The translations under genes and the position numbers were made by a program. DNA of 53,152 bases, taken from NCBI GenBank assembly GCA_018302105.1, contig JAGWAD010000010.1, forward strand, positions 1 through 53,152, in the 5' to 3' direction. Positions 1 through 53,152 of this stretch are shown piece by piece. The stretch's first letter is position 1; the number at the start of each line of letters is the position of its first letter. A model generated the notes under the pieces. That model was not told the origin of the DNA, searched no databases, and saw only the letters and a list, made by a program, of their open reading frames with translations. Source of the DNA: Candidatus Woesearchaeota archaeon (GTDB lineage: Archaea > Nanobdellota > Nanobdellia > SCGC-AAA011-G17 > GW2011-AR18).

Positions 1-1092
1 GAGTTTTCCTGGATTTTCAGAAGTTATTTTTATTGGTATTAGCAAACAAGAATCATCACATCCAGACTTAGATAAATAATTAATTAAGCTTGTTTTATCT
101 ATTTCCAAATCTTTAGTAAGAGAAGAGACTGAAGTTTCATATAATGCTCTTTGAACAAGAATTGCATAATCTAGAATCTGTGATGGAATTGCATTATAAA
201 ATCCCTGAACAATTGCCGGGTCATTTTCTGCACCTATTTGGTAATATTCTTTATCTAAATCTTCTTCCTGGCTAGATGCACTAATACAAGCAAAATAATC
301 CTTTTCTTCATTTATTTCTTTATCTAATTCGCAATTTGCTAATTCTTGATTGAGAATTAGTTTACAGCATTTCATTTCACTGCAGTCAATAGCTTCCAAT
401 GGATATTCAGATATTACAGCATATAATTCTGCACCATCATTTATTTTTTTAATTCTGCTATCAATTTTATATTTTGAAGAAGGTTTTAGACTAATTTTTT
501 CGCAATATACATCTCTTGATTTTCTTATGCCTTTCCATACAGTTGGAGTAACAGAACCAAAATAACTAGAATTTGCATATTCAAATTTTCCTGTTAATTG
601 CCCTTTGTATGTAAGATCAGTTGTATTATCGTTTCCCACATCTATTGCCAATGTTGGATAGTTATCTCCAATGTTAATACCATTAACAGATATTGAAAAA
701 TTTCTTATCTGAGATACATCTATTGAACTTAATCTTGAGCCTGCTGAAGAAAAGTCTATTGCAATTTCTAATTTTGAGCCTGGAGAATCAAATGTAAATT
801 CTTTTGATATTGAACTTTGCTGTGAAGTTTTTTCATATTTGCCTGGCAATATCTGTAAATTTTGTGGAAGGAAATTCTTTATACTCTGATAATAATCCTG
901 GTTATTTATTTTAAAATTTAAGTTTGCATTTGAGTTTATTGGAGATGTTAAGTTTAAAAAAACAAAACCATCAAACTGTTGTGATGTTGCAACATCTTTC
1001 CTTGTTAAGTTTAATTCTATATTATTTGCAAACACCAGATTAGATAATATTAATAGCACTAGAATAAATATACCCTTTTTTACTACTTCCAT
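1..1092 (-). CDS. Secreted/surface protein, C-terminus cut by window edge
   Basis: The minus-strand frame is open from an ATG at 1090-1092 to the window edge (364 codons, no stop), so the C-terminus lies outside. The N-terminus MEVVKKGIFILVLLILSNLV reads as a basic start plus a hydrophobic signal peptide, ending near VFANN. The rest is polar with many Asn-X-Ser/Thr sites and a run of Cys (CSEMKCC, CDDSC) in the second half, as expected for an exported, possibly disulfide-bonded, glycosylated protein. I do not recognise a family. The start lies 15 bases from the end of the Trm56 gene on the same strand, so the two may be co-transcribed. Confidence 0.75.
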   Translation of the reverse strand, partial: MEVVKKGIFILVLLILSNLVFANNIELNLTRKDVATSQQFDGFVFLNLTSPINSNANLNFKINNQDYYQSIKNFLPQNLQILPGKYEKTSQQSSISKEFTFDSPGSKLEIAIDFSSAGSRLSSIDVSQIRNFSISVNGINIGDNYPTLAIDVGNDNTTDLTYKGQLTGKFEYANSSYFGSVTPTVWKGIRKSRDVYCEKISLKPSSKYKIDSRIKKINDGAELYAVISEYPLEAIDCSEMKCCKLILNQELANCELDKEINEEKDYFACISASSQEEDLDKEYYQIGAENDPAIVQGFYNAIPSQILDYAILVQRALYETSVSSLTKDLEIDKTSLINYLSKSGCDDSCLLIPIKITSENPGKL

Positions 1093-1106
1093 TAGATATT
1101 TTTTAG

Positions 1107-1616
1107 TTAAGACTGGTTTAAAAATTTTCCTCTTTCTGATGGAGTTACTTCCACTTTCGAATTTGCAAATTCATCTTTAATTCCAACTATACTATAAAGA
1201 AATATGCCCAAGGCAGAAACTTCTGAAATTGGTTGATAAGTTACAGAAATGTTGTGGTCTGATAATCTGTAAATATGTGGTTCAACTTTTTCTCCACCTA
1301 TAATAATTAATAATTTTGATTCTTTTGAGAAGTTTTTGTCTTTAAATGAAACTCCATACATAGTTAAATGCAATATTTTAAAATTTTCCTTCTTTTTTTC
1401 TTCTATTAATTTTACATCATCTTTTATATGCATAATTTTGAAATTCCCACCAAATTTTTTTGTAATTTTATTTACACTTTCCTCCATTTCGCTGTCTTTT
1501 TGGCCTGTGTAATATAGATTTGTAGAATGAAATGCTCTTCCTGTCAATGCAACATGAGTACTTATTCTTTTATCTCTAAAAATTCTATGATTTAACCTTA
1601 AAATTTCTATTTGCAT
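1107..1616 (-). CDS. tRNA (cytidine(56)-2'-O)-methyltransferase, aTrm56
   Basis: Archaeal SPOUT-class enzyme that 2'-O-methylates C56 in the T-loop of tRNAs using S-adenosylmethionine. The N-terminus has the family pattern: LRLNHRIFRDKRISTHVALT, then RAF and a YYTGQ strand. The VNKITKKFGG block, the LHLTMYG strand and the late IIIGGEKV segment fit the SPOUT trefoil knot, where the cofactor binds. At 169 residues it is near the lower end of the family. The ATG at 1616 gives the expected N-terminus with no better upstream start. The enzyme works in the cytoplasm. The secreted-protein gene follows closely downstream. Confidence 0.85.
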   Translation of the reverse strand: MQIEILRLNHRIFRDKRISTHVALTGRAFHSTNLYYTGQKDSEMEESVNKITKKFGGNFKIMHIKDDVKLIEEKKKENFKILHLTMYGVSFKDKNFSKESKLLIIIGGEKVEPHIYRLSDHNISVTYQPISEVSALGIFLYSIVGIKDEFANSKVEVTPSERGKFLNQS

Positions 1617-1687
1617 GATATTAAATAAGAAGAAGAGTTTTTAATCTTTACCTATGCATTGCATTGTTGTATAGTTTTTTCCATCAA

Positions 1688-3193
1688 TTATATAAACCTA
1701 TTTTTTCTAAATTTTTCTTTCAAACTTGGTTTTTTGAAAGACAAAAATATGAGTGCAATTAATACTAATGTTATTATTAAAGCAATTTTCAAGTATTTTG
1801 AATAATGATATTTGGAAGTTACAAAAAATTCCGAGGTTGCTAAAGCAGTTTCATCATTATAGTGCAATTCTGCTTCAATAAAATAAGAGCCAGCTTCTAT
1901 ATCATCTGGCAGAATAATAGTTTTTAAGTATTCATATTGTGTTGCAACAGAAAGATAATCTTCTTCTGCAATTATGTCTTTGCCATCTTTTATCCTATAA
2001 AGAATTGTAATATTAGTTTCTACAGCCCCAAAATTATGAATATTGACTTTGAATGTTAGATTGCTTCCAGCAGTAATTTCTAAATATTCTTCAGGCACAG
2101 CTATCTTTATATCAAATAATAGCTTATCAGGAAATTTAACAGGCGTTTTAGGGCTATCTTTTATTTCTGGCTTTTCAGGTGTGCGATTATTTAACATTTC
2201 TAATGGTATTGTTGTCTCATTTAGTGTCAAGCCATTTAAGATTATTTTTATATTCAAGATTCCCTCTTCTGCTACAAGGTCAAATTTAATAAGTTCGATA
2301 ATCACAATATTATTTGTTATAGTAAATTCAAACAATGGCAATGTTGAACTTTGGTTATTTAATGTTGCCATCACGCTAACATTTTCAGTTGTTTCCATAG
2401 GGGGCAGACCAAGCTCTATTGTGAAATTTATTTCTCCTGCCCTTCTTGCTGCATTACCTACAACAGGATTTTCTGCATCAGGCACTTTGAATTTATTCCT
2501 TACACTTATTTCTGTTATATTCTCTGCAATTATTGTATCACCATCAATTATTCTTGCAGTTAAATTAAATAGTCCTGAAGCATTAGGAGCAAATATATTG
2601 AACTGTCTTGCATTTATTTCCAAATAAGTTAAGTTATACCAGCTTGCATTATCAATGATTATAATTGAATTTTTGTCTGCAAATTCTCCAATTAGTCTTG
2701 AACTACTCTGTCCTGATAAAATCAATTTTACAATGCTTGAATTTGGCATTGGACTATTGATATTAAATGAAACATTTTCATCTATGACTGCTTGCGATTC
2801 ATATACTGCAAGGCCTGTCAGGCTTGATGGAGGAAGCAAGAATAATCCAAATCCGAAAACAACCAATAACAAACTTATTGCCAATATCTGACTTAATCTT
2901 CTTGATTTATTCTCTTCTTTTTCTACCTGCCAATTACATGAAATAAGCTGATTTTGATAATCTGCAATACAACGATCATAATAGTCTATCCATTCTTCAA
3001 CAGTCCTTCCTTTTAATATATTACTTGATTTTGAAGTATATTCTTCCCAAGAAATTTCATTATTCTTATATCTGGCTGCAAGATTTTCTGAATAGCTAAT
3101 TATCTTCTGCTTGAATTCCTGGACTAATTTTATATTACGGATTATTGCCAGCTTCCTGCTTTCCAGATTCCTTATCTTATTCTTACTCAGCAT
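1688..3193 (-). CDS. Two-TM envelope protein with large extracytoplasmic beta domains
   Basis: Residues 1-100 are charged and helical (probably coiled coil, cytoplasmic). A hydrophobic segment follows (LAISLLLVVFGFGLFLLPP), then the motif SSLTGLAVYE, which I associate with membrane proteins of Woesearchaeota-like archaea. About 330 residues of Ile/Thr/Asn-rich beta sequence with NXS/T sites follow, resembling CARDB/Ig-like segments (NLTFKVNIHNFGAVETNITI). A C-terminal TM (IALIITLVLIALIFLSF) ends in a basic tail. The likely topology has both termini inside and a large outside domain. It starts 11 bases inside the upstream HTH gene, so translation is probably coupled. Function unknown: a surface scaffold or sensor. 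Confidence 0.7.
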   Translation of the reverse strand: MLSKNKIRNLESRKLAIIRNIKLVQEFKQKIISYSENLAARYKNNEISWEEYTSKSSNILKGRTVEEWIDYYDRCIADYQNQLISCNWQVEKEENKSRRLSQILAISLLLVVFGFGLFLLPPSSLTGLAVYESQAVIDENVSFNINSPMPNSSIVKLILSGQSSSRLIGEFADKNSIIIIDNASWYNLTYLEINARQFNIFAPNASGLFNLTARIIDGDTIIAENITEISVRNKFKVPDAENPVVGNAARRAGEINFTIELGLPPMETTENVSVMATLNNQSSTLPLFEFTITNNIVIIELIKFDLVAEEGILNIKIILNGLTLNETTIPLEMLNNRTPEKPEIKDSPKTPVKFPDKLLFDIKIAVPEEYLEITAGSNLTFKVNIHNFGAVETNITILYRIKDGKDIIAEEDYLSVATQYEYLKTIILPDDIEAGSYFIEAELHYNDETALATSEFFVTSKYHYSKYLKIALIITLVLIALIFLSFKKPSLKEKFRKNRFI

Positions 3194-3713
3194 TTTTTTT
3201 CTTAGCCCTCTGATAGACAGTCCAGACTGTTCTCTTATCCCTATTCAGCAAAACAGCTACCTGACTATAATTCAAAGAAAATTTTTCTTTTAGATACACA
3301 ACTATAGACTCTAGTGCAGACAATTTTTGATTGGAGAAAATTTTTATTGGAACTAAAATATCTGTCTTAATATTCTTGAATAATTTTGGATATTTTTTCT
3401 TAGAATCAGAATAAATGTGCCATACATTTCTTTCATCCCTTGAAATTAATTTTGAAATCTCTCTTAAAGAATAATTTTTGTTTTCTTTTAGAAATTTAGC
3501 AACTGCCTCTAATGGCGTTAATTCTACTGTAAAAATTGAAACTGGAGCAGTTTCTCCCATCTCCTGTTTTAAGAATTCTTCTGCTGGAACATTGTATTTT
3601 TCTGCTAAAGGCTGCAGAAGCTTTCTGGCTTTTTTTATTAACTCTCTTTCTTTTTTTGATAATTTGGAATATTTATTCTTAGGACTAACTGCTTCTGAAT
3701 ATGGATCATTCAT
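3183..3713 (-). CDS. Tandem helix-turn-helix protein, likely local regulator
   Basis: The protein contains two clear copies of one module. Copy 1 (about residues 66-108) reads LTPLEAVAKFLKE...SLREISKLISRDERNVWHIY. Copy 2 (about 131-171) reads LSALESIVVYLKE...NYSQVAVLLNRDKRTVWTVYQRA. Each has the S/N-x-x-x-(I/V)-x-x-L-(I/L)-x-R-D-x-R-(N/T)-V-W pattern of a DNA-binding HTH with a conserved recognition helix. The basic N-terminal 50 residues are unrelated. It overlaps the downstream envelope gene by 11 bases. A 21-bp direct tandem repeat sits just upstream of its TATA box, so two HTH copies facing two DNA copies suggests autoregulation (inference). Confidence 0.7.
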   Translation of the reverse strand: MNDPYSEAVSPKNKYSKLSKKERELIKKARKLLQPLAEKYNVPAEEFLKQEMGETAPVSIFTVELTPLEAVAKFLKENKNYSLREISKLISRDERNVWHIYSDSKKKYPKLFKNIKTDILVPIKIFSNQKLSALESIVVYLKEKFSLNYSQVAVLLNRDKRTVWTVYQRAKKKNAE

Positions 3714-3742
3714 TACAAATCAAATTAATAACTGTGAAAACA

Positions 3743-3796
3743 CTTATAAATATAACGTTTTTTGTAAGTATTAATACGTTTTTTGTAAGTATTGAT
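3743..3796 (-). promoter_or_regulatory. TATA box with upstream 21-bp tandem operator
   Basis: A 21-bp unit is repeated head to tail at 3755-3775 and 3776-3796 with one mismatch. Each unit begins ACGTTTTTTGTAAGTATT. On the minus strand a TATA-like box (TATTTATAAG) lies at 3743-3752, about 30 bases before the ATG at 3713. The repeat is thus directly upstream of BRE/TATA, the usual place for archaeal activators. Two units of about two helical turns would place two DNA-binding modules on the same DNA face. The rest of 3797-4012 holds only AT-rich sequence and a short copy of the Trm56 5' end. Confidence 0.6.
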
Positions 3797-4012
3797 TGCC
3801 AATTGGGAAAATAGAATTTAAAACACTAATTTATGGTTTTATTGCATTTATAGAAAAATTTTAATTGGATATTTGGTTTTATAATTGATTAAAACTGGTC
3901 TTATCAGGAAGGAAACATTATAGTCAACCACTTTTAACCTTAAAATTTCTATTTCCATAATTTATTATTTTATTAGAAAGATACTTAAATATATTTGTTA
4001 ATTCGATATTTA

Positions 4013-4711
4013 ATGCAAAATACAAATTCAGGTTTATTTGTTCCGCCGCCTATAAAAAACTTTTTATCTTGGATCCTATGCAGAACAATATCAGACCCTT
4101 CTGCATTATTGCTTGTGACAATCAATATAATTTTTGTTATAGTAGCTATAATTAAACATTGGACTTTCAGCCAAATTGTGTGGTCGTACTGGATGCAAAG
4201 TGTGATAATTGGGAATATTCAGTTTTATAAAAATCCTCAGTTTAAAATCACCTATAGCCCCACAATTCTCTTATAGGGCTAATGAACAACAAGCTACGAC
4301 AATAAAAATGAAGATATACTTAGGTGCTTTTTTCTTTTTATTCTTTTATGGAGTCTTTCATTTAGTTTATGCAATATTTCTTAGTCCAATTCCGAGAGAA
4401 CTTTTTTTATTGGATAATTTAATCTGGGCAGTAGGCTTATTTTTAGTTAATCACATATTTTCATTTTTTTATAATTTTAAGCAAGACATTAAAAAACAGT
4501 ATAAAATGGAAGAGCTTTTTTAATCCCTACCTTAAGGGTTATACCAATGCACTTTATAATAATATTTGCACTACCATTTGGGGGTATTTTTGGAATATTT
4601 ATCCCCATTATATTTAAAAGTTTTATGGATGTGCTTATGCATGAAGTTCAACATAATTTTAAAGAAGTGAAAAATTTCGTTGAAACAAGACTTTTTGAAA
4701 TAAGAAGATAA
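4013..4711 (+). pseudogene. Frameshifted polytopic membrane protein (DUF6498-like)
   Basis: Three frame segments join into one membrane protein of about 230 residues. From ATG 4013 the frame reads to WSYWMQSVIIG near 4210. The continuation GIFSFIKILSL lies in another frame, as if one G of the GGG at 4211-4213 were extra. That frame runs to a TAA at 4521-4523. The original frame then resumes (LIPTLRVIPMHFIIIFALPF), as if one T were missing from the T run at 4516-4521, and ends at 4709-4711. The YW-QSVIIG-F-F motif, four or more TM segments and the MH start of the last block resemble DUF6498 proteins. Both breaks sit at homopolymers, so sequencing error is as likely as real decay. Confidence 0.6.
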
Positions 4712-4715
4712 TTTG

Positions 4716-5255
4716 TTATGATTTTGGATGCCTTAATCTTTTTATTATTTCCTTATTTATTGTTTCAGGCTGGTTATTGCCACTTATCTTCAGAATTTTA
4801 TTTTTGTAATAATCTAATAATGGTTTTGTTTCTTTTTTATATACTTCAAGCCTTATTTTTATAATATCAATTGTGTCATCAACTCTATTTTCTATTTTTG
4901 ACCTTTTTAAAATTCTTTCTTTTAATATATTATCTGAAACTTCTAAAAATATTACTTTGTCAGGTTTATTTAATTTTTCTAAGAATTCTGCCTGCTCTAT
5001 TGTTCTTGGATAACCATCAAGAATGAAATTGTTTTTTGGCAGACTTGATTTTATAATTTGATCTACCAAGTTATCTGGAATTAATTTTCCATTATACATG
5101 TATAATCCCAATAATTTTCCTTTTGGAGTTTTTTTCTTAATTTCTTCTTTTATTAAATCACTTGTTATTACATGCTTTAATTTTAAATCTTTAGACAATA
5201 ATTTTGCTTGCGTACCTTTTCCAGAACCTGGTGCGCCTAAAATTACAATTTTCAT
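4716..5255 (-). CDS. adk: Adenylate kinase, short (lidless) form
   Basis: Catalyses AMP + ATP to 2 ADP in the cytoplasm. The P-loop is GAPGSGKGTQ (residues 7-16), the NMP-binding part has TSDLIKEE, and the signature is FILDGYPRT (about 97-105). The small lid carries RSKIENRVDDT, giving the expected Arg and Asp-Asp, without the zinc lid of long bacterial forms. At 179 residues it matches short adenylate kinases. A second kinase of the same fold lies 38 bases upstream on the same strand, so the pair is likely one transcription unit. This copy is the better conserved of the two. Confidence 0.85.
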   Translation of the reverse strand: MKIVILGAPGSGKGTQAKLLSKDLKLKHVITSDLIKEEIKKKTPKGKLLGLYMYNGKLIPDNLVDQIIKSSLPKNNFILDGYPRTIEQAEFLEKLNKPDKVIFLEVSDNILKERILKRSKIENRVDDTIDIIKIRLEVYKKETKPLLDYYKNKILKISGNNQPETINKEIIKRLRHPKS

Positions 5256-5293
5256 TTAAAATAAATAGAAAATCAAATTAATAAAAATATCTA

Positions 5294-5824
5294 TTATAAG
5301 TTATAGGAATTCTTAATTTTAGTTATTAATTCTGAAGCAACATTTTCTACTGTACCTGATCCATCCTGTTCTATTAAAATGTCTAAATTCTTATAGTAAA
5401 GAATTAATTGTGCAGTTTGTTTTTCATAAATCTCCAATTTTGATTTAATTGTCTTCTCATTAGATTCTCTTTCATAAAGTCTTTTGATTAAAACATCTTT
5501 TTCTACTTGAATATAAATTGCTCTGTAGAGATTTGTTAATCTATTGTTGAAATATTCAGCCTGTGGCAAAGTTTTAGGATAACCATCCAATAAATAATTA
5601 TTCTGGGGCAGATATCTTTTTACTAAATCATTTATTGTTTCATCGTAGCATAAAACCCCATTTTCAAATGCATATTTAGTATAATCAAACCAAGATGCAT
5701 GATCCTTAAAATAAGCTCTAAATATTTCTCCTGTTGCTATTCTCTTTAAATTAAGTTTATCTTCTAATAATTTAGATTGGGTAGTCTTTCCTGCACCTGG
5801 TGGAGCTATAAATATTAATATCAT
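5294..5824 (-). CDS. Second adenylate-kinase-family NMP kinase, divergent
   Basis: P-loop APPGAGKTTQ (residues 7-16), ATGEIFRAYF in the NMP-binding region and LLDGYPKTLPQAEYF (about 97) place it in the adenylate kinase family. The lid region is reduced to YERESNEKTIKSKLEIYEKQT, so the Asp-Asp and second Arg seen in the neighbouring adk are missing. It may prefer a different nucleoside monophosphate or be less active (inference). The duplication of an NMP kinase side by side points to specialisation. No other start upstream is better: the ATG at 5822-5824 opens straight into the first beta strand. Confidence 0.75.
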   Translation of the reverse strand: MILIFIAPPGAGKTTQSKLLEDKLNLKRIATGEIFRAYFKDHASWFDYTKYAFENGVLCYDETINDLVKRYLPQNNYLLDGYPKTLPQAEYFNNRLTNLYRAIYIQVEKDVLIKRLYERESNEKTIKSKLEIYEKQTAQLILYYKNLDILIEQDGSGTVENVASELITKIKNSYNL

Positions 5825-5884
5825 TCAAAAGAAAATGATGCTTTAGTTTTTAAACATTTTTATTATGGTAGATATATTTTGCAA

Positions 5885-6325
5885 TTACTTTGATGTTTCT
5901 TCGCATTTTTTTATTATTTTTCTAACCAATGGATTATTTTTATCTAAATTAGATTTATTTATTTCATCAAGGATTAATTTTCCTTCTCCATTTAAATCAG
6001 CTGCTTCATATAAAATACCTAATGCGCTATACTTATTTTCTCCTTTATCATCAGTCAAAAGTTTTACTGAAGTTGAGATAATTCTTGGCATAACCTTACA
6101 AGATTCATAATTTAACAACACAAAATAATATATTATACCAAAACATGATGAACGAACGTCAATATCTTAATTATGATCAGCCATTTTATCAAGAACAATT
6201 GAAATGCCTTCTGTATGGACATCTATTATTTCTCGTTTTGCATATTCCAATAATAATCTTGCAGATTTTCTCTTTAGTTCAGTATCTTTAGAATTTAAAT
6301 TTTCAATTAATTCTTTTATTTCCAT
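5885..6325 (-). pseudogene. Helical-repeat (HEAT-like) protein with in-frame TAA
   Basis: The minus frame from ATG 6325 reads MEIKELIENLNSKDTELKRK... for 52 codons, hits TAA at 6167-6169, then continues in the same frame (DIDVRSSCFGIIYYFVLLNY...) to a normal stop at 5885. The two halves read as one amphipathic all-helical protein of about 146 residues, like HEAT/ARM-type repeats (KRKSARLLLEYAKRE; KYSALGILYEAADLNGEGK). The start at 6325 overlaps the end of the acetyltransferase gene by 10 bases, which supports it as the original start. Either a nonsense mutation killed the gene, or a 78-residue C-terminal piece is still made from an internal start at 6121. Confidence 0.6.
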
Positions 6326-6780
6326 GATAATTTTTTAACCATCCTGTATTTTACTATTTTAAATCCCCATTTTTTATATAAATCAACTGCTGGATTTTTA
6401 ATATTTACATCAAGCTCTAATTTTGTATATTTTCTTTTCTTTAATTCTTGCATAAAATAGTTTCTTAAACCAGAAGCAATGCCTTGACTCCTGAATTCTT
6501 TTAAAACAAATAAATCTGATATATAACCTGTCTTTGAATTTCTTAATATTCCTTCTAAATAACCAACCAACTTATTATTGATAAATGCCATATAAAATAA
6601 CTCTTTTTTTATATCTTCAAGCATATATTCTTTTTTCAATTGTTTTTTAGTTTTTTTGACAAATGGTTCGTATGCAATTTCTTCGTATTCTCTTTCAAAT
6701 TTCTTATATAAATTATAAAACGCTTTAAAATCAGATTTTTGTGCTTTTCTTATAAATGGCTTAACCAAAGTATTTTTCAT
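6316..6780 (-). CDS. GNAT family N-acetyltransferase
   Basis: Residues 7-150 form a single GNAT domain. FIRKAQKSDFKAFYNLYKKF is the first beta-alpha unit, MAFINNKLVGYLEG the beta2-beta3 hairpin, ISDLFVLKEFRSQGIASGL motif A with the acetyl-CoA pyrophosphate loop (RSQGIASG, fitting Q/R-x-x-G-x-G/A), and KLELDVNIKNPAVDLYKKWGF motif B. It transfers an acetyl group from acetyl-CoA to an unknown amine. The N-terminus overlaps the upstream hypothetical gene by 20 bases, and its end overlaps the broken helical-repeat gene by 10, so these form a tight minus-strand operon. The substrate cannot be inferred. Confidence 0.85.
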   Translation of the reverse strand: MKNTLVKPFIRKAQKSDFKAFYNLYKKFEREYEEIAYEPFVKKTKKQLKKEYMLEDIKKELFYMAFINNKLVGYLEGILRNSKTGYISDLFVLKEFRSQGIASGLRNYFMQELKKRKYTKLELDVNIKNPAVDLYKKWGFKIVKYRMVKKLSWK

Positions 6781-7228
6781 CTTCTTCTTTTAGATCACTT
6801 TCCCAGGATTTTTTTATTATTGATATTATTTCAAGCATTGATTTTTTCAAACTAGGCCATTCTTTATATAATTTTTTTATATAACCTGCGTCTTCAGCAT
6901 CATTAGGATTTGTATCCAAAAGCAAAGCCAATCTGTCAAATACCATCATTTTTTTATGAAGTGTTGTTAATTCCTTTCTTTTTTCTTCATCAAAAAAACT
7001 TCCTTCATATGCTAATAAATGACTTTGGCTTGGAAATATTATATTCTCAACTATTCTTAAAAACCAAGACATCTTATCAAACATTCTTCTTCTTATATTT
7101 CTTAAAAGAAAATTACTTTTTTCTATATTAAATTCAAATTCATTATTTAAGGCTTCAAAATCTGGAAGCTTGTATTTTTTACTAATTGACTCATATTCTT
7201 TTTTTAGATTAAATTCTTCTTTAGGCAT
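6761..7228 (-). CDS. Conserved-looking helical protein of unknown function
   Basis: A 155-residue, mostly alpha-helical, soluble protein without signal peptide or TM segments. The N-terminal third is charged; the centre (IRRRMFDKMSWFLRIVENIIF) is amphipathic; DTNPNDAEDAGYIKKLY looks like a linker; the tail is acidic. I recognise no family. It is the first gene of the operon with the GNAT acetyltransferase, overlapping it by 20 bases, so it could supply or bind the acetyl acceptor (inference). A TATA-like TTTATAAAA lies at about 7249-7257, roughly 25 bases before the ATG, giving a near-leaderless transcript. Confidence 0.6.
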   Translation of the reverse strand: MPKEEFNLKKEYESISKKYKLPDFEALNNEFEFNIEKSNFLLRNIRRRMFDKMSWFLRIVENIIFPSQSHLLAYEGSFFDEEKRKELTTLHKKMMVFDRLALLLDTNPNDAEDAGYIKKLYKEWPSLKKSMLEIISIIKKSWESDLKEEDEKYFG

Positions 7229-7263
7229 ATAATTTGATAATAAGAAGATTTTATAAATGTTAT

Positions 7264-7332
7264 TGCCTGGGCCTCAGCCGTTCTTCAATCTGCTAATTAA
7301 AGCAAAGGTTCCGCTAAAATCATCGGCCCAAG
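7264..7332 (-). ncRNA. Candidate C/D-box-like (k-turn) small RNA
   Basis: On the minus strand the 69-nt segment begins GCTTGGGCC and ends GGCCCAGGC, a 9-bp terminal stem with one G-U pair. Just inside it lie GATGA (7319-7323), the core of a C box, and CUGA (7273-7276), a D box, giving the layout of an archaeal C/D guide RNA that folds a kink-turn for L7Ae. The bases before the D box (TTGAAGAACGG) would be the guide. The C box deviates from RUGAUGA at its first two positions and I find no convincing D'/C' pair, so this is a candidate only. Confidence 0.4.
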
Positions 7333-7386
7333 CTATTGTGCATATATAATTATAGAAGAAAAGATTTATTAGACTTATGTTGTAAA

Positions 7387-7447
7387 AGCCTCTGGCGGGA
7401 ATTGAACCCACGATCTCTTCCTATTTGGATAAATACCAAGGAAGTGC
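7387..7447 (-). tRNA. 3' part of a tRNA-Thr(GGU) with intron; 5' part missing
   Basis: Reading the minus strand: anticodon stem CTTCC (7440-7444) pairs with GGAAG; loop TTGGTA gives anticodon GGU (7435-7437); an 11-nt insert TTTATCCAAAT sits at the canonical 37/38 intron site; variable loop AGATC; T-arm GTGGG-TTCAATT-CCCGC; acceptor 3' strand CAGAGGC and discriminator U (7387), which fits archaeal tRNA-Thr. The matching 5' acceptor strand (GCCTCTG) and a D-arm are absent upstream, where the DnaA-like gene ends 20 bases away. It is either a remnant or attachment-site copy left by an integrated element, or the 3' half of a split tRNA. Confidence 0.6.
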
Positions 7448-7463
7448 AAAATCTAATTGTTTT

Positions 7464-8021
7464 TTAAGTGTTTTGGGAATTGTTATTATATAAAGAAGAG
7501 TATTCTATACCTAATTCATCGCATATGTGTTTAATTGCATTTATTATTGTAGAATGATCCTTGCCTCCAAGAATTTTTCCAATTTCTGGAAGAGATATAT
7601 GAAATCTAGTTTTTAATGTGTAACATGCTTCACGATATGCTCTTTCAACTTTTGGGTTATTTCCAGTTATTCTTCTTTTATTTAATTCTTTTCTCTTTAT
7701 ATTGTATAAATTGGATAAATCTTGCAGATATTCACTTGGTGTTATTTTGTTTAGGATTTCATTAGGGTTTAATTTCATGAATTTAGTATCATATTTAATC
7801 TTAAAATCTTCATGAATTTCAATTTCTTTCCCATTAGCAATATTTCCATATCCTAAAATAAATCTTTCATTTAATGTATTGAGTTCTTGTTTTATCTCTT
7901 CCCTATATTCAACAAGGTCTTGAAAATTTTCTCTTAGTTCTTCATCATTTAATTTTTTTATTAAAGTAACTGCTCCAGAATGCCTTAAATTTCTTAATCT
8001 GTCAACTAAGCTTTTTGTCAT
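7464..8021 (-). CDS. Protein with bacterial DnaA domain IV (DNA-binding) at C-terminus
   Basis: The C-terminal 65 residues (about 118-180) read REACYTLKTRFHISLPEIGKI then LGGKDHSTIINAIKHI. This is the helix-turn-helix and signature of bacterial DnaA domain IV, where SxPEIG and GGxDHST recognise the DnaA box. The N-terminal 115 residues are charged, helical and unrelated to the DnaA AAA+ domain: there is no Walker A or B. So it is a stand-alone DnaA-type DNA binder with a novel N-terminus. This is unexpected in an archaeon using Orc1/Cdc6 (22620). It lies beside the truncated tRNA, which suggests arrival on a mobile element. The role could be a replication or transcription regulator of that element. 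Confidence 0.75.
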   Translation of the reverse strand: MTKSLVDRLRNLRHSGAVTLIKKLNDEELRENFQDLVEYREEIKQELNTLNERFILGYGNIANGKEIEIHEDFKIKYDTKFMKLNPNEILNKITPSEYLQDLSNLYNIKRKELNKRRITGNNPKVERAYREACYTLKTRFHISLPEIGKILGGKDHSTIINAIKHICDELGIEYSSLYNNNSQNT

Positions 8022-8149
8022 AAAATGTAAGTCTTAGAAAATTATAAAAGGTTTACTTAAGCTTAATTATTCAATAAATTGATATTAAAACTGATATAAT
8101 TTTAGTTTCTATAGCTTAAAAAGATATTGCATTTTCTATAAACTCTTTA

Positions 8150-8356
8150 TCATTCTTCATAAAACTTAGCACATAATGCCCTATATTTATTATATAAATC
8201 AGGTCTGCTGTTCTTTACACCTTTATCAATTAAAACTTTTGCCTGCCTTAATATATTTTTATTTATGTCTGAATTTAGTGAATCTTTTTTATCTATATTT
8301 GAATCAAGTTTATTTAATAATTCTTCACATTTTTCTTCTCGACTTTGTTGAACCAT
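8150..8356 (-). CDS. Small charged helical protein
   Basis: A 68-residue hydrophilic protein with two helical stretches (EEKCEELLNKLDS and KNILRQAKVLIDKGV) and a C-terminal RALCAKFYEE. No family is recognised. A TATA-like run (TATAATG region) precedes the ATG at 8356. It lies between the DnaA-like gene and the ABC transporter on the same strand and may belong with the former as part of an acquired segment (inference). Codon use looks like its neighbours. The adjacent gap 8022-8149 holds nothing I can identify. Confidence 0.5.
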   Translation of the reverse strand: MVQQSREEKCEELLNKLDSNIDKKDSLNSDINKNILRQAKVLIDKGVKNSRPDLYNKYRALCAKFYEE

Positions 8357-8414
8357 AACATTATATTATTTATCCAATTTAAAATACTTTTGTTATTTTA
8401 GGAGTTATAAATAT

Positions 8415-10214
8415 TTATTCCCTGTAACTTCTGGCCTGGAATTCATACAATTCTTTGTATCTTCCATTTATTTTTGCTAATTCTTGATGGCTTCCTTCCT
8501 GGATTATTTTGCCATTTTCTAATACTAGAATTTTATTTGCTAACCTAACATTAGAAAACCTATGAGAAATAAACATTGCAATTTTTCCAATCACGTGTTT
8601 TTTAAATTCTTCAAATACTAAATATTCTGCTTTTGCATCCAGGGCAGCGGTAGGTTCATCTAAAACATATACAGGACATCTTTTTATTAATGCTCTTGCA
8701 ATAGCAATCCTCTGCCATTCACCATAGGATATTTCATGTCCTTCATGATACCACCTTCCCAAAGTAGTTGAATATTTATTTGGAAAAGTCATTATCTTCT
8801 TATGTATATGTGCTTTTTTTGCGACTTCAATTATTTCTTCCTTTGAAATTTTTCTATTTATATCTCCAAATTTGATATTTTCTTCCACACTAAAGAAAAA
8901 TTTTGCAAAATCCTGAAATGCTACACCTATCAAATTTCTATATTCATTAAGATCAAATTTTTCTATATTTATATTGTTCATTAATATTTCTCCTTTTGTT
9001 GGATCATATAATTTCGTCAATAATTTTACAATAGTTGTTTTTCCAGCACCATTTTCTCCAACTAATGCAACATTTTGCTCAGCAGAAATAATGAATGATA
9101 TTCCCTTTAGAACACATTCTTCTGTTCCTGGATATTTAAACCAGACATCTCTGAATTCAATTGTTTTTATAATTTTTGGAATTTTTTCATGTTTTAAACT
9201 AAGTTTTTCTTCTTCTAAATTCAAAAATTCAATTAGCTCATTAATAAATAAATTATTTTCATATACTCCTGCAATTCCTCTTATCAAACCCTGCAAGGAC
9301 ATGTTTGCACGAGTGTATAATGTACTAAAAAATGTAAAGTCACCTATTGATAATTTTTGTAAAAATGTCTGCCAGGCAAGATAAAAATAAAATACAACAA
9401 GCATAATGTCACTTAAGATAAAACCCATGAATTCCCAAATGTATCTTTTTACTATAAGACTTTTTTGTTCTTCAAATAGTTTATTGTATAGTGTTTTATA
9501 TTTAATTAATAAAAAATTTCTTAAATTTAATAGTTTTATATCTTTTGTTTCATAATGTCCTGCCATTAAATATTGATAATAATTTAATTTTCTTGATTCT
9601 GGAGTTTCATCATACAATAAATTAAACCATTTTTCTCCATATTTAAGCTGCACAATCAAACTTGGAATTGTAAATATTATCATTAGAATCGAGATTAATG
9701 GACTAAATGTAAAAAAGACTATTAAAATAGATACTAATGTAAAAAAATTCATTAAACTTTCAAACAGATAATAGAATGTATTCAATGGTTTCCATGTTGC
9801 CTGGTCTCTTGTTCTGTCTAATTTATCATGAAATTTTGGATCTTCAAATCTCCAGAAAGCTAATTTTGTTGTTTTTTCTACTATTTTCTGATTTATTTTT
9901 TTATTAAATAGATTTCCTAATATTATTTGTATTGCATTTCTCTGGCTTGCAATAATTCTTTCAAATAATGTTGCTGCAATAAAAAGGGCAAGATAAAGAA
10001 AGACTGAATTAAATTCTATTTTTGATTGCAATGAAAATGTTAAAATATCTATTATTCTTTTTATAAAATATGCCTCCAATATTGGAATTATTGAAGTCAA
10101 TATTAGTAAAATTATAACATAAATTGTGTATGCTTTGGAAGTTTGCCAGATTAATTTTATTACTTCTTTACTTATCTTTAATGTACTTCTAAATTTTCCT
10201 AAAGTTTTCATCAT
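8415..10214 (-). CDS. ABC exporter half-transporter (TM + ATPase fusion)
   Basis: The N-terminal 320 residues contain six TM helices of the ABC exporter type. The C-terminal nucleotide-binding domain has Walker A GENGAGKTT, Q-loop AFQDFAK, signature ISYGEWQR (a Y-G-E variant of LSGGQ), Walker B VYVLDEPTAALD and the H-loop His in MFISHRFSN. At 599 residues it is a normal full half-transporter that would dimerise in the membrane and export a lipid, peptide or drug using ATP. It follows the 10226-10804 gene by 11 bases, so the two are probably one operon, and that partner may be linked to the cargo. The altered signature motif is worth noting. Confidence 0.9.
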   Translation of the reverse strand: MMKTLGKFRSTLKISKEVIKLIWQTSKAYTIYVIILLILTSIIPILEAYFIKRIIDILTFSLQSKIEFNSVFLYLALFIAATLFERIIASQRNAIQIILGNLFNKKINQKIVEKTTKLAFWRFEDPKFHDKLDRTRDQATWKPLNTFYYLFESLMNFFTLVSILIVFFTFSPLISILMIIFTIPSLIVQLKYGEKWFNLLYDETPESRKLNYYQYLMAGHYETKDIKLLNLRNFLLIKYKTLYNKLFEEQKSLIVKRYIWEFMGFILSDIMLVVFYFYLAWQTFLQKLSIGDFTFFSTLYTRANMSLQGLIRGIAGVYENNLFINELIEFLNLEEEKLSLKHEKIPKIIKTIEFRDVWFKYPGTEECVLKGISFIISAEQNVALVGENGAGKTTIVKLLTKLYDPTKGEILMNNINIEKFDLNEYRNLIGVAFQDFAKFFFSVEENIKFGDINRKISKEEIIEVAKKAHIHKKIMTFPNKYSTTLGRWYHEGHEISYGEWQRIAIARALIKRCPVYVLDEPTAALDAKAEYLVFEEFKKHVIGKIAMFISHRFSNVRLANKILVLENGKIIQEGSHQELAKINGRYKELYEFQARSYRE

Positions 10215-10225
10215 TAATTTATTTA

Positions 10226-10804
10226 TTATTCTAATAATCCTATTACTCCTTTTACTTCTTCTGTACCCTGATTTAACTGTTTGCTTGCTTTTTCGTAGTC
10301 TTCTTCACTTATCCAGATAATTCCTTTTTTTCTATCACAAATATGATTTTGTCTTCTTGTGTAAGCATCTAATTCTTTTTCAGATATATGGGCAGCTTGT
10401 AAATATTCTTCTATTGCGTAAAATCCCCAAGTTAATTTCTGTTTTTTAAATTGACTAACTAAACAAATCATAGAATTTGAAATGTTTTCAATTTTTTCAT
10501 TTGGTGAAGAGATTGGAATTTTTAAGGAAACTACTTTTTCTTCGTGATCATTACCAATTTTGCCTATTTTTCTACCAATTTTTTTATTTTGTGGTGAAAG
10601 TGTATTCCAATTAAGATTTATGTGAACGTAATTACCAATATTTTTGCGATTTGCAGAAGAACTATAAGTCTGAATATTTTTCTCCCAAAGTATCTCGCAA
10701 CTTGCTATTAATGGCAGTTTTACATATTTTTTAATATCATCTTTTTTCTTTATATCTACAGGCTGTATTCCTATTGGCTCAATTTCTGTGATAAATTTTT
10801 TCAT
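10226..10804 (-). CDS. Hypothetical soluble protein upstream of ABC exporter
   Basis: 192 residues, no signal peptide or TM. A beta-rich first half (KLPLIASCEILW, NYVHINLNWNTLSP) is followed by basic patches and a helical second half (YAIEEYLQAAHISEKELDAYTRR). I do not recognise a family. A TATA-like TATTTATATATC lies about 25 bases upstream of the ATG at 10804, so it heads the operon with the ABC exporter 11 bases downstream. It could be a cytoplasmic accessory or substrate protein for that exporter. Function is unassigned. Confidence 0.6.
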   Translation of the reverse strand: MKKFITEIEPIGIQPVDIKKKDDIKKYVKLPLIASCEILWEKNIQTYSSSANRKNIGNYVHINLNWNTLSPQNKKIGRKIGKIGNDHEEKVVSLKIPISSPNEKIENISNSMICLVSQFKKQKLTWGFYAIEEYLQAAHISEKELDAYTRRQNHICDRKKGIIWISEEDYEKASKQLNQGTEEVKGVIGLLE

Positions 10805-10845
10805 AATAATAAATAAATTTTTTAGTATTTATATATCTTAACTTT

Positions 10846-11250
10846 TTAATCTTCATAGCATTCCCAAGCACTAATTTCTATATCAGAACTTGGATCTCTA
10901 ATTTGATTTTCCACACAAGAATTTAAAAATTGTTCATACATATAGTTTGGTATTGACTGACAATTTACATTTCTACTGTAACCCAAGCCAATTAGATTAT
11001 TATTTATACATCTTTCAAATGATTCTAGCCAAGAATTAAAATATTCTGAACAAAAATTTCTTATATTATTTTGATCATTATAATTTATATGAGAAGATTG
11101 GATTTCTATTTTATATGCCTCTCTTTTACAATAATCTAAATTAACTTGCTCTGGCCTTGATTCTTCTAAAACAAGTTCGTCTTCAATGCTTCCACAAGCC
11201 ACGGAAAAAGAGATTATAGGTATGATTATTAATTCTTGTAGTCTTTTCAT
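10846..11250 (-). CDS. Small Cys-rich secreted protein or lipoprotein
   Basis: The N-terminus MKRLQELIIIPIISFSVACG is a signal peptide ending in a lipobox-like SVAC-G. Cleavage before the Cys would leave an acidic N-terminus (GSIEDELVLEE). The mature part has seven further Cys (CKREA, NFCSEY, ERCINN, VNCQS, SCVEN, WECYED and one more), pairing of which would make a compact disulfide-bonded domain. I do not recognise the fold. It lies between tRNA-Leu and the 10226 gene, all on the minus strand. Genes of this kind (small, secreted) recur in this window. Confidence 0.6.
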   Translation of the reverse strand: MKRLQELIIIPIISFSVACGSIEDELVLEESRPEQVNLDYCKREAYKIEIQSSHINYNDQNNIRNFCSEYFNSWLESFERCINNNLIGLGYSRNVNCQSIPNYMYEQFLNSCVENQIRDPSSDIEISAWECYED

Positions 11251-11284
11251 AAAAATATGTTTAAATAAAAGTTTATAAGGCTAA

Positions 11285-11380
11285 TGCGAGGGACAGGATT
11301 TGAACCTGCGAAGACCTAAGTCACAGGATTTCATATCTTAATCTTAAGTCCTGCGCATTTGACCGCTTTGCTACCCTCGC
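11285..11380 (-). tRNA. tRNA-Leu(UAA) with 13-nt intron
   Basis: Minus strand 5' to 3': acceptor GCGAGGG (11374-11380), D-arm with AAAGCGGTCAAATGC, anticodon stem CAGGA/TCCTG, loop CTTAAG...A with anticodon UAA (11344-11346), a 13-nt intron at 11330-11342 (canonical 37/38 position), a long class II variable arm, T-arm CAGG-TTCAAAT-CCTG, acceptor CCCTCGC and discriminator A. The 3' CCA is not encoded. The long variable arm, A73 and anticodon agree on leucine. Splicing would use the archaeal tRNA endonuclease. Confidence 0.93.
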
Positions 11381-11539
11381 ATATATGAAAAGAATTAAAG
11401 TATTATTTATAAATATAACGCAATTACTTTTTTAATAAAAGAAACAGTTTATCCAATAAATAATCTAACTAATAAATTCTTTAAATAATACCAGAATGAA
11501 ATAGATTAGTTTATAAAATTATTTTTCCTGCTAATTTGC

Positions 11540-12778
11540 ATGAGAAATATAGAAATTACTGCACCTGTTGGTTCTTTTGAATCTTTAATGTCTGCTATCA
11601 AAGCTGGAGCAGATTCTGTATATTTTGGAATTGAACAATTAAACATGAGAGCAAGATCTGTAAATAATTTCACAATTGAAGATTTAAAAAAAATAAGTGA
11701 AATATGTAAAGAAAACAATGTAAAAACTTTTTTGGCATTAAATACAATAATTTATGACCATGATATTAATTTAATGAAAAATATATGTAATGCTGCTAAA
11801 ATAAATAATATCGATGCGGTTATTGTAAGTGATGTTTCTGTTATGGAATATGCAAAATCAATTGGATTAAGTGTGCATTGTTCTACTCAGTTAAATATAT
11901 CAAACATAGGTGCTGTAAAATTCTTTTCAAAATTTACAGACACAATTGTTTTAGCAAGAGAATTAACAATTAATCAGATTACAAACATATGTGATGAAAT
12001 TAAAAAACAAGAAATTAAAGGACCAAAAAATGAATTAATTAAAATAGAGATTTTTATACATGGCGCTTTATGTGTTGCTATTTCAGGAAAATGTTATATG
12101 AGTCTGGCTTTGCATAATGCATCAGCCAATAGAGGGGCATGTTTACAGAACTGCAGAAGGAGTTATAAAGTCATTGATGAAGAAACAGGAGATGAACTTT
12201 TATTGGACAATAAATATGTAATGTCTCCAAAAGATTTATGCACAATAGGTTTTATAGATAGAATAATTGAAAGCGGTGTCAGCATACTAAAAATAGAAGG
12301 AAGAGGAAAACCTGCTGAGTATGTTTATACTGTTACTAAAACCTATAAAGAAGCAATTGAAAGTTATTTTAACAAAGATTATACAAAAGAAAAAATAGAG
12401 AAATGGATAAATGAATTAGAGAAAGTTTATAACCGCGGTTTCTGGCATGGAGGATACTATCTTGGAAAACAATTAGGTGAGTGGAGCGGCAGTTATGGAT
12501 CCAAAGCAACAAAAGAGAAAGTATTTTTAGGTATTGCAAATAAATATTATGATAAAGTTAATATTGGTGAGTTTACAATTCAATCTGGAATTTTAAAAGT
12601 TGGGGATGAAATTATAATAACTGGTCCAACAACAGGAATAGTACAAACAAAAATTACAAACATAAGAAGCAATGACACAGATGTTGAATATGCAAAAAAG
12701 GGAGATATAATTACAGTTCCTATAGACAACAAAATAAGAAGTAATGATAAATTATATTTATTTAAGGATAAAATATGA
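11540..12778 (+). CDS. Peptidase U32 family protein (TrhP/YegQ-like)
   Basis: U32 proteins are TIM-barrel Fe-S enzymes; the best known members hydroxylate wobble uridine of tRNAs. The N-terminus is typical (ITAPVGSFESLMSAIKAGAD, VYFG). HCSTQLNISN and the core signature IFIHGALC...SGKCYMS...ANRGACLQNCR (about residues 172-212) supply the conserved Cys that bind a 4Fe-4S cluster. SPKDLC and LKIEGRGKPAEYV follow, and the C-terminal beta-barrel contains LKVGDEIIITGPT. The length (412) is normal. It shares an ATGA overlap with the downstream ferredoxin gene, which probably feeds it electrons or stabilises it (inference). Confidence 0.85.
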   Translation: MRNIEITAPVGSFESLMSAIKAGADSVYFGIEQLNMRARSVNNFTIEDLKKISEICKENNVKTFLALNTIIYDHDINLMKNICNAAKINNIDAVIVSDVSVMEYAKSIGLSVHCSTQLNISNIGAVKFFSKFTDTIVLARELTINQITNICDEIKKQEIKGPKNELIKIEIFIHGALCVAISGKCYMSLALHNASANRGACLQNCRRSYKVIDEETGDELLLDNKYVMSPKDLCTIGFIDRIIESGVSILKIEGRGKPAEYVYTVTKTYKEAIESYFNKDYTKEKIEKWINELEKVYNRGFWHGGYYLGKQLGEWSGSYGSKATKEKVFLGIANKYYDKVNIGEFTIQSGILKVGDEIIITGPTTGIVQTKITNIRSNDTDVEYAKKGDIITVPIDNKIRSNDKLYLFKDKI

Positions 12779-12999
12779 CAAAGATAATACATTATAGGGA
12801 TGACTGCATTGGGTGTGGTTTGTGTGCTGAATATTCTCCTGAATTATGGGAGATTTCGAAAATTGATGGTAAAGCTTTATTAAAAAACTCTATTTTAAAA
12901 AAGAATGTTTATATTTTAGAAATAAATGAAAGTGATTTAAAAGACACTAAACTTGCAGCAAGAGATTGTCCAACCAGAGTTATAAAAATTATGAAGTGA
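12775..12999 (+). CDS. Single-cluster 4Fe-4S ferredoxin
   Basis: Short ferredoxin of 74 residues with C11-x2-C14-x2-C17 (CIGCGLC) and C65 (ARDCPTRVIK), the four ligands of one 4Fe-4S cluster as in ferredoxins of the Pyrococcus/Thermotoga type. There is no second cluster motif. Its ATG overlaps the TGA of the U32 gene (ATGA), so the two are translationally coupled, which suggests a dedicated redox partner for the U32 tRNA-modification-type enzyme. It ends 7 bases from the convergent rdgB gene. Confidence 0.88.
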   Translation: MTKIIHYRDDCIGCGLCAEYSPELWEISKIDGKALLKNSILKKNVYILEINESDLKDTKLAARDCPTRVIKIMK

Positions 13000-13006
13000 T
13001 ATTGTG

Positions 13007-13540
13007 TTATAATTTACTCAAATGTTCTTTTAATTTTTCAAAAGCTAATTTTCTATGACTAATCTTATTTTTTTCATCTAAACCCATTTCAGCAAAAGTT
13101 TTTTCATGATTGTCTGGAAGAAAGATTGGGTCCCAACCGAAACCAGTACCTTGTTGGGCAACTATATTTCCGTTAATAGACCCTTCGAAGTATTCTATAT
13201 TTTTATCATGAAAAAAACCAATTAAGCATTTTGCACTTGCTTTCTTATTATCAAAATCTTTTATAATTTTACATATTCCTTCGTTTCCAATAGATTTCAT
13301 AAACCATTTAATTAAAGGTCCTGGCAAACCATTTAAACATTCTACATATAGTGAAGTATCTTCAACAATAAATGTTCCTTCATGTTTTTTTCTTGCTTCT
13401 TCTAATTTATGTTTTATTATTTCATGTGGGTCTAAGCTTTGAATTTCTGTTAATTCTATATCCAATCCTTCAATTTCAGGCAATATTGCTTTTGCTTCTT
13501 TTAATTTGTTTTGATTTCCAGTTATAAAATATAGTTTCAT
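13007..13540 (-). CDS. rdgB: XTP/dITP diphosphatase (HAM1/RdgB)
   Basis: Removes non-canonical purine triphosphates (XTP, dITP) to monophosphate plus pyrophosphate, keeping them out of nucleic acids. The N-terminal TGNQNKLKEA is the family signature, FIVEDTSLYVECLNGLPG the substrate/Mg loop, and GFGWDPIFLP plus KNKISHRKLAF the C-terminal signature. At 177 residues it is near normal length. Its ATG overlaps the end of the HEPN gene by 4 bases, so it is the last gene of the HEPN/MNT transcription unit, which is odd company for a housekeeping enzyme. Confidence 0.92.
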   Translation of the reverse strand: MKLYFITGNQNKLKEAKAILPEIEGLDIELTEIQSLDPHEIIKHKLEEARKKHEGTFIVEDTSLYVECLNGLPGPLIKWFMKSIGNEGICKIIKDFDNKKASAKCLIGFFHDKNIEYFEGSINGNIVAQQGTGFGWDPIFLPDNHEKTFAEMGLDEKNKISHRKLAFEKLKEHLSKL

Positions 13541-13971
13541 TTCAAATCCTTAAGATATTTGTTTTTTAGTGAATTGAGAACATTTATCATAGATTTAATA
13601 TTTTCTCTGCATTCTTCTACATCTATATCTTTCCCATAATAGTTTATTGCATTCCTTATTTTTCTAAATCTATCAAATTTTTCAGCTAAGATATTTTCTC
13701 CCTTTTCTTTTAAATAAAATGTAAAAGCCTCATGTGAATATATCTTATATCCTTCTGTGGATGCTATTGCTTCTAACAAGCTTCTTAACGTATCATAATA
13801 ACCAACCATTAATTTTCTTGCTGATATTTCATCTATTTTTATTTTATCTAGAAATTTTAAGTCTGTATTTAGACCTGATAATAAAGACTTTACTAATCCT
13901 TTATCTATTGAAGATCTCCTAACTTTTCCTTCATTAATAAAATCTGTAAAATTCACCTGAATACCTCCCAA
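13537..13971 (-). CDS. HEPN domain protein (partner of adjacent MNT)
   Basis: 144 residues, all helical. The C-terminal half has the HEPN pattern KFDRFRKIRNAINYYGKDI (about residues 98-116), where R-N-x-I-N-Y-Y replaces the R-x4-6-H of active HEPN RNases. YDTLRSLLEAIA is the first conserved helix. HEPN proteins act as ribonuclease toxins or as partners of minimal nucleotidyltransferases. It overlaps the upstream MNT gene by 19 bases and the downstream rdgB by 4, so all three are co-transcribed. The lost His raises doubt about nuclease activity. The Tyr pair could be a target for AMP modification by the MNT (inference from known HEPN/MNT pairs). Confidence 0.75.
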   Translation of the reverse strand: MGGIQVNFTDFINEGKVRRSSIDKGLVKSLLSGLNTDLKFLDKIKIDEISARKLMVGYYDTLRSLLEAIASTEGYKIYSHEAFTFYLKEKGENILAEKFDRFRKIRNAINYYGKDIDVEECRENIKSMINVLNSLKNKYLKDLK

Positions 13972-14480
13972 AAACCATGAATTATCATTCCATTAATAAA
14001 ATTATTTAGTAATTCCTTATTTTTCTCTTTCATTCTTTCTATTTCTTTATTTGAATATATGAATAATTGTATTTTATGTCCCAATTCTTTTTCGAATTTT
14101 TCTAATTTTAATTCTTTTTTTATTGGGCTTATTACCAATAAATCTATATCACTCTTTTTAATATTTTCAGCTTTGTAATATGAGCCAAAAAGTATTATTG
14201 CTTCTGGTTCATTAAATTGATTAATAATATACTCTATAATCCCGGAAGCTCTTAATTTTTTAATATTGTAGTATAATTTCATATCTTTGAATTTTTTACT
14301 CTCTAAATTTGCCTTGAATAATAAATGAGAAAAAGCTTTTCTTTGATTTAACAATCCTTTTTTCACATATCCTTTTAATATTTTTGATGTTGTAGTTGGT
14401 GAAATTTCTGTTATTCTGGCTATCTCTCTGACATGAAACTCTTTTTCTGGTTCTTCCATAAAAATTCTTATTATGTCCAT
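13953..14480 (-). CDS. MNT nucleotidyltransferase with N-terminal winged HTH
   Basis: Residues 1-65 form a winged helix (FHVREIARITEISPTTTSKIL, then a basic wing). Residues 85-120 hold the minimal nucleotidyltransferase core: IILFGSYYKAENIKKSDIDLLVI, with GS and the D-x-D pair that binds metal. MNT proteins neutralise HEPN toxins by transferring AMP. The fused DNA-binding domain suggests it also represses its own operon. Candidate sites at 14474-14519 overlap its start codon and TATA box. The ATG at 14480 is preferred because the HTH starts at residue 15 and the TATA box lies about 45 bases upstream. Confidence 0.82.
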   Translation of the reverse strand: MDIIRIFMEEPEKEFHVREIARITEISPTTTSKILKGYVKKGLLNQRKAFSHLLFKANLESKKFKDMKLYYNIKKLRASGIIEYIINQFNEPEAIILFGSYYKAENIKKSDIDLLVISPIKKELKLEKFEKELGHKIQLFIYSNKEIERMKEKNKELLNNFINGMIIHGFWEVFR

Positions 14481-14530
14481 TTTTTTAGATGTTTGTCCAT
14501 TATATTAGACATATGTCTATATTTATATAC
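14474..14530 (-). promoter_or_regulatory. Operator/promoter of the HEPN-MNT operon
   Basis: The hexamer TGTCCA/TGTCTA occurs at 14474-14479, 14494-14499 and 14514-14519, exactly 20 bases apart, so on one DNA face. The last copy is half of a perfect palindrome TAGACATATGTCTA (14506-14519). A TATA-like ATATTTATATA follows at 14519-14529 (upstream on the minus strand). The first copy covers the ATG of the MNT gene. This is the expected picture for autorepression by the MNT winged helix. Confidence 0.6.
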
Positions 14531-14604
14531 ATTGTTGTTTGAATTTCTTACAATTACATTTTTCATTTTGTTCCTCATTTGTTTTAGATTATAGATTTGT
14601 GTAT

Positions 14605-17199
14605 TTATTTAACTAATTCCACATCATGAGGATAACTTTCCTTAATAGATGCCTGTGTCATTCTTACAAATTCTGCTTTTTCCCAAAATTCTTTTATGTT
14701 ATGTGCACCAGTATAACTCATTCCAGATCTTAAACCTGCTAAAAATGGTTTAATTACTTCTTCAACACTTCCTGAATAAGGCACCATTGCTTCTACTCCT
14801 TCTGGATTATATTCTTCATCCACTTTTTCATTATTTCTTTCATTTCTTGTCATATTTGCACCAAATGATGCACTTCCTCTATAAATTTTATATTTTTTAC
14901 CATTTCTCATTATTGCAATTCCTGGACTTTCATCTGTTCCTGCTAATGATCTTGAACGCATTACTGTAGATGCACCTGCAGCAACTGCTTTAGCAAAATT
15001 TCCTGCAATTCCTCCAATACCACCATCAGCCATTATTGGAATTCCAAGTTCATGGCCAACTCTTGAACAATTTAATAATGCGGAAAATTGAGGATAGCCT
15101 GCTCCTGCAACTAATCTTGTAACACAAATTGAATTATGTACTATTGCATTGTTTGCTATAAAACTATGAGTGGGACAATCAACCTCTAAATCATAAACCA
15201 TTACTTCCTCTCCTATATCCTTATTTTCTAATATTTTAGCAAGCTGATAATCTTTTGTCAACCTTTTTTCACCAGTTGTTATAATCCTAGAGATAAATCC
15301 TGGTTTAATATTTTCTAGTTTAGTTCCTTTCAAATTACCCATTGACCTTCTTTCTTTTTCACAATTTGGGAATACATCTGTCAATAAATAACAAATAATT
15401 CCAAATAACTCAATAATCCTTTTAGAACTATTATTTAAAGTTCTTCTACCATAGTCTTCTTCATAACCATCACTATCAATTAATCCATCACAGATTCCTT
15501 TTAAGTACTCTTTATTATTAATTAAATATTTCTCTGGTAAAAATTTATTATGTTTCTTTCCAAATCCTTGTAAGAAATCTGCTAAAGGTTTATAGAAAAA
15601 CCTTACTTCGATTGTATTTCTCTTTGTATAAACTATTTTTGATTCTTTCTTGGATATATTATACATACATTTTGAGATTTTTTCTGCAATTTCAAGTTCA
15701 TCTAGACCCAATGACCACCTAACTGATCCAACATGAGAATTATTCTTCTTGTTTACACCTTTATGTGCAGTTCCATCACCTAAAAATGTGCCAAATATAT
15801 AACCTAATTTATATGATGGTTTAAGCACTAGATCTTCTTCATATTCTATTCCTGATCTAGTATTACCACCACTACGTTTATTTAATGATATTTCAAAGTA
15901 ATCTTCCAACTCAAAGTTTATATTCTTAGGCATCAATAAGACATCTTGTTCTATATCTTTTACTTCCTTCCACTTATATTTAGACATTTTAGGAACTGTT
16001 TTACTTTGAACTTCAAGCAATTTAGCATAACCTCTTGAATGAATAGTTTCAGTTGAAACACTATTTAAATCTCCAACCCAATATTTGTGATCTGGTGTTA
16101 CATAAGTAGATTGGTGAAATATTGAACTTCTTAATTTTATTACTTTTTTAATTCCTGTGCAAAATGATTTTTTTACTTTAACAGCCATTCCATCTTTGTT
16201 TATTATTTTTTCACCAGATTTAATTTCTTCTATGTTTTTGTAAGTTCCATTTGACATAAGGATGCGTGTTCCTGCTGCAAAACAACCAGAACCAATGCCT
16301 GTCTTAACACAATCAGCACCTGCTTTTATCAAATCAAAAGTTGCTTCTTCAGTTGCTACATTACCAGCTATAACTTCAATATCAGAAAATTTATCTTTTA
16401 CTGTTTTTAATGCGTTTATTGCTAATTCTGAATGGCCATGAGCAATATCAATACATAAAACATTACAGCCTGCATTAACTAATGATTCTGCTCTTTCCAT
16501 ATAATCACCTTTAATACCTATTGCAGCTCCGACAATTAATTTCCCTTTGTTGTCTTTTAGTGTTAATGGATAAAGTTCTTTTCTTAACAAATCTTTTGCT
16601 GTTATCAATCCTTTTAATAAACCTTTTTTATCTAATAATGGAAGTTTTTCTATTCTGTTATCTTTCATTATTTCTTTTGCTTTTTCTATATCAATGCCTT
16701 GTTCTGCAGTAATTGCTTTTATCTTCGGAGTCATATGTTCTGAAATTGGTTTTAATAAATTGTCTTCAAACATCATATCTCTTCTAGTGAATATCCCTTC
16801 AAATCTTCCTACATTGTCTGTTATTAATAATCCATTAATTCCAAATTCATCCATAAAATTTTTAGCATCTTTTAAAGAATGTTCTGGAGTTAATGTATAT
16901 GGATTTTCTATTACAATTGATTCTGCTCTTTTGACTTTTAGAACTTCATTTACCTGTTCTTTTATTGGGGTATACCTATGAATGATTCCTATTCCTCCCA
17001 AGCGAGCCATTGCAATCGCCATACGACTTTCTGTTACTGTGTCCATATTTCCAGAGACCATTGGTATGTTTAATTTTATTTTAGGAGTAAGATTTGTTGA
17101 TATATCCACTAATTTTCTTGAAGAAATATCTGAATATTTAGGTATTAGAAGAACATCTTCGTATGTTAAACCTTCTTTAATATTTGCTTCATCAACCAC
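14605..17199 (-). CDS. guaB: IMP dehydrogenase precursor with an intein
   Basis: Oxidises IMP to XMP with NAD, the first step to GMP. The extein (480 residues) has an N-terminal TIM-barrel start (LTYEDVLLIPKYSDI, MVSGNMDTVTE), a CBS pair at about 95-210, and the second barrel half (VLCIDIAHGHS, AGNVATEEA, VKTGIGSG, then SICVTR, IMADGGI, RGSASFGA, VPYSG). The active-site loop G-S-G/S-I-C is split by an in-frame intein of residues 306-689, leaving the catalytic Cys at 692 (SICVTR). After splicing the loop becomes GIGSGSICVTR. The enzyme cannot work until the intein leaves. It is monocistronic, with the MNT promoter downstream. Confidence 0.92.
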   Translation of the reverse strand: MVDEANIKEGLTYEDVLLIPKYSDISSRKLVDISTNLTPKIKLNIPMVSGNMDTVTESRMAIAMARLGGIGIIHRYTPIKEQVNEVLKVKRAESIVIENPYTLTPEHSLKDAKNFMDEFGINGLLITDNVGRFEGIFTRRDMMFEDNLLKPISEHMTPKIKAITAEQGIDIEKAKEIMKDNRIEKLPLLDKKGLLKGLITAKDLLRKELYPLTLKDNKGKLIVGAAIGIKGDYMERAESLVNAGCNVLCIDIAHGHSELAINALKTVKDKFSDIEVIAGNVATEEATFDLIKAGADCVKTGIGSGCFAAGTRILMSNGTYKNIEEIKSGEKIINKDGMAVKVKKSFCTGIKKVIKLRSSIFHQSTYVTPDHKYWVGDLNSVSTETIHSRGYAKLLEVQSKTVPKMSKYKWKEVKDIEQDVLLMPKNINFELEDYFEISLNKRSGGNTRSGIEYEEDLVLKPSYKLGYIFGTFLGDGTAHKGVNKKNNSHVGSVRWSLGLDELEIAEKISKCMYNISKKESKIVYTKRNTIEVRFFYKPLADFLQGFGKKHNKFLPEKYLINNKEYLKGICDGLIDSDGYEEDYGRRTLNNSSKRIIELFGIICYLLTDVFPNCEKERRSMGNLKGTKLENIKPGFISRIITTGEKRLTKDYQLAKILENKDIGEEVMVYDLEVDCPTHSFIANNAIVHNSICVTRLVAGAGYPQFSALLNCSRVGHELGIPIMADGGIGGIAGNFAKAVAAGASTVMRSRSLAGTDESPGIAIMRNGKKYKIYRGSASFGANMTRNERNNEKVDEEYNPEGVEAMVPYSGSVEEVIKPFLAGLRSGMSYTGAHNIKEFWEKAEFVRMTQASIKESYPHDVELVK
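15133..16284 (-). mobile_element. Intein with LAGLIDADG homing endonuclease in guaB
   Basis: 384 residues from C306 (CFAAGTRILMSNG, block A) to N689 (FIANNAIVHN, block G), followed by +1 Ser of the extein. Block B is TYVTPDHKYWV (T-x-x-H). Block F is VMVYDLEVDCPTHSF. Between them are two LAGLIDADG helices: LGYIFGTFLGDGTAH (about 465-479) and LKGICDGLIDSDGYEED (about 567-582), each with its acidic residue, so the homing endonuclease may be active. Splicing residues Cys1, penultimate His, Asn and Ser+1 are all present. The site is the catalytic loop of the host enzyme, a highly conserved target as homing elements favour. Confidence 0.9.
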
Positions 17200-17271
17200 T
17201 TTCTATCTATAAAGAAATTTAGATTATTATTTTTAAAGATTTAGATAATTTAATGTAATTATTATTAAACT

Positions 17272-17712
17272 TCATTTAAAGAACATACTTATGATTCCTA
17301 ATTTAATTTTATTAAATCTACCATTTGCTTTGTAGGTTATTTTCTTATCTTTTAAAGCCTGCATAGCTGTTAAGTCTCCTTCTTCCAAATCATGCAAAGT
17401 ACACATTGTTGTGTAAACATTATAATCTTCTTTTTCTATACTTCCTTTAGCTATCTCTTCTACTTTGCCTTTTACAAGGTTAGCATGCCATATTTCATCA
17501 TCAATTTTAACTTCAATTTTTGCATTTTTTCCTAAAATTCTTTTACCATATTTTACGTTTTGGTCATTTGGATTTTCATTAACAAATTTTTTAGCTTCAG
17601 AAGTATATTTTTCTATATCTACTTTACAGTCAGTTGTTTCTTCGTGTGCTGTCACATATAGTATTGATACTAAGAATATTGCCAGAGTTAATAATACAAG
17701 TTTTGTTTTCAT
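17272..17712 (-). CDS. Secreted protein with SCP2-like domain
   Basis: Signal peptide MKTKLVLLTLAIFLVSILYV, cleaved near TAHEE. The mature part (about residues 65-146) follows the order of an SCP2 sterol-carrier domain: IEVKIDDEIWHANLVKGKVE, a short polar stretch, TTMCTLHDLEEGDLTAMQAL, and KITYKANGRFNKIKLGI. SCP2 domains make a hydrophobic tunnel for lipids. An exported copy could bind membrane lipids outside the cell (inference). The match is by pattern only and could be wrong. It is transcribed apart from guaB, with about 70 bases between them. Confidence 0.5.
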   Translation of the reverse strand: MKTKLVLLTLAIFLVSILYVTAHEETTDCKVDIEKYTSEAKKFVNENPNDQNVKYGKRILGKNAKIEVKIDDEIWHANLVKGKVEEIAKGSIEKEDYNVYTTMCTLHDLEEGDLTAMQALKDKKITYKANGRFNKIKLGIISMFFK

Positions 17713-17845
17713 TTTCTTTATTAAAAATTATCAAGTATATAATCTTTTTGATGTTACGATTCTCTTTAATCTTCGGTTGATAGATTTTTACGATGTTATT
17801 TTCATGGTCTGGCTCTTCGATATATTTTTGTTAAAAAAATATTTT

Positions 17846-17991
17846 CTACATCATATATCTATGAATTGCTCTCCAGTTATCTAATATTTCAAGCGCCTTT
17901 TCTCTTTCATTGATTGAACTATTTATATTAATTAAAATATTTCTGCCCAGTCTATTTTAGACTTACTAAATTTGGGTTTTGTCCAAGTCAT
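17846..17991 (-). pseudogene. Degraded N-terminus of a RelA/SpoT-domain protein
   Basis: From ATG 17991 the minus strand reads MTWTKPKFSKSKIDWAEIF then stops. After a frame change it reads NSSINEREKALEILDNWRAI and ends at a TAG (17846-17848). This matches in order the start of short RelA/SpoT-type proteins as I know them (M-x-W-x-K-P-x-[Y/F]-S-K-S-K-V-N-x-A, then x-A-L-x-[V/I]-[L/I]-x-N-W-R-x-x-H). The synthetase domain that should follow is not visible. It is a remnant of about 50 codons with two or more lesions. The rest of the gap 17713-18250 holds repeats listed separately. Confidence 0.45.
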
Positions 17992-18024
17992 ATTTTCTAT
18001 AATTGAATATCCTATTTAAATATT

Positions 18025-18136
18025 TTGATTTTGCGCGGTTTTATTATACATGTAATATAGCCATAAAACCTATTTTATGTGGATTTTAGATAAAAAACAT
18101 GGCTATAAGGATACGCCTAATTGATTTTGCGCGGTT
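18025..18136. repeat. 16-bp direct repeats framing an inverted-repeat hairpin
   Basis: TTGATTTTGCGCGGTT occurs exactly at 18025-18040 and 18121-18136, 96 bases apart. Between them TATAGCCAT (18056-18064) and ATGGCTATA (18099-18107) form a perfect 9-bp inverted repeat with a 34-base loop. The GCGCGG core stands out from the AT-rich surroundings. It could be a small mobile or structured-RNA unit with target duplication, or an upstream control region for S8e. No coding potential is seen inside. Confidence 0.5.
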
Positions 18137-18250
18137 AATTAATTTTTCAATTTATTGAGTTTCTCCTTTTAAGGATTAACTATTACTATTCATAAGCTTC
18201 TAATAGATTTAAAGCAAAAGTATTATAAATATTAACTAAATTTCAATTCC

Positions 18251-18634
18251 ATGGCAATATCACAAGAAAGATCATTAAGAAAACCAACTGGTGGAAGATA
18301 CAGGGATTACAGAAAGAAAAGATTATTTAATTTAGGAGATAATCCCACATATACAAGAATCGGTGAAAAAAAGTTAAAAGTTAAGAGAGAAAGGTCTGGA
18401 AGCTTAAAGTTTACATTATTAACTGCTAATAAGATAAATGTTATTGATCCCAAGACTAAAAAATTTAAAATTGCTGAAATTAAAACTGTAGTTGAGAGTC
18501 CTGCTAACAGAAACTTTATCAGAAGAAATATTATAACGAAAGGAACAGTAATTGAAACAAGTATGGGAAAAGTTAAAGTGACTTCAAGACCTGGACAAGA
18601 AGGAAATTTAAATGGCATTTTAGTTGCACAGTAA
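18251..18634 (+). CDS. rps8e: 30S ribosomal protein S8e
   Basis: Archaeal/eukaryotic small-subunit protein. The N-terminus ERSLRKPTGGRYRDYRKKR is the S8e signature (S-x-R-K-x-T-G-G), followed by VKRERSGSLKFTLLTANKIN and the C-terminal strands KGTVIETSMGKVKVTSRPG. The length (127) is typical of archaeal S8e. A TATA-like TATTATAAAT at 18221-18230 lies about 26 bases before the ATG, so the message is leaderless or nearly so. It binds 16S rRNA in the cytoplasm. Confidence 0.95.
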   Translation: MAISQERSLRKPTGGRYRDYRKKRLFNLGDNPTYTRIGEKKLKVKRERSGSLKFTLLTANKINVIDPKTKKFKIAEIKTVVESPANRNFIRRNIITKGTVIETSMGKVKVTSRPGQEGNLNGILVAQ

Positions 18635-18663
18635 TTTTTCTAAATTTATTCTATAAAATTAAA

Positions 18664-19323
18664 CTAATTTTTCTTAAATTTTGGTTTAAAGATAAGAATT
18701 AAAGCAATTAACAAAGCTACTGCGCCACCAATGTAATAAGGCCAATATTTGTTTTTATTATCTATGCCTGAATTTACTTTAGTAGTATCAATAGTTTCTT
18801 TTTGCGGTTCAATCTGCTGCTTAGCCTTAACTACTGGTATGTTAAAAAATAATGTTACATGATTATTTCCATCATCTGAAAAACGCCATTTGGTTATTTC
18901 TACAAACATGAATGGAATTTTTCCTGTAAAATTTAAACGCATTTGGCTTTCCTCTCCCGGATAGAATTTTAATTGTTTATATTCTGAACCTTCCTGTGAA
19001 AACAAAAAATCTGCGCTATCTTTGTTTACTTTCTGCAATATTAAACTATTTTGAGCAACTAAATCCTGAATATTATCCCCATAAACATTAAAGTCTAATT
19101 TTGACCCTTCAGAGAGTTTTACATAAGATTTAGTAAAATAAGTCAGAACCAAAGTCCCATTTTCTCCTTTTGGAATTGTTCCTTCAGTATATACAACTTT
19201 AGGAAGTTTAACTACTGTTTCTCCAGTTTTTTCATCTATGTAAGTATATGCATCTTTTTCTTCCTGAGCATAGACAAATGTCATTAGCAAAATCAATGTT
19301 AATATTAAAATTAGTTTCTTCAT
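18664..19323 (-). CDS. Surface protein with signal peptide and C-terminal membrane anchor
   Basis: Signal peptide MKKLILILTLILLMTFVYAQ, then about 160 residues of beta-rich extracellular sequence (GTLVLTYFTKSYVKLSEGSK; HVTLFFNIPVV) with two NXS/T sites. A polar linker and one TM helix follow (YYIGGAVALLIALILIF) with a basic tail KPKFKKN. The layout is a single-anchored exoplasmic domain. No family is recognised. It converges with S8e, 30 bases apart. Its 5' end faces the TFB promoter region. Confidence 0.7.
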   Translation of the reverse strand: MKKLILILTLILLMTFVYAQEEKDAYTYIDEKTGETVVKLPKVVYTEGTIPKGENGTLVLTYFTKSYVKLSEGSKLDFNVYGDNIQDLVAQNSLILQKVNKDSADFLFSQEGSEYKQLKFYPGEESQMRLNFTGKIPFMFVEITKWRFSDDGNNHVTLFFNIPVVKAKQQIEPQKETIDTTKVNSGIDNKNKYWPYYIGGAVALLIALILIFKPKFKKN

Positions 19324-19517
19324 TTTTTAAGAAAATTGGTTATTCTTTATAAGTTTTGTGAAGAAAAGAATTAAATTTGATAAATTTTACTTAAAACTTA
19401 TAGTGACAAAAAATAGAAAGATTTATATAGTATTATACCAATATATTTATAAAACTTTGTATGAAGTTATTGATTAGTAGTTAAATAAAAGGGGAATTTT
19501 GGGGGAAAATTACAAAA

Positions 19518-20471
19518 ATGACAGGCGTAGAATATATAAGAAAATGTCCAGAATGTGGCAGTACTAATTTACTTATTCAAAAAGATATTGGTGAGGTTTC
19601 CTGTAGGGATTGCGGATCAGTTATAGAAGAAAAAATGATTGATCTTGGTCAGGAATGGAGAGAGTTTAATGAAGATCAGGCTTCTAAAAGAAGAAGGACT
19701 GGAAGTCCTATGACTTACACTAAGTTTGATAGAGGTTTAGGAACTGATATTGGACAAAAAGGAGAGATATACCAATTATCTTCAAAAGGAAAAAATAAAT
19801 TCTTTAGATTAAGAAAATGGCAGCATAGGATTTCCACTGCTATTGAAAGAAACCTTAAATTGGCACTTGCAGAATTAAAAAGAGTAAGTTCATATTTAAA
19901 ATTGCCAAAATCTGTTGAAGAAGAAGCTGCAAGGATTTATACTATGGCAGTACAACGTGGATTAGTAAGAGGAAGATCAATGGAAAGTGTTGTAGCCGGA
20001 TCATTATATGCATCTTGCAGAAGACATGAAGTTCCAAGAACTCTGGATGAATTTTCTGAAGCTTCTGGAATAGATAAAAAAGAAGTTGGAAGAACTTACA
20101 GATTTGTAACAAGAGAATTAGGAATCAGAATTCTTCCAAGCAATCCAATAGACTATTTACCAAGATTTGTATCTGCTTTAAAATTATCAGCTGAAACACA
20201 AAGTAAAGCTGTTGATATATTAAATAAAGCAAGAGATGCAGAACTAACATCTGGAAGAGGACCTACTGGAATTGCTGCTGCTTCACTATATGTTGCTGCT
20301 TTGATTAATAATGAGAAAAGAACTCAGAGAGAAGTTGCAGATGTAGCAGGAGTTACAGAAGTAACTATAAGAAACAGGTATAAGGAATTATTGAAAGAAT
20401 TAAATTTAAAAGATAAGGTTAAGAAAAAATTGCTTAAAGAACTTGAGGATGAGGAAACTGGTAAAGAATGA
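19518..20471 (+). CDS. tfb: Transcription initiation factor IIB (TFB)
   Basis: Recruits RNA polymerase to TBP/TATA/BRE. Residues C10, C13, C29 and C32 form the zinc ribbon (KCPECG...SCRDCG). The B-finger/linker reads LGQEWREFNEDQASKRRRTG. Two cyclin-like repeats follow (about 105-200 and 205-300), with VVAGSLYASCRRHEVPRTLDE and GIAAASLYVAALINN as matching segments and a C-terminal HTH (TQREVADVAGVTEVTIRNRY) that reads the BRE. At 317 residues it is full length. Two TATA-like boxes and a leader of about 90 bases with a G-rich stretch and a 7-codon upstream frame (19461-19484) precede it. Confidence 0.97.
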   Translation: MTGVEYIRKCPECGSTNLLIQKDIGEVSCRDCGSVIEEKMIDLGQEWREFNEDQASKRRRTGSPMTYTKFDRGLGTDIGQKGEIYQLSSKGKNKFFRLRKWQHRISTAIERNLKLALAELKRVSSYLKLPKSVEEEAARIYTMAVQRGLVRGRSMESVVAGSLYASCRRHEVPRTLDEFSEASGIDKKEVGRTYRFVTRELGIRILPSNPIDYLPRFVSALKLSAETQSKAVDILNKARDAELTSGRGPTGIAAASLYVAALINNEKRTQREVADVAGVTEVTIRNRYKELLKELNLKDKVKKKLLKELEDEETGKE

Positions 20472-20899
20472 GAAAAGTAATTGCTTTGGGATTGGTAGGA
20501 TTATTAGCAGGTACAAATGTTTTAGCACATGAGTCAAAAAAATTTGATTATGTGAAAGAGATTAGATGTCCCTTTTTTATATCCCAAGATTTAGATCACA
20601 GGACAACTATTTATTATTCTGGAGGTTTACCTGTTCAACTGGTTACTGAAAATTATTTAAAAGATAGAACAGAAATATTAAAATTGAATCTTGGGCATGT
20701 ATTAAAATTAGTAGAATTACAAAAGGGAAGACAAATTCAAGCATATGAATGCAATGAATTATTTTGTAATGACCAAAATGATAATCCTATTAATTATTCA
20801 GACTTAAGAAAGGAATATCTTGTTCTTGCTATATTGTGCAATTTTACATTTGATGTCACTAATAAACAAGAGGGAACACCTTTTTGTCCTATTATGTAA
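20468..20899 (+). CDS. Small secreted Cys-containing protein
   Basis: Signal peptide MRKVIALGLVGLLAGTNVLA with likely cleavage before HESKK. The mature 120 residues are mixed alpha/beta with five Cys (RCPFF, ECNELFCND, LCNFT, FCPIM), probably disulfide-bonded outside the cell. No family is recognised. Its ATG overlaps the tfb stop (ATGA), so translation is coupled to tfb, an odd pairing for a secreted protein and a general factor. The gap to the next gene contains a short hairpin only. Confidence 0.6.
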   Translation: MRKVIALGLVGLLAGTNVLAHESKKFDYVKEIRCPFFISQDLDHRTTIYYSGGLPVQLVTENYLKDRTEILKLNLGHVLKLVELQKGRQIQAYECNELFCNDQNDNPINYSDLRKEYLVLAILCNFTFDVTNKQEGTPFCPIM

Positions 20900-21018
20900 A
20901 ATTTTCCTGATGAGGAATTCAACTTGTGATTCGCTCTTAACAGGATCGCATAATACTATTTAATTTTGTATTTAAGCACCTAAATCTTTATATACAATTT
21001 CTAAATTCTTTTATCTTT

Positions 21019-21375
21019 ATGGTTTGTTTAGTTGCTTCATTATCTACTGGAAAAGGAACCTGGATTCATGTTTCTAAATTAATACAGGAAGGAACATGGG
21101 ATAAAATATTTTTAATTACAAATGCTTTTGGCAAAGAAAATTTTTCAAACACAAAAAATGCTGAAATGGTTATTATTGATGATAATAAAAATTTAGAAGA
21201 AATAAGGGATGAAATTAAGAAGAATCTACAAGGAAAGTTAAATGATACAGAAGTTGCTGTTAATTTAATTTCCGGGTCTGGAAAAGAACATATGGCAATA
21301 ATTTCTGCAATATTGCAACTAGGTTATGGTGTAAGGCTTGTTGCTTCAAGCGATTCTGGTGTAAAAGAAATTTAG
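21019..21375 (+). CDS. Small Rossmann-like protein, unknown role
   Basis: 118 residues alternating beta and alpha: MVCLVASLSTGKGTWIHVSK, DKIFLITNAFGKE, EMVIIDDNKNLEEIRDEI, VAVNLISGSGKEHMAIISAI and YGVRLVASS. The NLISGSGKEHMAIISA segment after beta 4 recalls the loop of CARF-type domains, which bind cyclic oligonucleotides, but there is no effector domain and no CRISPR array here. I would not go further than a nucleotide-binding Rossmann-like fold. It lies upstream of the second MNT/HEPN module on the same strand, with 59 bases between. Confidence 0.5.
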   Translation: MVCLVASLSTGKGTWIHVSKLIQEGTWDKIFLITNAFGKENFSNTKNAEMVIIDDNKNLEEIRDEIKKNLQGKLNDTEVAVNLISGSGKEHMAIISAILQLGYGVRLVASSDSGVKEI

Positions 21376-21434
21376 TTCTATCTATAAATTTAATATCAAA
21401 AAGCTTATATTTCTATGTTTATCTTATTATACAT

Positions 21435-22028
21435 ATGTATAAAATAGTAAACAAACAAAAATTAACTGAACTACATTTAGAAGTTTTGAGTTTATTTACA
21501 AAGGGATTTGATAAACAATATTATATAAGAGAAATAAATCGGCTGCTTAAAATAAGTCCAAGAACTTCACAAATTTCACTGGATTTCCTTGAAAAAAAAT
21601 TAATCCTTGAATCTTCTTCAAAGGGCAAAATAAAGTTATATAAAATAAAGAAAAGTTTTATTGCAAAAGACTATCTGGTTGTTGCGGAAATTTATAAAAA
21701 AATAAAGTTAATGGAAAATAACGCCTTTATTAAAGACATTATTGAGAAAATTTATTTTCACATTAATTATATTGGTTTAATATTTGGGAGTTATGCAAAT
21801 AATACACAAAATAAAGATTCTGATTTAGATTTATTTATTATAGGAGAATATAACCCCGAGAAAATTAGGGAAATATCTAATGTTTATAATATAAAAATAA
21901 ATGTTAAAAATTATAATTTAAAAATTTTCAAAAATAGTATTAAAGATGATATTTTAATAAATGAAGTTGTTAATAATCATATAATTATTAAAGGTTTTGA
22001 TGATTTTATTTCTTTTTGTATAAAATAA
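21435..22028 (+). CDS. Second MNT nucleotidyltransferase with winged HTH
   Basis: Residues 10-75 are a winged helix (FDKQYYIREINRLLKISPRT, FLEKKLILESSSKGKIKLYK). Residues 112-140 form the nucleotidyltransferase core IGLIFGSYANNTQNKDSDLDLFII, with GS and D-x-D. It has the same architecture as the 13953 protein but is only distantly similar, so this is an independent module. A HEPN gene follows after 61 bases. The DNA-binding domain predicts autoregulation. The likely product is an antitoxin that modifies its HEPN partner with AMP (inference from the family). Confidence 0.82.
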   Translation: MYKIVNKQKLTELHLEVLSLFTKGFDKQYYIREINRLLKISPRTSQISLDFLEKKLILESSSKGKIKLYKIKKSFIAKDYLVVAEIYKKIKLMENNAFIKDIIEKIYFHINYIGLIFGSYANNTQNKDSDLDLFIIGEYNPEKIREISNVYNIKINVKNYNLKIFKNSIKDDILINEVVNNHIIIKGFDDFISFCIK

Positions 22029-22089
22029 TTTCTAAAAATGTGAAAATCTTGTAAATAACTAATTTAAACTTTAATAGTCATATACTCTG

Positions 22090-22569
22090 ATGAATCAAAT
22101 AAACTGGTGTTTAAAAAGAAAAAATGGAATTAAAATAATAGAACCCAACATTAATTTAGCAATGGCTTATATAATAAAGGCAGAGGAATCTTTAGAAACT
22201 TCAAGACTTGCCAGAAGCAAAGACTGGAAAATTTCTGCAGCATATTACACCCTCTATTTTTCATTATATTCTATACTAATGAGATTGGGAATTAAATGTG
22301 AAATACATAAATGCACAATAGACTTTGCAAATGAATTTCTCAAAAAATATTTCTCACATACACAATTATGTCTTTTACAAGAGGCGTTTGATGCAAGGCA
22401 AGATGCTCAGTATTATGTTAACAAGGAAGTTAAAAATGATATTTATATAAAACTTTTAGAGGAATGTCCTTTTTTTATTAGTTATTGCAAAGAAGTTCTT
22501 CTTAAGTTTAATGAAGATGAAATAGAACAGATACGCAAGGATTTAAAGCTATATTTAACAGATAATTAG
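22090..22569 (+). CDS. Second HEPN domain protein
   Basis: 159 residues, helical. The first HEPN helices contain AYIIKAEESLETSRLARSKD and ISAAYYTLYFSLYSILMRLG. The late motif EAFDARQDAQYYVNKEV gives R-x4-Y-Y in place of R-x4-6-H, as in the HEPN at 13537. It follows the MNT gene closely and is its likely partner, toxin or scaffold. Relative to many HEPN proteins it has an extra 25-residue N-terminus. The lack of the catalytic His in both HEPN proteins of this window is notable. Confidence 0.75.
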   Translation: MNQINWCLKRKNGIKIIEPNINLAMAYIIKAEESLETSRLARSKDWKISAAYYTLYFSLYSILMRLGIKCEIHKCTIDFANEFLKKYFSHTQLCLLQEAFDARQDAQYYVNKEVKNDIYIKLLEECPFFISYCKEVLLKFNEDEIEQIRKDLKLYLTDN

Positions 22570-22619
22570 GGTTCTAGAGTGTAGAAATCATTAAAAAACA
22601 TTAAAACTTTATAATTTTT

Positions 22620-23690
22620 ATGCCTGACTTATTCAAAGACATATTAAGTGCTGAAGAATCAATTTTTCTTAATCCTCAATTCTTAGATTATGATTATATA
22701 CCTAAAATGATAATGTACAGGGAAAATGAACAGCAATATATTGCAACTGCTATAAAACCTCTATTACAAGGAAGAAATGGAAAAAATTTACTAATAAAGG
22801 GCGGACCGGGAATTGGCAAAACTGCTGGTGTAAAACATGTGTTAAAAGAACTTGAAGAAGAATTTGGAAATGAAGTCTATTGCATTTATATAAACTGCTG
22901 GAAAAAAGATACAACTTTCAAAATAATATTGGAAATTTGTTTACAACTAAAATATAAATGGATTCAAAATAAAAATTCTGACCAATTGTTAAGTGAAATA
23001 TGTGAAATACTTAATGAAAAAGCTGCGGTCATAGTCTTGGATGAAATTGACAAATTAGAAGATGATGGAATAATTTATTCATTATTAGAAGATTTGAAAA
23101 GGAAAACTTTAATATTAATAACTAATAGAGAAGATTTTCTTGTAACTTTAGATGATAGGATTAGATCTAGATTGACACCTGATGTATTAGATTTTCAATC
23201 TTATAATATGAATGAAACTGAAGGAATATTGAAACAAAGATTAGAATATGTTTTTGTTGCAAATACTTTTGATAATTCTGCTTTTTTAAGAATAGCTGAA
23301 AAAACTTTTGAAGTTAAAGATATTAGATCTGGTTTATTTTTAATGAAAGAATCTGGAGAAATTGCTGAATCAAAAAGTCTAAGAAAAATTAATATTGCAG
23401 AAGCTGAACAAGCAATTTCAAAACTTGAAGAATTTAAATTAAAAAAGGAAGATGTATTTGAAAATGAAGATAATGAATTAATAGAATTGATTAAAAATAA
23501 CTCTGGAAAGACAATGACTGAATTATTTGATATATATAAAGAAAAAGAAGGAAAAAGTTATAAAACGCTACAGAGAAAATTAAAATATTTAGAGAAATCT
23601 GGATTGATATTGTTAAAAGAAAATAATAAAGGCTCTGGAAGAATTTTTACTGTTGAATATAATAACAAAACTTTAAATGAATTTTCTTAA
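22620..23690 (+). CDS. cdc6: Orc1/Cdc6-family replication initiator ATPase
   Basis: AAA+ protein that marks origins and helps load MCM. YIPKMIMYRENEQQYI is the usual Cdc6 lead-in (h-P-x-x-h-x-x-R-E). Walker A is GGPGIGKTAG (61-70), Walker B VIVLDEIDKL with D141/E142, sensor 1 ILITNRE, and sensor 2 DIRSGLFLMKESGEIAES. The C-terminal region (about 285-350) is a winged helix (MTELFDIYKEKEGKSYKTLQRKL...GLILLKENNKGSG). At 356 residues it is somewhat short but intact. The following 230 bases are very AT-rich and end in iterons, so an origin may lie next to it. Confidence 0.85.
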   Translation: MPDLFKDILSAEESIFLNPQFLDYDYIPKMIMYRENEQQYIATAIKPLLQGRNGKNLLIKGGPGIGKTAGVKHVLKELEEEFGNEVYCIYINCWKKDTTFKIILEICLQLKYKWIQNKNSDQLLSEICEILNEKAAVIVLDEIDKLEDDGIIYSLLEDLKRKTLILITNREDFLVTLDDRIRSRLTPDVLDFQSYNMNETEGILKQRLEYVFVANTFDNSAFLRIAEKTFEVKDIRSGLFLMKESGEIAESKSLRKINIAEAEQAISKLEEFKLKKEDVFENEDNELIELIKNNSGKTMTELFDIYKEKEGKSYKTLQRKLKYLEKSGLILLKENNKGSGRIFTVEYNNKTLNEFS

Positions 23691-23918
23691 GTTTTTTAAT
23701 GCAAATAGTAGTTTAGGAATAATTCTTATCTAAAGGATAGTTAACTAACAAATTTTTTAGATTTTTTTATGTTTGTTGTTGGCTAACAGTAAATCATTTT
23801 TAAGCTAAAAGTTTATATTATTTACTATATTTAAAATTTTTAGATTTAAGTTTTTTGATAAGAAAAATTGGTTCTGATAATTAATAATTAAATGTTTTAA
23901 TTTTTATATTGTTAAGTG
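23691..23918. other. Very AT-rich gap after cdc6, candidate origin/DUE
   Basis: No gene is seen. The stretch is almost entirely A/T with T-rich blocks, and holds a loose inverted pair (GTTAACTAACAAA near 23750 and TTTGTTGTTGGCTAAC near 23770). Archaeal origins often lie next to cdc6 and combine an AT-rich unwinding region with repeated initiator sites. Here the 9-bp iterons at 23919-23945 border it. I do not see a standard origin recognition box, so the origin call is inference. Confidence 0.3.
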
Positions 23919-23945
23919 GCACTGGACGCATTGGACGCATTGGAC
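23919..23945 (+). promoter_or_regulatory. Iteron array A: GCACTGGAC + 2x GCATTGGAC
   Basis: Three adjacent 9-bp units: GCACTGGAC (23919-23927), GCATTGGAC (23928-23936) and GCATTGGAC (23937-23945), then ATGTGCAC. The same unit occurs in array B (26371-26397, opposite strand) and array C (31544-31570). Downstream lies an AT-rich TATA region (about 23978-23989) and two Shine-Dalgarno-led microprotein genes. Nine bases is near one helical turn, so a multimeric regulator could bind. Confidence 0.7.
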
Positions 23946-24003
23946 ATGTGCACCCGCAAGGCTTTTTTAAATGAAAATTAATATATATTACGGAGGTGCA
24001 AAA

Positions 24004-24102
24004 ATGCTACCAATTGACCTTGATTTAGAAATGATTGAAAGGGTGTTTAGTAAACAGATAAAAAATTTGCCATTAGAAAGAAAAGGGAGGGGAATAAAAT
24101 GA
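24004..24102 (+). CDS. 32-residue microprotein with strong Shine-Dalgarno
   Basis: ATG 24004 to TGA 24100-24102: MLPIDLDLEMIERVFSKQIK plus twelve basic residues ending GRGIK. A perfect GGAGGTG (23992-23998) lies 5 bases before the ATG, unusual in a window where most starts are leaderless. The acidic amphipathic first half and basic tail look like a short helix. Its stop overlaps the next ATG (ATGA), making a two-gene micro-operon behind iteron array A. No known family. Confidence 0.55.
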   Translation: MLPIDLDLEMIERVFSKQIKNLPLERKGRGIK

Positions 24103-24209
24103 GGTTAAATAATAAAATAAAGAGGTATATTGATGATATAGTTGATAATGATGAAGTGAGCCTTGAAGAAGCTGCTTTTATGATGGGCTATTATTCTGAA
24201 GAAGATTAA
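24099..24209 (+). CDS. 36-residue acidic microprotein
   Basis: ATG 24099 to TAA 24207-24209: MRLNNKIKRYIDDIVDNDEV then 16 residues rich in Glu ending YYSEED. GGGAGGGG (24085-24092) is the ribosome-binding site, inside the end of the first microprotein gene. Overlap with that gene (ATGA) shows coupling. The sequence resembles a short helical hairpin (SLEEAAFMMGYYSEED). It lies 56 bases before the nucleotidase gene, which has its own TATA-like box. Confidence 0.55.
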   Translation: MRLNNKIKRYIDDIVDNDEVSLEEAAFMMGYYSEED

Positions 24210-24265
24210 TTTTTTATTTTTTATAATACCAAAACTTTTATATTTCTTATTTATTTAATCATTAT

Positions 24266-25108
24266 ATGAAAAATATAATTATAAAAGATAATGAATATCT
24301 GAATAATTTGATTAAGAAATTTAATTCTAAAAACTTTCATATAGTTGCTGATTTTGATAAAACTTTAACAAAGGCAACTGTAGACGGACAAAAATCGCAC
24401 ACTACAATAGCACAAATAAGGGAAGGAAATTATCTATCAGAATCCTATATGAAAGAAGCACACAACTTATTTGATATTTATCATCCATTTGAAATTAATA
24501 ATGATATTGCAAGAGAAGAAAAGTGCAAGAAAATGTATGAATGGTGGACTAAACACTTAGAATTAATGATTAAATGTGGAATGCATAAAGAGATTATAGA
24601 AGATATAATAAACAAAAGGAAAATTGTCTTAAGAGAAAAAACAAAGGAATTTTTTTCTTTATTAGGAAAGAATAATATCCCAATACTTATAATTTCAGCA
24701 GGATTAGGAGACTTGATAAAAAGATGTTTAGAAAGTGAAGGCATTTCAAATGGTAATTTGCATATAATCTCAAACTTTTATAAATTTGGTAATGGTGAAA
24801 AAGTAATTGGATACAAATCAAAAATTATACATTCATTAAACAAAAATGAAGTGCAAGTAAAAGGAACGGCTTATGAAAATGAAATTAAAAAAAGAAAAAA
24901 TGTAATATTGCTTGGTGATAGTCTTGAAGATATTGATATGACGTCTGGATTAGAGCATGAGAATATAATAAAAATAGGATTTCTTAATGAAAATGTTGAC
25001 AAAAATATAGAAAAATACTCAAAAACTTTTGACGTTTTAATATTAAATGATGGGACAATGGGCTATGTAAATAATTTACTAAATCTGATAATTAAGGAAA
25101 GATTGTGA
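24266..25108 (+). CDS. Pyrimidine 5'-nucleotidase, HAD family (UMPH-1/NT5C3-like)
   Basis: Dephosphorylates pyrimidine monophosphates such as UMP and CMP. Motif I is VADFDKTLT (Asp nucleophile near residue 29). The family-specific segments are THTTIAQ-like SHTTIAQ, IYHPFEIN (H-P-x-E), MYEWWTKHLELM, motif II IISAGLGDLIKR and motif IV LLGDSLEDIDM. At 280 residues it matches the mainly eukaryotic P5N-1 family. The stop codon TGA (25106-25108) coincides with the putative right end of the adjacent TnpB transposon, so the last codon(s) may have been altered by that insertion, although the helical C-terminus looks complete. Confidence 0.85.
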   Translation: MKNIIIKDNEYLNNLIKKFNSKNFHIVADFDKTLTKATVDGQKSHTTIAQIREGNYLSESYMKEAHNLFDIYHPFEINNDIAREEKCKKMYEWWTKHLELMIKCGMHKEIIEDIINKRKIVLREKTKEFFSLLGKNNIPILIISAGLGDLIKRCLESEGISNGNLHIISNFYKFGNGEKVIGYKSKIIHSLNKNEVQVKGTAYENEIKKRKNVILLGDSLEDIDMTSGLEHENIIKIGFLNENVDKNIEKYSKTFDVLILNDGTMGYVNNLLNLIIKERL

Positions 25109-25151
25109 ACTACTCAGCCCTAAAGGGATTGAGCGTCAATTAAATTAATAA

Positions 25152-26330
25152 TCAACGCACCTGAGCTTCTTGGTTCATTGACGCTTCTACTGAAACATTT
25201 TCCCAAGCATTACTTCCTGTAGTTCCTACAGTAGTTATTGTATTATTAAAAGCAATATTTTTGATTAAAATAGCAGACATTACATCCCTATCTATTTCTA
25301 TTCCACACTTATTGCATTTATGTATTCTAATAGCTAATGTTTTTTCTACTTTATTTCCACAAATACAATATTGTGATGTATTTCTTGGATTTATTTCTAT
25401 TATCTTTCCACCAGTTTCTTCCACTTTGTAAGAAAGCATTTGTAGAAATTTATTCCAGGAAGCATCATTAATTGATTTTGATAAGTAATGATTTTTAACC
25501 ATATTTCTTATTTGCAAGTTTTCTACTGCTATATTTTGATAATTATTAACTAATTTTCTTGATTCTTTATGCAGAAAATCTATTCTTTGATTGCTTAACT
25601 TTTCATGGATTTTAGCTAATTTTAATCTTGATTTATATCTATTCTTAGATCCTTTTATCTTTCTTGAATGTTTTCTAGAAGATTTAACTAATTTATTTTC
25701 TAATTTTCTTAAGAATTTTGGATTATCAATTGTATTTCCTTTACTATCTGCATAAAAATGATTTAATCCTAAGTCTATTCCTATGTAACTTTCTTGTTTT
25801 ATTTGTTTCTTATGTATTTCTTCTTCAACACTAAAGCAGGCAAACCATTTATTTGTACAGGTTTTCTTAATTGTTAAAGTTTTGATTTTAGAATTTTCTT
25901 TTATTTCTCTGTGTTTTACAATATTTACTTCTCCAATTTTAGATAAATATAATTTCTTATTTAGTTTAAATCCTGATTGGGAATAAGTTATTGAATCATA
26001 TCTATTTCTTCCTTTAAATCTTGGAAATCCTGGATTTTCTTTTGTTTTTAATTTTCTATAAAAATTATTGAAAGCAAATTTAATTCTTTTATTTATTTCC
26101 TGTAATATTTGTGAATGTATGTTCTTTAATTCTGGATTATCTTCTTTTAGTTTTATTAAATTATTATTTAAGTCAAATTGTGTTAAATTAATATTTTCTT
26201 CTTTATACTTATTTATTTTTAATTCTAATTGTTTATTATAAGTAAATCTTGCTAATTCTAGAAATTTATATAATTCATATTCTTGTTGTTTGCTTGGATA
26301 AAATCTAAATTTGTATGTTCTTTTTTGCAT
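25152..26330 (-). CDS. tnpB: TnpB, RNA-guided nuclease of IS605 family
   Basis: 392 residues. The N-terminus YKFRFYPSKQQEYELYKFLE is typical OrfB. RuvC residues are visible: GIDLGLNHF (Asp), AVENLQI (Glu) and EIDRDVMSAI (Asp), so the nuclease looks intact. The zinc finger is TSQYCICGNKV...HKCNKCG: the first pair is C-x-C rather than the usual C-x-x-C, suggesting loss of one residue. TnpB uses a transposon-end RNA to cut DNA at donor sites and so keeps the element in place. Its promoter region holds iteron array B and a TATA box (TATATAAAT, 26354-26362 region). Confidence 0.92.
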   Translation of the reverse strand: MQKRTYKFRFYPSKQQEYELYKFLELARFTYNKQLELKINKYKEENINLTQFDLNNNLIKLKEDNPELKNIHSQILQEINKRIKFAFNNFYRKLKTKENPGFPRFKGRNRYDSITYSQSGFKLNKKLYLSKIGEVNIVKHREIKENSKIKTLTIKKTCTNKWFACFSVEEEIHKKQIKQESYIGIDLGLNHFYADSKGNTIDNPKFLRKLENKLVKSSRKHSRKIKGSKNRYKSRLKLAKIHEKLSNQRIDFLHKESRKLVNNYQNIAVENLQIRNMVKNHYLSKSINDASWNKFLQMLSYKVEETGGKIIEINPRNTSQYCICGNKVEKTLAIRIHKCNKCGIEIDRDVMSAILIKNIAFNNTITTVGTTGSNAWENVSVEASMNQEAQVR

Positions 26331-26353
26331 TTTTATTAATTTAGGATTTTTTA

Positions 26354-26399
26354 TTTATATACCTTATGTGTGGACATGTCCAATGCGTCCAGTGCCTTT
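26354..26399 (-). promoter_or_regulatory. Iteron array B and TATA box of tnpB
   Basis: Minus strand: GGCACTGGAC (26388-26397), GCATTGGAC (26379-26387), then ATGTCCACAC, with TGGACATGTCCA (26371-26382) a perfect 12-bp palindrome. A TATA box (GTATATAAAT) follows about 10 bases on, giving a start near the tnpB ATG at 26330. Order and spacing match arrays A and C. Relative to array A it is inverted, so A and B also frame a 2.4-kb block as inverted repeats of about 19 bp. Confidence 0.65.
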
Positions 26400-26518
26400 C
26401 TCAAATTTGGAAATATTTTCTATTTTTTAGAAGAATTTTCTTATCGCAATTCACTCGGAGCTAAAGCAGTGAGTGTTCTTGCGAAATGATTATAAACCAT
26501 ATTTTTTATATAAATCTT

Positions 26519-27115
26519 ATGAAATTACTGGCTTTTACGGATTTGCATTGCAATAAAGCTGCATTAAATGAGATAAAAAATAAAGCAATTAATGAGAAGC
26601 CAGACTTAATAGTCTGCTGTGGTGACTTGTCGAATTTTACTTCAGGATTAAATGAGATTGCAAAATTTCTTAATAGTTTAAATATTAAAATTTTGATTAT
26701 CCCCGGAAATCATGAAACAAATATAGACATAAATGAAATATGCGGGAAATATAATAATTTAATAAATATACATCTGGCAAGTTATGAAATAGATAATTAT
26801 TTATTCTTTGGATTTGGAACTGGCGGATTTTCTTCTAGGGAAGAGAAATTGGAAAGAGCAATGAAAGAATTTAAAAAAACATTTGATAAAAATAAGAAAT
26901 TAATTTTTGTTACACATGCCCCAATATATAATACAAAGTTAGATGAATTATGGGACGAACATAGGGGATGCATTAGTTCAAGAAAGTTTATAGAAGAATT
27001 TGAGCCTATATTGACATTATGCGGGCATTTCCATGAAAATGAGAAAAAGAAGGATAAGATTAAAAACTGTACAATTGTTAATCCTGGAAAAAATGGAATG
27101 ATTATAAAAGTTTGA
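26519..27115 (+). CDS. Calcineurin-like metallophosphoesterase
   Basis: Motifs in order: LLAFTDLHCN (D-x-H), CCGDLSN (G-D), IPGNHET (G-N-H-E), VTHAPIYN (H) and CGHFHEN (G-H-x-H), all ligands of the dimetal site. The size (198 residues) fits small archaeal Icc/MJ0936-like phosphodiesterases. I chose ATG 26519 over 26486 because the first motif then sits at residue 4, as in relatives, and TATA-like GATTATAAACC lies about 26 bases upstream. The substrate is unknown. Two more genes of this superfamily occur at 35382 and 40141. Confidence 0.85.
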   Translation: MKLLAFTDLHCNKAALNEIKNKAINEKPDLIVCCGDLSNFTSGLNEIAKFLNSLNIKILIIPGNHETNIDINEICGKYNNLINIHLASYEIDNYLFFGFGTGGFSSREEKLERAMKEFKKTFDKNKKLIFVTHAPIYNTKLDELWDEHRGCISSRKFIEEFEPILTLCGHFHENEKKKDKIKNCTIVNPGKNGMIIKV

Positions 27116-27235
27116 TAGAGAAGAGTTTTAATCCTCTCTTTTGATTTTTAGCACCTCAGTTTACACCTCTTTTTCCCAAGGATGTAAAAACCAATAAGGT
27201 ATCAGGGTTAATTTTGTTTATATAGTTTACTATTT

Positions 27236-28024
27236 TCAGTTTTTTAGAAATATTTTTTGATAATTTGAAAATATTATTTTTTCAGTTTCTTCTTCTGTAA
27301 TATTCTTTATTTTTGCTATGATCTTTATTGTTTCTTTTATATCTGCTGGTTCACTTCTTTGATTTGGAATGGAACTTAAATAAGGAGCATCAGTTTCTGT
27401 TAGGATGTTGCTTAAAGATACTCTTTCTATAACTTCCTGAAAATGTTTTAATCTTGTTATTATTGATGGAATAGATAAATAAAATCCTAGTTCTTCTGCT
27501 TTTTTTACTAATTTCATGTTTCCTGTAAAACAATGGAGAACAACATTTTTTAATTTTGAAGATTCTAATATTTCTATGCAATCTTTTTCTGCTTTTCTTG
27601 TATGAACTACAATTGGTTTTTTTATTTTTTCAGCTAATTTAATACATTTCCAGAAAACTTCTTTTTGTTCTTCTGCTTTTGGATCAACTTTGGGAGAATA
27701 ATCTAAACCAATTTCGCCTATTGCTATAATATTATCTTTATTTTTTTCTATAAATTTTAATTCTTCTTCAACATCCATAATATCTGTTTGATGGCTAGTA
27801 TCATCATAATGGCCTAGACCTACTGCATCTAATGGATATATGCCTAATGAGGCTTTTATTATATTATATTTTTTTGATAATTCCAAAGCTTTGATATTTG
27901 TATCATGATCTACTCCAGAACATAATATAAAAATAACTCCTGCTTGTTTTGCTCTTTCTATAACTTCATTTAAGTCTTTTTCAAAATTTGGAAACTGCAA
28001 ATGTGAATGAACATCAATTATCAT
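27236..28024 (-). CDS. tatD: TatD family metal-dependent hydrolase
   Basis: TIM-barrel hydrolase with DNase activity in studied members. IDVHSHLQF supplies the H-x-H, IGEIGLDYSPK the Glu, VVHTRKAEKD and VLHCFTG the later His residues, and LTETDAPYLSS the Asp. The SEPADIKETIKIIAKIKN tail is typical. Length 262 is normal. A strong BRE/TATA (28044-28063) precedes the ATG by 26 bases. Gap 27116-27235 holds only a weak hairpin. Confidence 0.9.
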   Translation of the reverse strand: MIIDVHSHLQFPNFEKDLNEVIERAKQAGVIFILCSGVDHDTNIKALELSKKYNIIKASLGIYPLDAVGLGHYDDTSHQTDIMDVEEELKFIEKNKDNIIAIGEIGLDYSPKVDPKAEEQKEVFWKCIKLAEKIKKPIVVHTRKAEKDCIEILESSKLKNVVLHCFTGNMKLVKKAEELGFYLSIPSIITRLKHFQEVIERVSLSNILTETDAPYLSSIPNQRSEPADIKETIKIIAKIKNITEEETEKIIFSNYQKIFLKN

Positions 28025-28043
28025 AAAAATAAAAATAAATAAA

Positions 28044-28063
28044 GATTTTTATAGGTTTCTAAA
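28044..28063 (-). promoter_or_regulatory. BRE/TATA promoter of tatD
   Basis: Minus strand TTTTAGAAACCTATAAAAAT: a BRE-like GAAAC directly before the TATA box CTATAAAAA, with the TATA centre about 26 bases from the ATG at 28024, so a leaderless transcript. The same TTTAGAAACCTATAAAA block serves the deoxyhypusine synthase gene (45721-45740), and close forms serve the site-2 protease gene (30941-30965) and the dead gene at 31330. Confidence 0.6.
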
Positions 28064-28067
28064 ACTT

Positions 28068-28895
28068 CTATTCATTTTTACTTACTTGCTCTTGGAGTTC
28101 CTTATAGGCTTTTTCCCAAAATTCTATGCTTTCTTTTGTCTCTCTTTTTTTTCCCCAATTTGAACAATCTACTATTTCAGGCCAATTATAACTTCTTTGA
28201 TAATCACATATTAGCTGCGTGAGATCATCATGGTGATATGTTGATGTTGCGATTATATATGGCTTACCCAATTCTATTGCTTTTTCTACAACTAAAATTC
28301 CAAGTGGCTGATTTGATTCAGAGTCCTCTATTGCTTTTTCTAATTTTCTGTATAATTCAATAGTGCTACACCTATTAGCACCAATTGGTCTTACAACCAT
28401 TCCTAAATAATTTCTAAGATGATCTGTTCTTTTGGTTCTATCGATTGTTTTCAAAGAACCTAAAATAGGTTTAATATTATTTTCACCTGATCTAGTTTCT
28501 TCATTACTTTTTCCTAATTTTTCACTGAGATCTTTGAAATATCTTTCCTGTAAAAAATAAGCTTGAAGCTGCAATTTTAGATCCCTATCTAAATCAACAA
28601 CTTTTGAAACATTTTCTAAAAAAGATTGAGAGTCATACCTGCTTATCATATTATCCACTAATTTATCTAGCACTATGTTTACTAATCCTTTACTATTTGT
28701 TCCTGTAGATTCAGGAAAAAAACAATCTGTAATAACAGCATCAATTGCAGGATTTAATAATTCTGCAAGTGCTTCATTATAATCACTAACATGAACTATT
28801 TCAACACCTTCTCTTGATGCAAAATATTCTTTAGCCTTATCTGAATAAGCTTCATTATCCTCAACTAATAATATTCTTTGTTTTTCATTTGTCAT
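28068..28895 (-). CDS. Receiver-domain (CheY-like) protein with long internal insert
   Basis: The N-terminus RILLVEDNEAYSDKAKEYF is the acidic pocket of a response-regulator receiver; VITDCFFPES holds the phospho-acceptor Asp. The alpha4/beta4 part (PLGILVVEKAIELGKPYIIATSTYHHDD) comes only after about 110 inserted helical residues (roughly 65-190). So the receiver fold is split by an insert that could bind a partner or DNA. No histidine kinase is in the window. ATG 28895 is chosen over 28904 because AAGGAGA lies 9 bases before it. It is divergent from the TrmB-like gene and shares its control region. Confidence 0.65.
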   Translation of the reverse strand: MTNEKQRILLVEDNEAYSDKAKEYFASREGVEIVHVSDYNEALAELLNPAIDAVITDCFFPESTGTNSKGLVNIVLDKLVDNMISRYDSQSFLENVSKVVDLDRDLKLQLQAYFLQERYFKDLSEKLGKSNEETRSGENNIKPILGSLKTIDRTKRTDHLRNYLGMVVRPIGANRCSTIELYRKLEKAIEDSESNQPLGILVVEKAIELGKPYIIATSTYHHDDLTQLICDYQRSYNWPEIVDCSNWGKKRETKESIEFWEKAYKELQEQVSKNE

Positions 28896-28940
28896 TTTAA
28901 TCATCTCCTTAATGTTTTGTTATAATATAGTAGTAACCTG

Positions 28941-28976
28941 TAACTAGTTAAATTTAAGTAGTAGTTATTAACTACT
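28941..28976. promoter_or_regulatory. Palindromic operators between receiver and TrmB-like genes
   Basis: Two palindromes: TAACTAGTTA (28941-28950) and AGTAGTTAT-TAACTACT (28960-28976). They share the half-site GTTA/TAAC and are centred about 22 bases apart, two helical turns. They overlap the expected TATA/start of the TrmB-like gene at 28984 and lie next to the divergent promoter, so binding could control both genes. The probable ligand is the TrmB-like protein itself. Confidence 0.55.
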
Positions 28977-28983
28977 TCTTTTA

Positions 28984-29730
28984 ATGGTAGAATTGAATTA
29001 TTTGATAAAAAAATTTGAATTTAGCCCAACTGCTGCGAAAGTTTATATTGCTTTATTAGATTTAGGAAAATCAAGTGCAGACTCTATAGCAAAAAAGGCA
29101 GGTACTTACAAAGCAAATGTTTACCAGGCATTAGACAAGTTAATTGAAGAAGGATTTGTCACTTATATATTTGAAGGCAATAAGAAATGTTACATTCCTA
29201 CAAACCCTGAAAAACTTGAAGCATTAGCTGAAGAATTCAAACAAAAGAAAATCCAATATTATGAAGAATTAAAACAAGAAATAAATAAATCAATGCCTGA
29301 ATTGTTATCAAAGTATAAATCGAAAAGAGAAAAAAACTTATTTGAGATTTATCATGGAAAGAAAGGTTATAGATCAATGATTCTAGATATTATCAGAGAA
29401 AAACCAAGATATTGGAAAGGTTTTGGAAATCTGCAAGTACAAGAAGCATTTCCCTATGATTTTCCAAAATGGTTTAAAGGAGTAAAATTTAAATTATTTT
29501 CAACAAAATCCCAACAATTTCTCAATAGATTAAAAGCTGCAAAAAAGCATATAAGCGTAGAAATAAAATATTTACCAGAAGAACTTTATATGCCAATAGT
29601 CTGGATTTTATTTGGGGAGAATTTATTAATTTTAGTATATGAACCAGAAATAATTGCTCTAAGAATAAAATCAGAACAAGTTGTTAATACTTTTTCAAAT
29701 CAATTTGATTATTTATGGAATAAAGAATAA
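28984..29730 (+). CDS. TrmB-family transcriptional regulator
   Basis: Residues 1-75 are the TrmB winged helix: FEFSPTAAKVYIALLDLGKS, SIAKKAGTYKANVYQALDKL, IEEGFVTYIFEGNKKCYIP. A coiled-coil link (EEFKQKKIQYYEELKQEI) and an effector-like C-terminal domain follow (FEIYHGKKGYRSMILDII, PIVWILFGENLLILVYEPEI). It is the common short archaeal TrmB-like type without the sugar-binding domain. It is divergent from the receiver protein, with palindromic sites between, so it probably regulates both genes. Confidence 0.85.
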   Translation: MVELNYLIKKFEFSPTAAKVYIALLDLGKSSADSIAKKAGTYKANVYQALDKLIEEGFVTYIFEGNKKCYIPTNPEKLEALAEEFKQKKIQYYEELKQEINKSMPELLSKYKSKREKNLFEIYHGKKGYRSMILDIIREKPRYWKGFGNLQVQEAFPYDFPKWFKGVKFKLFSTKSQQFLNRLKAAKKHISVEIKYLPEELYMPIVWILFGENLLILVYEPEIIALRIKSEQVVNTFSNQFDYLWNKE

Positions 29731-29734
29731 TTAT

Positions 29735-30922
29735 TTAGAATAGAAAAGCCAATGGTGAGAATATAAATTTAATTAATTTCAAAATAAAAGGCCACATATT
29801 TATTAATATCAAAAATAAAACAGTAATTGTTGCTATTTTTAATAGTTTCATTGCTCTATCTTTATTTGTAAAATGTAAAGCAGCAGAATAAAACATTCTT
29901 CCCCCATCTACTGGGCCTAATGGTAAGAGATTGAACATTCCGATGCCTAAATTAATGTTAAATAGCCAGAATACTAATAAATAAAACCAAAGATAAAGAT
30001 CAGCAAGCCATTTAAAATTACTGCCCAAGCTTTCTTTAGGACCGAACTGAAGCTTATTTAATGTTATTCCTAAATAGGGTTGTGTTTTATTTGAAGGATT
30101 CTCCCCTAGTTTAATATCATATTCTTTGTCTAAAGTTTTTACTTTTATTACATCTCCAGGTTTGTTATCTGCTAAGGCTAATTTGAATTTATTTGCATCA
30201 TCTATTTTTACATAGTCTATTTCAGTTATTATATCTCCAGATTTTATTCCTGTTGTTATAATTGGAAAAGTTTCATTTATTGTTCCTATTTCTGCACCCT
30301 GAACACCTACAACTAAGTGTCCTAAAGGTTCTAAAACTATTAACATTGAAAATAAGATCAAAATTCCTAAGACAATATTGGAAAATGGTCCTGCACTTAA
30401 AACAGATAATTGTGCTTTTGTTCCTTTTTTATTTAATATTTTTTCATCAGGTTCTACAAATGCAGCTAATATTGGTCCTAAGAAAGCAAAACCAGAAGAT
30501 TTTATTTTTACATTATTTAATCTGGAATATACACCGTGCATAAATTCATGAATTGTTGCAGCAATTAAAATAGATATAATCCAATGCCAAAATGATAATT
30601 TAGGAAGACCTGCAATACTGACGCCTGGTAATACTGGTGCTACCTGTGGCTGTGGTACTGGAGATAAAAAACTTAGTGCCCCAATAACAAGGAAGACAAG
30701 TGTAATTGCCATTCCAATAAAACCAATTGTTACACTAACGTATGATAAAGCGTTTAATGTTCTAGGAAATTTTTTTGCTATTTTATCCATTAAATCTAAG
30801 CCTATTTTGGTTCTGTATAATGCAAATATTCCCCATTGCAATTCGAATTTATTTCTAAATATTCTAAAGATTGTAAACAGTATTAAGTAAAATATAACTA
30901 ATAATATTAAGTCCCAATTCAT
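29735..30922 (-). CDS. Site-2 protease (M50 family) with PDZ domain
   Basis: Intramembrane zinc protease. ATIHEFMHGVYS gives H-E-x-x-H, and NLLPLGPVDGGRMFY supplies the N-x-x-P-x-x-x-x-D-G third ligand. Several TM helices flank these; a PDZ-like domain lies at about 205-270 (IITTGIKSGDIITEIDYVKI, GDVIKVKTLDKEYDI). 395 residues is normal for archaeal S2P. It would cleave TM segments of anti-sigma-like or regulatory membrane proteins, though the target here is unknown. The promoter TTTAGAAACCTTTTTATATAA lies at 30941-30963, giving a leaderless message. Confidence 0.9.
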   Translation of the reverse strand: MNWDLILLVIFYLILFTIFRIFRNKFELQWGIFALYRTKIGLDLMDKIAKKFPRTLNALSYVSVTIGFIGMAITLVFLVIGALSFLSPVPQPQVAPVLPGVSIAGLPKLSFWHWIISILIAATIHEFMHGVYSRLNNVKIKSSGFAFLGPILAAFVEPDEKILNKKGTKAQLSVLSAGPFSNIVLGILILFSMLIVLEPLGHLVVGVQGAEIGTINETFPIITTGIKSGDIITEIDYVKIDDANKFKLALADNKPGDVIKVKTLDKEYDIKLGENPSNKTQPYLGITLNKLQFGPKESLGSNFKWLADLYLWFYLLVFWLFNINLGIGMFNLLPLGPVDGGRMFYSAALHFTNKDRAMKLLKIATITVLFLILINMWPFILKLIKFIFSPLAFLF

Positions 30923-30968
30923 CTTGTTTTAATTTTTATTGGATTATATAAAAAGGTTTCTAAACTTA

Positions 30969-31405
30969 CAGTAGATGGTAATGTACCGAAGTGGGCGGTG
31001 AAATGAAGATATTGGAGTTATAAGCCTTCTCCTCCATGTTTTTGAGCTCTCTTAGTGCTAAAGCCTTTTGTTTTTGTCTTCACCAGTGGATTCTTGCTAG
31101 TTGCCTTGTTCTATCAATTTGTTGGTATCTGTATTCTTTTCTTCTTATTCTATCCTTGTCTTTTATCTCTTGTCTGTATACTTTTTTTCTGGCTAAGATA
31201 TTTTCTTTGTTTTTTTCGTAATTTATTTCAGATAGTTCTCTGCATCGTTCTTTGTTATTTTCTCTCCATAGTTTAACAGATTCCTTAGCCTTTCTTATTC
31301 TCTCTTTTTACACTTCGGACAGACTCTCATATCTTATAAATAAGGAGAAATTACTGATTTTTATAGGTTTTTACTCCGCTCAGAAACCTACATTACCATC
31401 TACTG
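30969..31405. mobile_element. Element bounded by 17-bp inverted repeats with a dead gene
   Basis: CAGTAGATGGTAATGTA at 30969-30985 is repeated in perfect inverted form at 31389-31405. The 437-bp unit carries a degraded minus-strand gene with its own BRE/TATA (31357-31373). It looks like a small decayed transposon or MITE-like unit. No target duplication is obvious. The left end lies just upstream of the site-2 protease promoter. Together with 31406-31543 this explains most of the gap between S2P and the radA operon. Confidence 0.5.
31080..31330 (-). pseudogene. Broken Lys/Arg/Glu-rich gene, HNH-nuclease-like N-terminus
   Basis: From ATG 31330: MRVCPKCKKRE then TAA. After a frame change the sequence continues RKAKESVKLWRENNKERCRE and on to ILARKKVYRQEIKDKDRIRR, with a TGA at 31080-31082, beyond which the frame remains open (ALALRELKNMEEKAYNS). 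A C-x-x-C start followed by repeated (R/K)-x-x-Y-x-(Q/E)-x-x-K is common in N-terminal parts of phage- and transposon-borne HNH nucleases; I see no H-N-H core. The TATA box 26 bases before the ATG shows it was once expressed. Confidence 0.45.
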
Positions 31406-31543
31406 ACTTAATTTTAATGTATTTATATTAAAAAGTTTTCAATATTTTTGAAATTCTTCTCCAGAACAGTTATTAAGTTTAATTCTTTAATTTTGATGTC
31501 CACTGTATTTAAGCTTTATATGACGCATAAAGGCAATTTTTAA

Positions 31544-31597
31544 GCATTGGACGCATTGGACGCATTGGACATGGGTGCGCACAGGGTTTATATAAAA
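31544..31597 (+). promoter_or_regulatory. Iteron array C and TATA box of the radA operon
   Basis: Three perfect tandem GCATTGGAC units (31544-31552, 31553-31561, 31562-31570), then ATGGGTGCGCACAGGG and a TATA box TTTATATAAAA (31587-31597). Transcription would start near 31620, just before the ATG at 31624. Array and TATA are spaced 16 bases, similar to arrays A and B. In archaea, sites just upstream of BRE/TATA usually activate. The shared element suggests joint control of radA, tnpB and the microprotein unit. Confidence 0.72.
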
Positions 31598-31623
31598 AAT
31601 CAGATAAGTTATCATTACCCTGA

Positions 31624-31707
31624 ATGAAACAAGAACCGAAAGGACCTAAGGGCTACTTGTTCTGGGTAATGAAACAAAAAGCGAAAGCAAGGGAGGAATT
31701 AATATGA
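31624..31707 (+). CDS. 27-residue leader peptide gene at the head of the radA operon
   Basis: ATG 31624 to TGA 31705-31707: MKQEPKGPKGYLFWVMKQKA plus KAREELI. It sits a few bases after the predicted transcription start (leaderless) and its stop overlaps the ATG of the next gene (ATGA). Its last codons contain GGGAGG (31691-31696), the ribosome-binding site for that gene, so translation of the leader could open the site for the next gene. The peptide is basic with a hydrophobic centre (YLFWV). Confidence 0.5.
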   Translation: MKQEPKGPKGYLFWVMKQKAKAREELI

Positions 31708-31973
31708 CACAAGGACCAATAAAAAAATTTAGAGCAGGCCAATTGGAAGCAGCAATCTGGCTAAATGAAAGAGAAATAAAAGAAAGAGGAGAAATAGTCG
31801 GTTTCAAAACAGTGAGTTTAAAAAAAGCATGGAAAGACAATGAAGGAACTTGGAGAGATGCAACTATTCAATTAAGAAAGAATGATATTCCAAAAGTATT
31901 AGTCTTAATGCAAAAAGTAATGGAAGAATTGTTATTAACTCAAGAAGAAAAGGATGATGATGAAGATGAATAA
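31704..31973 (+). CDS. Small conserved protein encoded upstream of RadA, possible ssDNA binder
   Basis: 89 residues: [16 protein letters not shown], a beta hairpin [29 protein letters not shown], a helix [16 protein letters not shown] and an acidic tail EEKDDDEDE. The FRAGQ-x-x-A-x-I-W-x-N-E start and W-K/R-D-A/T pattern are familiar from small archaeal proteins encoded near radA. The compact beta-hairpin-helix plus acidic tail resembles ssDNA-binding proteins such as PC4, but this is inference. A strong GGAGG precedes the ATG. RadA starts 17 bases downstream. Confidence 0.6.
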
Positions 31974-31990
31974 AATGGAGGATGGTTAAT

Positions 31991-33004
31991 ATGGTTAGAA
32001 AAGCTGAAATACTAGAGCAAATTCAAGAGGATATGCAAGAAGAAAAGTTAATTAAAAAAGTTAAGATAGAAACTGTAGAAGATTTACCTGGTGTAGGTCC
32101 TGCAACTGCAGAAAAATTAAAAGAATCTGGATTTGATACTTTATTATCGCTGGCTGTAGCCTCACCTGGTGAATTGGTGGAAGCTGGCGGGCTTACTGAA
32201 TCAACTGCCAGAAAAGTGATTAAAGCTGCCCGTGATACTATGAATATGGGTTTTGAATCTGGTGAAGAACTTTTAGAAAAAAGGAAAAACATATTGAAAA
32301 TAACAACACTTTCAAAGTCTTTAGACTCTTTATTTGGTGGTGGAATAGAAAGTGGAGCAATTACAGAATGCTATGGCGAATTTGGTTCTGGAAAATCTTC
32401 TATAGCACATCAGTTAGCAGTTAATGTTCAATTTCCAAAAGAACAAGGTGGCGCTGAGGGAATGGTTGTCTGGATAGATTCAGAGTCTACATTTAGGCCT
32501 GAAAGAATAAAACAAATTGCAGAAAACAGAGGTTTAGACCCCAATGCATTATTAAAAAATATAAAAGTTGCAAGGGCTTTTAATTCAGATCATCAAATGC
32601 TTTTAGCTGAAAAAGTAGAAGATTTGATTAAAGAAGGAAACCCAATAAGATTGTTAATTGTTGATTCACTGATGTCTCATTTTAGAGCTGATTTTTCAGG
32701 AAGAGGTCAATTAGCAGATAGACAACAAAAATTAAACAAACACATGCATGCATTACAGAAACTTGCTTCAAATTACAATATTGCAGTTTATGTAACTAAT
32801 CAAGTTATGTCTAAGCCAGATACTTTCTTTGGAGACCCAACTGCAGCTATTGGAGGACATATTGTTGGCCATAATTCAACTTATCGTGTCTATCTAAGAA
32901 AAGGAAAGAAAGGTACTAGAGTTGCTAAAATGATTGATGCACCTCATCTACCTGAAACAGAAGCAATATTCCAAGTTACAGAAAAAGGCTTGGAAGATGT
33001 TTAA
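31991..33004 (+). CDS. radA: DNA repair and recombination protein RadA
   Basis: Archaeal RecA/Rad51 recombinase that forms filaments on ssDNA and drives strand exchange. The N-terminal helix-hairpin-helix domain is [20 protein letters not shown]. Walker A is GEFGSGKSS (about 129-137), Walker [16 protein letters not shown]. The L2 part has [20 protein letters not shown] and the C-terminus [16 protein letters not shown]. Start ATG 31991 is chosen because GGAGG (31977-31981) lies 9 bases upstream; the in-frame ATG at 31982 would abut it. 337 residues is standard. No intein. Confidence 0.96.
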
Positions 33005-33281
33005 TTTTTTTATTTTTTAAATTTAATATTTAATTACAGAATTAAGATTGAAATTAATATTATTTCTTAACGGATTTTCGAATTTAGAATATATAATAAG
33101 ATAAGTCAGTTAGTGATTCTTATACAAAAAATTTAATTCTTACATTCCTTCTATGAAAATCAAAGATTTTGTTATTTAAAAATGACTACAGAAAAAGAGG
33201 TTATGGTATAGTTTATTTTGGCTTTATAACAGTCATAAACACAATATATTAGTAACTTCGTATATAAAGAGTTATACGTAA

Positions 33282-33720
33282 TCAGTGGAGTGGCTACAAA
33301 GTGGAAGTAGTTCAGAAAACTTTTTAACTACAATCATTTTTTAATTTATAACATGAATAGAATCTGCGTGTGCTGATTATAAATTACCTTTTGTTTTAAG
33401 AAGATTAGGTATTTTCTCTTATTCAGATTACCTCGCTGATAAAATTGATAATCAAATTCAAATTGATAAAGACAGCGAGGAGGAAGTAGAATTAAGAGCA
33501 AATACTATTTGGATTGTAGAACTAATCAAACAAAAGATAAAAAAGAAGATTGCACACGCAGATTCTATTCATGTTAATGACCACTTATGGCTTTTAGGAC
33601 AAAAGAAATTAAAAAATGATAAACCATACCATTTAACCAGAACGACTTCTTATTAGATGAACGCCACTCCACTGACTTGCCCCGCTGCGCTTTCGCCTTC
33701 GGCTCAGGGCAACTAACATT
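33282..33720. repeat. Nested inverted repeats (fold-back region) with GC-rich flank
   Basis: Outer pair: TCAGTGGAGTGGC (33282-33294) and its reverse complement at 33663-33675. Inner pair: a perfect 24-bp inverted repeat at 33350-33373 and 33550-33573 (arms contain GAATAGAATCTGCGTGTGC). Right of the outer arm lies an unusually GC-rich palindromic stretch (33677-33715, GCCCCGCTGCG...CTCAGGGC). The segment between the inner arms could invert. The remaining gap (33005-33281 and 33720-33985) is AT-rich and I see no gene in it. Confidence 0.6.
33363..33656 (+). pseudogene. C-terminal fragment of queuosine-salvage (DUF2419/Qng1-like) gene
   Basis: The open frame reads ACADYKLPFVLRRLGIFSYS, then DYLADKIDNQIQIDKDSEEE, VELRANTIWIVELIKQK and SIHVNDHLWLLGQK, ending at TAG 33654-33656. 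This matches the C-terminal half of Qng1/DUF2419 proteins (A-D-Y-R-x-P-x-x-L-R-x-x-G-x-x-x-Y-S; E-E-[I/V]-E-[I/L]-R-A-x-T-[I/V]-W-x-V-E; [I/V]-D-x-x-L-W). The N-terminal 200 or so residues are absent: upstream of 33363 is the inverted-repeat arm. So the gene was cut by a rearrangement. Confidence 0.6.
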
Positions 33721-33985
33721 GATTACACTCAATTCCTTCGCAAAAATATTTTAATTTTAAAGAATTTGGCTCAGGAACTTTTTCACATTCGTTCAAATCC
33801 TTTCATTTTCAAATTTCTTAACGCTCCAGGTGTTCGCTAAAATTTGGAAGTCAGGATTATAATACTTCTCAGAGTTTGTTCATTCCAATCACTGATCATT
33901 TCAGAGTTGTGTCATCATAGAAGCAATATTGAATAAATTATAAAATTTAAAAACTTAACTAATCTGAAAAAAGCTATTATGTCTA

Positions 33986-35290
33986 TTAATTTAATAACCA
34001 TTTCCACAGAGGAATAAACTTAACCTTTCTCTTTATTCCAAACCACTCTAATTCTTCTTCACCAAGGTAATTTTGATTAATTAATAATAAATTTTTGCAT
34101 TTTAAATCTTTGCTAGCTTTTAATAATGCCCTAATCTCTCTCTTTTTTGTATCTGGTTCTGAAATATCATAACAAACTTGTATTAACTGTTCAATTTTTG
34201 AATCCTTTTTTAAAACAAAATCTACCTCTTCTTTTTCCATATTCTTCCAATAATAACACTCTTTTCTTTTTCTCATTAATTCAACAGCAATAATGTTTTC
34301 ATAAAGCCTTCCAAAATTATTGGAAAATCTTGTAGAAATTGAATTAATAAATACATTGTCAATAAAATAAATTTTTTTTGGATGTTGCATTTGATCTTTT
34401 ATTTTATAAGAAAAAATAGGCAAACTAAAAGCGAAATAAGAACTCTCAATGTAAGAAATATATTTTTGCAATGTGGATTTTCCAATTTCATAACCTAAAC
34501 TTTTAAGATTATTGTAACTTTTACTTATAGAATATTCCTTGGAATCAAGAAGTAATTTTATAAGGGCTTTTAGCGATTCTTCATTTTTTAGTTTATATCT
34601 CTCAACAATATCTCTTTTTATAACTGTAGAATAATAAGATTGTGATAATTCAAATTTTTTATTCTCATCTATAAGTACCACTTCAGGCAAACCCCCAAAT
34701 GTAAGATATTCTGTAAGTGACTTCAAAATAAGTGATCTCTCTTTTTCAGAATAATCTAATACTTTAAAATCAATATCAATTTTTTTAAATTTTAAGAATT
34801 CCTTGAACGATAAAGGAAATATCCTAATCTCAAGAAATCTTCCCCTCAATTCTGTTGGTATCTCATTTTCAGACATTTTTGAAGAAGAGCCTGAAACAAA
34901 AATTCTTATATCATTATTGTCGTATATTCTTCTAAGCCATTTACTCCAATTAGGAATATTATGCAATTCATCTAAAAATAGATATTTAATTTTTTGTTTA
35001 AATAACTCTTCTGCATTTGGAAGTAAACTGCTTAAAAATTCTGTTTTAAGTGGTATCCTTTCATCTTCAAAATTGATATGTATAACTTCTTCACGAGAAT
35101 TAAAATTAAGAAGTTCATTAGCTAAACCGTATAGAATGTATGTTTTTCCAACTCTCCTAAACCCATTTAATACAATTATTTTATTAATCTTTAAGTTAAG
35201 ATAATCCTGAAGATTGATATCCCTCGGGATGATTATCGGAATATTTTTCCCCTTCCATTCTGCCAAAATTGTTTTTATTATCTTATCCAT
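33986..35290 (-). CDS. AAA_14/DUF4143 family ATPase
   Basis: 434 residues with N-terminal P-loop LNGFRRVGKTYILYGL (Walker A GFRRVGKT), Walker B KYLFLDELHNIPNW, sensor FVSGSSSKM and ELRGRFLEIRIFPLSFKEF, then the DUF4143 part FGGLPEVVL, IYFIDNVFINS, ENIIAVELMRKRKECYYWK and EVDFVLKKDSKIEQLIQVCYDI, the last a PD-(D/E)xK-like fold. Such ATPases are frequent, often multi-copy, in archaea and are of uncertain role, possibly defence or mobile-element linked. It lies next to the fold-back region. A palindromic operator sits between TATA and ATG. Confidence 0.88.
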   Translation of the reverse strand: MDKIIKTILAEWKGKNIPIIIPRDINLQDYLNLKINKIIVLNGFRRVGKTYILYGLANELLNFNSREEVIHINFEDERIPLKTEFLSSLLPNAEELFKQKIKYLFLDELHNIPNWSKWLRRIYDNNDIRIFVSGSSSKMSENEIPTELRGRFLEIRIFPLSFKEFLKFKKIDIDFKVLDYSEKERSLILKSLTEYLTFGGLPEVVLIDENKKFELSQSYYSTVIKRDIVERYKLKNEESLKALIKLLLDSKEYSISKSYNNLKSLGYEIGKSTLQKYISYIESSYFAFSLPIFSYKIKDQMQHPKKIYFIDNVFINSISTRFSNNFGRLYENIIAVELMRKRKECYYWKNMEKEEVDFVLKKDSKIEQLIQVCYDISEPDTKKREIRALLKASKDLKCKNLLLINQNYLGEEELEWFGIKRKVKFIPLWKWLLN

Positions 35291-35291
35291 G

Positions 35292-35327
35292 GTACAATTT
35301 TAGTATACTTTTGTACTATTTAAATCT
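35292..35327 (-). promoter_or_regulatory. Palindromic operator and TATA of the DUF4143 ATPase gene
   Basis: GTACAA (35292-35297) and TTGTAC (35311-35316) flank a central palindrome AGTATACT (35302-35309), giving a 25-bp near-symmetric site right at the start codon and transcription start. TTTAAATAG (minus, about 35317-35325) serves as TATA. A repressor bound here would block initiation. No HTH lies in the ATPase itself, so the regulator is elsewhere. Confidence 0.45.
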
Positions 35328-35381
35328 TTCCTTAACATAAATAGGGTAATTCATAACTTTATATTTTACACTTAAGTATAA

Positions 35382-36146
35382 TTATTTATTCAAATTATAG
35401 AACTTAACTTTAGATTTACTTAAATCTTCTTTGTTGATATCTAATATTGCATACTTATTTAATTCTGCTGCACCGGGATTTATTATTCTTGAATTATTTT
35501 TTCTGCATTCGCCTTGATATTCTTCAAGATGCCCACACACAATTATAGGAAATTTATATTTTTCAATTATTTTTTCTATTGTTTTGTAACCAACGTGTTT
35601 ACCTGCATTAAAATTGTTTGCATTATCTGGAATTTTATCGAAATCACAGTTATAAGGCGGAATATGTGCTAGTAATATTGTTTTAGTTGCATCAGTTTTT
35701 CCTAAAACATTGATAAATTTTTCATAACTATTTCCCAAATCTTCTGTCCTTTCGGTTGCTGCAAAAGTAGAAAATCCTATAATATTTATTCCATTTATCT
35801 TAACTTTTTTAAGGTCTATTAATGAAATATTTTTATATTTTTGTAAAATTTCCAAAAAAGTTTCAAACTTTGAAGTCCATTCATTGTTTCCCCTGACAGT
35901 ATAAACTGGTTTTCTTAAAGAGTTTAACCTTTCTAATGGTATTCTTGCTTTCTCAACAGCTTCTACTCGCATTTCTTCATTTTTTTCTTCGCCAATAATC
36001 TTTGAAAGTTCTGGTCCATGAATTCTAAAAATTTTTCCTATCTCTTTCATATTAGCAAAGTCTCCATTGCATAATACAAAATCAAATTCTTCATTTTTTA
36101 TTTTATCATATAATTCATCTGAAAAATTACCACTGAAATCGCCCAT
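35382..36146 (-). CDS. Metallophosphoesterase (second of three)
   Basis: The motifs are MGDFSGN (G-D), FVLCNGDFAN (G-D), TVRGNNEW (G-N-N-E, Asn for the usual His), LLAHIPPYNCD (H) and VCGHLEEYQG (G-H with Leu/Glu instead of the second His), then NPGAAELNKYAILDI. The usual N-terminal D-x-H is missing; the protein begins directly at MGDFSGN, so a start further upstream may be lost or the site is altered. It lies 45 bases after the radical SAM gene on the same strand and is probably the last gene of that operon. Confidence 0.75.
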   Translation of the reverse strand: MGDFSGNFSDELYDKIKNEEFDFVLCNGDFANMKEIGKIFRIHGPELSKIIGEEKNEEMRVEAVEKARIPLERLNSLRKPVYTVRGNNEWTSKFETFLEILQKYKNISLIDLKKVKINGINIIGFSTFAATERTEDLGNSYEKFINVLGKTDATKTILLAHIPPYNCDFDKIPDNANNFNAGKHVGYKTIEKIIEKYKFPIIVCGHLEEYQGECRKNNSRIINPGAAELNKYAILDINKEDLSKSKVKFYNLNK

Positions 36147-36191
36147 TAATAATATTTTTATAAAAAATATATTTCTTATAAATTTATAAGC

Positions 36192-37175
36192 TTAACTAAT
36201 AGCTTTTACCATATAAACATCCTTTCTATCACTGTTTTCTATTACATGCAATAAACATCCCCCTTTACATTTTGAAAAATGATTGCAGCTTTTGCATGTA
36301 GAATTTAATTCAGTTCTATTAACTATTTTTTTCATTTCTTTATTTTCCAATATTTCTTCAAAATTATTTTTTAATAAATTCCCAATGCCTTTAGGCCAAG
36401 ATGGACAAGGCAAAATATCGCCATTTGGGTTAATTGCTAGTTCGTCTACTCCTGCACCACAAGTATTGAATTCTAATTTTATTTTATTTTTCTCTAACAA
36501 ACACATCGGAGTCGGACCAGCTAATCTAAATTTTATATTTTTATTTTCAGTAGCAATTTCATTAAGTTTTTTAACAAATTCTTCATATTCCTTAATTTCT
36601 ATCATCAATTCCTTCCAATTCTTTTTCCCATAGCCAGAAGGATATATCCTAGTAAAATTTACAACATCAATTTTTAATTCTTTTAATAATAAAACATATT
36701 CTTCTAAATTTTTATAATTTAGTTTTGTTATAGTGAAATTAGTCATTAATTTTATTCCTTTTGATTTAACAATTTTAATATTATTAACAACTTTATCATA
36801 ACTTTGGGTTTCAGTTAAGGTATTATGTATCTCTTTTATTCCTTCTAATGAAACTTGTATAGATTCTAATTTATCTTTTACTTTGTCTAAAAATTCTTCA
36901 GTTAATAATGAACCATTTGTCAATAAATTAACATTAAGCCCTAGATCACTTGCATGTCTGATTAAATCGCTTAATCTATTATCGAGTAATGGTTCTCCTC
37001 CAGATATTGTTAAATTTTTACTTCCTAATTCTTTTATTTTATTTAAAATTTTTATTTTTTCATCAAAACTTAGATTGGACATTGGAGTATTGTCATATTT
37101 CCAATTATTTAAGCAAAATTTGCATCTAAAGTTACATCCAGAATTTATCATATAAACTACGTTTTCGACTTTCAT
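36192..37175 (-). CDS. Radical SAM/SPASM enzyme
   Basis: 327 residues. C14-x3-C18-x2-C21 (SGCNFRCKFC) binds the catalytic 4Fe-4S cluster; ISGGEPLLD is the SAM-binding GGE motif; QVSLEG follows. The C-terminal SPASM part has CGAGVDELAINPNGDILPCP and CKSCNHFSKCKGGC, enough Cys for auxiliary clusters. Relatives modify peptides/proteins or heme precursors (AhbD, PqqE, sulfatase maturases). Its ATG overlaps the end of the AAA ATPase gene by 4 bases. No classical peptide precursor is seen, but the Asn/Tyr-rich first gene of the operon could be its substrate (inference). Confidence 0.85.
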   Translation of the reverse strand: MKVENVVYMINSGCNFRCKFCLNNWKYDNTPMSNLSFDEKIKILNKIKELGSKNLTISGGEPLLDNRLSDLIRHASDLGLNVNLLTNGSLLTEEFLDKVKDKLESIQVSLEGIKEIHNTLTETQSYDKVVNNIKIVKSKGIKLMTNFTITKLNYKNLEEYVLLLKELKIDVVNFTRIYPSGYGKKNWKELMIEIKEYEEFVKKLNEIATENKNIKFRLAGPTPMCLLEKNKIKLEFNTCGAGVDELAINPNGDILPCPSWPKGIGNLLKNNFEEILENKEMKKIVNRTELNSTCKSCNHFSKCKGGCLLHVIENSDRKDVYMVKAIS

Positions 37176-38257
37176 GCTACAATTAGATTATGATTGTAGT
37201 TTTTCTCAATAACTTCTAAAAATTCATTGTCCCCTGTATTTCTCAAAACACGAACTGCATTATCGTACCATTTGCTGGCTAAAGGTTTTTTATTTAATAT
37301 TGCTGTTTCCAAATCTTCCATTGAAATCTGTCTTAATTTTTTATTTTTTATAAATTCTTTTAAAACTTTATCAGTTGCATTTTCACATACAGAAACAATT
37401 TCTGCACCAGAAAAATAATTTGTTTTTTCAGCTAAATAATTAAAATTGACATTTCCTGAAATTGGTTTTTTAATTAAATTTTGGATAAATATTCCTTTTC
37501 TTGCTTGTAAATCTGGATGACCTACAAATATAGAATCACCAAATCTTCCTTCTCTTCTTAAGGCTATATCAATAAACCAGGGAGCATTTGTTGCAGCAAT
37601 AAATAAAACCTGTTTATCTTTGTTGCCAAAACCATCCATTTCCTGCAATAATTGTGAGACTTCATTTCTTGAGTATTTTGTTCCTGTATTTCTGTCTTCT
37701 CCAAGATTTTCAAATTCATCAAAAAATACAATACATGGAGCATTTTGTCTTATTTCCTTGAATATATTAGAAATATTTTTTTCACTTTCACCAACATATT
37801 TACTTCTCAAATTTGCAGCATTTAAATTAAAGAATTTTACTCCAGCTTCATTTGCAGCTGCTTCTGCCATTAATGTTTTTCCGCATCCCGGCGGACCATA
37901 CATTATTATTCCTCCCCCAATTTTTTTATTAAATCTTTTGAAGACTTCAGGATATTTTAATGGTTCAATAATTTTTAATTTTATTTCATCTTTTAAATCC
38001 TGCAACCCGCATATATCTTTAAATTTTATATTTGACTTTTTTTCTTCATTTTTATTTTCTAAAGTTTGTGCTTTTTCATAATATTTATTTGCCATATCTA
38101 AGAAATCAATTCTATTAATCTTATCGGTTTTGGCTTCATTTAATAATTCTTCTGAAATTTGTAGATACATTTGTCTTGCTTTCTCTATATCTTCATTTTC
38201 AAATTTAACTGCTTCATTTATTTTATTCATTAATTGCTGATATTTCTGTTGATCCAT
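37172..38257 (-). CDS. Meiotic-clade-like AAA ATPase with N-terminal MIT-like helices
   Basis: Residues 1-68 predict three helices with the spacing of an MIT domain (AVKFENEDIEKARQMYLQIS... DMANKYYEKAQTLE). AAA core: DICGLQDLKDEIKLKIIEPL, Walker A GPPGCGKT (121-128), Walker B CIVFFDEFENL (D180, E181), NAPWFID sensor 1 and LRREGRFGDSIFVG with arginine fingers. The C-terminus has the sensor-2 helices (YFSGAEIVSVCENA). This is the Vps4/katanin/FtsH-type fold; with an MIT-like front it recalls CdvC/Vps4, though no ESCRT-III gene is here. It overlaps the upstream gene by 35 bases. Confidence 0.8.
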   Translation of the reverse strand: MDQQKYQQLMNKINEAVKFENEDIEKARQMYLQISEELLNEAKTDKINRIDFLDMANKYYEKAQTLENKNEEKKSNIKFKDICGLQDLKDEIKLKIIEPLKYPEVFKRFNKKIGGGIIMYGPPGCGKTLMAEAAANEAGVKFFNLNAANLRSKYVGESEKNISNIFKEIRQNAPCIVFFDEFENLGEDRNTGTKYSRNEVSQLLQEMDGFGNKDKQVLFIAATNAPWFIDIALRREGRFGDSIFVGHPDLQARKGIFIQNLIKKPISGNVNFNYLAEKTNYFSGAEIVSVCENATDKVLKEFIKNKKLRQISMEDLETAILNKKPLASKWYDNAVRVLRNTGDNEFLEVIEKNYNHNLIVA

Positions 38258-38603
38258 TTCTGCTCCTTTGTATTTTTGCTTCTAATTCTCCAATCAAATG
38301 ATCTGTTAATGTCTCTGTTATTTCGTTTTTATTTACAAAGTTTACATTTTGTTCTGTTATATTGGGATTTTTTGTATAACCTGCATAATTTGTTCTGCTT
38401 TCTATTCCATAGTTTATAACAGGATTTGAAATTAACATCCTTTGATATTGTGTTTGTCTTGGAATTGCAGTTTGTTGGTAAGTTTTTGCATAATCAGGGA
38501 TTGCTCTACTCAGGGCATAACGATTAATTGTTGGTATACCAGCTGAATAACTGTTTTCATTTCCCCAATTGACTGATACAAAGCTTTTTCCACTACAAGA
38601 CAT
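38223..38603 (-). CDS. Asn/Tyr/Thr-rich low-complexity protein, first gene of AAA/rSAM operon
   Basis: 126 residues, mostly disordered, rich in Asn, Tyr, Ser, Thr, Gln and Ile (e.g. PDYAKTYQQTAIPRQTQYQR, VINYGIESRTNYAGYTKN), with one Cys at position 3 and a short C-terminal helix (TETLTDHLIGELEAKIQRSR). No family. The C-terminal helix could be an MIT-interacting tail and the repeats of aromatic/amide residues could be a substrate for the radical SAM enzyme (both inference). It overlaps the AAA gene by 35 bases. GGGGG just before the ATG is the likely ribosome-binding site. Confidence 0.6.
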   Translation of the reverse strand: MSCSGKSFVSVNWGNENSYSAGIPTINRYALSRAIPDYAKTYQQTAIPRQTQYQRMLISNPVINYGIESRTNYAGYTKNPNITEQNVNFVNKNEITETLTDHLIGELEAKIQRSRNGSTEISAINE

Positions 38604-38686
38604 TTTTGTCCCCCATAATAAGTATAGATTTTAAAATTAATAAAATTTTACCTATATTTAGGCATAAAACTGCGACATTTTTGTCG
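38599..38686. promoter_or_regulatory. Duplicated GACATTTTTGTC motif between divergent operons
   Basis: GACATTTTTGTC occurs at 38599-38610 and again at 38674-38685; the second is widened to CGACATTTTTGTCG. The first covers the ATG and ribosome-binding site of the Asn/Tyr-rich gene. The second lies about 45 bases before the Fis-like regulator gene, next to its TATA region. Two identical interrupted palindromes, 75 bases apart, are the likely target of that regulator. Confidence 0.55.
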
Positions 38687-38728
38687 GAAATCAGCAAAGC
38701 TTAAAAAGATTTTTATCTGTGTATTTTT

Positions 38729-39283
38729 ATGGAACTTGGAGATTTAGTTGGTGTTAGAAAAGCAGAAAACAGATTTGATGCTAGTTTAGTAAGTAAGTTA
38801 GGAATACATGCCAGATTTGAAGATTTGCCAAAGTTAGAACAGGCTAAAAATGAATTTAAAAATTATCTGATTGACCATACATTGGCTGAAAATGGCTATA
38901 ATGTTTCAGAAACTGCAAGAACATTGGGAATTGACAGAAAAACTATTCAGAGAAGAATTACAAAAAATAATTATTCTAAATCTATTAAATTTTATACAGG
39001 AAAAGAGGCTGTTAAAGATGCAATTTATAGTGTATTAAATAAATACCTGCCTGAAACACAAGCAGATAAAAACTTATTAGAAAATAAAGCTACAGAATTC
39101 TCTAAATTATTTGAGGGATATAAATTATCTTTAGACACTGCAACAAAAGTATTTGAATCTTACCTTGTGAATGTTGCTATTGAAATTACAAAAGACAAGA
39201 AAGAAGCAGCAGAAAGATTAGGTGTGAGTGAAAGAACAGTTGAAAGAAAATTAAATTCTGGAAATCTATATAGAAATAATTAA
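38729..39283 (+). CDS. DNA-binding protein with two Fis-type HTH motifs
   Basis: 184 residues with two Fis-like helix-turn-helices: NVSETARTLGIDRKTIQRRI (about 60-79) and KKEAAERLGVSERTVERKLN (about 157-176), each preceded by a long helix (FKNYLIDHTLAENGY and FESYLVNVAIEITKD). The duplication implies a protein that binds two half-sites by itself. TATA-like CTTAAAAAG lies about 25 bases before the ATG, so leaderless. It is divergent from the AAA/rSAM operon, with repeated palindromes between, and is followed by a DUF2267 gene. Confidence 0.8.
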   Translation: MELGDLVGVRKAENRFDASLVSKLGIHARFEDLPKLEQAKNEFKNYLIDHTLAENGYNVSETARTLGIDRKTIQRRITKNNYSKSIKFYTGKEAVKDAIYSVLNKYLPETQADKNLLENKATEFSKLFEGYKLSLDTATKVFESYLVNVAIEITKDKKEAAERLGVSERTVERKLNSGNLYRNN

Positions 39284-39346
39284 TTCTATAAATGTTATTA
39301 CGAGTATATACTAAATATTCTTTAATTTAAAATAATAATTTATTAT

Positions 39347-39757
39347 ATGGCACAAATAAATTTTGATAAAACTTTACATAAAACACACGAATGGCTGCAT
39401 GATGTTAAAAATTATCTTGAATTGGAAGATGAAGAAAAAACTTATTTAATAACCAAAGCAGTACTCCACACATTAAGAGATAGACTGACAATTGAAGAAG
39501 TTTTTCAATTTGGTGAGCAATTGCCTATGTTAATGAAAGGTTTTTATTATGAAAGATATAAACCTGCAAATAAACCTATAAAATTTAAAAAAGCAGAATT
39601 TATCAAAGCTATATTTTTAAGAATGCCAGAAACAAAAATCTCCCCTGAAGAAGCAATTGCAGCAGTTACACAAATGATTAAAATGAGAATATCAAATGGA
39701 GAAATAAAAGATATAATTGCTGTCCTTCCAAAAGATTTAAAAGAATTATTTCGTTAA
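39347..39757 (+). CDS. DUF2267 domain protein
   Basis: 136 residues matching DUF2267 along its length: INFDKTLHKTHEWLHDVKNY, LITKAVLHTLRDRLTIEE, FGEQLPMLMKGFYYERYKPA, then a second helical half with EFIKAIFLRMPETKISPEEA. DUF2267 is an all-helical fold of unknown activity, widespread in bacteria and archaea, often as two repeats. It lies 63 bases after the Fis-like regulator on the same strand, so co-expression is possible. No catalytic residues are evident. Confidence 0.85.
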   Translation: MAQINFDKTLHKTHEWLHDVKNYLELEDEEKTYLITKAVLHTLRDRLTIEEVFQFGEQLPMLMKGFYYERYKPANKPIKFKKAEFIKAIFLRMPETKISPEEAIAAVTQMIKMRISNGEIKDIIAVLPKDLKELFR

Positions 39758-39785
39758 TTATCACTAATTGAATTAAGTATGTTAC

Positions 39786-40135
39786 TTATTGCTTTTTTTG
39801 AAACTTTATTACTTCCTGTTTTGCAGCGTATAATACAAAACCAATATCTCTTGGCTTCTCTAATATTTTATCACCTTATCAAAAGCAAGATGTAATTCAT
39901 CTACTTATAATCAAATTTAGGTATTTGTAATCCAGGCCAATTAAATAGTTTATTTAAAAAATAAATCACATCTTTTACAATATTATCTATATTTGTATAT
40001 TTATTTTTATAGAAATTATTTATAATGTCAATCATCTTTTTATCATTGAATTTATCATTGAAGAATTTTTTTATTTTTTATTGGAGAAAAATGTTTTTTT
40101 AAATCATTAAGTAAATTATTTATATTTTTATGCAT
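39786..40135 (-). pseudogene. Multiply frameshifted small gene downstream of a metallophosphoesterase
   Basis: From ATG 40135 (5 bases after the phosphoesterase stop) the minus strand reads MHKNINNLLNDLKKHFSPIK. After a frame change it reads KFFNDKFNDKKMIDIINNFY...VKDVIYFLNKLFNWPGLQIP. After another change VDELHLAFDKVIK, then ILEKPRDIGFVLYAAKQEVI, ending at TAA 39786-39788. Together this would be about 116 residues, helical, unrecognised. At least three frame changes indicate real decay rather than one error. It fills most of the gap 39758-40140. Confidence 0.5.
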
Positions 40136-40140
40136 ATATT

Positions 40141-41085
40141 TTATCCGTATTTTTTAGGATAAAGGCTTATCGATTTTATTTTATTATTTTTCAAAGTTAA
40201 TAAAGTGTTTACCTTGCCCCCAAATCCTACATTTATTACAATGGTTTTTCCTAATTTTATTTTTCCAAAATGTTCATGCATATGGCCACCAATACAAATT
40301 AATGGTTTATGTTTTAAAATGAAATCTCTTGCTACAACAGAGCCATAATGCTGCCCATAAACTGGAGAACTTTTATCAGTAATTTTATCTAATTTTGTAT
40401 CATATGGGACATTATGGGTTAAAAGGATTGTTGGCTTGGATTTATTCCTCTTAGAATATTCATCAGATAGTTTACCTAAATATTTAATATCATAAATCTT
40501 TTTTAATTCATTATACTGCTTTTTATTTAATTTCTTTTTTAATTTCTTCCCCCATTCAGGACCTGCACTTAAGCCATAACCCAATATATTAAAATTATTA
40601 CCTTCACATAGTTTAAAATGACAATCTATAATATTATCAAGATTTTTAATTAATCTTTCATTTGTCTTTCCAAGCATTAATTCTAGCCAATGTTTTGCAT
40701 ACAAATAAATATTGTTTTCTGCATCTTTCTCCTTAATTTTTGTTTTTCCCCAGCTTTGATCCCAATTTCCTGGTACAAAAAATACAGGCTTTCCAAAAGA
40801 ATCCAGATATTCCATTATTTTTCTTCCGTCATTTAATGAATATTTCATAAATTTTTTATAGTCTTTTATGTCTAAATTAAATTTTAATTTTATAAATCTA
40901 TAAAAACCAATTCTCCCACCTTCTTTCTTTTTCCATTCAGATTTTATAAAAGCTTTTAAATATTTTCTTTGGTATTTATCAGAACAAATATCTCCTGGGG
41001 CAATTATATAATCAAAATCTTTGAAATGTATTTTAGGCTTATTTCCATGTAAATCACCAATAATTAATATTTTAGTTATAGTCAT
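40141..41085 (-). CDS. Metallophosphoesterase (third), larger form
   Basis: 314 residues. Motifs: LIIGDLHGN (G-D-x-H), DYIIAPGDICSD (G-D), VFFVPGNWDQ (G-N with W-D replacing H-E), ILLTHNVPYDT (H) and CIGGHMHEHFGK (G-H-x-H). A helical insert of about 90 residues (around 55-100 and 140-170) enlarges the usual core. Substrate unknown. TATA-like GTTATAAC precedes the start. A decayed gene follows it by 5 bases, which may once have been its operon partner. Confidence 0.82.
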   Translation of the reverse strand: MTITKILIIGDLHGNKPKIHFKDFDYIIAPGDICSDKYQRKYLKAFIKSEWKKKEGGRIGFYRFIKLKFNLDIKDYKKFMKYSLNDGRKIMEYLDSFGKPVFFVPGNWDQSWGKTKIKEKDAENNIYLYAKHWLELMLGKTNERLIKNLDNIIDCHFKLCEGNNFNILGYGLSAGPEWGKKLKKKLNKKQYNELKKIYDIKYLGKLSDEYSKRNKSKPTILLTHNVPYDTKLDKITDKSSPVYGQHYGSVVARDFILKHKPLICIGGHMHEHFGKIKLGKTIVINVGFGGKVNTLLTLKNNKIKSISLYPKKYG

Positions 41086-41163
41086 AAAGAAATTTCAAAT
41101 TCTAATTTTTATAAAACTATCGTTATAACACAGATAAGCTTTTATATTTTTTAGCTTAATATA

Positions 41164-41745
41164 ATGATAATGGAATATGATGTTAATAAAAGGATTATAA
41201 AGCTAAATAGAAAAATTAATCAATTAGATAGATTCGCATTAGATTTTACTAAAATAGTTGCTAAACATACTGATTATATAATAATCTCTGGATATATCTC
41301 AATATTATTGGGAAGGGCAAGGGCTACAGAAGATATAGATATGTTTATTAAAAAACTTCCAATAGATAAATTCTTCGAACTTTTTAAAGAGCTAAAGGAA
41401 AATGAATTTTGGTGTTTGAATGCAGAAGAACCTGATGAAATATATAACTATTTGATGGAAAGTCTTCCAGTTAGATTTGCCCGAATTAATCAAGCTATAC
41501 CTAATTTTGAATTAAAATGGTCAGAAAATAGAATAGATTCTGAAATCTTCAGTGATTTTATAATTGCAATTCTTCCTGAAGGAGAATTAAGAATCTCTTC
41601 TTTGGAAAGACACATAGCATTTAAAAGGTATTATTTAAAATCTAAAAAAGATATAGAAGATGCTATTCATGTAGAAGAATTATTTAATGATAAATTAGAT
41701 AAAGAAAAAATTAATAAACTTAAAAAATTAATTGAAGAACTATGA
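41164..41745 (+). CDS. Nucleotidyltransferase of the AbiEii/toxin-like type
   Basis: 193 residues. The nucleotidyltransferase core is YIIISGYISILLGRARATEDIDMFI (about 38-62), with S-G-Y, the G-R-x-R-x-T-E-D-I-D motif giving the catalytic acids, and LPEGELRISSLERHIAFKRY near the end. This is the layout of archaeal NTases annotated as DUF6036/AbiEii-like. It overlaps a 50-residue gene by 4 bases, so the two form a toxin/antitoxin-like pair, which partner is which being unknown. MIMEYD at 41164 could also start at the second ATG (41170). Confidence 0.75.
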   Translation: MIMEYDVNKRIIKLNRKINQLDRFALDFTKIVAKHTDYIIISGYISILLGRARATEDIDMFIKKLPIDKFFELFKELKENEFWCLNAEEPDEIYNYLMESLPVRFARINQAIPNFELKWSENRIDSEIFSDFIIAILPEGELRISSLERHIAFKRYYLKSKKDIEDAIHVEELFNDKLDKEKINKLKKLIEEL

Positions 41746-41894
41746 AAAGACAATTACTAAAACCAGGAAATAGTAATACTGAAGATAGGATAAATTTCAT
41801 AAAATTTTGGGTTAAATATATCAAGACTCATCCTGATGAAGAATGGAGCGAACAGCAGAATATACTAATTGATTCACAATTTAGCAATAAATAA
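41742..41894 (+). CDS. 50-residue partner of the NTase
   Basis: ATG 41742 overlaps the NTase stop (ATGA); stop TAA 41892-41894. The product MKRQLLKPGNSNTEDRINFI continues KFWVKYIKTHPDEEWSEQQN and ends in LIDSQFSNK. The F-W-x-x-Y-[I/V]-K-x-H-x-D-x-x-W-S-x-x-Q-N pattern is one I associate with small proteins encoded after such NTases in archaea. Coupled translation supports a complex. No DNA-binding motif is visible. Confidence 0.65.
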   Translation: MKRQLLKPGNSNTEDRINFIKFWVKYIKTHPDEEWSEQQNILIDSQFSNK

Positions 41895-42007
41895 AAAATT
41901 TATTTTTCTAAATCATAAGATTTATGTAAAAATTCAGCTAAAATCTTCTATTAATAATGATTTCATGATTATTTATAATTAAATGATATTACAGTTTAAC
42001 TAATATC

Positions 42008-42424
42008 TTAAATAGTCAAATGCCAAATATCTTTCTTGTGTCTTTGTTTTAGTAATTCTATAATATATTTGTTGTCTCTATAAATTGACTGCAAGGTTAT
42101 TCCTAAATCTTTTTCTTTTATTTTATTATAATCCTGCGGCTCGCAGCCAATACCATAATACCACTTAAAAATTTCTGTGCTTCTTCTATAAATCTTAGAA
42201 CCCATTCCTTTTTTTAATTTCATAATATTATTACTTCTTCCATGAGCATTTGTTATCCTTGAAGTCATAATTACTGCAGGACCAAATTTGTAATTTTTTA
42301 ACAAAGAATCAATTACCTCTTCAAACCTTTGATATGCTTCTCTATCAGAATCAAATAATATCCTTAATTCAGGTTTCATTCCTAATTTTTCAGCTAAGTC
42401 TTCTAGTCTAGTTATTTTGTACAT
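42008..42424 (-). CDS. Hypothetical soluble protein
   Basis: 138 residues without signal or TM, mostly helical and charged: KITRLEDLAEKLGMKPELRI, FEEVIDSLLKNYKFGPAVIM, RSTEIFKWYYGIGCEPQDYN and KQRHKKDIWHLTI at the end. I recognise no family. It lies downstream of carS on the same strand, 36 bases after it begins transcription toward lower coordinates, and may be expressed on its own. The preceding region 41895-42007 is AT-rich and empty. Confidence 0.55.
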   Translation of the reverse strand: MYKITRLEDLAEKLGMKPELRILFDSDREAYQRFEEVIDSLLKNYKFGPAVIMTSRITNAHGRSNNIMKLKKGMGSKIYRRSTEIFKWYYGIGCEPQDYNKIKEKDLGITLQSIYRDNKYIIELLKQRHKKDIWHLTI

Positions 42425-42460
42425 AAAAAGATTAAAATAAAAAAGTTTTAAAGCTTAACT

Positions 42461-43003
42461 CTAAATAGCTTCTTTATCAATTTTCAATAAATAACCTATG
42501 AATTTAAATAAAAAATGGCCTAAAATCCATATTATCAAAGAATAAAAATAAATTTTTAATGAAGCCAGATAAAAAAGATAAACAAATACTGCCAAACCAA
42601 TAATTCCATTAATCTGGTCAATTAATAATAAACTTTTTCCAGGAATTATATTAAATCTTCTTTTTATAAAACTGCCAATTGCATCTCCAAAAATTACTCC
42701 AAATCCAATTAAAAAACCAAATACTAAAAAATTGATTGTTGAATAATTAATTAAACTTAAATCCCTGAATAATTTAAAATCGTATAAAATTAACTGGATA
42801 TAAACTATGATTACAGCACCAATTATTCCTGAAACTAAACCTCTAAATGTTTTATTATCGCCTAAAATTCTGTTTTTACCTAATTTAAAATTAAAATCCA
42901 GTGGTTTATTTAAATAAGGCATTTTATTTTTCATAAAAACAGGCATCATATTTGCTAGAGCAGCAGGCAATAGAAAATAAATTATCTGTAAAATTAAATT
43001 CAT
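42461..43003 (-). CDS. carS: CDP-archaeol synthase
   Basis: Membrane enzyme that transfers CMP from CTP to unsaturated archaetidic acid, making CDP-archaeol for archaeal ether phospholipids. Features: N-terminal TM with LPAALANMMPVF, the conserved NKTFRG loop (GDNKTFRGLVSG), GFGVIFGDAIGSFIKRRFNI, and GKSLLLIDQINGIIG, all hallmarks of the DUF46/CarS family, with five TM helices. 180 residues is normal. Its ATG overlaps the end of the glycosyltransferase gene by 4 bases, so lipid head-group synthesis and glycosylation are co-expressed. Confidence 0.93.
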   Translation of the reverse strand: MNLILQIIYFLLPAALANMMPVFMKNKMPYLNKPLDFNFKLGKNRILGDNKTFRGLVSGIIGAVIIVYIQLILYDFKLFRDLSLINYSTINFLVFGFLIGFGVIFGDAIGSFIKRRFNIIPGKSLLLIDQINGIIGLAVFVYLFYLASLKIYFYSLIIWILGHFLFKFIGYLLKIDKEAI

Positions 43004-44034
43004 TTTTTCCCTCTTTTTAATAATTCAATTATAATATTTAAAGCCTCTTTGTTTCCAGGAAGAAACTTTATAGTTTTATACTTTTCTAAATTATTTAAGA
43101 AATATAATAAATTTGATTCTGTTAGTTCTTCATAAAATTCACCATATTTATTTGTTCTAACATATAATGCATTTAAAATTTGCTCAAAATGATTTCTTAT
43201 TGGAATTACTAACATGGGTCTTCCTAAATAAATAGCTTCACTTATCAGATTCATACCACCAGTACAAATTACTGCCTTGCAATTAATTAATTCTTTATTA
43301 AAATCAGTTTCACTAAATTTTTTAAATATTATATTGTTTTCAGATTTTTCTTCTTCAGAACCAAAGATTATAAACTCCTGATTTGATTTCTTTAAAATTT
43401 CTAATATATTCTTATTTTTAATTATTGAAGTGTAAACTAAAATTTTATTAGAATTTTTTGATTTAGCATTTAGTAATTCTTTTCTTATTAATGGCCTTAC
43501 AGCTATTGATTTTGATTCTTTTTTTAATTTTTGATTTGGAAATATTGTAATAACTGTTTCATCTGTTTTATAAAAATTTATTATAAATTTTGTTTTGAAA
43601 TAATTAATTTTGTACTTTCCAGGAAAATTAAAGTTTCCTTCTATTAAATAATGTTCATTATCAAAACCTATTGATTTAATCTGGTTTTCTTTTGCATAAT
43701 AAATAGAGAATGGCTCAAAATCAGATATAACTATTTCAGGATCAAATTTGTCTATTTTTATTTTTATATTTTTTAATAGATGATAATTTTTTTTTGAGAT
43801 TTTTTTAATGTTTTTTAATATTGTCCTTAAACTTAAAACTTTATTATCTTTAAAAGCAAATTCTAAACCTTCTATCCAATGAACATTTTTAAAATCTTTT
43901 TTAAAATAATCATATGCTGCCAGACCTGCAAGAATAAAAACTTCATGTTTTTTTATTAATTCTGATATTAATATCTTACTCCTCATATAATGGCCTGCGC
44001 CTACACCACAAACACCGTATAGTATTCTAACCAT
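43000..44034 (-). CDS. Glycosyltransferase, MurG/UGT-like (GT-B fold)
   Basis: Predicted to move a sugar from a nucleotide donor to a lipid or surface acceptor. The N-terminus MVRILYGVCGVGAGHYMRSK has the G-x-G-H loop of GT-B enzymes. The C-terminal half has KAVICTGGMNLISEAIYLGRPMLVIP (G-G-x-x-x-x-x-E), HFEQILNALYV. I place the start at 44034 rather than 44088 because TCTTATAAACC (minus, about 44054-44064) lies about 25 bases upstream, which makes the message leaderless, and because relatives begin at this strand. It overlaps carS by 4 bases, so the sugar acceptor may be a lipid (inference). Confidence 0.82.
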   Translation of the reverse strand: MVRILYGVCGVGAGHYMRSKILISELIKKHEVFILAGLAAYDYFKKDFKNVHWIEGLEFAFKDNKVLSLRTILKNIKKISKKNYHLLKNIKIKIDKFDPEIVISDFEPFSIYYAKENQIKSIGFDNEHYLIEGNFNFPGKYKINYFKTKFIINFYKTDETVITIFPNQKLKKESKSIAVRPLIRKELLNAKSKNSNKILVYTSIIKNKNILEILKKSNQEFIIFGSEEEKSENNIIFKKFSETDFNKELINCKAVICTGGMNLISEAIYLGRPMLVIPIRNHFEQILNALYVRTNKYGEFYEELTESNLLYFLNNLEKYKTIKFLPGNKEALNIIIELLKRGKK

Positions 44035-44103
44035 AGATATAATCGGGTTTATAAGATTTATATTCTTTCCTAAGTTTAATATATTCAATTGACATTTAGA
44101 AAA

Positions 44104-44679
44104 TTATTTTAATTTGTGAGTGACTTCACCAATTGCCAAGTATTCATTAGTTCTAGCATTTATAACAGTGCCTGTTGGTAAAATTTCCCTTAATAATGCT
44201 AAGCCCTCCAAAACTTTTTGTTGATTCCTCTTTGCTAAAGCAACAACATCATAATCATCTCCAAGAAAATTAAATTGTTTCAATGCTGCATTTAGGATAG
44301 TCTTAGTACTTGAATGTGCTACATAATTAAATAACATAGTATATAAAGGTAAGTCAACTAAACCTTCATCACAATAAAGAACATTAAATCCTGGTTTAAA
44401 CCTTACTGACAAATCATATTGATTATTCAATTTTAGAATTCCAGATTTATCATGTACCCATATCTCTTCTAAACCTGAATTATAATCTTTTGGCAATTTT
44501 AGAAAAAATTCATTAATTTGTTTAATGCTATTATTATAATAATTTATTTCATCCTGAAATATTATTCCTTCTATATCAATAATTTTTGGAACAAGACCAA
44601 ATAGAATTTTACTATCTAATAATCTGTTTTCAGTGTTTTGAACCATCAAAAATAAAGGAGTTATTATATTCTTAAACAT
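44104..44679 (-). CDS. Hypothetical protein, 191 residues
   Basis: Soluble mixed alpha/beta protein, no signal or TM apart from a short hydrophobic start (FKNIITPLFLMVQ). Segments: LEEIWVHDKSGILKLNNQYD, VLYCDEGLVDLPLYTMLFNYV, FNFLGDDYDVVALAKRNQQK and LPTGTVINARTNEYLAIGEV. No family recognised. It sits between the glycosyltransferase and deoxyhypusine synthase genes, all on the minus strand, with its own AT-rich upstream region. Confidence 0.55.
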   Translation of the reverse strand: MFKNIITPLFLMVQNTENRLLDSKILFGLVPKIIDIEGIIFQDEINYYNNSIKQINEFFLKLPKDYNSGLEEIWVHDKSGILKLNNQYDLSVRFKPGFNVLYCDEGLVDLPLYTMLFNYVAHSSTKTILNAALKQFNFLGDDYDVVALAKRNQQKVLEGLALLREILPTGTVINARTNEYLAIGEVTHKLK

Positions 44680-44716
44680 TATTATATTTTAATATTTATA
44701 TTTAATAGCGCTAATA

Positions 44717-45700
44717 CTATTTATTATTGGCAAAACATTTAGCAACTATTAATGGAAATAATATTGTTGCATCTCCAAATACTTTTACATGTTTTGCAGA
44801 AGGCAAAATCTTACCCCAAGAAATAGCTTCTTCAGGACGTGCACCAGAATCTGAACCATCAAACTCCTGGGCATTATTAATATAAACTGCATATTCAGCA
44901 CCATTTCTAAACATGTTGGCATTACAAATGTGATGTTTAATTGCTCCTGATCCCAAAATTATTAAACCTGTTTTTTTTGCAGTGATCGCAATATCATTTA
45001 ATTCTTTTATATCATCTGAAATATCAATTTTAAATTCCGGATGTTTATATTTAAAGAAATAAACCATATCACCCATAGATCCGTCTGTAAAAGATGGGCA
45101 AAAAACAGGAATATTATTTTTATAACACCAATAGTAAATACTTTCTTTGTTATCGATCTTTTCTCCTAATTTATTAATAATTTTAGAAACACTATGAATT
45201 TTATTTTCTTTATTTAGTTCTTCTAAAAATGGAATAAAGAATTTTTCAAATTTTACATATCTATCATTTGGAACAAAAATATTTCCTGTTCTATTAATTC
45301 CTTTTTTTCTTAATTCTTTTCCATCAGCATTAAATTCGCCTAAAATAAAAGGTTCCATACATTTAATCAAATCCTCTTCTATTCCTCCTGCTGTTGTCAC
45401 AATAACATCAACTAATTTGTGTTCTGCAAGATAACAAAATATGTCACGTAATCCTGAAGTAACCAAGTTTGATGTATAACCAAGGAAGATTGTGCATTTT
45501 TCTTTTCTCATTTGTTTTATTATTTCTATTGCTTTAGCTAAATTTGTAGCCTGAAATCCTGTTGCCAAAAAGGAATCAAGAATTGCATTGTAATCTAAGC
45601 CAGAATCGAAATTGTAACCTTTAATTGCAATAAAATCTTTTGGCTTAAATGAATCTCTAAGGATATTCTTCTTTGCAATTTCAATATTATTGTTTTTCAT
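44717..45700 (-). CDS. dys: Deoxyhypusine synthase
   Basis: Transfers the aminobutyl group of spermidine to one Lys of aIF5A using NAD. The N-terminal block FQATNLAKAIEIIKQMRKEK, IFLGYTSNLVTSGLRD, VTTAGGIEEDLIKC and PVFCPSFTDGSMGDM are all typical. The active-site stretch GSGAIKHHICNANMFRNGAEYAVYIN includes the catalytic Lys, and EFDGSDSGARPEEAISWGKI the NAD/spermidine site. 327 residues is normal for archaea. A strong BRE/TATA lies 26 bases before the ATG. Confidence 0.95.
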   Translation of the reverse strand: MKNNNIEIAKKNILRDSFKPKDFIAIKGYNFDSGLDYNAILDSFLATGFQATNLAKAIEIIKQMRKEKCTIFLGYTSNLVTSGLRDIFCYLAEHKLVDVIVTTAGGIEEDLIKCMEPFILGEFNADGKELRKKGINRTGNIFVPNDRYVKFEKFFIPFLEELNKENKIHSVSKIINKLGEKIDNKESIYYWCYKNNIPVFCPSFTDGSMGDMVYFFKYKHPEFKIDISDDIKELNDIAITAKKTGLIILGSGAIKHHICNANMFRNGAEYAVYINNAQEFDGSDSGARPEEAISWGKILPSAKHVKVFGDATILFPLIVAKCFANNK

Positions 45701-45720
45701 ATCAATTCCAATATGGATAA

Positions 45721-45740
45721 ACTTTTATAGGTTTCTAAAA
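45721..45740 (-). promoter_or_regulatory. BRE/TATA promoter of dys
   Basis: Minus strand TTTTAGAAACCTATAAAAGT: BRE-like GAAAC then TATA box CTATAAAA (45723-45730), with its centre about 27 bases from the ATG at 45700. Sixteen bases are identical to the tatD promoter. The gene's message is therefore leaderless. Confidence 0.6.
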
Positions 45741-45750
45741 TAATTTTAAA

Positions 45751-46437
45751 ATGGAAGATGCTAATTTTGATTTATTGAATTTATTAGATAATCCTACATA
45801 TAGTGTGTCTTTGCCTTTGGGTAAAAACATAAAACTGTGGCTTACAAATAATGAGCATAATAAAGAAATTATTCTTACAGGTTATGACTGGAAAATACCC
45901 ATATTGACAGAAATTCCAGATTTAAGTTTAGAACCTCCAAAAAATTCTATTCCTAAAAATATAAAAGAGGATTTAGTCTCTTATTTTAGAGATTTAAGAA
46001 TTAATTTGATTAAAAATCTAATAAGAGATATTACTCCAAATCTGGAAAATTCTATAATGTCTGATGTTATGACATGCAAGGGATTTTACTTAATACTGGA
46101 GGATATATTGAAAATAAACATACCTTTAATTTCAAATAATATCAGGAATAAGGTGACTGGTTGGAATTATCTTGCTTGTAACTTAACTTATCTTGCAGCT
46201 AATCAAATGTTTGCTGGATTATGCAATGATCGTTATATTCTGCCAATGAAAACCAGTTATTACAATCAATTACTACGCATTACTAGCTTTTATGGATTAT
46301 TATCATCTGAATTAGATACTGCAAGAAAGGCTATGACTAATATATTAAAAGTTAAGCCTGAAAATTTAGAGTATAATAACAATCTTAGCCAAATGATTAT
46401 AGAAAAAGCTTCGACAATCAGCTTTGAATTTCAATAA
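45751..46437 (+). CDS. Hypothetical protein, 228 residues
   Basis: Soluble, no signal. The first 60 residues are beta-rich (PTYSVSLPLGKNIKLWLTN, KEIILTGYDWKIPILTEI); the rest is helical (YFRDLRINLIKNLIRDITPN, WNYLACNLTYLAANQMFAGL). No family recognised. It is divergent from dys, starting 50 bases away, and its 3' end overlaps the PolB gene end by 7 bases (convergent). The N-terminal acidic MEDANFD start follows an AT-rich leader with no ribosome-binding site. Confidence 0.55.
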   Translation: MEDANFDLLNLLDNPTYSVSLPLGKNIKLWLTNNEHNKEIILTGYDWKIPILTEIPDLSLEPPKNSIPKNIKEDLVSYFRDLRINLIKNLIRDITPNLENSIMSDVMTCKGFYLILEDILKINIPLISNNIRNKVTGWNYLACNLTYLAANQMFAGLCNDRYILPMKTSYYNQLLRITSFYGLLSSELDTARKAMTNILKVKPENLEYNNNLSQMIIEKASTISFEFQ

Positions 46438-48752
46438 TCAAACAATGAATTCTGCTTATTGCCTTTTAATAAATTATCAAGATTTGTATTAAAGAAAATT
46501 AATATAGCATCTGCAATAGGTTCTATCTGTTTGTCAATATAATGTTCGTAATCTATTTTATGTTGCAAATGATCAACATGTTCTGGTCCGTCTTCCGTCA
46601 TTATATAACTTATAATATTAGACTCTAATGTAATTCCTTGTGCAAGTAATTTATTTACAACTTTCTTTGTTGGAGTATCTACAGCATAGTCTCCTATTTC
46701 TTTCCTCATTACTTTTTTATAAACTAACAAGTCATCATACTTTCCTTTCTTTAGATCTTTTAAGAAATTTTTAACATAGTCAACAACTTCCTTATTATGA
46801 AAAATTCTGTCAAACAGTTCATGCTGGAATTTCTTGGCTAACCCTGTCCAGTCAGAACGAATAAATTCCATACCTGTAAATTTTATTTCTTCTTTTCCGT
46901 CTTTTAATATTAAACCTGCATATCTTTTTTTAGCCCCTGTTTCTGCTTTTCTTAATTTTGGCATTATAAATTTTACAAAGCATTTGTCAAAACTTAATTC
47001 AAGAAAACTTTTCCTATTATACTCTTTATTAATAAACTCTTTATAGAATTCATTGATTTGTTTTTCTATTTTTCTTCCTACTTCATTTGCTTCTTCCAAA
47101 GATTTTGCATTTGAAATAACAAAAGAACTGTCTGTATCTTGGTAGATTACTTTGTAACCTAATTTTTCAATTTCATCATAAGTTAATTTAATTATATATT
47201 GTCCAAAATGAGTAATAGCATTAACAACATTCATGTCAAAGAACCTGCAACTAGGATTTCCTAAAACTCCGAAAAAACTATTACTTAATATTTTTATAGC
47301 ATGTCTGGTTAGTTCATCTTTTTCTTTTCTTGCTTTTTCTCTTTCATGATAAAGTTTTGTTAAAATAAACGGCAAGATACCATTTTCATTTCTGAAACAA
47401 GCATCATTTGGAGCTTTAATTAAATTTTTTCCTTTACAATCAGAAACATAGGAATATGAATCAATATTAAATGTACGTATCAAGCTTGGATATAGAGACT
47501 TGAAATCTAAAACTAGAATATAATCATAAATTCCCGGGATCCCTTCTTTTACATATCCGCCTTTAATTCCTTCTTCTTTTAGAGCAAATTTTCCTGTCGG
47601 AACTACAATATTTCTTTTTCTTGCTTCTTTGATATATAAAGAGTCTAAAGATGCTATAGATGCATTAACCCTATCTAATGGCATGCCTGTTAATAATGAC
47701 CTATGAATTGTTAAATCCAGAACTTTTGTTTTTTCTAATATTTTTAATACCAATTCTGCATCTTTAAAGTTATAATCTATTAATTTCTGCTGATCATTGT
47801 TGTATAATTCTTCAAGCTCTTTATATTTTTCTTTTAAATTTTTAAATTGAATTAATTTTTTGTCATTTAAAATTTCACTTGCTACAGTATTTAATTTATA
47901 ATCTTTTACTTTAATAAATGAAACTTTTAGTAAATGCAATGCATCCAAAACCTGTCTTCCACAAATAGTGGCTTTACTTTCCCTGAAAAAATTACTTTCT
48001 ATTCTTATTTTGCATTTAGAATCATCTCTGGCTATTAAAAAATCAATTTTATGTTTCCTGCATCTTTTTTGTATTAAATCTAAATCAAAGTTAATAACAT
48101 TCCAACCAGTAATTATATCAGGATCAATTGATATTATTAACTGAACAGATTTTTCTAATAATTCTTCTTCATCCTTACATGAAACTGCATTTTTGAATTT
48201 ATTTTCTGAAACTATCAATGAATGTTTTTCATTATCACAAATCAAGCTGATGCAATAGATTTCACTACTTTCTTTATTACTTTCTATATCCAAACTTAAT
48301 ACTTTCAAATTTGGAGGTTTGTAATAAACAAACTTTATTTCAGGATTTTTGTATATCCTATCTGTTCTATATCCCACTTCATAATTTCCTTCTATTTCTA
48401 ATCCTCCCTGAATTCCATTATCTATTAAGTATCTGTATTCAAATCTTATATCTGCTTCATAACATGCAATATTATTTTCTTCAAATTTCTTTCTTAATTT
48501 TGGGACTTCTGATGGAAGATTAAAAATAATTCTTATAACTTCTTCATTATTAAAATTTTTATAATCTGTTTCTTTATAATCAAAATTTTCCAAAGATAAA
48601 GCTGTATGCAAATCATCTTTTTTTATAAAGAAATAGGATTTATATTCAATTATTGCCAAAAAACTTTCATTGTTTTCTAATCTTCCGAATAACAAAATAT
48701 AGGATTTATTTTCAATTATCTGGTATGTTGGATATATTACAAAAGCTTTCAT
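46431..48752 (-). CDS. polB: Family B DNA polymerase with 3'-5' exonuclease
   Basis: Replicative-type archaeal DNA polymerase, 773 residues, no intein. Exo I is LSLDIES, Exo II GWNVINFDLDLI, Exo III YNFKDAEL. Polymerase motif A is LDFKSLYPSLIRTFNIDS, motif B KILSNSFFGVLGNP (Phe in place of the usual Tyr of N-S-x-Y-G) and motif C YQDTDSSFV. The C-terminal thumb has MRKEIGDYAVDTPTKK-type sequence. The Y-to-F change in motif B could affect sugar selection or fidelity (inference). The end lacks a clear PCNA-binding Q-x-x-L-x-x-F-F box but finishes KQNSLFDY, a good PIP-like match. Confidence 0.95.
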   Translation of the reverse strand: MKAFVIYPTYQIIENKSYILLFGRLENNESFLAIIEYKSYFFIKKDDLHTALSLENFDYKETDYKNFNNEEVIRIIFNLPSEVPKLRKKFEENNIACYEADIRFEYRYLIDNGIQGGLEIEGNYEVGYRTDRIYKNPEIKFVYYKPPNLKVLSLDIESNKESSEIYCISLICDNEKHSLIVSENKFKNAVSCKDEEELLEKSVQLIISIDPDIITGWNVINFDLDLIQKRCRKHKIDFLIARDDSKCKIRIESNFFRESKATICGRQVLDALHLLKVSFIKVKDYKLNTVASEILNDKKLIQFKNLKEKYKELEELYNNDQQKLIDYNFKDAELVLKILEKTKVLDLTIHRSLLTGMPLDRVNASIASLDSLYIKEARKRNIVVPTGKFALKEEGIKGGYVKEGIPGIYDYILVLDFKSLYPSLIRTFNIDSYSYVSDCKGKNLIKAPNDACFRNENGILPFILTKLYHEREKARKEKDELTRHAIKILSNSFFGVLGNPSCRFFDMNVVNAITHFGQYIIKLTYDEIEKLGYKVIYQDTDSSFVISNAKSLEEANEVGRKIEKQINEFYKEFINKEYNRKSFLELSFDKCFVKFIMPKLRKAETGAKKRYAGLILKDGKEEIKFTGMEFIRSDWTGLAKKFQHELFDRIFHNKEVVDYVKNFLKDLKKGKYDDLLVYKKVMRKEIGDYAVDTPTKKVVNKLLAQGITLESNIISYIMTEDGPEHVDHLQHKIDYEHYIDKQIEPIADAILIFFNTNLDNLLKGNKQNSLFDY

Positions 48753-48782
48753 AAATAGAATATTTTCTATAAATATTTAAAT

Positions 48783-50936
48783 TTAAGTTTTTAATAATTT
48801 TAATTTATTTCTTAAACTATCGCTTCTATCTCCCTGGAATCTTAAACCTTTTTCATAATAAGCAATTGCCTGTTCTTTTCTTCCAAGGTTTCTTAAACAA
48901 TCTCCTATTCTTTCATGTAAATCATCTACTAAAGAACTGTCTTCAGCATATTCTAAAGCTTTTACATATGATTTAATTGCATTTCCACATTTATTTTGTG
49001 ATAAATAATTATTGCCTTGTTTAAAATGATATCTTACTTGTTTATTTTTTTGCTTGTCTTCTTGTGCAGGTTCATATGCTGCAACCGTTGGCATTTCTTG
49101 GATTCTTTCTTCTAATGGAATTTCTCTCATTGGCAATACAAATTTAGGATTTATATGTTTTATTGAATTTTCTGCATCTTCTGGAATACGAGTAACTTCA
49201 AAATGTAAATGAGAACCTGTTGCATTTCCTGTTGCGCCCATTAACATTAATACTTCTCCTGCCCTAACATGCTCTCCTTTTTTTACTTCAATTGTTCCTG
49301 CTTTTCCATGCATATAATAAGAATAAGCACCCCATCTTTTTTGACCTTTTCCTGGTTCTCCATGAAAGATTTTAACATAGTAACCCATTTTTCCAAATCT
49401 ATAACCTGCAGCAGCAACAACACCATCAGAAATTGCTCTTATTTCATCTCCTTCCATTCTTCCATTTTTCGGACTTATATCTATTCCCCAATGCCTTCTA
49501 TTTGAGCCTCTTTTTACACCATATTGAGAAATTATCTTTTTGCTATCTGTTGGCCAGACTAATTTTGAATCATAAATTTCTTTTAAAGCCATAACTTGCT
49601 GAATATAATCCCTTGCTTCATTTTTACGTGCCCTGCTTCCGATTTTGTTAACTATTTCCCAAGCATCTTTTGTTTTTTCTCTTCTCATTATTTTCAAAAT
49701 TTCAGAATAGCCTGCATTATAACAAATTGCATGCAATGCAAAGTCATTATCTGTTTCTGGTTGACCTAACCTGTTCTGTATAACTCTTAAAAATCCTGCA
49801 GCTGCTCTTATATTTTCATTTTCATTTTGCTGAACATTATACCAAGAAAATTTATTACCCCTAATATTTCTGTCCCTGATTCCATAATTAACATCAACAA
49901 CTGCTATTTCTTTTAATTGTGCTATGCCCCAAGCATTACCTGAACTTCTTTGTACTTCTCTTTTCCTACCTCTAATTCTATAGTGGCTTACTCCTGTTTC
50001 TGTAACTAAAATAGCCTGCAATAAATAAGGATTAACACCATAATAGTTTGCATATTTTGCAGCTACCCTAAATTTATCATTTATTGTTCCTGAATTTGAT
50101 TGAACTGGTCTTGTATCTGAAGGTATGTCTCTTTTAGCTTTAATTTCTTCTGATAAATCTAAATCTACCTGGGTTAAAGAGGCTGCAAGAGAAAGGGCTG
50201 CAAATGAATGGACTAATTGTTTTTTGTTTCTATTAAATCCGCCGTAGACAACATTTGGTTTTTTATTTCTAAAATAATTAAATAAGTTTGTTGCAGAAAG
50301 AGCACTTGTTGCAGCTATTAAGGCTGCGCCAGTATATGCAATTGTATTTTGTAAATCATTTTCTCCTTTATAATTTTCTAAAAACTCCTGGGCAGCAATA
50401 AATCCAGCGCCACCCATTAATGCAAGTGTAACATACTTATTTCTTATAAGACTTTTTATTAACCCATATAATGCAATTGATGCATCTTTTGAAGTTTTTG
50501 TAAAATTTAAAATTTTCCCCCCTATTTTATTTCTAGATATTTCTTCTGCTAATTCTGATTGGTAGAAATTATTTATTTTTATTTTTGTTTTTTTCTTTAA
50601 TTTACTTACCCATTTAAAATTATAAGTTGAATCCCTATTTCTTGAATAATTCCAAGCAAATTTAGCAAGAGGGTATGCAACTAATAATTCAAGTGCTGCA
50701 GTTAATCCAAAACTAGACATAGTTGCAAGTGTATTGTATAAATTATCATAATAAATTTCCATATTAGGTTTATAATATTTTATTTGATCTTCTAACCTAG
50801 TGCCTAATTCAAATGATGCAAGAGTGCTTACTACAAAAACATTCGCAGGCACTAACCATTTATCTACAGCCTGTCTAAATGGAAAAGCCCATTTATGATC
50901 TAGAGTGGTTACTAGATCCTCTAATTTTTGCCTCAT
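48783..50936 (-). CDS. Membrane-anchored murein hydrolase: lytic transglycosylase + M23 peptidase + TPR
   Basis: 717 residues. The first 260 contain four or five hydrophobic segments (e.g. NVFVVSTLASFELG, AALELLVAYPLAKF, LALMGGAGFIAAQ, AYTGAALIAATSAL). Then an SLT/goose-lysozyme-like domain (about 295-420): YYGVNPYLLQAILVTETG, NAWGIAQLKEIAV, ALHAICYNAGYSEILK. Next an M23 endopeptidase (about 465-600): RRHWGIDISPKNG, AYSYYMHGKAGTIEV, GATGNATGSHLHFEV with the H-x-x-x-D and H-x-H zinc ligands. TPR repeats end it (620-717). Archaea lack murein, so it probably acts on bacterial cells or a pseudomurein-like wall, or has changed role. Confidence 0.87.
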   Translation of the reverse strand: MRQKLEDLVTTLDHKWAFPFRQAVDKWLVPANVFVVSTLASFELGTRLEDQIKYYKPNMEIYYDNLYNTLATMSSFGLTAALELLVAYPLAKFAWNYSRNRDSTYNFKWVSKLKKKTKIKINNFYQSELAEEISRNKIGGKILNFTKTSKDASIALYGLIKSLIRNKYVTLALMGGAGFIAAQEFLENYKGENDLQNTIAYTGAALIAATSALSATNLFNYFRNKKPNVVYGGFNRNKKQLVHSFAALSLAASLTQVDLDLSEEIKAKRDIPSDTRPVQSNSGTINDKFRVAAKYANYYGVNPYLLQAILVTETGVSHYRIRGRKREVQRSSGNAWGIAQLKEIAVVDVNYGIRDRNIRGNKFSWYNVQQNENENIRAAAGFLRVIQNRLGQPETDNDFALHAICYNAGYSEILKIMRREKTKDAWEIVNKIGSRARKNEARDYIQQVMALKEIYDSKLVWPTDSKKIISQYGVKRGSNRRHWGIDISPKNGRMEGDEIRAISDGVVAAAGYRFGKMGYYVKIFHGEPGKGQKRWGAYSYYMHGKAGTIEVKKGEHVRAGEVLMLMGATGNATGSHLHFEVTRIPEDAENSIKHINPKFVLPMREIPLEERIQEMPTVAAYEPAQEDKQKNKQVRYHFKQGNNYLSQNKCGNAIKSYVKALEYAEDSSLVDDLHERIGDCLRNLGRKEQAIAYYEKGLRFQGDRSDSLRNKLKLLKT

Positions 50937-51071
50937 TTTTCTACGGTATAGTGGTTACTATATAAATCTTTTGCAAATTATTAATATAAATAGCATTAAA
51001 ATTTTAATATTTTGCTATATATTGGGCTAATTTTATAAATGGTATTAATTTTCTATTATTATAGTGACAAT

Positions 51072-51488
51072 ATGACAAATTTTAAATTAAAAGTAAAAAA
51101 TTCAGCAATTGATAATAAAGGATTATTTGCTGATGAAGATATACCTGCAAATTCTGAAATTATTGAATACACTGGAGAGATAATTGATAATGCAGAGTCA
51201 GATAGAAGAGAAGAACTGGATAAAGGTGTTACTTATATTGCTTATATTGATGACAATACTTATATTGATGGTGCTATTGGCGGAAATGATTCAAAATACC
51301 TCAATCATTCCTGCAACCCAAATTGTATATTCAAAGTTAAAAATGGAAGATTATATTATTATTCTAAAAGGTTAATAAAAAAAGGAGAAGAGTTGACTGC
51401 AGATTATGCATTTCCAGCAGATACAAAGAAAGAAATTTGTAGATGTGGAAGCAAAAATTGCAGAGGATTTATGAATGAATTAATTTGA
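51072..51488 (+). CDS. SET-domain lysine methyltransferase
   Basis: Transfers methyl from S-adenosylmethionine to lysine. Motifs: NKGLFADEDIPANSEIIEYTGEII (SET-N), GNDSKYLNHSCNPNC (N-H-S-C-x-P-N), KKGEELTADYAF (E-E-L-x-x-D-Y) and the post-SET zinc part ICRCGSKNCRGFM. The compact 138-residue form is like small archaeal/bacterial SET proteins. I chose ATG 51072 because the upstream ATG at 51039 lies inside the TATA box (TTTATAAAT, 51033-51041). No histone gene is in the window; targets may be other DNA-binding proteins. Confidence 0.87.
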   Translation: MTNFKLKVKNSAIDNKGLFADEDIPANSEIIEYTGEIIDNAESDRREELDKGVTYIAYIDDNTYIDGAIGGNDSKYLNHSCNPNCIFKVKNGRLYYYSKRLIKKGEELTADYAFPADTKKEICRCGSKNCRGFMNELI

Positions 51489-51617
51489 CTGATCATCTCT
51501 TTTTTGGCATTCACTACATTTGGCAATTAATTTTTTATTCTCTCTTATATAAATGCCTTTAATCTTTTCTAAAAATAAATTTTCTATTTTTTTATTGCAA
51601 TACTCACATTTTACCAT
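51480..51617 (-). CDS. 45-residue zinc-ribbon protein
   Basis: ATG 51617 to TAA 51480-51482: MVKCEYCNKKIENLFLEKIK, then GIYIRENKKLIAKCSECQKR and a polar end. Two C-x-x-C pairs (CEYC, CSEC) about 30 residues apart make a one-zinc ribbon. It overlaps the end of the convergent SET gene by 9 bases. It is 24 bases downstream of the thymidine-kinase-like gene on the same strand and may be read through from it. The role is probably nucleic-acid or protein binding. Confidence 0.6.
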   Translation of the reverse strand: MVKCEYCNKKIENLFLEKIKGIYIRENKKLIAKCSECQKRDDQSN

Positions 51618-51641
51618 AAATTTAGGAATATTCTTTTGTTT

Positions 51642-52847
51642 TTAATGTTTATTATTTATTGAAGGCAACTCAAATCTAAGTTTTGGTTCTCCATCTAATT
51701 TCCAATGATCTAAACATCTTGCTTCGTAAAAATATTCAACATTATTAGTATCACTGCCTCCAACTGCGATTAGTGGATCGCTGTAATGCGCAGATATTAC
51801 GCTTCCATTGATTTTTTTCATTCTTTGATTTTCAGTTGCCGGGTCATGACATTCAACACATATTCCATTTTTGTATTTTATATCATCAGCTAAACACATT
51901 AATTTAGGAAAATCTGCAAATGGTTTTCTATTAAATCCCCTTGGTAGACCTGTGCAAATAATTTTGTAACCTTGAGGAATCAAATCATAAATAAGACTGT
52001 ATAATCCGTCAATAAACTGTGCTTCATCAATCATTACAACTTGTGTATTTTTTTTATTTGATAATATATCTGTAATTTCAGAATAAGAATTAATTGGATA
52101 TGCTTGTATTCTTTGGCCTGAATGCAAAGTTATTGTATTAATTTCTCCTCGATACCTTTTATCTTTATTCCATTTGAATATTATATAAGGACTTTGTTTT
52201 ATTTCATATCTTTTTATAGCCTTTTCTAAAGAAGTTGATTTGCTGGAAAACATTGGACCTGCAAATATTTCTAAAGAACCGTTTCTATCAATTGAAATTG
52301 GACGACCATCAGTATATTTATGATGATATGCACATCTTGGCTCGAATTTATTTTTTATTTTTAAACTTCTATTTGCTTCAGAATCACAATTAGCTTGATT
52401 GCATAATGCTTTAGCAACAATTATTTCATCAGCAAGAGCCATTATTTCAGGCATGGAACCATAAGGCTTTCCATCTGAAGCTAAATTTAATCCTGTTGCT
52501 ATTATTTGTCTGTTACTTCTAATAATTGCATCAATTAATTCTGCAATACCTGAATCTTTGGTAAAATGGGATATTCCTGCAATCATTATTGTCTTTGTTT
52601 CAGAAGTTATTTTAGAAGCAATTTCATTTGGTTTATTTGCAACTAGAACTCTATGGTTTCCTATTTTATCTAGATTTCCCGGGTCATCTAATGGGTGTTT
52701 AAAAACTAAAAAATTTCCATTCCTGCTTAAACCACTATCTCTTGCACTATCAAGCAATCCTTCTATAGTTTCTGTTTTTCCAGAATATACTGGTCCTGAA
52801 ATAAGAATAAGTTTTCCTCTTTTAAATGGAGTTAAAGTTACTATTTT
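51642..52847 (-). CDS. Tandem thymidine-kinase-like fusion protein; 5' end disturbed
   Basis: Two thymidine kinase (TdK type II) domains in one chain. Domain 1 has the P-loop GPVYSGKTETI, but IMIAGISHF where I-D-E-A-Q-F should be, then IIATGLNLASDGKPYGSM and a Cys/His part (CNQANC, RCAYHH). Domain 2 has P-loop GPMFSSKSTSL (S-S-K-S), an intact VVMIDEAQFIDGL, IICTGLPRGF, and CVECHDPA...ARCLDHW. So each half keeps a different catalytic piece. The frame is open to 52847 with no ATG/GTG/TTG before the first P-loop; a GTG at 52854 would fit if the A run at 52845-52850 were one base shorter. An internal TTG at 52757 would lose the first P-loop. Confidence 0.75.
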   Translation of the reverse strand, partial: KIVTLTPFKRGKLILISGPVYSGKTETIEGLLDSARDSGLSRNGNFLVFKHPLDDPGNLDKIGNHRVLVANKPNEIASKITSETKTIMIAGISHFTKDSGIAELIDAIIRSNRQIIATGLNLASDGKPYGSMPEIMALADEIIVAKALCNQANCDSEANRSLKIKNKFEPRCAYHHKYTDGRPISIDRNGSLEIFAGPMFSSKSTSLEKAIKRYEIKQSPYIIFKWNKDKRYRGEINTITLHSGQRIQAYPINSYSEITDILSNKKNTQVVMIDEAQFIDGLYSLIYDLIPQGYKIICTGLPRGFNRKPFADFPKLMCLADDIKYKNGICVECHDPATENQRMKKINGSVISAHYSDPLIAVGGSDTNNVEYFYEARCLDHWKLDGEPKLRFELPSINNKH

Positions 52848-52982
52848 TTATCACCCTTTATCTTAAATGGAATCAAATAAAATATTAATAAATTTTTGTA
52901 TTGTAGATAGGTATAATTAAATTAAAATAATAATACATAAATTAGTTATTAATATTAGAGTTTAGCAAGTTTTATTAAAGAA

Positions 52983-53108
52983 ATGAGCCTGGATAAAATA
53001 GTTATGGAACATTGGATGAATGAAGTAAAGAAAAAGATTAGTGAATTAGAAAGTTCTGGTGAACCTCCCCACCCCAAGGGTTTGCCTGCTGGCAAATCCG
53101 TCTGCTGA
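52983..53108 (+). CDS. Short gene or gene start running into a palindromic element
   Basis: ATG 52983: MSLDKIVMEHWMNEVKKKIS, then ELESSGEPPHPKGLPAGKSV and a TGA at 53106-53108. The first 25 residues are helical and AT-coded like the neighbours. The last 17 residues come from a GC-rich palindromic element, so the gene may have been cut by insertion of that element and its real end lies past the window. Alternatively the helix-plus-tail is a real small protein. Confidence 0.4.
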   Translation: MSLDKIVMEHWMNEVKKKISELESSGEPPHPKGLPAGKSVC

Positions 53109-53118
53109 CGGAGTGGGG
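53067..53118. repeat. GC-rich palindromic element, three-stem fold
   Basis: Outer stem CCCCAC (53067-53072)/GTGGGG (53113-53118). Inside, hairpin TTTGCC-TGCT-GGCAAA (53081-53096) and hairpin CCGTC-TGCT-GACGG (53098-53111). Composition differs sharply from the AT-rich surroundings. Two hairpins with the same TGCT loop within an outer stem suggest a mobile palindromic repeat. A related GC-rich palindrome lies at 33677-33715. Confidence 0.6.
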
Positions 53119-53152
53119 CATCAAAAGAAATTGACTAACTTCAACTGATTAC

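Follow-up and report, generated by a model that had tools for sequence, protein, structure and literature searches.

Here, we describe an archaeal protein of 185 aa whose C-terminal 85 residues, as judged from sequence and structural model, are a DnaA domain IV with largely kept base-contacting residues, and which, rather than starting replication, probably serves as a DNA-binding regulator of borrowed origin. In our preferred reading, to which we assign a probability of roughly one half, it is a stand-alone DnaA-IV protein of the phage or plasmid style, which was acquired laterally, is now resident in the genome and acts as a DNA-binding regulator. We infer the regulatory role by elimination, with other free-standing helix-turn-helix (HTH) domains as an analogy. 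The gene lies on a contig of a Candidatus Woesearchaeota archaeon, of which the whole stretch of 53,152 nucleotides was analysed (in the following, the window; Table 1).

Table 1. Features of the window and DnaA-IV-like proteins of related DPANN archaea.
Feature	Position	Strand	Basis or remark
Stand-alone DnaA-IV protein, 185 aa	7464..8021	(-)	Helical N-terminal extension and C-terminal DnaA domain IV, without AAA+
Mostly helical N-terminal extension (residues 1-85) with a long helix at 26-62	7767..8021	(-)	Low-confidence model
DnaA domain IV, about residues 90-175	7497..7754	(-)	PF08299 match, model, Foldseek
KRR, residues 115-117, basic minor-groove loop	7671..7679	(-)	Aligned with E. coli K397-R398-R399, pairwise
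Helix-turn-helix SLPEIGKILGGKDHST, residues 143-158	7548..7595	(-)	Corresponds to E. coli DnaA 421-436, 1J1V alignment
TATA-like box TTTTATAATT, 19-28 bp upstream of ATG	8040..8049	(-)	Read from sequence
tRNA-Thr(GGU) 3' half: anticodon arm with intron, T arm, acceptor 3' strand	7388..7444	(-)	Relatives' alignment
Archaeal-type initiator of the Orc1/Cdc6 family, the genome's own	22620..23690	(+)	NF001624, TIGR02928, Cdc6_lid
DnaA-IV-like proteins of DPANN relatives	G008 L015 8733-10098; G001 L014 7907-8755; G137 L016 9492-9848		

The C-terminal part of the protein is a DnaA domain IV

The original prediction had taken the motifs SLPEIG and GGKDHST (residues 143–148 and 152–158) as marks of DnaA domain IV, and a search with the Pfam profile PF08299 (Bac_DnaA_C), which it had proposed as a check, supports this assignment: residues 103–166 match with an E-value of 6.9e-10 and 39.3 bits, above the curated cut-off of 31.5 bits, and the ORF is the only match (n = 1) in the 1.15-Mb, 98%-complete genome. 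The NCBIfam model of DnaA, TIGR00362, aligns residues 74–169 with profile positions 327–419 of 437 at 45 bits, far short of its equivalog cut-off of 343.9 bits. As this match is confined to the last quarter of the profile, the domain starts at about residue 90, with no recognisable DnaA before it. No Pfam or NCBIfam family for the AAA+ ATPase domain III matches the ORF, and its absence, likewise predicted, is thus borne out. The protein shares the domain IV fold and the DNA-contacting residues with bacterial DnaA (TIGR00362; 1J1V, 8BTG, 3PVP) but is without domains I–III, the lack of which would leave it without ATPase activity, filament formation and helicase loading; at the level of sequence, no part of it is recognisable as serving ATP binding or helicase loading.

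The structural model agrees with this assignment. AlphaFold2, given 14 aligned rows of viral DnaA-IV proteins as input since the single-sequence fold was too poor, gave a pLDDT >90 for most of residues 90–175. Searching with the modelled protein in Foldseek, we found that the best 12 solved structures were all DnaA, including 1J1V (E. coli), 8BTG (B. subtilis) and 3PVP (M. tuberculosis), each with a probability of 1.00 and E-values of 1e-3 to 7e-3, as well as DnaA of A. aeolicus. In addition, a profile of the 14-row alignment found 1J1V at an E-value of 1e-22.

In E. coli DnaA, the minor groove is read by R399 and the major groove by the helix 434–451 (PMC5742627). In the alignment with 1J1V, E. 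coli P423, D433, H434 and T436 are identical in the 185-aa protein and T435 is replaced by Ser, so that the kept contacts are, in its own numbering, KRR, P145, D155, H156, S157 and T158. The KRR motif is followed by an insertion of 3–4 residues, and the residues aligned with R401 and R407 differ in this alignment. With these contacts kept, the domain looks capable of binding DNA.

The architecture is known from phages and plasmids

The N-terminus, given as 115 residues in the original prediction, is rather about 88 aa long, as the domain begins at about residue 90. Structure prediction, which had also been proposed for this part, yielded a helical model, but at low confidence (pLDDT about 48–73). 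Compared with Pfam and NCBIfam profiles, the extension matched nothing above a curated cut-off, and no phage family gave an E-value better than 0.02.

Stand-alone proteins of this kind are encoded by Rhizobium phage RHph_N28_2 (QIG70462.1), Synechococcus phage Ssp-JY42 (XAI96985.1) and a Devosia plasmid (WP_236900001.1), and a Methylocapsa plasmid carries one whose gene directly precedes parB. The IMG/VR loci found with phage and plasmid DnaA-IV queries contain ORFs of the same kind of about 100–230 aa, and dozens of BFVD entries (Caudovirales) of 76–290 aa are named "DnaA C-terminal". The annotated phage and plasmid genes have nuclease, methylase, parB or hypothetical genes as neighbours. Like the 185-aa protein, these proteins are short (about 75–290 aa overall), have domain IV at the C-terminus and contain no AAA+ domain; in contrast to them, it is encoded on an archaeal chromosome with Orc1/Cdc6, has an N-terminus of its own and carries the insertion in the basic loop. 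The identity of its domain to bacterial DnaA and to the phage proteins is similar (about 20–37%). Since the N-termini of the phage and plasmid proteins are unlike across groups, it is usual for such a protein to have an N-terminus without relatives. The fusion had originally been considered new, but as phages and plasmids commonly encode proteins that have domain IV only, joined to N-termini of unrelated kinds, the architecture as such is not; the unusual point here is the archaeal host.

Reuse of a DnaA-IV-like DNA-binding module outside DnaA is also described for the TnpA-REP transposases of subclass 2.1, some of which have a Bac_DnaA_C-like C-terminal tail (PMC6006769). These published fusions raise the option that the protein is the detached C-terminus of such a REP-associated HUH transposase. 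In contrast to TnpA-REP, however, its N-terminus has no match to the HUH nuclease family Y1_Tnp in Pfam, and REP-type inverted repeats were not recognised beside the gene, which renders this origin, already disfavoured, highly improbable.

Orc1/Cdc6 is the expected initiator of the host

The Orc1/Cdc6 family gene lies 14.6 kb from the DnaA-IV gene and matches NF001624 with 184 bits and TIGR02928 with 162 bits, both below the strict cut-offs, as well as Cdc6_lid in Pfam, in line with the earlier statement that the genome uses Cdc6. As judged from ORF translations, the same contig encodes RadA, TFB and PolB, the latter with 57% identity to a gene on a Ca. Woesearchaeota contig. As the genome contains no second PF08299 match, there is no full DnaA.

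The original prediction had further suggested a search for DnaA boxes, which revealed no enrichment: pattern counts of the canonical box TTATNCACA gave 1 observed vs. 3.55 expected in the window and 68 vs. 54 for a reversed-pattern control genome-wide. The densest trio of boxes (contig C22, 52.0–52.6 kb, chance probability ~0.03) was rejected as an origin cluster, as it falls within a cysS-like ORF and another coding ORF. The lack of an AAA+ domain, the cell's own Orc1/Cdc6 and the absence of box enrichment together argue against DnaA-type origin firing, and Orc1/Cdc6, not the DnaA-IV protein, is expected to serve as chromosomal replication initiator. The target site of the protein, if any, has consequently drifted or is rare.

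Alternatively, as the original prediction had proposed, the boxes recognised could be those of a bacterial partner or virus, with the protein acting as anti-DnaA occluder, immunity factor or sensor. DPANN archaea live touching other cells and viruses, the residues contacting the DnaA box are kept, and the own genome is not enriched in such boxes, all of which would fit. However, by eye the protein has no secretion signal, no defence context was recognised, and most known hosts of DPANN are archaea and, to our knowledge, without DnaA. A role of this type therefore appears quite unlikely.

DnaA-IV proteins occur sporadically among related archaea

No homologue of the 185-aa protein was found in the 102 other genomes of its order, leaving it a singleton among 103, and peptide-pattern scans with the single protein recognised no relatives in GTDB contigs or IMG/VR. 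Any PF08299 match was present in seven of 371 sampled genomes of the phylum, plus G001 among the closest relatives. The distribution is thus sporadic (non-vertical), in support of the original prediction.

Several of the matches in the phylum sit on contaminant or viral-looking contigs. The G186 match (L021, contig C43) is a full bacterial DnaA amid YidC, MnmE and GidA-like genes, by their translations, and was regarded as contaminant, as was that of G171 on a bacterial-looking contig; the matches of G207 (L019 and L020; contigs C16 and C47) lie on phage-like contigs and were set aside as viral, and the G081 match, MarR-like by its translation, was discarded as false. Counts of archaeal DnaA domains are thus inflated by contigs of bacterial or phage-like character, such as those of G186 and G207, that were binned with related archaeal genomes.

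Three archaeal cases are credible: G008 with three units in two neighbouring genes, G001 with two units and G137 with a single one. Like the 185-aa protein, they belong to the same phylum and match PF08299 without AAA+. The proteins of G008 and G001 have an unusual architecture of repeated units of ~130 aa without AAA+, and in G008 a single-unit gene lies beside a two-unit gene. Unlike the 185-aa protein, these tandem proteins consist of two or three units with a common extra N-terminal helix segment, and the DPANN proteins are nearer to one another than to the 185-aa protein. The latter scored 44.3 bits with a profile built from viral DnaA-IV-only proteins and 30.5 bits with one built from the tandem proteins of DPANN, and it contributed to neither profile. 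Owing to the lower score with the DPANN profile, the gene looks separately acquired, with 65–85 residues being too short to fix a tree. Our literature search yielded no study of domain IV of DnaA among DPANN archaea.

The gene lies next to a broken tRNA gene

Nineteen bp past the stop codon of the DnaA-IV gene lies the 3' half of a tRNA-Thr gene; the locus lacks the 5' strand of its acceptor and its D arm and has AT-rich sequence in their place. The tRNA-Thr(GGU) gene is intact in four relatives: in G006, G002 and G008 directly upstream of the orthologue of the gene at 6761–7228 of the window, and in G003 2 kb from this orthologue. Three pattern searches found the 5' half nowhere in the assembly, where the 3' half occurs only this once. 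The broken gene may mark the place of an integration or a misjoin, or it may be part of a split tRNA; a break within an intron could have produced the latter, given that G002 carries an additional intron at the corresponding position of the tRNA. Together with the four intact copies, the break suggests that the DnaA-IV gene arrived with an insertion or rearrangement. For the ABC exporter upstream of the DnaA-IV gene, the full-length relatives in nine family genomes are only 27–30% identical, so the stretch beside the DnaA-IV gene is accessory, with the broken tRNA gene as its right edge.

tRNA genes are usual landing places of mobile elements. The main rival to our preferred reading regards the protein as a replication or copy-number protein (a helper of the initiator or a binder of the iteron type) encoded by a mobile element that became integrated at tRNA-Thr, in which case the broken tRNA would be the attachment site and the DnaA-IV gene the remnant of a replication module. 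The proximity of the gene to the tRNA half and the relatives with an intact gene fit this idea, as do its singleton status in the order, the adjoining exporter with best matches of only ~30% over its length in the nine family genomes, and the nuclease, methylase or helicase genes adjoining phage DnaA-IV-only genes or the parB following the Methylocapsa one. However, the tRNA-flanked block holds no recognisable gene for an integrase, relaxase, Rep or capsid protein, and the assembly contains no recognisable second element boundary or attachment site and no intact tRNA-Thr copy. Around the gene, no iteron-like direct repeats or attachment repeats stood out convincingly from the AT-rich background. 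The codon usage is native, and a rearrangement or misjoin, or a tRNA encoded in split form, could also explain the missing 5' half. Overall, we consider this reading possible but unlikely.

The possibility of contamination, or of a contig misjoined at the broken tRNA, has likewise to be weighed. The G186 and G207 matches on bacterial or phage-like contigs illustrate the former, and the tRNA break is a natural suspect join point for the latter. Yet archaeal genes flank the ORF on either side within its 53-kb contig, it resembles its neighbours in GC, GC3 and codon usage (z -0.37, a typical value for the window), and the estimated contamination of the genome is 0.45%; the chance of such an artefact is therefore small. 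The TATA-like box is a plausible archaeal promoter for a leaderless transcript, its spacing being presumably suitable by what is generally held for archaeal promoters. Along with the native codon usage and GC content, this box indicates a settled gene and argues for a living, expressed one.

Several further features of the locus and the genome were observed. An element resembling a C/D-box sRNA (window 7266–7332, minus strand; GATGAT ... CTGA within GGGCC/GGCCC ends) is conserved beside the same gene in G006 (L047, about 1507–1590). Using the Rfam tRNA model at E<=1e-3, only 12 tRNAs were detected, although the genome is 98% complete, and several of them carry one or more introns; the tRNA genes of this genome may thus be heavily interrupted or split. 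Moreover, the window encodes a protein with two Fis-type HTH_8 domains and no AAA+ (38729–39283, plus strand), a protein with two HTH domains in tandem, the second of which resembles sigma-70 region 4 (29 bits; 3183–3713, minus strand), and, by its translation, an IMP dehydrogenase interrupted by a putative intein (CFAAGTRIL ... VHNS) with a LAGLIDADG-like stretch (14605–17199, minus strand).

Proposed mode of action and implications

Our preferred reading, a laterally acquired and now resident regulator, draws on the PF08299 match, the confident model of domain IV, for which DnaA DNA-binding domains were the sole strong matches among solved structures, the kept contacts and a layout and size similar to those of the phage proteins, as well as on the higher score with the viral profile, the singleton status, the presence of Orc1/Cdc6 without a full DnaA, and the native codon usage with the TATA-like box. 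The HTH_8 protein of the same window, as another bacterial regulatory HTH lacking the usual AAA+ partner, adds to this. Counted against it are the lack of enrichment of canonical DnaA boxes and the low confidence of the N-terminal helix.

Mechanistically, domain IV could bind one or a few specific short DNA sites via its helix-turn-helix and basic loop, and the modelled, low-confidence helix of residues 26–62 might join subunits to a dimer or oligomer. The bound protein would then block or tune a promoter or the origin of an element, as repressor or site-occluding regulator. Putative targets are its own gene, a neighbouring gene of the accessory ABC exporter block, or the acquired element.

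DnaA domain IV counts as a hallmark of bacteria, and its presence in archaea is not expected. A living copy in a DPANN genome means that this module crosses domains as a free DNA-binding unit, with carriers that were probably phage-like or plasmid-like. A further-reaching idea, which we regard as doubtful, is that DPANN archaea repeatedly recruited domain IV, as a single unit here and in tandem in relatives, as a DNA-binding regulator of replication or of an integrated replicon in cells relying on Orc1/Cdc6. If true, a bacterial origin-recognition module would be working in an archaeal replication or copy-control circuit. Should the protein bind DnaA-box-like sites, it would offer a clean test of a bacterial origin-recognition domain regulating DNA in an archaeal cell.
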